A program made the translations under genes and the position numbers. Of a DNA stretch of 34,348 nucleotides, positions 1 to 34,348 are shown piece by piece (within the stretch, counting starts at the first letter, position 1; the number at the start of each line of letters is the position of its first letter). The notes under the pieces were generated by a model. The model saw only the letters and a program-made list of their open reading frames with translations, did no database searches and was not told where the DNA came from. The stretch covers positions 236 through 34,583 of the forward strand of contig MEPR01000065.1 of the NCBI GenBank assembly GCA_001769835.1. Reading direction: 5' to 3'. Origin of the DNA: Bdellovibrionales bacterium GWB1_55_8 (lineage in GTDB: Bacteria; Bdellovibrionota; UBA1018).

Positions 1-2
1 TT

Positions 3-119
3 GACGTCCTCTGGTCCGATCAGGTGCCCTGCAATGACGGAGGGATTTCCTTCGGTCAGGCGATCGTAGCCAATCAGATCATTAAGGGAGCGCAATCATG
101 TGTCTGGCAATACCGATGA
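3..119 (+). CDS. hypF: HypF carbamoyltransferase, C-terminal end (partial)
   Basis: Only the last 38 residues are in the window; the gene begins upstream. The frame reads VPCNDGGISFGQA near its end, which matches the conserved C-terminal motif of HypF (VP.NDGGI..GQ). HypF makes the carbamoyl group from carbamoyl phosphate and transfers it to the C-terminal cysteine of HypE, the first step toward the cyanide ligands of the [NiFe] centre. The stop codon lies 22 bases inside hypC, so the two genes are overlapped and probably translated together. The identification rests on this short motif plus the hypC-D-E-A genes that follow directly. Confidence 0.85.
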   Translation, partial: DVLWSDQVPCNDGGISFGQAIVANQIIKGAQSCVWQYR

Positions 120-334
120 AACTCGTTGAAGTCACTGGCACGACCGGTGTTGTTGAGATCTCCGGTGTCCGTCGCACGACGGATCTTTCCCTGGTGGCGC
201 CCGTTGAGCCGGGGCAATATGTGATCGTCCACGCCGGATTTGCGATTGCGGTGACGGATGAAGAGGAAGCCAGAAAGTCGATCGAGCTTTTCGAGGAGAT
301 GGCCCGTGGGCTTGAGATCGAGGGAGAGAAATGA
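98..334 (+). CDS. hypC: HypC hydrogenase maturation chaperone
   Basis: A 78-residue protein that begins MCLAIPMK, the hallmark of HypC/HupF. Cys2 is the residue that contacts iron and HypD. HypC carries the Fe(CN)2CO unit with HypD and delivers it to the large-subunit precursor of a [NiFe] hydrogenase in the cytoplasm. The start is supported by an AAGGGAG ribosome site about 8 bases upstream of ATG 98 and by the invariant Cys2. The gene overlaps hypF upstream and shares an ATGA with hypD downstream, so it is mid-operon. Confidence 0.97.
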   Translation: MCLAIPMKLVEVTGTTGVVEISGVRRTTDLSLVAPVEPGQYVIVHAGFAIAVTDEEEARKSIELFEEMARGLEIEGEK

Positions 335-1422
335 AGTATATCGAGGAATTCAGGAATCACGCCGCGGCACAGGCGCTGGTTCGGGAGATTCATCGGATTT
401 CCGGCGGCAGAAGAATTCGAATCATGGAGGTATGTGGCGGACATACCATGGCGATTTTCAAGTACGGTTTACCCGGGCTTCTTCCCGCAAATATTGAACT
501 CATCAGCGGCCCCGGGTGTCCGGTCTGCGTCACATCGAACTCCTTCATCGATCATGCGATCGAGCTGGCAAAGGACAGGGGCACTCTCATCGCGACCTTC
601 GGCGATCTCATCAGGGTGCCCGGTTCAAGTTCAAGTCTGCAGAAAGAACGCGGGGAAGGGGCGGATGTCAGAATCTGTTACTCGCCCCTCGATGCCCTTG
701 AACTTGCCAAACAACATCCTGACCGGAATGTCGTGTTTCTAGGCGTTGGTTTTGAAACCACTGCGCCTACCGCTGCTGCCACGATTCATCGCGCCGCAGA
801 GCAAGGGCGCGCGAATTTCTCCATGCTGACTGCCTTCAAAACCATGCCCAATGCCATGAAGGCGTTGCTCGATGGCGGAGAAGTGGCGCTCGATGCTTTC
901 CTGTGCCCTGGGCACGTCTCGGTGATTACTGGAACTGGAATTTATGAGTTCATCGCTCGAGAGTATCGAACTCCATGCGTCGTATCGGGGTTTGAACCGC
1001 TGGACCTTCTGCAGTCCATCCTGAAAATCATCGAACAGATCGCAGCGGGTCTCGCTAAGGTAGAGAATCAATACACGCGCGCCGCGACTTTGCCGGGGAA
1101 TCCTGCGGCTCAGAAACTGTTGAAAGAGGTTTTCCATGAATCTGATGCCGATTGGCGGGGCATAGGCACGATTCCGCGCAGCGGTCTTGAAATATCGGAC
1201 GAGTATGCCCGGTTTGACGCGCGAAAGGTTTTTCCCGTGAAACTGAAGCCATCGCGTGAAAACCCGGCATGCATCTGCGGTTCGATCATGAGAGGGGCCA
1301 AGCGCCCGTTGGATTGCCCGTTATTCTCCAAAGTCTGTACGCCGGAATCGCCGAAGGGCGCGTGCATGGTCAGCGACGAGGGGAGTTGCGCCACATATTA
1401 CAAATACCGGAGGACTCCATGA
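331..1422 (+). CDS. hypD: HypD, Fe(CN)2CO assembly iron-sulfur protein
   Basis: A 363-residue protein of normal HypD length. It carries the family signatures CGGHT (about residue 35), GPGCPVCVT (about residue 61) and a C-terminal cysteine cluster (CICG, DCPLF, VCTP, ACMV and SCATYY) that includes the ligands of the [4Fe-4S] cluster. HypD is the scaffold, with HypC, on which the iron receives its CN and CO ligands. It overlaps hypC by 4 bases at ATGA and hypE by 4 bases at ATGA. All catalytic cysteines expected of the family are present, so the protein looks functional. Confidence 0.97.
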   Translation: MKYIEEFRNHAAAQALVREIHRISGGRRIRIMEVCGGHTMAIFKYGLPGLLPANIELISGPGCPVCVTSNSFIDHAIELAKDRGTLIATFGDLIRVPGSSSSLQKERGEGADVRICYSPLDALELAKQHPDRNVVFLGVGFETTAPTAAATIHRAAEQGRANFSMLTAFKTMPNAMKALLDGGEVALDAFLCPGHVSVITGTGIYEFIAREYRTPCVVSGFEPLDLLQSILKIIEQIAAGLAKVENQYTRAATLPGNPAAQKLLKEVFHESDADWRGIGTIPRSGLEISDEYARFDARKVFPVKLKPSRENPACICGSIMRGAKRPLDCPLFSKVCTPESPKGACMVSDEGSCATYYKYRRTP

Positions 1423-2453
1423 GTCAAAGCAGCTCTGGCGGGGGAGTGATCACGCTGGCGCACGGAAACGGAGGCAAGTTCACTCACGAACTCGTTGAAA
1501 GAATTTTTGTCCCTCGATTTGCCTCTTCTGAGCTCAGTGAACTTGCTGATTCAGCGATTCTCTCTTTGCCTGAAACCGCTTCTGGAAAAGTTGTTTTCAC
1601 CACAGACTCACATGTGGTGACTCCGCTCTTCTTTCCGGGGGGTGATATCGGCAAACTCGCCGTTTGCGGAACGCTGAACGACCTTGCGGTGATGGGCGCA
1701 AAGCCTCTCTTCCTGAGCTGCGGCTGGATTATCGAGGAAGGCTTCGATATCGAGAAGCTTGAGAAAATAGCAGACTCGATGGCCGACGCTGCGCGAGCGC
1801 AGGGAGTACGAGTGGTGACCGGCGATACGAAAGTGGTCGAGCGGGGCGCGGCCGACGGCGTTTATCTGAATACCTCCGGAATCGGTGTTCTTCTTCCTGG
1901 CGCCCCCTTGGGAGCGCGATCCATCCAGGCGGGGGACGCGGTGATCGTCAGCGGGTCCATGGGAGACCATGGAATCGCGATTTATGCCGGTCGCGAAGGA
2001 ATATCCCTGCGGACTGAGCTCAAGAGTGACTGCGCGGCAGTGTTTCCTCTGGTGGAACTCGCCATGAAAATTTGCCCCGATATCCGGGTGATGCGGGATC
2101 CGACTCGGGGCGGGCTTGCGACTACCTTGAATGAATTCGTTCGTGGTACGCGGCTGGGTATTCAGGTGGATGAGAGCCAGATCCCCGTGCGGCCCGAGGT
2201 AAAGGGCGTCTGCGAGCTGCTGGGTTTCGATCCGCTCTATGTGGCCAATGAAGGAAAACTTGTCCTGGTTGTTCCGGCAGAGCGCGCAACCGCGGTCGTG
2301 TCGGCGATGAAAGCTCATGAACTTGGAAGGGCTGCATGCACCATCGGGCACGTGACGGAGCGCGCACCGGGACGCGTGTTCCTTCGAACACTCGTGGGGG
2401 GAGATCGGATTCTCGACATGCTGGCGGGTGACATGCTCCCGCGCATTTGTTGA
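1419..2453 (+). CDS. hypE: HypE, thiocyanate-forming dehydratase
   Basis: A 344-residue PurM/AIR-synthase-like ATPase ending in MLPRIC. The terminal Cys344 is the residue that HypF carbamoylates and HypE dehydrates to a thiocyanate, later donated to HypD iron. The N-terminal ITLAHGNGG motif and the internal DTHVV-like stretch (here TDSHVVTPLFFPGGDIGK) also fit HypE. The reading frame is open upstream to 1269, but that extension is antisense to no known domain and runs inside hypD. The ATG at 1419, sharing ATGA with the hypD stop, gives the usual family length and N-terminus. Confidence 0.97.
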   Translation: MSQSSSGGGVITLAHGNGGKFTHELVERIFVPRFASSELSELADSAILSLPETASGKVVFTTDSHVVTPLFFPGGDIGKLAVCGTLNDLAVMGAKPLFLSCGWIIEEGFDIEKLEKIADSMADAARAQGVRVVTGDTKVVERGAADGVYLNTSGIGVLLPGAPLGARSIQAGDAVIVSGSMGDHGIAIYAGREGISLRTELKSDCAAVFPLVELAMKICPDIRVMRDPTRGGLATTLNEFVRGTRLGIQVDESQIPVRPEVKGVCELLGFDPLYVANEGKLVLVVPAERATAVVSAMKAHELGRAACTIGHVTERAPGRVFLRTLVGGDRILDMLAGDMLPRIC

Positions 2454-2462
2454 AAGGCACGC

Positions 2463-2813
2463 ATGCACGAACATGCCATTGCAGCAAAAATAGTGGCGAT
2501 AGTGGAGGAAGAGATCGCGGCAACCGATCTTTCCCGCAAAGTGCGACGTGTCGTGATTGAAGCCGGACGGATGCACGCGCTCGTTCCCGATTCACTCCGA
2601 TTTCATTTTGAAGTGATAATAAAAGACAAGCCACGCCTTGAATCAGCGGAATTGGTGTTGCGAAGCAAGCCGATCACAGCCGAATGCGGCACCTGTCGCA
2701 AGGTGATCGTGCTGGACGATCCCGTATTCGTCTGCCACGAATGTCATGGCGCCGTACGGCAGCTCTCCGGAAACGAGCTTCTGGTGGACAGTATCGAGCT
2801 TGATGAAAATTGA
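2463..2813 (+). CDS. hypA: HypA/HybF nickel metallochaperone
   Basis: A 116-residue protein starting MHEHAI; the N-terminal Met-His-Glu forms the nickel site of HypA. A zinc-ribbon with two CxxC motifs (CGTC at about 76-79 and CHEC at about 94-97) is present, as in all HypA/HybF proteins. HypA works with HypB to insert nickel into the hydrogenase large subunit after the iron ligands are in place. It starts 9 bases after hypE and is the last hyp gene on this strand. The partner hypB lies on the other strand about 1.2 kb away. Confidence 0.95.
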   Translation: MHEHAIAAKIVAIVEEEIAATDLSRKVRRVVIEAGRMHALVPDSLRFHFEVIIKDKPRLESAELVLRSKPITAECGTCRKVIVLDDPVFVCHECHGAVRQLSGNELLVDSIELDEN

Positions 2814-2837
2814 GCTGGCCGCTCGAATAGGGTATTC

Positions 2838-2868
2838 TGGGTCTGATCAGGGAAAGGATCAGACCAGA
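2838..2868 (+). promoter_or_regulatory. Hairpin in the pfkA leader
   Basis: A perfect 9-bp inverted repeat, GGTCTGATC (2840-2848) and GATCAGACC (2857-2865), encloses the 8-base loop AGGGAAAG. With a single bulged G it extends to about 12 pairs. The loop holds the only Shine-Dalgarno-like bases (AGGGAAAGG) upstream of the pfkA ATG at 2870. In RNA it would be a stem-loop presenting the ribosome site; in DNA it could be an operator. It is not a terminator, because no T-run follows. Confidence 0.5.
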
Positions 2869-2869
2869 A

Positions 2870-3988
2870 ATGCCAAATCCAAATAAGCAGGGCAGAAAAA
2901 TCGCGATTAATACCGGCGGGGGGGATGCCCCGGGTCTGAATGCGGTCATACGCGCCGCAGTGCTGTCGGCAGAGCGCCGAGGCTGGGAATGCTACGGGAT
3001 TCGCGATGGCTTCAATGGCATTTTGATGCCCGATGAGTTTCCCGATGGAAGCGGTGTTTACCGATTGACCAGGAAAACCGTCCACGGCATCACGCCACTC
3101 GGTGGAACTATCCTGGGTACGACGAACCGCGGGAATCCGCTGAAATTTCCCGTCAAACAAAGCGATGGGAGTTTTGTGGAAGTGGATCGCTCGGACGAGA
3201 TCATTGCGGGCCTCAAAGCACGCGGAATTGATACTCTGATCGCCATAGGCGGGGATGGCTCGCTTTCTATCGCCAATGTCCTGGCGCAAAAAGGTTTGAA
3301 AGTCGTGGGAGTTCCCAAAACCATCGACAATGACCTCGACAAGACGGTGATCACTTTCGGCTTCGATACGGCTCTGTCCTTTGCAACGGAGTCCCTGGAT
3401 CGCCTGCATACGACCGCCGAGTCCCATCACAGGATCATGGTCGTCGAGGTCATGGGACGTTATGCCGGATGGATTGCGTTGAATTCCGGTATTTCTGGCT
3501 CCTCGGACGCTATTCTGATCCCGGAGATTCCATACGATATCGGAAAGGTCGCTGAAGCTCTTCGCAGGCGTCGTGCGCAGGGCAGGCGTTCTTCCATTGT
3601 CGTGGTGGCGGAGGGCGCGAAACCCAAGGGCGGAACGACTACCGTCATCGAGAAAGAAGTCGGGCGAGCCGAACGCCTGGGAGGTATCGGGGAGCGAGTC
3701 GGAAAAGAACTGCAGGAGTTGACCGGCCAGGAAACGCGTGTCGTCGTGCTCGGGCACCTGCTTCGGGGCGGGACACCCACCACTTTCGATCGTCTGATCG
3801 CGCTCCGCTTCGGTGCGGCGGCCGTTCGCGCGCTGGAGGAAGGCCATTCAGGGATCATGGTGGCGCTGGATCCTCCTTCGGTGCGTTATGTGCCCCTCGA
3901 GGACGCCACCCGCCGGATGAAGACGGTGCCTACCGATTGTGACACGGTGCTGACCGCGCGGGATCTCGGGATTTCCTTTGGAGATTAG
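2870..3988 (+). CDS. pfkA: 6-phosphofructokinase (mixed ATP/PPi-type residues)
   Basis: A 372-residue member of the PfkA family, which phosphorylates fructose 6-phosphate in glycolysis. Seen in the sequence: the N-terminal GGGDAPGLNAVIR phosphate loop, GGDGS at 127-131, PKTIDND at 149-155 with catalytic Asp153, and MGRYAGW at about 195-201. The GGDGS glycine (position 104 in E. coli numbering) is the ATP-type residue. The lysine in PKTIDND (position 124) is the residue seen in pyrophosphate-dependent enzymes. This combination is typical of group III PFKs, some of which use ATP, so the donor cannot be set from sequence alone. It lies 56 bases after hypA behind a hairpin, and its 3' end overlaps hypB by 4 bases. 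Confidence 0.92.
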   Translation: MPNPNKQGRKIAINTGGGDAPGLNAVIRAAVLSAERRGWECYGIRDGFNGILMPDEFPDGSGVYRLTRKTVHGITPLGGTILGTTNRGNPLKFPVKQSDGSFVEVDRSDEIIAGLKARGIDTLIAIGGDGSLSIANVLAQKGLKVVGVPKTIDNDLDKTVITFGFDTALSFATESLDRLHTTAESHHRIMVVEVMGRYAGWIALNSGISGSSDAILIPEIPYDIGKVAEALRRRRAQGRRSSIVVVAEGAKPKGGTTTVIEKEVGRAERLGGIGERVGKELQELTGQETRVVVLGHLLRGGTPTTFDRLIALRFGAAAVRALEEGHSGIMVALDPPSVRYVPLEDATRRMKTVPTDCDTVLTARDLGISFGD

Positions 3989-4665
3989 ACGGTCGTTTTC
4001 CGGTGGAGTTCAACGATTTGCGCCTTGAGTTCATTCAGGCCGACTCCTTTTTTAGCGGAAACTTCCAAAATCTTCAGCTCGCCATTGATTTGCCGCATAT
4101 TCCGTCGAATCAGCGGGACGTCGGCTTCGGTGGCTTCAATCAGGTCCGTCTTGCTGATCAGCGCAAGGTCGGCACTTCTGAACATGAGCGGGTACTTCAG
4201 CGGTTTGTCTTCTCCCTCCGTGACGCTCAGCAGGGTCACGTTCAGGTCAGAGCCGGTATCGAATTCCGCGGGACACACGAGATTGCCGACATTTTCAAGC
4301 AGGACGATATCCAGCGGGTGTTCTTCGAGTGCCTGAAGCGCTGTCATGACCACAGGTGCGGCCAGATGGCAGTCTCCGCCGAAAAACTCCGTGTTGATTT
4401 GCGCGATCGGAATCCCCAGGTGCTGAAGTCGCATGGCATCCCGAGCGGTCGAGATATCGCCTTCGATGACCCCCACGCGAAGGCCTGACTCAAGCAGGAG
4501 TGGAATCAGCTTTTCGAGAAGCAGGGTCTTCCCTGAACCGGGGGAACTCATGAAGTTCACCATGCACTGGTTTCGGGACCGGAGTTTGCGACGGATCGCC
4601 AGCGCCGCGTTGTCGTTTTCCTCGAGAATCTTCCGAACGACCTTGATTTCCATGGCCATGAACAT
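3985..4665 (-). CDS. hypB: HypB nickel-insertion GTPase
   Basis: A SIMIBI-class GTPase that hydrolyses GTP to drive nickel transfer to the hydrogenase precursor together with HypA. The P-loop SSPGSGKT lies near the N-terminus. A GGDCHLAAP motif, with the Cys-His metal site at the dimer interface, GDISTARDA, ENVGNLVCPAEFD and SKTDL follow in the HypB order. The frame is open to 4812, but that part has no HypB similarity. ATG 4665, 4659 and 4653 are all possible starts, and none has a strong ribosome site. The form with a short N-terminus has no CxxCGC or His-rich nickel-storage segment. It is transcribed against the rest of the hyp cluster. Confidence 0.94.
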   Translation of the reverse strand: MFMAMEIKVVRKILEENDNAALAIRRKLRSRNQCMVNFMSSPGSGKTLLLEKLIPLLLESGLRVGVIEGDISTARDAMRLQHLGIPIAQINTEFFGGDCHLAAPVVMTALQALEEHPLDIVLLENVGNLVCPAEFDTGSDLNVTLLSVTEGEDKPLKYPLMFRSADLALISKTDLIEATEADVPLIRRNMRQINGELKILEVSAKKGVGLNELKAQIVELHRKTTV

Positions 4666-4780
4666 AGCGGTGGCCTGGCGTTGAAGTACAGGGCTTTTTC
4701 GCTGGGGATTATCAGGCGGCTTGAAAATAACGAACCTTTGCAGCATTCTGTCGCCGATAGCAGATAAGGGAGAATGGACC

Positions 4781-5869
4781 ATGGAATTCCTGCAATATAA
4801 TCTCTTCGGCAACCCCGTTGGAAGCTGGGCTGCCGCTGTCCTGATTTTCGGCCTGGGCTACGTGTTTCTCAAACTCCTGAGAAAATTTTCCGTTCGCAGA
4901 ATAGGGTCTATTGCTGCAAGCACCGATACGCTGATTGATGATCTGCTGGTCGAGCTGCTTCAGCGAACCCGACCGTTCTTTCTGTTTTCGATTTCGGTAT
5001 ATGGCGGTAGCCTGGCGCTCAGGTTCGTCGAACCGGTACATGACCTGATCGCGAAAGCGGTCATGCTTCTCACTCTCGTGCAGGTGGGAATCTGGGGAAC
5101 GGCCGTGATCGCCTTCTGGATCGAGCGGTATCTCAAGAAACGTGCTGCGACCGACTCCGCGATAGCGACCACCATGGGCCTTCTCAGCTTTATGGCGAGA
5201 CTGTCTTTGTTCATTGTCCTTTTCCTGCTGGCGCTGAACAATCTCGGAATCAACATCACGGCACTCGTGGCAGGTCTCGGTGTCGGTGGCATCGCGATCG
5301 CTCTCGCGGTGCAGAATATTCTCGGCGATCTGTTTGCATCCGCCACCATCGTCCTCGACAAGCCCTTCATCGTAGGCGATTTCATTATCGTTGATCAGTT
5401 CATGGGCACTATTGAGCACATTGGACTGAAGACTACCCGGATTCGGAGCCTTTCAGGGGAGCAGCTCATCTTCCCGAATTCAAATCTTCTTCAAAGCCGA
5501 ATCCGGAATTTCAAGAGGATGCAGGAGCGCAGGGTTGTTTTCCTGCTCGGACTGATTTACCAGACTTCGCCGGAAATCATGAAAAAGGTTCCGCAGATGA
5601 TCCGGGAAGTCGTCGAGAAGCACGAGAAGATCCGTTTCGAGCGTTGTCATTTCAAAGGCTTCGGGCCTTCCTCGTTGGATGTGGAAACCGTGTATTGGGT
5701 GACCGACCCCGACTACATGATCTATATGGACATTCAGCAGGCAATCAATCTCGAGCTCCTGGAGCGTTTTGAGGTGGCCGGAATCGAATTCGCTTATCCA
5801 ACGCAAACCGTTCTGCTTCAGCCCGCGCAGAGCGAGCCGCCTGGCGGCATTCGCGCTGCGCAGGGTTAG
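4781..5869 (+). CDS. MscS-family mechanosensitive channel
   Basis: A 362-residue inner-membrane channel that would open on membrane tension to release solutes. Predicted membrane segments lie at about 17-33, 66-82, 93-113, 132-153 and 157-185. The last is the Gly/Ala-rich pore helix of MscS (ALVAGLGVGGIAIALAVQN). It is followed by the beta domain (LDKPFIVGDFI, GTIEHIGLKTTRIR, PNSNLLQS) and a C-terminal alpha/beta domain. The start at ATG 4781 is preferred over an in-frame upstream codon at 4721, because AAGGGA sits 9 bases before it and the extra residues are unremarkable. It is divergent from hypB with about 115 bases between. Confidence 0.9.
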   Translation: MEFLQYNLFGNPVGSWAAAVLIFGLGYVFLKLLRKFSVRRIGSIAASTDTLIDDLLVELLQRTRPFFLFSISVYGGSLALRFVEPVHDLIAKAVMLLTLVQVGIWGTAVIAFWIERYLKKRAATDSAIATTMGLLSFMARLSLFIVLFLLALNNLGINITALVAGLGVGGIAIALAVQNILGDLFASATIVLDKPFIVGDFIIVDQFMGTIEHIGLKTTRIRSLSGEQLIFPNSNLLQSRIRNFKRMQERRVVFLLGLIYQTSPEIMKKVPQMIREVVEKHEKIRFERCHFKGFGPSSLDVETVYWVTDPDYMIYMDIQQAINLELLERFEVAGIEFAYPTQTVLLQPAQSEPPGGIRAAQG

Positions 5870-5926
5870 AGTTTGTGCGACTTGGCTCGACCGTTGCACG
5901 ATTTTCCTTAAAAGTAAGGAGATCAG

Positions 5927-6424
5927 ATGCAGCGCAAAAGCACCCTGCCTCGCACATGGATTGTCTGTCCTAATCTTTGGGGTGCTCGTTTGTTTTATTA
6001 CGGAGGCCCTGATCAGACCATCGAGGACCGCGACAGAGTACGATTTCTCAAGGAATTTGCGCGACCAAAAGTCAAAACCAAGCTGGAGGATTTCAGGGAC
6101 GACGATGACGCCGCCGATATCTCCGAGCCGGTGGAAGATCCCGCGCTCGAGCTTCAGGTCGCTCAGAGTTTCATGAAGTATCTGGCGCGTGAGCTCGACG
6201 AGGCGAAGCGGACAGGGCGATACGATGCATTGATTCTTTGCGCCGAAAAACACCTGCTTCAGATTTTTCAGGAACAACTGCAGCAGAAGGCCGCTGGCAA
6301 GGCCGTGATCGGAACGATCCCGCTCGATCTTTATGAGGTGAATGAGACGGATCTGACCCCCTACGTGAAAGATATCCTTCAGCCCGTGGGAACCCGCGAG
6401 TACGGATCCAAAGCGGCTGGATAA
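5927..6424 (+). CDS. Host_attach / baeRF-like protein
   Basis: A 165-residue cytoplasmic protein resembling the family named 'protein required for attachment to host cells' (bacterial eRF1-like). It has the N-terminal TWIVCPNLWGARLFYY stretch, a variable charged middle, then a helix with LELQVAQSFMKYLARELDEA. A Rossmann-like part follows, YDALILCAEKHLLQIFQEQL, and it ends LTPYVKDIL, matching the family order. The biochemical role of the family is not settled. A strong AAGGAG lies 5 bases before the ATG. Its 3' end overlaps the BON-protein gene by 46 bases. Confidence 0.62.
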   Translation: MQRKSTLPRTWIVCPNLWGARLFYYGGPDQTIEDRDRVRFLKEFARPKVKTKLEDFRDDDDAADISEPVEDPALELQVAQSFMKYLARELDEAKRTGRYDALILCAEKHLLQIFQEQLQQKAAGKAVIGTIPLDLYEVNETDLTPYVKDILQPVGTREYGSKAAG

Positions 6425-7983
6425 CCCGAGTAGAAAAACGCACCTGTCCCAGCAGGAAAGGGCGAAGATGCCGATTCCACCTGAATGCGATTTTCCACGC
6501 GTGCAGCGCCACCCAGAAACGCGTTTTGAGTGGCTGTCAGATGCTGGGGCCAGGTGGTGACCTTACCTGTGAGCGAGGCAACTCCGTTGTGAACGGATAC
6601 CTCTATTTGCGGCGACCCTTTTTGGCCAGGGGTGGCGGTGGGGAGGCTACTGTCCGCTCTGATGAGTCTCCGGACATTTCGTGCTATCTCAAGATCAGTC
6701 AGGGCAAGCGCACTTCGGTCGACCCGGATTCTGTTGTCGATGGATCGGATTCCTTTCGTCCGTGCGGCCGCATCCCAGGCCAGCCACTTTTCAAACGGTG
6801 AGGACACCTTTCCGTTCAATATCGCATGACCCCGTTCCATGCTGAGTGCGATATCATCCGCTATATCCGGTCCTGTCAGTTCAAGAATCGTTTTGAAATT
6901 GCTCCGGATCACGTGATCGGCCACGCGGTCGAGATTCCGAACGACAATTTTGTTCCTGACCCCGGAGATGCCCGGCACATTTCGCGCGGCCTCTTCCGCC
7001 GCCTGTTTGGTGATCACATTCGCGACCGTTCCGCTCAAAGTGATTACGCCTTTGCGCGCCTTGACAGTCATTGCTTTTTTGGCACGCTCGTCGATCTGCG
7101 GATCTTCCGCGAGCGACTCACGCACGTCCGCCTCAAGCTCGCCATCCGAGCGCGAGGGAGGAACTCCGCCTGCCGGGCTCTGGGGTTCCACAGTCACGCC
7201 ACTGACATCCACTTTTCTCACCCCGTCCACCCAAGCGGCTGCCATTCCTGCTTGCGAACGGGCCAGAACGCTGTTCACCGAGCCCTGCAGGCGTGCCTCG
7301 CCAGATCTGACCTGGACCTTGATCTTGTCAGGATGAAGTCGCGAATTGCCCTGCAGCTGGTTCGAGATATCCCGGGCGATGGTCCTGTCGGAAGGTTGCC
7401 GGTTAAGTGTCACGGCGATGTTGTTTTTCACATCTCTGACCCCGTGCACACCCTTGGCGATCCACTCAGCCAGCTCTCGCTCTCGCTGGGAGACCACGCT
7501 TCCCAGTAGGGTAACAACCCCGTTTTCCGCGGTGATCTTTAGCCCGTAATCACCTGCCGCCGGGTCGAGTCGAACGGCCGACCGCACGCGGTCCCGCAGC
7601 TCCCGGTTCCCGACGGGGGTGGGAAGCACTTGGAGGTGGTCCAGGACGTCCCGAACCCCACGAATAGATCCTGCAATGTGAATTGCACGATCTCTTGCCC
7701 GAAGCGTGTCCACTTTACCACTCAGAGTCACAGTTCCCTTGCGTACTGATGTCTTCACTTCGTCGGCAGTGAAGAAGCGGTCACCGAAGAGTCCCGCGGA
7801 AAGGGTCCGCTGAATTTCCTGATCAGGAACGGCTTTCCGGAACGCGATGGCTCCCTCGGCCGACCCCGACAGCGTGGCGAGTGCAAGCCAGAGGAATGTG
7901 CTCACGATTCTGAACGGGAATTGGAAAGTCACAATTCCGTCATTTAGCAACCGGGGTACCAAAGGCTGGTTGCCGGAAGTCAT
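6379..7983 (-). CDS. Secreted protein with six BON domains
   Basis: About 534 residues with an N-terminal hydrophobic signal (FRIVSTFLWLALATLSGSAEGA) followed by six BON repeats at about 55-119, 126-192, 200-265, 281-348, 355-421 and 431-502. Each shows the pattern of an amphipathic helix, G-x-V-x-L-x-G-x-V, a second helix, then G-V-x-x-V-x-N-x-I. BON domains occur in OsmY-like periplasmic stress proteins and are thought to bind membranes or peptidoglycan. Six in a row is more than the one to three usual for that group. ATG 7983 is used here; a GTG at 7932 would give a more typical signal peptide. The frame is open to 8091 without added similarity. Confidence 0.85.
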   Translation of the reverse strand: MTSGNQPLVPRLLNDGIVTFQFPFRIVSTFLWLALATLSGSAEGAIAFRKAVPDQEIQRTLSAGLFGDRFFTADEVKTSVRKGTVTLSGKVDTLRARDRAIHIAGSIRGVRDVLDHLQVLPTPVGNRELRDRVRSAVRLDPAAGDYGLKITAENGVVTLLGSVVSQRERELAEWIAKGVHGVRDVKNNIAVTLNRQPSDRTIARDISNQLQGNSRLHPDKIKVQVRSGEARLQGSVNSVLARSQAGMAAAWVDGVRKVDVSGVTVEPQSPAGGVPPSRSDGELEADVRESLAEDPQIDERAKKAMTVKARKGVITLSGTVANVITKQAAEEAARNVPGISGVRNKIVVRNLDRVADHVIRSNFKTILELTGPDIADDIALSMERGHAILNGKVSSPFEKWLAWDAAARTKGIRSIDNRIRVDRSALALTDLEIARNVRRLIRADSSLPTATPGQKGSPQIEVSVHNGVASLTGKVTTWPQHLTATQNAFLGGAARVENRIQVESASSPFPAGTGAFFYSGYPAALDPYSRVPTG

Positions 7984-8313
7984 GTTAAGAGGCCAGTAGA
8001 TTCGGTGGCCGCTGTTGAGCTGTTTCCAACGGCTTTTCGCCTCTTTTTCGGAAAGGCTGAAAGGCGCCGATGCCACCTGAGCAACCGGCACCGCTCGCCG
8101 GGTTGTCTCCTTCCAGTACTGAGCTCAACGTGGGCTCGTGAAATTCCTGGGGTAATGTCCTGAGTGTCGTGGAAGAGGGAAGAGGTGGCTGGCGAGCCGC
8201 AGCCCGCTCTTCCTTTGATAGCAATTTCCTGAGTCTCATGACGTGGGGTCGAGCAAGGTGCGTTCCGATGCCTCGCGGTTGCATTCATGTCGCGCCGCGG
8301 TTAGGTTAGCGAA
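7984..8313. other. Divergent intergenic region, no gene recognised
   Basis: This 330-base stretch separates the BON-protein gene and the DUF523 gene, which diverge. Several frames are open on the minus strand, but their translations are Arg/Pro/Thr-rich and resemble no protein family, and they overlap each other. I see no tRNA or strong hairpin with a T-run. It presumably holds the two promoters; I could not identify convincing -35/-10 pairs. If the BON protein began at the upstream codon (8091), the gap would shrink to about 220 bases. Confidence 0.5.
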
Positions 8314-9027
8314 ATGGAGAGCGAATCAAGGCCGGCCGTTGCCGTAAGCGCATGCCTTTTAGGTGAAAACGTCCGCTATGATGGAAGCCATAAGCTGGAC
8401 GCATGGATCACTGGCAGCCTGAGTTCATATGTGTCCCTGATTTCGTTCTGCCCCGAGATCAGGATGGGCCTGGGTTCCCCTCGACCCACCCTTCACCTCA
8501 CGGCCGAGAATCCTGTTCGGATGCTCGAGACCGCAACCGGAAGGGATGTTTCGAGTTTGGCGCACCAGGCGAGTGCGCAAATTTTCGCTGAGCTACGAAA
8601 CGCGCGTTGTGTGGCCGTGATTCTGAAAAGCCGGTCGCCTTCGTGCGGAATAGAGGTCTCAACTCGTGCAAACGCCAGCGAGCGCCCCGGATCATCACCC
8701 GGGATCTTTGCTGAAACGCTGCTTCATGCCTCCGGAATGCTTCTGGTCGAAGAGACGGCGCTTCAGACTGAAACGGCACGGCACGACTTCGTGGAGGCGG
8801 TGTTTGCACTGGAGCGTTTTCGATGCATGGAGACAGGTACCGCAGCGCTTCAGGCGTTTCACCGGAAGAATGAATACCTGCTCATGGCGAGGGACTCCAC
8901 TCTCTGCGCGCGTTTAGGGAAGGTCGCCGCCAATAGTGCTCGTCTGCCCGGTGTGGAAGTCATGCAGCAGTATCGCAAAGAACTTCTGAGCCTTTTCGAG
9001 AAGAACCTGCGTAATCAGGCGGCCTGA
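8314..9027 (+). CDS. DUF523 (TudS-like) protein with shortened DUF1722 tail
   Basis: A 237-residue protein. Residues 8-160 are DUF523, with the three conserved cysteines Cys14 (SACLLGENVRYDG), Cys46 (FCPE) and Cys111 (SPSCG). In the characterised member TudS, a thiouracil desulfidase, three such cysteines hold a [4Fe-4S] cluster. Residues about 175-237 match the start of DUF1722 (LQAFHRKNEYLLMARDSTL..LGKVAAN). The protein stops where that domain usually continues with its HxNxLxH region, so the C-terminal domain is about half-length. The 3' end overlaps sodB by 13 bases. A role in sulfur removal from nucleobases is possible but only inferred. Confidence 0.8.
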   Translation: MESESRPAVAVSACLLGENVRYDGSHKLDAWITGSLSSYVSLISFCPEIRMGLGSPRPTLHLTAENPVRMLETATGRDVSSLAHQASAQIFAELRNARCVAVILKSRSPSCGIEVSTRANASERPGSSPGIFAETLLHASGMLLVEETALQTETARHDFVEAVFALERFRCMETGTAALQAFHRKNEYLLMARDSTLCARLGKVAANSARLPGVEVMQQYRKELLSLFEKNLRNQAA

Positions 9028-9617
9028 GACCGCTCGGCTGCCTCATAGGTGGTCTGTACGAAATCCCAGTTCACCACGTTCCAGATGCTCTGGACAAAAC
9101 GGGCGCGATCATTTCGATAATCAATGTAATAGGCATGCTCCCAAACGTCGCAGACGAAAATTGGAATGTCGCCGTCTCGAAGCGGATTTTCCGCATTGGA
9201 CGTTGATTTCAACGCCAGTGAGCCATCTCGCTTGCGAACGAGCCACGCCCAGCCGGATCCGAATTGGTCTACCGCGATCGACTGAAATTTCTTCTTCATG
9301 TCTTCAAGCGAACCAAAGTCCCGTTTGATCGCGTCCAGTATGGGCCCATCGGGGCTTTTTTTGCTGTCACCAGTCAGGCAGTTCCAGAAAAAAGTGTGGT
9401 TCCATGCTTGGGCTGCATTGTTGAAAATTTTCCCATCGGATCTCAGAACGATTTCTTCCAGGGGCAGCTGCTCATATTCCGTGCCCTGAATGAGCGTATT
9501 CAGCTTGTCGAGATAAGCCTTGTGGTGTTTGCCCCAGTGGTATTCCAAAGTTTCAGCTGAGATGTGCGGCTCTAGCGCGTTCTTCGCGAATGGAAGTTCG
9601 GGTAATGAATGCTTCAT
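9015..9617 (-). CDS. sodB: Iron superoxide dismutase
   Basis: A 200-residue enzyme that converts superoxide to oxygen and hydrogen peroxide. The four metal ligands are visible: His27, His74, Asp157 and His161 (in DVWEHAYYIDYRN). The AAQAWNHTFFW and FGSGWAWL motifs are those of the iron rather than the manganese subgroup. There is no signal peptide, so it is cytoplasmic. A good AGGAG-like site lies upstream of the ATG. It converges on the DUF523 gene with a 13-base overlap. Confidence 0.96.
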   Translation of the reverse strand: MKHSLPELPFAKNALEPHISAETLEYHWGKHHKAYLDKLNTLIQGTEYEQLPLEEIVLRSDGKIFNNAAQAWNHTFFWNCLTGDSKKSPDGPILDAIKRDFGSLEDMKKKFQSIAVDQFGSGWAWLVRKRDGSLALKSTSNAENPLRDGDIPIFVCDVWEHAYYIDYRNDRARFVQSIWNVVNWDFVQTTYEAAERSQAA

Positions 9618-9749
9618 CTGGAAATCTCCTTAAACGCTGGGCTATTGCAAAAACCGGGCAGGTGAGCGCGCGTCAATTGCCCCCAACTTGCATTAAATCC
9701 GACTATGACCAGGCCATCATCAGCGTCGCGGCGTCATGGAAGAAAGAAG

Positions 9750-9923
9750 ATGAAGAGCGAGCGCGCCAGGCATCTTCGTTTGGTACCTCCTCCTCCGCCG
9801 CTCGAAGATACCCAGCGCGAGGCGGAGACTGAAAAACGTCCTGATGAGCACGGACATGAGCGGCAGGACGCTCCCGTCCTGACCAGTGATAAGCCGCATC
9901 GAAATCAGTCAGAGGCGGTCTGA
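9750..9923 (+). CDS. Possible small Pro/Glu-rich protein (57 aa)
   Basis: A weak candidate. The frame starting MKSERARHLRLVPPPPP gives 57 residues, hydrophilic and rich in Pro, Glu, Arg and His. A GGAAGAAAG stretch just before ATG 9750 could serve as a ribosome site. It ends one base before the PEBP gene on the other strand, consistent with the tight convergent junctions elsewhere in the window. No family is recognised. Without it, the 306 bases between sodB and the PEBP gene would hold no gene; the 132 bases from 9618 to 9749 show nothing I can identify beyond the sodB leader. Confidence 0.3.
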   Translation: MKSERARHLRLVPPPPPLEDTQREAETEKRPDEHGHERQDAPVLTSDKPHRNQSEAV

Positions 9924-10412
9924 TCAGGCGGCTTCGGCTTTCCGGCGTTCATACGTGCCCATTAGTTCAGCTTCAGTGATCACGTGACCCCTCATTGCGC
10001 GGAGTGCAGCGTCTTTGGTCGCGCCGGGAGGCAGATCCAGCGGCCTGTCGAGAGCGTAGAGCTTGAAGTAATACCGGTGGGTTCCGTGCTGGAGAGGCGG
10101 CATCGGGCCACCATAGCCGGTCGTGCCAAACGAATTCCGACCCTGGCGTGCTTTCAATGGCCGCTCGACGACCGGTTGGTTCGATAAGCCTTCGGGAATC
10201 CCGTTCGTCTGGGAGGGAGAGAGTGAATAGACGAGCCAGTGCACCCAGGGCTCCGGCTGCGGAGCATCAGGGTCCTCGCAAAGAAGCAAAAGTTCGGCGC
10301 AGCCTGCCGGAACGTCGCTCCATTTTAAAGCAGGGGAGATGTCTGCTCCTTCCCCGGAATGCTGCTTTGGAATTTTCTGACCGTTTCGAAACGCGGGACT
10401 GGATAAGATCAT
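9924..10412 (-). CDS. YbhB/YbcL-type PEBP (Raf kinase inhibitor-like) protein
   Basis: A 162-residue phosphatidylethanolamine-binding-protein family member. It has the anion-pocket signatures CEDPDAP followed by WVHWLVY, and YGGPMPPLQHGTHRYYFKLYALD. Bacterial PEBP proteins are small single-domain proteins of uncertain ligand. It lacks a signal peptide, so it is likely cytoplasmic. It lies 29 bases downstream of the OsmC gene on the same strand and probably shares its transcript, so it may also respond to the palindrome at 10870. A GCGGGA site precedes the ATG. Confidence 0.88.
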   Translation of the reverse strand: MILSSPAFRNGQKIPKQHSGEGADISPALKWSDVPAGCAELLLLCEDPDAPQPEPWVHWLVYSLSPSQTNGIPEGLSNQPVVERPLKARQGRNSFGTTGYGGPMPPLQHGTHRYYFKLYALDRPLDLPPGATKDAALRAMRGHVITEAELMGTYERRKAEAA

Positions 10413-10441
10413 GTCCCGCTTTTTAGCAAAATTGCCGCCAA

Positions 10442-10840
10442 TCAGCTGTTTCGCGTCGTGGTGATCTCGAATTCCGGAGGTTGGGCGATCGTCTTTTTCA
10501 CGAGGCAGAGGTTTGCCGCGTTGATCAGACTTTCGCGATATTGTTCCGGGAAATCCCTGGGGATCTTGATTTCGAGCGAGATTTTTCCCATCAGGCGTGT
10601 TTCCGGATTGGGCACCATGCGCTGGATGATCTCAAGTCCTTCGGTCGGCAAGCCCCGCTTTTGAGCGAAAGCCAGCACATAGATTCCCGCGCAGGTGCCG
10701 ATTGACGCGAGGAACAGGTCAAACGGAGCGGGTGCGCTGCCATCGCCGCCTCCTTGTACCGGTTGATCCGTGGCGATCGTGTGCTCGCCGTATTCCGCGT
10801 AAACTTTACGGTTGCCTGGGAAAGTTATTTTCATCTCCAT
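10442..10840 (-). CDS. OsmC/YhfA-family thiol peroxidase
   Basis: A 132-residue OsmC-superfamily protein with the two family cysteines Cys50 (FLASIGTCAG) and Cys112 (NLCLVKKT). These form the peroxidatic/resolving pair in OsmC and Ohr. Proteins of this type reduce organic hydroperoxides, and some act on sulfane sulfur. AAGGAG six bases before the ATG fixes the start. It is divergent from an ArsR-family regulator gene, and a perfect inverted repeat lies between them. Control by that regulator is inferred from the layout. The YbhB-type gene follows in the same direction. Confidence 0.88.
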   Translation of the reverse strand: MEMKITFPGNRKVYAEYGEHTIATDQPVQGGGDGSAPAPFDLFLASIGTCAGIYVLAFAQKRGLPTEGLEIIQRMVPNPETRLMGKISLEIKIPRDFPEQYRESLINAANLCLVKKTIAQPPEFEITTTRNS

Positions 10841-10869
10841 TGAATGCTCCTTCTTTCGTGTTGTCGAAG

Positions 10870-10899
10870 TATATTAGATTATGCTAATAATCTAATATA
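10870..10899. promoter_or_regulatory. Perfect 12-6-12 palindrome, likely ArsR-family operator
   Basis: TATATTAGATTA (10870-10881) and TAATCTAATATA (10888-10899) are exact inverted repeats around the 6-base spacer TGCTAA. The site is very AT-rich in a GC-rich neighbourhood. It is 30 bases from the OsmC-type start and 32 bases from the likely regulator start. AT-rich palindromes in this position are normal operators for ArsR/SmtB repressors, including the BigR/SqrR group. The right half also resembles a -10 element, so binding would block transcription in one or both directions. Confidence 0.8.
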
Positions 10900-10931
10900 G
10901 TCGTCGGAACATGTCAATGGGAGGCCCATCG

Positions 10932-11282
10932 ATGGCCAAAGAGTTCAAAAATCTGCTGGGAAGAGCAAGAGAGTCATCAGAGCTGCTGAAAGCGCTTTCT
11001 CATGAACTCAGGCTGATGGCGCTCTGTTTTATCAGCACGGGCGAGCGGACAGTCCAAGAGCTCGAGTCGTTACTTGAGACGTCGCAGAGCAATCTCTCGC
11101 AGCACCTGGCGAAACTCAGAAGCTGGGGTGTTCTGGAGGCCAGAAAGGACGGCAATCAGGTTTTCTACCGCATCAAAGATCGTCGCGTTTTACACCTGAT
11201 CGAATCCCTGGAGAGCGCCGTGTGCAGCGACAATCTTAAATCAGGAAAACGATTAGTTGAAAATCGCAAAAGGGCCCCTTAA
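10932..11282 (+). CDS. ArsR-family repressor, SqrR/BigR-like persulfide sensor type
   Basis: A 116-residue winged-helix repressor. The recognition helix region reads LLETSQSNLSQHLAKLRSWG and is followed by the wing GNQVFYRIKD. Two cysteines are present, Cys32 (LMALCF, helix 2) and Cys98 (near the end, LESAVC). In SqrR, BigR and YgaV, cysteines at these two places form a tetrasulfide or disulfide when reactive sulfur is present, which releases DNA. It lacks the ELCVCDL arsenic site. ATG 10932 is preferred to ATG 10911, because GGGAGG lies 7 bases before it. It probably represses itself and the OsmC-type gene. The specific ligand is inferred. Confidence 0.82.
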   Translation: MAKEFKNLLGRARESSELLKALSHELRLMALCFISTGERTVQELESLLETSQSNLSQHLAKLRSWGVLEARKDGNQVFYRIKDRRVLHLIESLESAVCSDNLKSGKRLVENRKRAP

Positions 11283-11329
11283 AGTAATAGTACTGAACAG
11301 TAAAAAAGATCAGGGCGGGGGCTGCCACT

Positions 11330-12196
11330 ATGAGAACGTTGAAAACATTGAGAAGCATTCGGTCCTGTCATTCCGGTTTTACGCTTGTGGAAATCATGGT
11401 GGCCATGGGCATCGGGGCGGTTCTTATGCTCGCCATGGCTGAAATGATGACCGGGATGAACAAGGGTCAGAAGAACGTGGCGTTGACCATGGATTACAAT
11501 AGCTTGATTTCCACGATTTCCCTGACACTCCTGAATGACCAGGCATGCAAAACGAGTCTGCTTGGGCAGCCATTTAATGCTTCCGGTGACCAGCCCGTTG
11601 TCATGCAACCACCTGGGAGTCCGGAGATTCGGACCGGGGCTGTGGTATCAGGATGGCTGATTAACAGCTTATCATTGGCTAATAACGCGCTAGTGGCAAC
11701 GCTGGGAACCGATAAACAGTATCTCGCCACGTTGACTTTGCGGGCGCAAAAACAAAATGCAGCCACCAGTGTCGGGGCTGCATCAAAGGCTCCCGCTGCT
11801 TTCGCCGTCTATGTGCTTGTTGACAGCAGTAACCGGATCAAAGAATGCTATTCCAAGGACGGAACGGCGGTGCAGGCCTGCACGGCGCAAGGTGGAACGT
11901 ACACTCCAGGCGCTACGCCTCTTTGTCAGATGCCGGCACGGAGCTGTCCGAACGGTCAGGTTTTGACGGGGTTGAATTCTGACGGCAGTTTGCAGTGCGC
12001 CGTGTTTCCGATCACCTGTCCTTGTGGAACGTGTTGGGTGAAGTCGTCAGGGCATTTCGGAACTGGTACGGCCAATCCCTCTGTATGCACGCACGGGACA
12101 ACTGATACTGCGTTCCCCTCTACCGAGATTTGTACTCCGAACGGCTGGACTATGCTCTCAGCCGCCGGTAGCACTGGGTGTGACACCTCGTCTTAA
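11330..12196 (+). CDS. Type IV pilin-like (pseudopilin) protein, cysteine-rich
   Basis: A 288-residue protein with a class III signal: a basic leader, SG|FTLVEIMVAMG with cleavage after Gly16, and Glu21 as the conserved Glu5 of the mature protein. A hydrophobic helix follows. The C-terminal third is rich in Cys, Gly and Thr, with CPNGQVLTGLNSDGSLQC and CPCGTCW, which suggests disulfide-bonded structure outside the cell. It would be processed by a prepilin peptidase and assembled by a type IV pilus or type II secretion machine. None of that machinery is in the window, so it is an isolated minor-pilin candidate. The SDR gene follows after 11 bases. Confidence 0.82.
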   Translation: MRTLKTLRSIRSCHSGFTLVEIMVAMGIGAVLMLAMAEMMTGMNKGQKNVALTMDYNSLISTISLTLLNDQACKTSLLGQPFNASGDQPVVMQPPGSPEIRTGAVVSGWLINSLSLANNALVATLGTDKQYLATLTLRAQKQNAATSVGAASKAPAAFAVYVLVDSSNRIKECYSKDGTAVQACTAQGGTYTPGATPLCQMPARSCPNGQVLTGLNSDGSLQCAVFPITCPCGTCWVKSSGHFGTGTANPSVCTHGTTDTAFPSTEICTPNGWTMLSAAGSTGCDTSS

Positions 12197-12207
12197 CGGA
12201 CCTCTCT

Positions 12208-12981
12208 GTGTCGATATTAATCACGGGTGCATCTAGCGGGATTGGTGCAGCGTGCGCTCGGGCTTTGGCTCCTTTGTGTGCGAGTCGCAACTGGCGGCTT
12301 ATTCTCTTGGCCCGGAGGCTCGATCGTCTGCAGGCGCTCGCGACAGAGTTGTCGGCTCAAAACGGAGTCACTTCCCATTGTTTTGAGTCGGACATCAGGG
12401 ACCGGCTTTCTCTCGAAACCCTTTTCTCCCGGTCAGAGGAAATCTTTTCAGATACTAAAGTACTTGTGAACAGCGCTGGTTTAGCCAAGGGGCTCGACCC
12501 CATCCAACGTGGCAAGGTCGACGATTGGGATGAGATGATCGATACCAATCTCAAGGGATTGCTTTACGTGACCAAAAGCCTATTGCCACATCTTTTAAGA
12601 AATTCAGCGTCTGGAGCTGTTTGTCACATCGTTAATATCGGTTCCTCCGCCGGGCATTGGGTTTATCGCAAAGGAAATATTTATTGCGCGACAAAGGCTG
12701 CTGTTCACGCGTTTTCTGAGTCGCTCCGTTTGGATCTTCATGGCTCGGGAATCCGTGTGACCGAAATCGTCCCGGGTATTGTTAAAACGGAAGCTTCCAA
12801 GGTTCGATTCGGGGATGAAGAGAGAGCTGAGGCGACCTATGCTGGAATGGTTCCGCTGAGCGCGCAGGATGTCGCGGATGCGGTGCTTTGGTCAGTTTCC
12901 CGTCCTGCACATGTAAATGTTCAAGAGCTTGTGATCTTTCCCACTGCACAGTCTGCCGTCGGCATGGTCAGCCGGATTTGA
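12208..12981 (+). CDS. Short-chain dehydrogenase/reductase (YdfG-like)
   Basis: A 257-residue classical SDR using NAD(P). The cofactor motif TGASSGIG is at 6-13, NSAG at 88-91, structural Asn114, and the catalytic Ser146/147, Tyr159 and Lys163 are all present (YCATK). LARR after the second strand suggests NADP preference. The PGIVKTE stretch and overall length fit the YdfG/serine 3-dehydrogenase-like group more than FabG. The start is GTG 12208. It shares direction with the pilin gene and converges on the MBOAT gene with only 4 bases between. A link to the acyl-chain operon opposite is possible but not shown. Confidence 0.9.
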   Translation: MSILITGASSGIGAACARALAPLCASRNWRLILLARRLDRLQALATELSAQNGVTSHCFESDIRDRLSLETLFSRSEEIFSDTKVLVNSAGLAKGLDPIQRGKVDDWDEMIDTNLKGLLYVTKSLLPHLLRNSASGAVCHIVNIGSSAGHWVYRKGNIYCATKAAVHAFSESLRLDLHGSGIRVTEIVPGIVKTEASKVRFGDEERAEATYAGMVPLSAQDVADAVLWSVSRPAHVNVQELVIFPTAQSAVGMVSRI

Positions 12982-12985
12982 GGCA

Positions 12986-14452
12986 TCAGGGGATCACTAA
13001 GCTTCGCATGAAGTCGAAATAACGTGTCCAGGATCCCGCGGAAATGATCTGGGACACGCGCCAGACTGCGGAAAACAGGATCAGGTATCCCAGGTTCATC
13101 AGACCGGTGCGCGCCCAGTGTCTGGAAATCCGAGTTTCACCTCGGCGCTTGAGAACTGCTGACGCAGCCAGGATGATGCCCAATATGAAATAATAACCGG
13201 TTTTCGGCGTGTAGATTTCAACTGCAGCTTCAGGTCCGACGTTGAGCCCTATGGGCAGAAAACCGCGGAAAACGTGGTAAATTGAACCGAAGAAAGCCAC
13301 TCCCAGGCTCACTGCAAGAAAAAGTCGCGCTTTGTACCACGGAATCCAGCGCAAAAACGAAAAAAGTGGATCAACTGCAACGCGCATCAGCAGCTGATTG
13401 TAATAGTAAAACCATCTCCCGAAAAACTGAGCGAAACTTCTGGCGGAGAAGGGCTGATAGACATTTCGGAACAGATCAAAACCGCACATGCGGGCCATGG
13501 CTACTGAAATGCCATAGCCGACGACCTGCCATTGCACCAAATGCACAACGAAAACGTAAACGGTCGCAAACCAGCGGAAAACGAACTCAGCTGGTTCGTT
13601 GGAATTGCCTGCGGGCCTGAACTGGCGTATCGCCTGGATTGCCGCGCCCGCAGTGGACGGCGCTTCCAGCCACGAGGAAAGATTTCTCATGAGGATCATG
13701 ATCAGAAGGCTGGTGGCGAGGAGTTGCAGCCCCTTGAGGCGGACCATGGCGAATTCGGTGTCATCACACGCTTCTCGCTCTTGAAGCTGAAATGGGCTCC
13801 CCGGAATGGGAGCAGGGGAACTGCCGCTGTTCCAGAACGGAAGGATTGCGCTCAGTCGAACCCATCGAGAACCTCCGCGCATTTTACCCTCATCAGCCAG
13901 GGCAAGGACGATAAACCAGAACCAATGCAAAGCCGCATAGAATGCCAGCCAGAGAGGAACGGCCAGGGGGTTGTTTCCCAGGGCTCGGATGGAGAAATAT
14001 GCGCCGCTAAATAATCCAGTGACAGTCCAGAAGGAGTGAGTTCGGATTTTACTTGAACGCTTAGCAAGCCAAAATAGGGGCGGAAGGAAGCAGAACGCGA
14101 TGGAAACTGCGCCAATCCGCAATGGCCACGGGAATGTGCTCTCGATCCGGAACCCGTGATCCTGAAGAAACGGAAGTATCGCGTCCCACCCCATGGTCGG
14201 ACCGACGACCCAACCTGCTGCGGTCATTAGCGTCAGCAGCTGCCATCGCAGCTTGGGCATAAACGTGATCACGGCAATGCCGGAGCCCCAGATCCACCAC
14301 CGCATGTCGCCCGATAGCCATAGCCCCACTGCAAAAAGCGCCGCCATCGCCGCTTTCCCGGTGAGTGATTGAGCGAAATAGGTCAACACTGGGGCCCGGA
14401 GGAACTTGCTCGGATTCCTCCATCCGATACTAGCCGAGTTTTCCACGTACAA
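12986..14452 (-). CDS. MBOAT-like membrane acyltransferase
   Basis: About 488 residues, strongly hydrophobic with roughly ten membrane segments. Residues 331-346 read VYQPFSARSFAQFFGRW, resembling the MBOAT signature (P-x-x-A-x-S-x-x-x-F-W-x-R-W). His393 in GSIYHVFRG sits where the catalytic MBOAT histidine occurs (WHG). MBOAT enzymes such as DltB and AlgI move acyl groups across or at the membrane, and DltB takes its group from a carrier protein. The start is TTG 14452 or GTG 14446; both lie inside the end of the acyl carrier gene. It is the last gene of the KS-ACP operon. The family call is moderate because similarity is limited to these motifs. Confidence 0.65.
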   Translation of the reverse strand: MYVENSASIGWRNPSKFLRAPVLTYFAQSLTGKAAMAALFAVGLWLSGDMRWWIWGSGIAVITFMPKLRWQLLTLMTAAGWVVGPTMGWDAILPFLQDHGFRIESTFPWPLRIGAVSIAFCFLPPLFWLAKRSSKIRTHSFWTVTGLFSGAYFSIRALGNNPLAVPLWLAFYAALHWFWFIVLALADEGKMRGGSRWVRLSAILPFWNSGSSPAPIPGSPFQLQEREACDDTEFAMVRLKGLQLLATSLLIMILMRNLSSWLEAPSTAGAAIQAIRQFRPAGNSNEPAEFVFRWFATVYVFVVHLVQWQVVGYGISVAMARMCGFDLFRNVYQPFSARSFAQFFGRWFYYYNQLLMRVAVDPLFSFLRWIPWYKARLFLAVSLGVAFFGSIYHVFRGFLPIGLNVGPEAAVEIYTPKTGYYFILGIILAASAVLKRRGETRISRHWARTGLMNLGYLILFSAVWRVSQIISAGSWTRYFDFMRSLVIP

Positions 14453-14693
14453 GTTCCGTCACCTCTGACACGGTCGCCTGGCCAGGATTCTTTCCGAGTA
14501 CTTCGATAAAATCCGATCGCTTCAGCTTGATCTGAAACTGCCTTTCAAGAAGAAAGATGAGTTCCATCAGATCAATGGAGTCGAGTCCCAGGTGGTCGCG
14601 CAGCACCTGGCTTTTCTGAACTTGCGAAACGTGAATCGCTGCAGTCTCGGCGACCGCTCTGCGTACGCTCAATTCCAGATCCGAGTCATTCAT
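14430..14693 (-). CDS. Acyl carrier protein
   Basis: An 87-residue ACP. The phosphopantetheine attachment serine is in LGLDSIDLMELIF, and the surrounding four-helix pattern and length are normal. A phosphopantetheinyl transferase encoded elsewhere would be needed to activate it. It overlaps the ketosynthase gene by 8 bases upstream and the MBOAT gene by about 23 bases downstream. It is therefore translationally tied to both and is likely their dedicated carrier rather than the housekeeping AcpP. Confidence 0.93.
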   Translation of the reverse strand: MNDSDLELSVRRAVAETAAIHVSQVQKSQVLRDHLGLDSIDLMELIFLLERQFQIKLKRSDFIEVLGKNPGQATVSEVTELVRGKLG

Positions 14694-15873
14694 CGAGACT
14701 ATCTCCTTTTTCCAAAACCATACACGCGTTCTGTCCGCCGAAGCCGAATGAATTCTTTAGGATATACCGGAGCGGCAGGTGGCGATTTTTCAAGACGTGA
14801 TTGAGCTTGCAGTCGCTGGCGACATCAACGAGGTTGAGTGTGGGGTGCAGCTTCTGCTGAGTCAAGCAAGAGACCACCGCAATGGTTTCCACCGCGCCAG
14901 AAGCCGCCAGTAAATGTCCTGTGAATGGTTTGGTGGCAAATACAGGAGTTTCGTGCGAGACGCCGTCCAGCAGCCGGCGAATGGCAGCTGCCTCGGCTGA
15001 ATCATTTTTCAGGGTTCCGGTTGCGTGAGCGTTGATAGCGGAAAGATCTTCCGGATTAATCCGCGCGTCTTTCAGGGCCGCATTCATTGCGCTTAAGGCG
15101 CCCGCACCATCGGGACAAGGATCGCTGACGTGATAGGCATCCAGGCTGCTTCCGAACCCGCAAATTCTCGCCAGTACAGGAGCATTCCGTGCTCGCGCCG
15201 AGCTTTCGCGTTCGAGGATCAGAAATCCCGCTCCTTCACCTAGGATCATTCCTGTCCGATTCCTGTCGAAGGGTCGGCATGCGGTTTCGGCCGCGCAGTT
15301 GGCGTCAGTATTCAAAGCTCCCATAAGTGCGTAGGTGAGGAGCCATTCCGGCGATACGCAAGAACTTGTTCCGCCCGCGATGGCGACATCGATTTCCCCA
15401 TCGGCCACGGCCCGGGCAGCTGTCCCGATTGCCACGGTGCTTGCCGTGCACGCCGCTGTGTATATCCATGGGGAAGCCTGAATTCCCGCTGCTTTTGAAA
15501 TCTGCTGAGCGCATTCATCAGGTCCGATCGTGATGAAGTTTGCCGAAACCATTTCTGGAAACGAAACGAAGTTATGCTTGAGCCCCAGGCTCAGGACAGT
15601 CACTTTCTCTCTCGGAACCCCGTTTTCTCCGAACGATTGCGCGATTGCTTCAGTTATGGCGCGAGCAGCGTAAGCCACTTTTCTATCGGGATACGTAAAA
15701 GGACCGAAGTTCCGAATCTCGGCAGCGGATTTTACGGGAAAACCCTTTGTATTGAACAAAGTGATCGGGTGGATGCCGGCTTTCGGGGCGAACAAGCTGT
15801 CGGCAAACTCATTCACGCAGTTGCCGATCGCGCTTACGATGCCCAGACCGGTTATGGCTACGCGTTGTCTCAT
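14686..15873 (-). CDS. Beta-ketoacyl synthase (FabF/KAS II-like), intact active site
   Basis: A 395-residue condensing enzyme with the full triad: Cys142 (TAACTASTVAIG), His283 (NAHATGTLKND) and His320 (KPFTGHLLAASGA), plus the family lysine at 315. It would extend an ACP-bound acyl chain by two carbons. The CTAS nucleophile context differs from the CSS/CAS of most FabF. ATG at 15873 shares ATGA with the preceding ketosynthase-like gene, and the ACP gene begins in its last codons. The pairing with an inactive homologue is like type II polyketide and aryl-polyene KS/CLF systems. Confidence 0.92.
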   Translation of the reverse strand: MRQRVAITGLGIVSAIGNCVNEFADSLFAPKAGIHPITLFNTKGFPVKSAAEIRNFGPFTYPDRKVAYAARAITEAIAQSFGENGVPREKVTVLSLGLKHNFVSFPEMVSANFITIGPDECAQQISKAAGIQASPWIYTAACTASTVAIGTAARAVADGEIDVAIAGGTSSCVSPEWLLTYALMGALNTDANCAAETACRPFDRNRTGMILGEGAGFLILERESSARARNAPVLARICGFGSSLDAYHVSDPCPDGAGALSAMNAALKDARINPEDLSAINAHATGTLKNDSAEAAAIRRLLDGVSHETPVFATKPFTGHLLAASGAVETIAVVSCLTQQKLHPTLNLVDVASDCKLNHVLKNRHLPLRYILKNSFGFGGQNACMVLEKGDSLDE

Positions 15874-16865
15874 CGGCGACTTACCTGAACGGCGAGTGCC
15901 CCGTCATGATCGATTCGGGTAAGGTGAATTTCTTTTGCCCCACTGTTTTTAAGTGAAAGGAGAATCGCCAGCGACGGTGTCACTGGACCTGCATCGGCAT
16001 TCAGTTCCGGTACAGATCCAAGTTCCCCGAAATTGGAATGCGGATGCCTTGTTCGGCGTAATGAAATCCGGGCAATACGTCCCGGAGCAGTGCCTTTTCT
16101 CAGTACCATACAGGTAGCTGTATCTACCGGCGTCCTGAGTTCAGAAGGATTCATTCGGGCGTTTTGCAGACGAGAAAGAGTGCTTCTCATTTCCGCAGTT
16201 GCGCAAAGTAGGGCGAACCGTACTTTTCCATCTTTAAGGTCACGCCAAGCCGCGCGGAGGACCTGAAACCACTGTGCGGCGCTCGGGCTCATGATGACGG
16301 ACGGACCTTGGATCCCAAGTGCTTTGGAAACGTGAAAAAGAGGTGAATCGATCGAGGCGAACAGAAAACGTGGATTTACCGATTCCGTAACCGCTTTCGC
16401 AAAATCTGCCCAGTAATTCGTTTCTAACTCGGAATCCTGTGTGTCGGATCCCCGTGTGAAGGAGCGGGCAGCCGGCAATGCGAATTCGCCAAATCCCGTT
16501 TGGTAGCCTGTCGTGACATAGATCCCCGTATCCGTTTTCAGGTCGGAGTCCGTTAAGCCCGCCTGCTTTACCGCTGCCAAAGCGGCCTGAGTCAAAAGGC
16601 GGTCTGGTTTGGCCATGATTTTCAGCTGTTTTGGTTCAACGGTCTCCTGTGTCAGTTCAGTGGTCTCTGCTTCAGTGCCTTCAGAAAGGACTAAGCCGGA
16701 ACCAACGCTCAAGGAAGTTGGCGCGGCGAAGTGGTATCCGTCCAGCTGCAGGTATTCCGAGGTTTCCATAATGGGATATTTCCGAGGAAGTTCGTCGACG
16801 TCAAGGAGATGCGGCTCAACCCCTGCATTCCGAAGCGATGTGGAAACGACGACGCGTTTGCGCAC
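15870..16865 (-). CDS. Inactive ketosynthase-like protein (chain-length-factor-like)
   Basis: A 331-residue protein with ketosynthase fold features: an RVVVSTS start, the DRLLTQAALAAVKQAGL helix, and GIQGPSVIMSPSAAQWF where active enzymes have STACxS. The nucleophile position is Ala196. The C-terminal half is short and lacks both catalytic histidine motifs, so it cannot condense. Such proteins act as partners (chain-length factors) of active ketosynthases. The start is GTG 16865, which retains the KS-like first strand; ATG 16769 is an alternative. It is first in a four-gene operon and overlaps the active ketosynthase gene by 4 bases. Confidence 0.75.
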   Translation of the reverse strand: MRKRVVVSTSLRNAGVEPHLLDVDELPRKYPIMETSEYLQLDGYHFAAPTSLSVGSGLVLSEGTEAETTELTQETVEPKQLKIMAKPDRLLTQAALAAVKQAGLTDSDLKTDTGIYVTTGYQTGFGEFALPAARSFTRGSDTQDSELETNYWADFAKAVTESVNPRFLFASIDSPLFHVSKALGIQGPSVIMSPSAAQWFQVLRAAWRDLKDGKVRFALLCATAEMRSTLSRLQNARMNPSELRTPVDTATCMVLRKGTAPGRIARISLRRTRHPHSNFGELGSVPELNADAGPVTPSLAILLSLKNSGAKEIHLTRIDHDGALAVQVSRR

Positions 16866-17394
16866 TGCTGCGTGGATTCAAGGGGTTTATTACCTTTTCA
16901 GCGGCCTTTGGCCTCTGCTTCATATGGATTCTTTCCTCGGGGTGATCGGGGCAAGGGGGGAACTCTGGCTGACGCGTGCGTTGAGCCTCTTGGTCGGGGC
17001 GTCAGGGCTTGCGATTCTACTTGCCGCGAGGAGCCGCCGAGTGACGCGAGAAATCGTGATATTCGGGGTTATTCTGGCCTTCGGGCTGACTTTCATTGAT
17101 GTTTACTACTCATCCCTGGGCACGATATCGGACGTTTATCTCGTGGATGCGGTTGTGCAGCTCGTGCTCGTCGGCATCTGGCTTGGCGACAGGAAGGCTC
17201 TGGTCGCCGTGACCGCGCGCTCCGCGCGCTCTGCCGGCCCTTCTGGTCAGCCTGGGCCTGAAGGGGTGCCTAGAGCGGCGAGAGCCGATAGGTTTCTTTC
17301 CAGGCTCGCTTTGGTCCGTCGCCGTAGGGCTCGTACCGGACCACATGATAAAAGAGAGACCCCTCCTCGCGAAAAAAAAGCCGAAGGTCGGTAA
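16840..17394 (+). CDS. Small four-helix membrane protein (conserved hypothetical)
   Basis: A membrane protein of about 184 residues. The core, from WIQGVYYLFSGLWPLLHM to VYLVDAVVQLVLVGIWLG, has four hydrophobic helices and resembles a widespread uncharacterised family of about 130 residues. The last 60 residues are Arg/Pro/Gly-rich, outside the normal family length, and run antisense over the end of the neighbouring gene for 125 bases. GTG 16840 is chosen because the core begins right after it, and there is no good ribosome site. Upstream open frame to 16609 is antisense to the ketosynthase-like gene and was excluded. Function unknown. Confidence 0.6.
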   Translation: METTTRLRTAAWIQGVYYLFSGLWPLLHMDSFLGVIGARGELWLTRALSLLVGASGLAILLAARSRRVTREIVIFGVILAFGLTFIDVYYSSLGTISDVYLVDAVVQLVLVGIWLGDRKALVAVTARSARSAGPSGQPGPEGVPRAARADRFLSRLALVRRRRARTGPHDKRETPPREKKAEGR

Positions 17395-17761
17395 GGACGG
17401 TTATCCGGTCCTTTTGTTCAAATCGCTCCCAGAGAGCCCTGGTTTTTCCGTCACCGCTTAACCGGGCGAACGTCACGACATTGCCCGGGCCGTTGCGGAG
17501 GAATTCTTCAGGCTCCAGGACTGTCGCGAAGTCGCCATCGAACTCATGTAGGCTGACTTGTCCGGTCGTCTGATCTTGCATGACCGTCAGGCCGACGATG
17601 GAGCAGCCCTTCCAGGGATATCCGTCACGGAGGCATTCGACGTCCGTCACCCGGTAGTTCCCGGTGAAGCCTGAAAAAGGATGAGTCATTGCTGCCGGTG
17701 CTGCTGTCAGTATTGAGGCTAAAAGTGACGAAATCGCCAAAATGGGAAAGGTCATAAACAT
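17270..17761 (-). CDS. Exported hypothetical protein
   Basis: About 163 residues with an N-terminal signal peptide (MTFPILAISSLLASILTAAPA) and a soluble mature part that begins near THPFSGFTGNYRV. The mature part contains a Cys pair (VECL and GCSI) that could form a disulfide. The FTGNYRVTDVEC start with alternating strands looks like a small beta-rich, lipocalin-like exported protein, but I do not recognise a family. ATG 17761 or 17755 is likely. The frame is open to 17812, but the added residues would displace the signal. Its end overlaps the membrane-protein gene. Confidence 0.65.
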   Translation of the reverse strand: MFMTFPILAISSLLASILTAAPAAMTHPFSGFTGNYRVTDVECLRDGYPWKGCSIVGLTVMQDQTTGQVSLHEFDGDFATVLEPEEFLRNGPGNVVTFARLSGDGKTRALWERFEQKDRITVLTDLRLFFREEGSLFYHVVRYEPYGDGPKRAWKETYRLSPL

Positions 17762-17841
17762 TGAATACCAAGGGAAGCCGGTTTTGGCCAACTCTGTAAT
17801 GCCGCATGGCATTTAGGGGAGCCTTCAGGTAAAGAAGGGGG

Positions 17842-18690
17842 ATGCAGATCGACCTGGACCATCCCGAAGAAGCCGAAATTCGCTTGCGCCAGTTATTGGA
17901 GGAGAGCAGCGGTGGCGGGAGCCTGGATGCTCAGGCTGGAATCCTTGCCCAACTGGCTCGCGTTCAAGGTGCTCTGGGCAAATTCAGCGAAGCCAGGGGG
18001 ACACTCCAGAAGCTGGATGAGCTCGCGCGTGAGGAGAGTCAGACGGCAAAAATCCTGGCACTCATTGAGACCGGGCGCTTGTTCGTTCTGGAAAAAACGC
18101 CGTCTCAGGCACGCCCGCTTTTCATGGAAGCCTGGAACCTGGCCGGGCAGTCAGGGGACGTCTCTTGCGCGATTGACGCGGCTCAGATGCTTGCCGCCAT
18201 CGAACCTCAGAAATTGCAGAAAGACTGGACCCTGAAAGCGCTTCGGCTTGCTGAGAATTCTCCCGAACCGATTGCGAAAAACTGGCTTGGAGAAATCTAT
18301 ACGACCCTGGGCTGGAGCGAATTCAATGCGCGGCAATTTGAGTCGGCGTTGGAATGGTTCAAGAAAGCCCTCGCTCGAATTCAACCTGAATCGTCTCCGA
18401 GGCGAGCCATTATAGCTCAATGGGCCGTCGGCAAAACGCTTCGCGCCCTGAATCGTTTCGATGAAGCGTTCGAAATTCAAAGCCATCTTGTCGAGGAGCT
18501 TTCCCGGCTAAGCCTGAAAAATGGCTACGTTTACGAAGAGCTTGCTGAATGCCTGCAGTCTCTGAAGAAAACCGCTGAAGCACAGCCTTACTTTGACATC
18601 GCCTACCATGAGCTCGCAAAAGATGAATGGCTGAGTGACAACAACCCAGCCCGCCTGAAGCGGCTGAAAGATCTCGGAAAGTCCAAATGA
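17842..18690 (+). CDS. TPR-like helical repeat protein
   Basis: A 282-residue cytoplasmic protein made of antiparallel helix pairs. TPR-like units with the A/G-x-x-Y/F pattern are visible at LARVQGALGKFSEA, IYTTLGWSEFNARQFESA and YEELAECLQSLKKTAEA. TPR proteins hold partners together. The ATG follows AAGAAGGGGG. The stop overlaps the dbpA start by ATGA, so the two are co-translated. This suggests, without proving, that it acts with the helicase in ribosome assembly. Confidence 0.7.
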   Translation: MQIDLDHPEEAEIRLRQLLEESSGGGSLDAQAGILAQLARVQGALGKFSEARGTLQKLDELAREESQTAKILALIETGRLFVLEKTPSQARPLFMEAWNLAGQSGDVSCAIDAAQMLAAIEPQKLQKDWTLKALRLAENSPEPIAKNWLGEIYTTLGWSEFNARQFESALEWFKKALARIQPESSPRRAIIAQWAVGKTLRALNRFDEAFEIQSHLVEELSRLSLKNGYVYEELAECLQSLKKTAEAQPYFDIAYHELAKDEWLSDNNPARLKRLKDLGKSK

Positions 18691-20111
18691 GCGCACGTGA
18701 GCAGGTGAAACGGCGAGGTTCCACCGATTTTGGCAGTCTTCGGCTTTCTCCATCGTTGATCCAGGTGGTTGCGGAACTCGGTTACGAGAAGATGACGCCC
18801 ATTCAGGCGCAAAGCATCCCGCTCCTCCTCGAGGGCAAAGATCTGGTCGGCCAGTCGAAAACGGGTAGCGGCAAAACAGTGGCCTTCAGCTTGCCGATTC
18901 TGAATAGCCTGCGAGTCGATAAAAGGGACATCCAAGCGCTGATTCTCTGCCCCACTCGCGAACTCTGCACGCAGGTTGCTCGCGAAATCCGAAAGCTCGG
19001 CAGACGTCTGCCGGGGCTGCAGGTGTTGATCCTCTCCGGAGGGCAACCGATGCATCCGCAACTCGAGGCGCTGCGGAAAGGCGTGCATCTGGTGGTGGGC
19101 ACCCCCGGTCGTGTCCGGGATCACCTGCAGCGTGGCTCGCTTGAGCTTGGAGCCGTTCGTTCGGTCGTCCTCGACGAAGCAGATCGGATGCTCGATATGG
19201 GCTTTCAGGAGGACATGGAAGCGATTTTGAAGAAAGTCCCGGAAAAGCGGCAGATGCTCTTTTTCTCGGCGACTTATCCCCGTTCGATTGATTCCATGAG
19301 CCGCGCTTATCAGCACGCTCCCGTCCGTGTGACGATCGAGGACGAGGACGGCAAGCTTTCCATTCGGCAGGTCTCCTATGAATCCACGCCTGAAGAGAAA
19401 CCCGAAGCGTTGCTCTGGTTGCTCAATCAGCACAAACCCGAATCCGCCATCGTTTTCTGTAATCTCAAGGCCACCGTGACGGAACTTGCCTACGCCCTGG
19501 CGCGCGAAGGCGTCAGTTGCGCCGCACTACATGGAGACCTGGAGCAGTCCGAACGCGATCGGGTCATGGCGAAATTCCGGAATCACAGTACCCGCGTTCT
19601 GATCGCGACGGATGTTGCGGCTCGCGGGATTGACCTCGAAAATCTTGACGTGGTTTTTAATTATGACCTTCCGGCAAAGCCGGACATTTACGTGCATCGT
19701 ATCGGCCGTACGGGGCGCGCTGGAAAAAGCGGTGTGGCGGTCTCACTCGCCGGTGTCCGTGAAAAATCCAAGTTGCAAGCCATCGAGAAGTTCACCGGTA
19801 CGCCGATAGCAACTCAGACCCTGGGTCGAAGCGGCGAGCGCGCGAAAAAAGAGGGCGACGCGGTGGCAGGCGCCAAGATGGCTACCCTTTACATTTCAGG
19901 TGGACGCAAGGACAAGATGCGGCCAGGGGATATCCTAGGGGCGCTCACGGGCGAGGCGGGCGGTCTGGAAGCCTCGAAAGTCGGCAAGATCGAAATTCAC
20001 GATCGTTTCTCCTACGTCGCGGTTTCGAAAGAGATCGCTCATCTCGCGCTTCAGCGACTGCGCGACGGACGCATCAAGGGGCGGAAATTCAGGGTCGAGC
20101 CGGTTCGTTGA
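18687..20111 (+). CDS. dbpA: DEAD-box RNA helicase DbpA
   Basis: A 474-residue ATP-dependent RNA helicase. Motifs in order: PIQAQ (Q motif), SKTGSGKT (I), PTREL (Ia), TPGR (Ib), DEAD (II), SAT (III), VFCN (IV), ATDVAARGID (V) and HRIGRTGRAG (VI). The C-terminal 75 residues (MATLYISGG to FRVEPVR) form the DbpA RRM-like domain, which in E. coli binds hairpin 92 of 23S rRNA. That domain separates it from RhlE, encoded further down. Role: 50S subunit assembly. The 3' end overlaps the exported HExxH gene by 23 bases. Confidence 0.93.
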   Translation: MSAREQVKRRGSTDFGSLRLSPSLIQVVAELGYEKMTPIQAQSIPLLLEGKDLVGQSKTGSGKTVAFSLPILNSLRVDKRDIQALILCPTRELCTQVAREIRKLGRRLPGLQVLILSGGQPMHPQLEALRKGVHLVVGTPGRVRDHLQRGSLELGAVRSVVLDEADRMLDMGFQEDMEAILKKVPEKRQMLFFSATYPRSIDSMSRAYQHAPVRVTIEDEDGKLSIRQVSYESTPEEKPEALLWLLNQHKPESAIVFCNLKATVTELAYALAREGVSCAALHGDLEQSERDRVMAKFRNHSTRVLIATDVAARGIDLENLDVVFNYDLPAKPDIYVHRIGRTGRAGKSGVAVSLAGVREKSKLQAIEKFTGTPIATQTLGRSGERAKKEGDAVAGAKMATLYISGGRKDKMRPGDILGALTGEAGGLEASKVGKIEIHDRFSYVAVSKEIAHLALQRLRDGRIKGRKFRVEPVR

Positions 20112-20655
20112 TCGGGCAAATGAACTCACCGTTCTGAACACGGTTGCCCCACGTTTGGCGAAATTCGGTTTGAATCAGGGTTGCTTCGTATTCTTCCTCT
20201 TCCGTGGCGTCCTCGAGCCGTATGTCGAGCGCCTTGACCTGGAAATAATGAACGAACTCGTGCGCGAGCGAATCGTAAACGGATCTGCCATCGCGATAGG
20301 CGTTTTTGTCGGAGATCAGAAAAATTCGGTTTGAGTCGGCGACATAGACATTCAAGACGGTATCAGGCCGGAATAACCATTGAGCTTCGACTGCGTTCTG
20401 GAATTCATGGAGCGTAATCTCGTGGGCGAGCTGGACTTTCGGTGCCGGAGCTTTTGGTGGGCGTTTGATCCGCATTTGCTTGCGAACGAGTTCCAGGATG
20501 CAGGGTGCGGCTGCGCGAACGCTCGCTCCTCGAAAGCGCGAACTCATTTGCGCGTCGGTTTCAGCGATAGACGCCGCGGGCATCGCAGCCATGGGAATCA
20601 ACGAAAGGATCAGGGCGGGTAAGTACAAGCGAAGCTCCTCTTTTTTGGGGCGCAT
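20089..20655 (-). CDS. Exported HExxH putative metallopeptidase
   Basis: A 188-residue protein with a signal peptide (LYLPALILSLIPMAAMPAASIA) and the zinc motif HEFVH at 132-136, inside LAHEFVHYFQ. A run of glutamates (153-157, in TEEEEYEA) lies about 20 residues later and may supply the third zinc ligand, as in gluzincin folds. It is small for a peptidase and has no other domain. I do not recognise the family. It probably acts in the periplasm. The end of the gene is antisense to the last codons of dbpA. Confidence 0.68.
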   Translation of the reverse strand: MRPKKEELRLYLPALILSLIPMAAMPAASIAETDAQMSSRFRGASVRAAAPCILELVRKQMRIKRPPKAPAPKVQLAHEITLHEFQNAVEAQWLFRPDTVLNVYVADSNRIFLISDKNAYRDGRSVYDSLAHEFVHYFQVKALDIRLEDATEEEEYEATLIQTEFRQTWGNRVQNGEFICPINEPARP

Positions 20656-20760
20656 TCGCGGGGAGTAATATCATACTAATTGAGTCGGGTACAAGTGCGT
20701 TTTAGAGAATGGTTTTTATGCCGCAAAATCATCTCTCTAGACTAGTATCGGGCCATATAA

Positions 20761-21945
20761 ATGGCTCACGGCACTCGCTCTTTATTCAGACGTTTTAGCG
20801 CAGACTGGATTCGCTTTGACCGAAACGAGCTCGCAGGAAGTTTCGGCGACATCGGGACAGATCTTCCGCTGATTCTTGCGATGATCCCGGCTGCTGGCTT
20901 GGATCTGCCGAGCGTCTTCATTCTTTTCGGAGCGGTTCAGATACTCACAGGCATCTTATACGGGTTACCCATGCCCATGCAGCCCTTGAAGGCTATGGCG
21001 GTTCTGGTGATCACCGAGCGGCTCAGCGGCGATGTTCTGGCGGGGGGCGGGCTTGCAATCGGTCTCATGATGCTTGTCCTAAGTCTTTCAGGAGCACTTA
21101 GCTGGCTTTCACGTGCGATTCCGCTGGGGGTGGTCCGCGGCATTCAGTTCGGCCTTGGCCTTTCGCTGGTCTCCCTCGCTCTCAAGACTTACGTTCCTGC
21201 TGAAGGTGGAGCCGGGTATGCGCTTGCGGCAGTTGCTTTCGTTCTCACCCTGGTGTTCTGGGGAAACAGGCGATTCCCTGCTGCTCTGTTCGTCATCGGT
21301 TTGGGCGCACTTTATGCCTTGATCGGCAATCCTGGGATCTTCTCGTCTTTCACGGAGGTGAAGATCGCTCTGCCTGTTTTACAGGCCCCGGCGCTTTCGG
21401 ATATCTGGACCGGCCTTCTGGTGCTTGCACTTCCGCAGCTGCCGCTATCTCTTTCCAATTCGGTTTTCGCCACCGAGCGGACGCTCAAGGATCTCTACCC
21501 TGAGCGGAAAATCAGCATCCGTAAGATCGGGGTCACGTATTCGCTGGCGAACATGATTCTGCCTTTTTTCCGGGCAATTCCTGTTTGTCACGGCTGCGGG
21601 GGGCTCGCCGGCCATTACGCTTTTGGCGCGCGCACGGGCGGATCGGTGATTTTGTACGGGGCGATGTACCTGCTCATCGGCCTGTTTTTCTCCAGCGCCG
21701 CCAACGACATTCTTCAGGTGTTTCCGAAACCGGTGCTGGGAGTGGTCCTGTTTTTCGAGGCATTGATCCTGCTTCGTTTCATCGCGGATGTCGCCCGCTC
21801 ACGGCGGGAGCTCACCATCGCGCTGATCGTTGCAGCGCTGTCGTTCACCTTGCCGCAGGGCTTCCTGATCGGCCTGCTTGTGGGAGTGGCGCTGAGCTAT
21901 GCTTCGCGGCGCTTTAGAATCCTGGACGAACACCTGGCTCGCTGA
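20761..21945 (+). CDS. MOT1-type molybdate/sulfate transporter
   Basis: A 394-residue membrane protein of the SulP-related MOT1 family, which imports molybdate or sulfate. Family motifs are clear: RNELAGSFGDIGTDLPLI near residue 22, PMPMQPLKAMA near 75, and PVCHGCGGLAGHYAFGARTGG near 279. About ten membrane helices fill the rest. The ATG at 20761 has only a weak ribosome site. It is divergent from the exported HExxH gene with 105 bases between. The arsenic operon follows 60 bases later, likely with its own promoter. Confidence 0.88.
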   Translation: MAHGTRSLFRRFSADWIRFDRNELAGSFGDIGTDLPLILAMIPAAGLDLPSVFILFGAVQILTGILYGLPMPMQPLKAMAVLVITERLSGDVLAGGGLAIGLMMLVLSLSGALSWLSRAIPLGVVRGIQFGLGLSLVSLALKTYVPAEGGAGYALAAVAFVLTLVFWGNRRFPAALFVIGLGALYALIGNPGIFSSFTEVKIALPVLQAPALSDIWTGLLVLALPQLPLSLSNSVFATERTLKDLYPERKISIRKIGVTYSLANMILPFFRAIPVCHGCGGLAGHYAFGARTGGSVILYGAMYLLIGLFFSSAANDILQVFPKPVLGVVLFFEALILLRFIADVARSRRELTIALIVAALSFTLPQGFLIGLLVGVALSYASRRFRILDEHLAR

Positions 21946-21975
21946 GCTTGCTTTCATGCAGGAATGCGGGTATCT

Positions 21976-22009
21976 GCATATATGAATTTCTTGTGAGGTT
22001 CATGTATGC
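21976..22009. promoter_or_regulatory. Possible ArsR operator
   Basis: GCATATATG (21976-21984) and CATGTATGC (22001-22009) are inverted repeats matching at 8 of 9 positions, with a 16-base spacer that holds the GTGAGGTT ribosome site. The right arm covers the arsR start codon. ArsR proteins often bind dyads just upstream of their own gene, so this is a reasonable operator. The arms are short and could be chance. Confidence 0.3.
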
Positions 22010-22374
22010 GTGACACTGTTCAACTTTTCAAGGCGCTCGCCGACGAGACGAGGCTCAAGATGCTCGCCCTCCTTATCAAACACGATGAATTATGCGTCTG
22101 CGACTTCGAAGGCGGGCTTGGGATTTCCCAATCCCGGGCGTCCAGGCATCTTCGCACGCTGTATTCGGCCGGGCTCATCGAGGACCGTCGCGAGGCCGTA
22201 TGGGTTTACTACCGGCTCAGCCGGAAACAGGACAGTGCGCGGAAGGCGGTGATGAAGTCCGTCGAAAAGCTGTTGGAAAATGGACCTGGCACATTGCCAC
22301 GGAACATTCGGGATACCATGGCGCAGTTTGACCAATGGCTGAAGAACAACAGCTGTCAAAGGGCAGGGGAATGA
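22006..22374 (+). CDS. arsR: Arsenic-responsive repressor ArsR
   Basis: A 122-residue winged-helix protein with ELCVCDFE at about residues 28-35, the Cys-Val-Cys site that binds As(III) or Sb(III) in classical ArsR. Metalloid binding releases the protein from its operator. The recognition helix region reads [24 protein letters not shown] lies upstream of ATG 22006. It is the first gene of an operon with acr3 and the arsC-arsM fusion, which fixes its role. Confidence 0.94.
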
Positions 22375-23465
22375 GAATGGGAACATCGGAAAGTCTCGTA
22401 TCGAAACTTTCGTTTCTGGATCGTTATCTCACGCTTTGGATTTTTCTGGCCATGGGCATTGGAGTGGGTGGCGGATATTTTTTTCCGGGTGTCGTTCCGC
22501 TGCTGGATCGATTCAGTGTCGGCACGACGTCCATTCCGATTGCGATCGGGCTCATTCTGATGATGTATCCGCCGCTCGCAAAAGTCCGTTACGAGGAACT
22601 CGGGCGCGTGTTTCGTAACACGAAGGTGCTGGGGCTTTCGCTCGTTCAGAACTGGATCATAGGCCCCGTGCTCATGTTTGCGCTCGCAGTCCTGTTTTTG
22701 AGCGGCTATCCGGAATATATGATCGGACTGATTCTGATCGGGCTCGCTCGCTGCATTGCCATGGTCATCGTCTGGAATGACCTTGCGAAAGGAGATCCCG
22801 AATGCTGCGCGGGACTCGTGGCGCTGAACTCCATTTTTCAGGTGCTGTTTTACTCCGTACTGGCTTACCTGTTCATCACCGTCCTTCCGCCTTTCTTGGG
22901 AATTGAGGGGATCGCCGTAAACGTGACCATGGGCCAGATCGCCGAAAGCGTTTTCATCTATTTAGGCGTTCCTTTCATTGCCGGAGCCTTGACCCGGCTG
23001 GTTCTCGTGAAGAAAAAAGGCAAGGAATGGTATCATTCCGTTTTCATCCCGAAGATCAGCCCGATGACGCTGATTGCGCTTCTTTTCACGATCGTCGTGA
23101 TGTTTTCCATGAAGGGCGAAATGATTGTCGCTCTGCCCTTTGACGTGCTCCGGATCGCCGTTCCGCTGCTGATCTATTTCGTGCTGATGTTTGTTTTCTC
23201 GTTTTTCATGAGCAAAAAAGCGGGTGCCCCGTATCATCAGGCGGCTTCACTTTCCTTTACCGCGGCTTCGAACAATTTCGAACTCGCCATTGCCGTTGCT
23301 GTCGGGACGTTCGGGATTCACCACGGTGCCGCGTTCGCCGCTGTCATCGGGCCACTCGTCGAGGTGCCCGTTCTGATCGGCCTGGTGAAAGTCTCTCTCT
23401 GGTTTCAAAAGAAATATTTCAAAGGCGAAGACCTCGCCGTCGCAGCCGAAGGGGCAAAGCGGTAA
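22371..23465 (+). CDS. acr3: Arsenite efflux permease Acr3
   Basis: A 364-residue transporter of the Acr3/BASS fold with about ten membrane helices that expels arsenite from the cell. The conserved [19 protein letters not shown] stretch, with the essential cysteine, and [19 protein letters not shown] are present. ATG 22371 overlaps the arsR stop (ATGA) and is preceded by AGGGGA; ATG 22377 is an alternative. An in-frame codon at 22335 lies inside arsR and was not used. Its stop overlaps the next start in TAATG. Confidence 0.96.
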
Positions 23466-24706
23466 TGGATGCCCCCGAGTGGATGAAGCAGGCGGAAGAG
23501 CTACGGGCAAAGAGACCCAGGCACATCCTTTTTCTTTGCGTCGCCAATTCCGCAAGGAGTCAGATGGCCGAGGGCATCGCAAGATCGTTGGCGCCTCCTG
23601 AGGTCAGGATTTCCTCAGCCGGCTCCGCGCCTTCTCGCGTGAATCCGCATTCGATCGCGGCGCTCAAGGAGATCGGAATCGATATATCCGGGCACAGCTC
23701 CAAAGGCACCGATGCGATCGATTCAGCAAGTGTGGATGCGGTGATCACGCTCTGTGCGGAGGAGGTGTGTCCCGTTTTCCTCGGAAAAGCCACCCGGCTG
23801 CACTGGGGGCTGCCCGATCCGGCGCCCCATGGCACAAGCGTTTCCGCCTCTCTGGACGGGTTTCGCGCGGTTCGCGATGAACTCAGGAAGAGACTCGGAT
23901 TTCTTTTCAGTGGTTCCTGGTTTGAAAAGGCGGACGCGATCCGTGACGCGGTTCGAGACCAATACGCCCGAGTGGCCGAGAGTAATAGCTGCGGGTGCGG
24001 CCCTTCATGCTGCGATTCCAACGAGATGTCCGTGACTCCGGCTGAGGCGCTGGGTTATTCCGTTGAGCAAGCCGGCTCTGTTCCCGAGGGCTCGAATATG
24101 GGCTTGGGATGCGGCAACCCTCAGACCATTGCGAAGCTGAAAACAGGCGAGGTCGTGCTCGACCTGGGAAGTGGCGGAGGTTTTGATTCGTTTCTTGCCT
24201 CTCGCCAGGTGGGTGCTTCAGGTCACGTCATCGGCGTGGACATGACGCCTGAGATGCTCACGAAAGCGCGCCGAAATGCCGCTCTAGGCGGGTATCACAA
24301 CGTTGAGTTTCGGCTCGGGGAAATAGAGAATCTGCCTGTCGCCAATGACACCGCGGACGTCATCATTTCAAATTGCGTGATCAATCTTTCCCCGGACAAG
24401 CCTCGTGTATTTGCGGAGAGTTTCCGGGTTTTGAAGCCAGGAGGACGCCTGGCGATTTCAGACGTTGTTGCGACTGCCGAGCTGCCCGAAGAGATCAGAC
24501 GCGACCTGGCCCTTTATACCGGGTGTGTAGCGGGCGCGTCGTTGATTTCAGAGATTGAATCGATGCTTTCCCGGGCTGGATTCGAGCAGGTGCGTGTTAC
24601 GCCTAAAGACGAGAGCAAGTCCTTCATTCGCGAGTGGGCCCCTGGAAAGCCCGTCACGGATTACGTCGTCTCGGCCACGATCGAGGCAATCAAGCCGCGG
24701 AAGTGA
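23465..24706 (+). CDS. ArsC-ArsM fusion: arsenate reductase plus arsenite methyltransferase
   Basis: A 413-residue two-domain protein. Residues about 18-170 are a low-molecular-weight-phosphatase-type arsenate reductase: CX5R loop Cys25 to Arg31, redox cysteines Cys97 and Cys102 (TLCAEEVCP), and the LPDP aspartate at 118. Residues about 172-410 are an ArsM-type SAM methyltransferase: a CGCGPSCC start, GLGCGNP, the [12 protein letters not shown] motif, and arsenic-binding Cys304 (ISNCVINL) and Cys354 (YTGCVAGA). It would reduce As(V) and methylate As(III) in one chain. No stop or restart lies between the domains. It is last in the ars operon. Confidence 0.92.
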
Positions 24707-24780
24707 TGTTTTCCCTAAAGTCGACCGTTTTTGTTAAGTTAATGCTGGCATTATTGGTGCGCTGCATATAAGAAGTGGGC

Positions 24781-26379
24781 ATGATCAGTACCTCGGGCGT
24801 AAGTTTAAGTTATGGCAGCCAAAAGTTATTCGAAGACGTGAACATCAAGTTCGTCCCGGGCAACTGTTACGGCCTGATCGGCGCGAACGGCGCCGGTAAG
24901 TCGACGTTTTTAAAGATCCTTTCGGGCGAAATCAACTCAGATAAGGGCATCGTGACGGTGACTCCGGGAGAGCGTATCTCGTTCCTCCGCCAGGACCACT
25001 TCACCTTCGATGAGCTCTCCGTTTTGAATGTCGTGATCCAGGGTGAGCCGCGCCTGAGCCAGGTGGTCGCTGAGAAGGACGCCCTCTACGCCAAACTCGA
25101 TTTCACGGACGCAGACGGAATTCGCGCGGGCGAGCTCGAGGGGCTCTTTTCCGAGCTCCGTGGCTGGGAAGCCGAAAGCGACGCGGCCGTGTTGCTTGCA
25201 GGTCTTGGGATCGGGACTGATCTTCATGAAAAGAAAATGCGCGAGCTTCGCGACAACGAGAAGCTGAAGGTCCTCCTGGCGCGCGCTCTTTTCGGCCGCC
25301 CGGACATTCTTCTTCTCGACGAACCGACCAATCACCTGGACGTCACCGCGATCCGCTGGCTTGAGGAGTTTCTGCTCGGCTACGAGAAGACCGTCGTCGT
25401 CGTTTCCCACGATCGGCACTTTCTCAATCAGATCTGCACGCATATGGCGGATATCGATTTCGGGAAGATTCAGCTTTATACGGGCAATTACGATTTCTGG
25501 TACGAGTCGAGCCAGCTTGCCTTGAAGCAGGCGCAGGAAAAAAAGAAGCGGGTCGAAGACAAGGCCGAGGAGTTGAAAGCGTTCATCGCGCGGTTCAGCG
25601 CGAACGCTTCGAAGTCACGGCAGGCCACCTCGCGGAAGAAGCAGCTCGAAAAGCTCACGCTGGAAGACATCAAGCCCTCGACTCGCAAGTATCCTTTTGT
25701 GGGTTTCAAGGCCGAGCGTGAAGCAGGCGATCGTCTGCTCCGGGTCGAGAATCTTTCGAAGTCCATTGACGGAGTGAAGGTGCTTGATCGCGTGAATTTC
25801 ACGTTGAAAAAAGGCGACAAGGTCGTTTTCATCGGGGACACCGAGCTTGCGGTCACGACGCTTTTCAGAATCCTCATGGAGGAAATCAAGCCTGACAGCG
25901 GAAGTTTCAACTGGGGCATCACGACCTCGAGGTCCTATTTCCCCAAGGACAACGCCACGTATTTTGACGGCAGGGACATGAATCTGATTGACTGGCTCCG
26001 CCAGTACTCATCAGACCAGAGCGAGAACTATGTACGCGGGTTCCTCGGGCGGATGCTTTTCTCGGGCGACGACGCAACCAAAAAAACCAAGGTTCTCTCG
26101 GGTGGTGAGCGCGTGCGCTGCATGCTTTCGCGAATGATGATGATCGACGCGAACGTCCTGATCCTGGACGGGCCGACGAATCATCTGGATCTTGAGTCAA
26201 TCACCTCCGTCAATAACGGCCTCATCCGGTTTTCCGGAACGGTGCTTTTCTCGTCGCACGACCAGCAGTTCATTCAAACAGTCGCCAACCGCGTCATCGA
26301 AGTGAGTGCAAGCGGAGTGACCGATCACGAAAAATCTTACGAAGAATACATCGAGCAGAAATTAGGAGCCCGAGCATGA
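24781..26379 (+). CDS. ABC-F ATPase (YbiT/YkpA-like) with degenerate second site
   Basis: A 532-residue soluble ABC-F protein with two ATP-binding cassettes and a linker; the family acts on ribosomes in translation. Site 1 has [20 protein letters not shown] and VVSHDRHF, though its signature is LRDNE instead of LSGGE. Site 2 has an intact LSGGE, but its Walker A reads GDTELAVTT (Val in place of Lys) and its Walker [12 protein letters not shown] (Gly in place of the catalytic Glu). A GTG at 24775 is in frame; ATG 24781 ([12 protein letters not shown]) fits the family. It overlaps the RhlE-type helicase gene by 4 bases. Confidence 0.9.
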
Positions 26380-27638
26380 GCAGTGTGAGTTTCAATAACC
26401 TCAATTTGATTGCCCCGATCCTGAAAGCGGTTCAGGCGGAGGGCTACGAAACCCCGACACCGATTCAGGCCCAGGCCATTCCGCGCATTCTCGCCGGACG
26501 AGACCTCCTGGCCTGCGCCCAGACGGGCACCGGGAAAACAGCCGCTTTCGCGCTTCCGATTCTTCAGCTTCTGGCTGAAAGGGGACTTCCCCACGGCTCC
26601 AGCCGAGGGCGGCCCGTGCGAGTGCTGGTGCTCACGCCGACACGCGAGCTCGCCTCCCAGATCGGTGAAAGTTTCACGAACTACGGACGTGGCTTGGACA
26701 TCCGTAATACGGTGATTTTCGGGGGCGTCGGGCAGAACGCTCAGGTGAACGCGCTTCGCAACGGCGTGGACGTACTGGTTGCGACTCCCGGCAGGTTGCT
26801 GGATCTGATGCAACAGCGCCTGGTCCGTTTCGACGCGCTCGAAACCTTCGTGCTCGACGAAGCCGATCGCATGCTCGATATGGGTTTCATTCATGATGTG
26901 AAGCGCGTGATCGCTGCGATTCCGAAGGATCGCCAGACCCTCTTTTTCTCGGCAACAATGCCGCCTGAGATCAGTCGGCTTGCGAGTCAGATTCTGACTC
27001 AGCCGGAGCGGATCGCGGTCACTCCGGTGGCCTCGACAGCCGAGCGGATCTCGCAGGCGCTTTATCATGTCAGCAAGAATCAGAAGACCTCGCTCCTCAT
27101 TCATCTTCTCGGGGACGAAGCCGTGACCCGTTCACTGGTGTTCACGCGCACGAAACGCGATGCTAACCGCGTTGCGGAGTCGCTGACCAAAGCGGGCATT
27201 CATTCACTGGCCATTCACGGCAACAAAAGCCAGGGGGCGCGTGAGCGCGCATTAGACAGCATCAAGAAGGGCACCACCCGCGTGCTCGTCGCCACGGACA
27301 TCGCCGCGCGCGGAATTGATATCGATGGCGTCTCGCACGTTTTCAATTACGACATTCCGAACGTGCCTGAAAGCTATGTTCACCGGATCGGCCGCACGGC
27401 GCGCGCCGGCGCGGAAGGCATTGCTGTTTCCTTTTGCTCAAGCGAAGAGCGTGGGTTCATCGCTGACGTGGAACGACTGATCCGGAAAAAGGTGCCGGTT
27501 CTGGCGACCCCCGATGGTCTTGCAGTTGAGTCGAAGAAAAGCGGCCGCGGCGGTTTCAGCGGCTGGCGCCAGGATTCACGTGCACCGCGCGGGAACCGGT
27601 CTTCGAACCGGCCGTCCAATCGTCCTTCCCACTACTGA
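26376..27638 (+). CDS. rhlE: DEAD-box RNA helicase, RhlE type
   Basis: A 420-residue helicase with motifs [40 protein letters not shown] and [11 protein letters not shown] short Gly/Arg/Ser/Asn-rich tail (about 393-420), typical of RhlE, probably binds RNA non-specifically. It lacks the DbpA C-terminal domain. It is translationally coupled to the ABC-F gene by ATGA, so the two may act on the same ribosomal step. It ends 8 bases from the convergent small membrane-protein gene. Confidence 0.9.
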
Positions 27639-27646
27639 TTGGCTCA

Positions 27647-27892
27647 TTACTGAGCTGCGCGAAGCGCCTCCAGCTGTTCCAGGGTGTTCCGAAAGAGTTC
27701 CCCTGTTCCAAGCAGGAGAAACGCGGTGAGCGCCAGGACGACGACGGTCCATGAGATCTTGGCCGTTCGACCCAGACGTGGGTTTCGCCACAGAAGCGGT
27801 AACGCAAACGGCCCTGCTATCGCGGCAGCCACAATGAAGGTCCACAGGTTCTCAGTCCATTTCGTTTTGGTAGCGGTCTCGGTGTCGCTCAT
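27647..27892 (-). CDS. Small two-helix membrane protein
   Basis: An 81-residue protein with two hydrophobic segments, LWTFIVAAAIAGPFALPLLW and TAKISWTVVVLALTAFLLLG, separated by RNPRLGR. The N-terminus is polar and Thr/Glu-rich. It is probably an inner-membrane protein; I recognise no family beyond a general resemblance to short proteins with a P-L-L-W-x-N-P-R turn. ATG 27892 (MSDTET) is chosen; ATG 27898 is two codons earlier. Confidence 0.6.
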   Translation of the reverse strand: MSDTETATKTKWTENLWTFIVAAAIAGPFALPLLWRNPRLGRTAKISWTVVVLALTAFLLLGTGELFRNTLEQLEALRAAQ

Positions 27893-27995
27893 TTTCATTA
27901 GTTTAGATCAGAGCTGAGGGTACCTCAATCACGTCTGTCTTGATTCAGCGCGTCATCAGTGCTATGCCGTGACGAATTCAAGGAGAACCAGGTTC

Positions 27996-28493
27996 ATGAG
28001 TAGACTAGCCCTGATTGCTGCTTTGTTCGTCGTGTTCGGAGCGGGTACCGTTTTTGCCGCGTCGCCAAAAGCTCTCGCTCCATGCTCTCCCGCGCAGTTG
28101 CGCGAGTTGGAGAGGTCCATAGCGGAGTGGGGCGCGGATGGTTACCCGCACGCGGCCTATTTGCTGAATCAGCGCCGGGCTGTGGTCGGATATTTCGCAT
28201 GGGATGATTCCGATGGGATGCACGCCGAAGTCTGCGACGGCGTTGTTCACCGGAACATGACCGTGTCCAATCACTGGTATTATTGGAATTCCCCTCACGG
28301 GCGCTCCAATCCGGCCACCTGGCGACAGGGCCAGTGGCATGAGCTTCAACAGGACGAGGGACTCGCCGGGTTAAAGGTCCTCAGAGCATCCCGGGGCGGA
28401 AACGTTGTGTGCGAGCTGACCGTCTCTGGCTGGAATGATTCGAGTGATATCATTGTGGTCCGCCGGGACGTTGTTTCCTTCGTCAGGAAGTAA
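27996..28493 (+). CDS. Exported hypothetical protein
   Basis: A 165-residue protein with a signal peptide (LALIAALFVVFGAGTVFA, cleavage after AFA/ASP). The mature part is about 140 residues, with cysteines near the start (APCSP), middle (EVCDG) and end (VVCEL), and many aromatic residues (NHWYYWN). AAGGAG 10 bases before ATG 27996 supports this start over a GTG at 27969. It may be the first gene of a group with the 8-Cys mini-protein and the exported kinase-like protein downstream. No family is recognised. Confidence 0.7.
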   Translation: MSRLALIAALFVVFGAGTVFAASPKALAPCSPAQLRELERSIAEWGADGYPHAAYLLNQRRAVVGYFAWDDSDGMHAEVCDGVVHRNMTVSNHWYYWNSPHGRSNPATWRQGQWHELQQDEGLAGLKVLRASRGGNVVCELTVSGWNDSSDIIVVRRDVVSFVRK

Positions 28494-28551
28494 AGATTCC
28501 CGCGATTTACATTCTTGAGCCAAGCGCCCATCATTGAGGTGAGGGGGCACC

Positions 28552-28674
28552 GTGACTCAAACTGTAATCTGCTACTTCTGTAAACGCGAGCCTGCGGTCC
28601 AGCAATGCGAGGTCTGCAAGCGCTGGGTTTGTATTCTTTGTGGCGATTGCCACAACTGCTATCCGCGCGACTGA
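28552..28674 (+). CDS. 8-cysteine zinc-finger mini-protein (40 aa)
   Basis: A 40-residue protein starting at GTG 28552 with a strong GAGGTGAGGGGG purine run 4 bases before. Eight cysteines are arranged as four CxxC pairs: Cys7/10, 19/22, 27/30 and 33/36. This pattern can hold two zinc ions in a cross-braced fold like a B-box or small ribbon. No signal peptide, so it is cytoplasmic; it may bind nucleic acid or protein. It lies 58 bases after one exported-protein gene and 19 bases before the exported kinase-like gene. The density of CxxC in so short a frame makes chance unlikely. Confidence 0.72.
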   Translation: MTQTVICYFCKREPAVQQCEVCKRWVCILCGDCHNCYPRD

Positions 28675-28693
28675 TCCGCCGAGCTGAGATGAG

Positions 28694-29620
28694 ATGAAGT
28701 CGATGCTTCGTGCCCGGCACCTCCTATTCGGCGCACTTCTCTTTTTAGCCAGTGCGTCCGCGTTCGGTGATGAGGCTGTCCGTCTTTTCCGGAACCGGCT
28801 TCCGGTCATCGGCCCGATGAAAGAGTACGACAGTCAGGTTCAGAAATTAGCTGGAAAGACCGTAGAGTTCTCCAATGGAAAAAAGCTCAAGTTAGGGGAA
28901 AGGCTCGGCTCCGGTAAAACGACTGTTATTTATGAACTTGCGGATGACCCCACGAAAGTAGTGAGGCTGGCGCTCAATCGGGAGTCCTTGTCCGAAAATT
29001 ACCTCAAATCCACCTGGAACGGCTATTCAGTCCTCAAGCAGTACGATGCTCCGGTCGTGCAGTTGTTTGAAAATCTCTCGGGCGAGTACGTCATTGCCGA
29101 GCGCGTCGGACCCATGATCAGTTTTGATAACTTTTTCAAACATCTGGACGGAAGAGCGTTGAGCGACTGGGACGTCACGATCGACGATGAACTGGCCCGC
29201 AAGATGACGCGAGCGTTTGAAACATTCGCGGGAAAGACCGCTGCCTTCAACGGAATCGGGGACTTTTATGACGACCAGCTCGTTTACGACCTGAAGAACG
29301 AGAGATGGGTCATCCTGGACTGGACGAGCGGTTATCGTCTGTCCATCAAGGAGGTGCGCGGGACCTGGGAAGCCGTGCCGGAGCTCAGCGCGCTGGCGAG
29401 ACTTTTCAGGCGGGACTTCTCCATCAATATCTCCGAAACGGCTGAGGGGCTGAAGTGTTCGCCCATTGCCCGCCTTAGCCCGGAATTCCTCGCTCTATGC
29501 GACAATGCCCTTCGAACGGTCGAACGCGCCCGGCTCGCGCTGATTGAAAAGTTCAACGCCAGCGGCTTCCGTCAGCCTTCCAGGAATTGCATCCTGCGTT
29601 TTTTTGGGGTCCGTTCTTAA
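28694..29620 (+). CDS. Exported protein-kinase-like protein
   Basis: A 308-residue protein with a signal peptide (LLFGALLFLASASAFG) followed by a kinase-like fold. A glycine loop LGERLGSGKTTVIYEL lies at 68-82, a beta-3-like KVVRLAL (Lys88/Arg91), a hinge EYVIAERVGP, a catalytic-loop remnant GDFYDDQLVYD with Asp190, and a metal-binding Asp209 in VILDWTSG. The usual catalytic Asn is Gln195, and there is no HxD. The pattern is closest to aminoglycoside-kinase-like folds. Export would place it where ATP is scarce, so it may be a pseudokinase or an effector. Its end overlaps the lipoprotein gene by 4 bases. Confidence 0.65.
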   Translation: MKSMLRARHLLFGALLFLASASAFGDEAVRLFRNRLPVIGPMKEYDSQVQKLAGKTVEFSNGKKLKLGERLGSGKTTVIYELADDPTKVVRLALNRESLSENYLKSTWNGYSVLKQYDAPVVQLFENLSGEYVIAERVGPMISFDNFFKHLDGRALSDWDVTIDDELARKMTRAFETFAGKTAAFNGIGDFYDDQLVYDLKNERWVILDWTSGYRLSIKEVRGTWEAVPELSALARLFRRDFSINISETAEGLKCSPIARLSPEFLALCDNALRTVERARLALIEKFNASGFRQPSRNCILRFFGVRS

Positions 29621-30165
29621 TTCTGTGAAGCGAGCTTCGCAGACGTGACACAGATGGTTTCAGGAGCATCGGTCTGGCTGTCGAGCGTGAGTTCGATGGC
29701 CAGAAGATCGTTGTCTTTCAGGAGCGTGTGAATCTTTACGCCGTCCCCCAGTTTGTCCTCAAGGATTCTCGTAGCCAAACCGTTCGTTGAGCTGTCTGAA
29801 ACGCTCATGGAAATCGACATGCTGTAGCTGTCAGGAAAGCCCGCCCGGTACGTGGTCCAGGTGCTCTCAAAAGACAGGGCAGCCCCGATGTACTGAGTGG
29901 GCGTGGTCCCGAAATAAACTCGGAAGTAGTCCATCTTCAGTCCGGTAGTGGGGAATAGCACCGCGTTGTAAGTGAAGGGCTTCCCGATACTGACATCCTG
30001 CAGGCTGAAAGGGTGATTCACGAAATCCGTACTGCTGAGACGGATGCTTTCCTGGAGCTTGCAGCCAGAGGGCAGCGCCTGATCGAGCGACGACGGATCA
30101 TCGACGGGAGAGCTGAGGCAGCCGGAGACAGAAACGGTCAAAACGAGAAGAGTCGCGAATTTCAT
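29617..30165 (-). CDS. Putative lipoprotein
   Basis: A 182-residue protein with a lipobox: MKFATLLVLTVSVSGC, where Cys16 would be lipidated after signal peptidase II cleavage. The mature part is Ser/Thr/Asp-rich with predicted strands and contains Cys near SGCKL and ETICV. ATG 30165 is preferred; ATG 30171 and TTG 30183 are in frame upstream. It follows the deoxyhypusine-synthase-like gene closely on the same strand, perhaps on one transcript. Function unknown. Confidence 0.72.
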   Translation of the reverse strand: MKFATLLVLTVSVSGCLSSPVDDPSSLDQALPSGCKLQESIRLSSTDFVNHPFSLQDVSIGKPFTYNAVLFPTTGLKMDYFRVYFGTTPTQYIGAALSFESTWTTYRAGFPDSYSMSISMSVSDSSTNGLATRILEDKLGDGVKIHTLLKDNDLLAIELTLDSQTDAPETICVTSAKLASQN

Positions 30166-30179
30166 CTGCATACGATTGA

Positions 30180-31202
30180 TCAAACCCCGTATTTCTGAAT
30201 CAACGCGTTTGCGGCCTGCGGGTTCTGCTTGGCTTCAAGCAACGCGTTCAGCATCAGCGGCACCACGATGGTGGCATCGGATTCGATGACAAACATGGGG
30301 GTGTCCTGGGTGAGCTTGTCCCAGGTGATTTTCTCGTTCGGCGTGGCGCCGGAGTATGAGCCGTAAGAGGTCGTGGAATCCGAGATCTGGCAGAAGTAGG
30401 ACCAGGGCTTCACGGGCTGACTCAGGTCGTACTTGATGGACGGGACAACACAGATTGGGAAATCGCCGGCGATGCCGCCACCGATCTGGAAGAACCCGAT
30501 CCCCTTGCCGGTGGAAAGCTCCTGGTAGCGGTCATAGAAATCCGCCATGTACTCGATGCCTGATTTCACGATGGAAGCGTCGCACTCGTTCGTCTTCACG
30601 TGGGATGCAAAGATATTTCCAAACGTCGAGTCTTCATAACCCGGAACGACGACCGGAAGTTTCGCGCGGGCAGCGGCGAGCAGCCAGCACTCTTCGGGGT
30701 TGCCCTCGTAAAGCTTGGGATCGATCTTCTGAATCAGTTCGTAGAAGTACTCATGCCAGAAGCGGCGGGTATGATCTTTGGTCGCGTTCGTCCACATCGG
30801 AACAATGTATTTCTCGACGGCACGGAAGGCCTCATCTTCGGGAATGCTGGTATCCGTGACCCGGCGCATGCGCTGCTCAAGAATCTGGGTGTCGTGCTCT
30901 TTGGTGAAGTAGCGGTATTCCGGAAAATCCTTGTAGCTGTGATGAGCGACCAGGCGGAACAGCGATTCCTCCAGGTTTGCACCGGTGACCGACAAACCAT
31001 GAATCAGGCCTGCGCGAATAGCGGGGGCAAGCGTGATGCCCAGCTGAGCGGACGACATGGCGCCAGCCACAGCCCAGAACATCTTTCCGCCGCCCTCCAC
31101 GTGGCGCCAGTAAGACAGAGTCGCGTCTCGGGTCGCACGTGAGTTGAAGTTTTTATAGTTCTTCAGCAGGAATTCCAGAATGGGCAGGTTCGTGTTGGTC
31201 AT
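30180..31202 (-). CDS. Deoxyhypusine-synthase-family protein
   Basis: A 340-residue homologue of deoxyhypusine synthase. It has the NAD-site region SVTGANLEESL (about 71-81), PVVVPGYEDSTFG, FFQIGGGIAGDF and the catalytic region SGATPNEKITWDKL, with Lys296 at the position of the human Lys329 that forms the spermidine imine. Bacteria lack eIF5A, so this enzyme must have another substrate. Some bacterial homologues are reported to make homospermidine from spermidine and putrescine. No polyamine genes are near. The gene is preceded by 43 bases after the beta-barrel gene on the same strand. Confidence 0.85.
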   Translation of the reverse strand: MTNTNLPILEFLLKNYKNFNSRATRDATLSYWRHVEGGGKMFWAVAGAMSSAQLGITLAPAIRAGLIHGLSVTGANLEESLFRLVAHHSYKDFPEYRYFTKEHDTQILEQRMRRVTDTSIPEDEAFRAVEKYIVPMWTNATKDHTRRFWHEYFYELIQKIDPKLYEGNPEECWLLAAARAKLPVVVPGYEDSTFGNIFASHVKTNECDASIVKSGIEYMADFYDRYQELSTGKGIGFFQIGGGIAGDFPICVVPSIKYDLSQPVKPWSYFCQISDSTTSYGSYSGATPNEKITWDKLTQDTPMFVIESDATIVVPLMLNALLEAKQNPQAANALIQKYGV

Positions 31203-31245
31203 GGCACTGCCTTTACCACTGTGAATCGATCAAGAAAATGAAAAT

Positions 31246-32025
31246 TTAGAAGATCGTGATAGATCTCTGGAACCCGAGTGTGGCCCGGAAATCCGGAGAC
31301 TCATCAGAAAAGCCGACGCCCGTTCCGATGGCCAGGACGGTCAATGGATTCCACTGGTGCCGGAGGCCGATTTCAAAGAGGTTTGACTCGTTTTTCCGCT
31401 CTTTTTGCTGTTCGCGTTGAAGGTCCATCAGCACCATATTGTTCGGATCAAGCCGCAGTTCGTAGCCAAGCGTGATTCGATACCGGTTCAGTCGCTCATC
31501 GATTCCTGCATCACTGTTTCGCAGCCACGCAGCGTTCAGGTGCAGGGCATGAAACCAGGAGCCGCGACTCAAGGTTTTGCTCACGAGCAGGGTTGCCGCA
31601 GGGGCCCATCCGGTTGCATTCATTCCAGTGGGTATTTCTATTCCGGCTTTCAAGGAAAACGCGGGCAGGAGGAGCCCTTCAAAGTTGAAGTTATAGAGCG
31701 CTTCCAGTTCGATATTGCCGCTATCGTTGTTCTCGCCCGGCAAAAACCTGACCGGGACCGCAAGTTCCAGCTCGCCATTTCGAATGAACCCGTATTCCAG
31801 AATCGGTACGAGCTCGTACTCGTAGTTCTTCTCTTCCGTCCGACGGGTTCTCAGGATTCCCTGGAATTCCCGGTTCTCGAATGCGGTGGGATAAGCGTCT
31901 TCAATCTCGATGGGAATTCCGCGTTCGAGATTCGTGTGGTCATGAGCGAAGACCACTGGGCTGATGAACAGGGGAGCCGTGATCAGGAAGACAACTGCAC
32001 CGAACGCGTTCTGCCAGGTCATCAT
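31246..32025 (-). CDS. Outer-membrane beta-barrel protein
   Basis: A 259-residue exported protein with a signal peptide ending near VVFA/HDH. It then has alternating amphipathic strands (YEYELVPILEYGF, ELELAVPVRFLP, NIELEALYNFNF, FHALHLNAAWL) and a C-terminal Phe (SITIF), as expected for BAM-inserted barrels. It resembles barrels of the phenol-degradation MetA/transporter group. AGAGG before ATG 32025 lies in the end of the upstream Met/His-rich gene, with a 4-base overlap, so the two are co-translated. The transported solute is unknown; the context suggests metals. Confidence 0.68.
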   Translation of the reverse strand: MMTWQNAFGAVVFLITAPLFISPVVFAHDHTNLERGIPIEIEDAYPTAFENREFQGILRTRRTEEKNYEYELVPILEYGFIRNGELELAVPVRFLPGENNDSGNIELEALYNFNFEGLLLPAFSLKAGIEIPTGMNATGWAPAATLLVSKTLSRGSWFHALHLNAAWLRNSDAGIDERLNRYRITLGYELRLDPNNMVLMDLQREQQKERKNESNLFEIGLRHQWNPLTVLAIGTGVGFSDESPDFRATLGFQRSITIF

Positions 32026-33446
32026 TTCTGGGCCTCTTTGCTTTCAGAGGTGTTCACCATGCCCGCCATCTGCAGCGATTTCAGGCTGGGTTCCCGGGTC
32101 ATGGCCATTCGGGGCAGCTCGGGCAGCATCGCGTATTTTTCCGTCCAGCCCTTCATCATGGTCTGCATCATGATCGGGTTGGATTCCCCTGGCTCCATCG
32201 TCCCTGACATCATCACCATTCTCGGGCTGATCTTCAGCAAAGCGTCGTGGAACGACCCCGGGGGCTCGCCATCCTGAAGCCCGGGCGTGAGTTTCTGCCA
32301 GAGCTGAGCCATGGCGTCTTTCTTCATCTTCCTCGTAGCTTTTGGCATTATGTGCGGCATCATTTCGTTCATCATCTCGACCATGATGCGATTCATTTCG
32401 CCTTCGACAGAAATCATCCAGGGTTCATATCTGCGCGGATCCATATCATGACGGGGAGTCCTGAATTTCCGCGCCAATTTCTCATCACCGGGCTGATAAC
32501 TCATGGCCCGAATCACGCGATCAAGCTCGGTTTTCTTTTGCGCAGGAGTCCAGTGCGGATACGTGAGGATGTCGTAAGCGATGCCGTGAAGCATATGAAG
32601 ATTATCGAAGATGTTGGCGCTTTCGGGTGAAAGGGCCGAGTACCGGGGCATGATCTCGCGGCTCAGCAGCATTCGCTGTGGGCGCATGCTCAAGGCGAGG
32701 GGCAGATTCGCCTCGGCCTGCTGGATGGCTTTCTCCTGCTCCTGGTCATTCCCGCCGATCATCTGGGCTTCGTAGATGGCGGGATGCCACCAGTGCGCGA
32801 CATAGAAGTAGCTGTTTGACTGCGGATAGTGCGTCCTGAAGTAGCCGAAATACGGCTTCATCATCGTTCCGGCTCTGCGCATGGTGACATCCAGCGGCGC
32901 AGGACTTCTGGGGAGATCGAATTTCTCGAGATAGTGTCTGACGGCTTTGTCGGTCCACTCCCGTTTCTTGTTCCAGGGAATACTGGGTTCCGAAAGAATG
33001 CTGTAGGTCTGGTCATGATGCACGTGAGTCCAGTCGATGGTCCGGTAAAGATCCCAGGCAAACTGGCTCACATAGGGCCCGTAGGTTCGCATTTCTACTT
33101 CGGTCTTCGGGGCCTTGTTCAGAAGCAGATCGACCATCTCGCGGTCAAATTTCTGATCGGCTTTCTCACGCTGATCCAACGGAGTTCTTTGCGCTAGATC
33201 ATGCGCTTTCCCATGCGCGACATGAATCGCCGCTCCGTGGCGAAACGTCTTCTCGTGACGGTCGAAATATTTCATGACGTGGGGCCCGCGCATAAAGCTG
33301 ACGCGGTCATAGCGTTCGACCTTCGGCGACTCCTTTTTGATTTTGATCTCCGCGCGCGCTGCGTGCGGCGTGTAAATTGACCACGAGAGCAGGGTGGCGA
33401 AAACGATGGCCACGCTTTTTGCAGCTGCGTTGAGCGAAAGATTCAT
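32022..33446 (-). CDS. Large Met/His-rich exported protein
   Basis: A 474-residue exported protein. The signal peptide is in MNLSLNAAAKSVAIVFATLL, ending AARA/E. Clusters of possible metal ligands include HVHH, HWWHP, EMMNEMMPHIM and PIMMQTMM. Methionine and histidine are strongly enriched in the last third. No catalytic family is recognised. ATG 33446 is supported by GGGAGA 6 bases before; the frame continues to 33518 but that extension lacks a signal. It is divergent from a small Met/Cys-rich exported protein gene with 71 bases between, and co-translated with a barrel. Copper or another soft metal is a reasonable guess. Confidence 0.7.
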   Translation of the reverse strand: MNLSLNAAAKSVAIVFATLLSWSIYTPHAARAEIKIKKESPKVERYDRVSFMRGPHVMKYFDRHEKTFRHGAAIHVAHGKAHDLAQRTPLDQREKADQKFDREMVDLLLNKAPKTEVEMRTYGPYVSQFAWDLYRTIDWTHVHHDQTYSILSEPSIPWNKKREWTDKAVRHYLEKFDLPRSPAPLDVTMRRAGTMMKPYFGYFRTHYPQSNSYFYVAHWWHPAIYEAQMIGGNDQEQEKAIQQAEANLPLALSMRPQRMLLSREIMPRYSALSPESANIFDNLHMLHGIAYDILTYPHWTPAQKKTELDRVIRAMSYQPGDEKLARKFRTPRHDMDPRRYEPWMISVEGEMNRIMVEMMNEMMPHIMPKATRKMKKDAMAQLWQKLTPGLQDGEPPGSFHDALLKISPRMVMMSGTMEPGESNPIMMQTMMKGWTEKYAMLPELPRMAMTREPSLKSLQMAGMVNTSESKEAQK

Positions 33447-33517
33447 GCGCGTTCTCCCATGGAGCGGGCAGCAATGCGCATGCCATTCCCATTCAACGAT
33501 AGGAAAGGACGATTCCA

Positions 33518-33826
33518 ATGAAACTATTCATGATCGCCGGAACAATCGCGGCAACTTTATTCAGCGGTGCTGTCTTTGCGGCGACAAACGAACCCACCAC
33601 GCAACAGCGCAAGGAAATGGCTTCCCTGCACGAGAAGATGGCGGCTTGCCTTCGTTCCGATAAGACGATGACTGAATGTCGCACCGAAATGCAAAAGCAG
33701 TGTCAGACGGCCAAGGACAAGAACGCTTGCTCGATGGCCGGCATGGGACGCATGGGGCCCATGATGGGGGGGCAAATGGATCCCCATCGAGGACACAAAG
33801 GAATGAAGCCGCGGCGCGCGGGTTAA
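33518..33826 (+). CDS. Small Met/Cys-rich exported protein
   Basis: A 102-residue protein with a clear signal peptide (MKLFMIAGTIAATLFSGAVFA). The mature part has four cysteines in a helical region (ACLRSDK, TECRTEM, KQCQTAK and NACSM), then a Met/Gly/His-rich tail (GMGRMGPMMGGQMDPHRGHKGM) of the kind that binds copper(I) or silver(I). AGGAAAGGA lies before the ATG. It faces the large Met/His-rich gene, suggesting shared control of a metal-handling module. Its end overlaps the next gene by 4 bases on the other strand. Confidence 0.75.
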   Translation: MKLFMIAGTIAATLFSGAVFAATNEPTTQQRKEMASLHEKMAACLRSDKTMTECRTEMQKQCQTAKDKNACSMAGMGRMGPMMGGQMDPHRGHKGMKPRRAG

Positions 33827-34323
33827 CGGAGTTCGCAGACCAGCTTGTATTTGTAGTACGAAACACCGAGAAATCGCCCGCCCTCGGCGACTGCGATGTT
33901 TCTGACCTGTCCCTGACTTAACTGAAGCTCAAGTTTCATCTGAACGGTTGATTCGAACTGTGCTTCGCCCTTTTTCCGGGCAATCACCTGGACGGCATCA
34001 TCGCTGAAGCGGGATTTCACGACTCGAAAATAGGGGGACGTTTCACGAATCTGAAAGTCCACCATGCCGCCGACACCGACGGTCCCATCCGGCTGCACAA
34101 AGCTTTCGTCCACAAGATTGATTTCGAAAGAGGCATTGCCCAGGAAATCGTGCGACACGCTTGCGCTGCAAGGATGCCCCTCCGGGGTGCTTCCGGTATA
34201 GACCCCCGCCGGGAGGAGGTCCCTCAGGGATTGCGCTGGGTTTGTCTCAGCTGCCAAGCTGGCCGACGCGCCAGCGGTGATGAAGAAAAGCGAAACAAGC
34301 GTTTTAGAAAGAGTGTGATTCAT
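33823..34323 (-). CDS. Exported hypothetical protein
   Basis: A 166-residue protein with a signal peptide (LSKTLVSLFFITAGASASLA). The mature part has a YTGSTPEGHPCSASV start and a C-terminal VCEL cysteine that may pair with the first. Predicted strands dominate, so it is likely a small periplasmic beta protein. GAGG 5 bases before ATG 34323 fixes the start. It converges on the small Met/Cys-rich gene with a 4-base overlap. No family is recognised. Confidence 0.7.
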   Translation of the reverse strand: MNHTLSKTLVSLFFITAGASASLAAETNPAQSLRDLLPAGVYTGSTPEGHPCSASVSHDFLGNASFEINLVDESFVQPDGTVGVGGMVDFQIRETSPYFRVVKSRFSDDAVQVIARKKGEAQFESTVQMKLELQLSQGQVRNIAVAEGGRFLGVSYYKYKLVCELR

Positions 34324-34348
34324 AAAGACCTCAACGGGAAAATCTGAA

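Follow-up and report, generated by a model that had tools for sequence, protein, structure and literature searches.

In this study, we found that the genome of an uncultured Bdellovibrio relative, Bdellovibrionales bacterium GWB1_55_8, contains an operon in which a ketosynthase (KS), an inactive KS homologue resembling a chain-length factor (CLF) and a dedicated ACP are combined with a divergent membrane protein assigned to the MBOAT superfamily. This operon probably represents a real but undescribed route for attaching a custom acyl chain to an envelope component. What is new is the joining of known kinds of system, KS-CLF systems and carrier-protein/MBOAT systems, and this joining is recurrent in one phylum. 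In the window (the whole stretch of 34,348 nucleotides that was analysed), the gene order is CLF-KS-ACP-MBOAT on the minus strand. As proposed in the initial annotation, the four reading frames span 12986-16865 and overlap by 4, 8 and 23 bp. The operon and the adjoining SDR gene are as follows:

12208-12981, plus strand, YdfG-type SDR (Pfam/NCBIfam)
12986-14452, minus strand, MBOAT-like membrane protein (open reading frame list)
14430-14693, minus strand, ACP (PF00550, E 8.6e-9; Ser in GLDSID; alignment)
14686-15873, minus strand, active FabF-like KS (Pfam, E 1.6e-29/1.9e-25; NCBIfam FabF, 320 bits, under the cut-off of 494)
15870-16865, minus strand, CLF-like inactive KS (PF00109, E 1e-5; alignment with relatives)

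The KS retains the active-site set C142, H283 and H320, together with K315, whereas the CLF has Ala at the position of the active-site Cys and, in the alignment, lacks the His motifs; both proteins are in these respects as first described. Around the active site the two align without gaps, with GIQ followed after 12 residues by Cys in the KS and by Ala in the CLF, and comparison of the CLF group with the KS by hhalign gave 90%, against 0.1% for the reversed control. The AlphaFold model of the CLF is of low confidence (pLDDT 48, pTM 0.56, low TM-scores), and its listed matches are all thiolase-fold enzymes (KS/thiolase). The CLF is of reduced (half) size for a KS homologue, and its translation probably starts at the ATG at 16769, giving 299 aa, rather than at the GTG at 16865, because its relatives begin there and a plus-strand frame overlaps the longer N-terminus. 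This frame (16835-17394, plus strand) encodes a small membrane protein and diverges from the operon. The ACP contains the serine motif DSID (within GLDSID). The presence of an intact KS and an adjacent inactive KS homologue supports the proposed KS/CLF pairing, and, as in their families, the two proteins may form a heterodimer. Elsewhere in the window, genes resembling those for the hydrogenase maturation proteins HypD, HypE, HypA and HypB, with a phosphofructokinase-like gene between them, were read from the sequence only (331-4812).

Half-size CLFs are known in ApeO-ApeC (PMC8358021), and aryl polyene (APE) systems likewise contain an active KS with a half-size inactive CLF, a dedicated ACP and a final membrane acylation. 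The operon could be a reduced aryl-polyene/flexirubin-like (type II PKS) locus, in which the KS-CLF pair makes a polyene or polyketide, the KR, DH and export genes are located elsewhere, with the MBOAT linking the pigment to a lipid. Besides the half-size CLF as in ApeC, this explanation is favoured by the membrane acyltransferases in which APE clusters likewise end, and by the KR, DH and ACP genes that accompany related KS-CLF pairs (L038, L039, L045 and L046). Nevertheless, we consider it unlikely. In the window gene list, neither a dehydratase nor a thioesterase was recognisable near the operon, nor was an AasS-like ligase, MMPL or LolA gene, and among the MBOAT-linked loci a dehydratase was seen only in L098. 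Moreover, the APE acyltransferases are of lysophospholipid and glycosyltransferase/acyltransferase kinds, whereas here an MBOAT takes the place of ApeD/ApeJ.

In the phylogenetic tree, the window KS groups with specialised KSs of Bacteriovoracia (support 99/97), and its nearest relatives, with 42-45% identity, are those of Bacteriovoracia KS-CLF clusters (L038 4273-12523, L039 3472-11576, L045 2953-10315 and L046 2128-10359). These clusters contain a Tes-near radical SAM enzyme with FabG, FabZ, CLF, KS, SDR and a long ACP but no MBOAT, whereas the window operon has no adjoining radical SAM gene. The radical SAM protein of L045 matches the tetraether synthase Tes (PDB 7tol, E 4e-72); a B12-type radical SAM protein is also found in L038, L039 and L046, and FabI in L045. 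These four clusters may represent a fatty-acid system devoted to the production of cross-linked lipids in bacteria. A genome from the same family as the window organism has a single operon for a UbiA-like prenyltransferase, a FabA-like dehydratase, a half-size CLF, an ACP and a KS (L040 7209-10646), and in Erwinia aphidicola an SDR, a long ACP, a CLF-like protein and a KS lie together with a small protein resembling a phosphopantetheinyl transferase (L055 5359-9380).

The membrane protein matches no Pfam or NCBIfam model; PF03062 gave no match at its gathering score, either in this protein or in ten membrane proteins that were scanned from related loci. Its MBOAT-like identity, which lies beyond Pfam detection, was upheld by profile-profile comparison and by a clade HMM. 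The alignment of the clade matched canonical MBOATs of the same phylum over the motif region (hhalign 96.6%, E 6.7e-10), with reversed and column-shuffled controls at most 0.2%. When the window protein was left out the value was 96.3%, and the window protein alone gave 24.7% (E 8e-4). The clade HMM retrieves canonical MBOATs with E about 1e-8 to 1e-11, and four of these places were detected by PF03062 as well. A phylum-wide protein search located relatives of the membrane protein in ten other genomes; an exact-pattern scan of GTDB genomes returned none, PDB searches with the protein and with the clade profile returned no significant relative, and the single-sequence AlphaFold model (pLDDT 43) had no fold match.

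Like the MBOAT superfamily (PF03062, AlgI/PatB/DltB type), the window protein has the P..A.S..DF..R motif region and, at a comparable distance downstream (45 residues, as against 40 in L071), a His. In contrast, RRWHISLS of the superfamily is replaced by GRWFYYYN, and there is no Pfam match. The position of the RRWH-motif His is occupied by F348 in the window, and none of the 12 clade members has a His there. The second His, of the GLWHG type, corresponds to H393 in FFGSIYH of the window protein and is kept in eight of the 12 members including the window, while in the other four it is missing at the aligned position. Taking these features together, we regard the membrane protein as a divergent polytopic protein of the MBOAT superfamily whose active site is partly degenerate, and it is likely to carry out MBOAT catalysis. 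The missing first His, along with the loss of the second in four members, nevertheless counts against a simple transfer model, in that the chemistry may differ from that of canonical MBOATs.

The same losses would be expected if the membrane protein were a catalytically dead MBOAT relative whose only role is to tether an ACP/KS complex to the membrane or to transport the product, and in L101 a canonical MBOAT in the same locus (PF03062, E 2.1e-18) could catalyse in its stead. However, the window protein and seven other members retain H393, the window locus contains no other acyltransferase, and the R..YYYN motif is conserved and the site therefore under constraint; a dead enzyme seems quite improbable to us. 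The canonical MBOAT of L101 lies beside an AMP-ligase-like gene (4263-7079), and the locus also has the divergent MBOAT, an SDR, a CLF, an ACP and a KS. In the genome of the window organism itself, a canonical MBOAT with a directly adjoining ACP gene was found (L077; C29, about 6831-7448).

The clade HMM detected 12 strong clade members in ten of 369 Bdellovibrionota genomes. Among the 58 genomes of the window's class, only that of the window organism carries the MBOAT-like gene, and with it the operon, which weighs against the mechanism favoured below. Within 5 kb of the clade genes, a FabF-type KS is found in 8/12 cases and an ACP in 10/12, although these counts refer to a larger interval than the control and a like-for-like comparison is given only at 1.5 kb. 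At +-1.5 kb, KS and ACP genes accompany 2/12 and 5/12 clade members, and 0/21 and 3/21 canonical MBOATs. The same parts thus recur beside clade MBOATs across the phylum, as the genome-neighbourhood check suggested at the outset shows. In L099, KASIII, CLF, KS, ACP and MBOAT are encoded in this order by overlapping genes on one strand, which is the order of the window behind a KASIII gene. L094 and L095, which are without a FabF-type KS, have a KASIII-like gene instead (read from the sequence, with no family search). Five loci, L092, L093, L100, L101 and L102, have an SDR and an AMP-ligase in addition; the SDR gene is inside the one-strand set in L102 and adjoins the MBOAT gene in L092, L100 and L101, overlapping it in L100 and L101. 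L092 also contains two TRAP-type binding proteins, one of them DctP by Pfam, and similar proteins were seen by eye in L093 and L101. Hence the description of four genes as the set holds for the core, which recurs elsewhere, but not for its limits, as related loci add KASIII or an AMP-ligase and SDRs. In L148, L149, L150 and L151, which encode more remote relatives of the membrane protein, desaturase-like genes lie nearby in place of KS genes, with radical-SAM-like genes in three of the four.

The KSs of the other MBOAT-linked loci share only 23-33% identity with the window KS and mostly fall in a separate KS clade, subject to a long-branch caveat in the tree. Judging from these identities and from the tree, at least two KS lineages have been combined with the MBOAT clade, and this makes the case for functional coupling stronger. 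On the other hand, a gene set put together from different KS lineages, at such identities and in another clade, also weighs against the mechanism favoured below.

Taken literally, the statement that the strand of the operon encodes no ketoreductase is correct, but it overlooked the convergent SDR gene on the opposite strand, whose end is 4 bp away from the stop codon of the MBOAT gene. The family of this SDR is found in 17 of 34 genomes of the window's relatives. A paralogue search and tree located a second copy in the window organism's own genome, between recA and alaS, at the same place as in G003 and G006. Since this second copy occupies the recA-alaS place of the relatives, the window SDR is an extra paralogue of the family-wide recA-SDR-alaS housekeeping SDR. 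Orthology with the SDRs of the other clusters was considered as well and rejected for this reason, as the window copy is paralogous to the housekeeping SDR of its own family. By its position, the window SDR is probably the dedicated ketoreductase of the operon. No starter-loading enzyme adjoins the operon in the window and no DltA-type ligase lies beside it; an AMP-ligase query against the organism's own genome gave a single weak match (E 3.5e-9), unlinked to the operon, and this too speaks against the mechanism favoured below.

The Dlt system (DltA-DltB-DltC) likewise contains a carrier protein and an MBOAT in one operon, and several of the related loci also have an AMP-ligase, one of them with full-length similarity to DltA models. 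Unlike the Dlt system, the window adds KS, CLF and SDR, that is, carbon-chain building. Furthermore, no DltD or DltX was seen, the MBOAT clade is without the first motif His and below Pfam detection, and the organism is not Gram-positive. The hand-over from ACP to MBOAT, with docking on the cytoplasmic face, is established for DltC/DltB (PMC11035591).

We favour, with some confidence, a mechanism in which a dedicated short acyl or polyketide chain is built on the ACP and then transferred by the MBOAT to an envelope acceptor. As expected from the families, the KS-CLF pair would condense malonyl-ACP and a starter on the ACP that the operon itself encodes, and the adjoining SDR would probably carry out the beta-keto reduction. 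The operon may have no part for dehydration and further reduction, or these steps may be lent by primary fatty acid synthesis. By analogy with DltC/DltB, the finished acyl-ACP would then dock on the divergent MBOAT from the cytoplasmic side, and the MBOAT would transfer the acyl group to an envelope lipid or polymer at a hydroxyl or an amine, much as D-Ala passes from DltC to DltB. In this scheme we infer the starter, the chain length, the acceptor and the transfer. The idea that an acyl chain is passed to a membrane acyltransferase had been put forward from the four genes, and it is supported because the gene set is conserved elsewhere; it is weakened by the degenerate MBOAT site, and the transfer itself is conjectural.

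Primary fatty acid synthesis may have a larger share if the operon is a specialised fatty-acid cassette, in which KS-CLF fixes the chain length, the primary FAS gives KR, DH and ER activities, and the membrane protein makes an ordinary lipid from the acyl-ACP. The organism's own genome has a normal fab cluster, FabG-ACP-FabF (L002), the window KS is FabF-like, and the more distant MBOAT-like relatives are near desaturase-like genes, all of which is compatible with such a cassette. Yet ordinary fatty acids need no dedicated ACP or CLF, and the SDR, KASIII and AMP-ligase genes of the related loci suggest special starters or incomplete reduction. We therefore find a fatty-acid cassette hardly probable and retain the dedicated chain with MBOAT transfer as the preferred mechanism.

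Assignment of conserved orthologues to a known pathway had been named as an outcome that would speak against novelty. No curated family combines these parts, and nothing relevant was found in the open-access literature on an MBOAT together with a ketosynthase. It is tempting, albeit tentative, to speculate that Bdellovibrionota have an undescribed class of envelope-modifying system, in which a KS-CLF chain made on a dedicated ACP is passed directly to a His-degenerate MBOAT, across or into the membrane, and in which the MBOAT became linked with distinct KS lineages on more than one occasion. As part of the same reading, and equally tentatively, the operon may couple chain building of the polyketide type with acyl export of the Dlt type. 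If true, a single operon would allow bacteria to build a custom acyl chain and attach it to the envelope, with neither a soluble thioesterase nor a CoA intermediate. The MBOAT clade, which existing family models do not detect, would then be a genome-mining handle for new lipids, and one that applies to a predatory, largely uncultured phylum.
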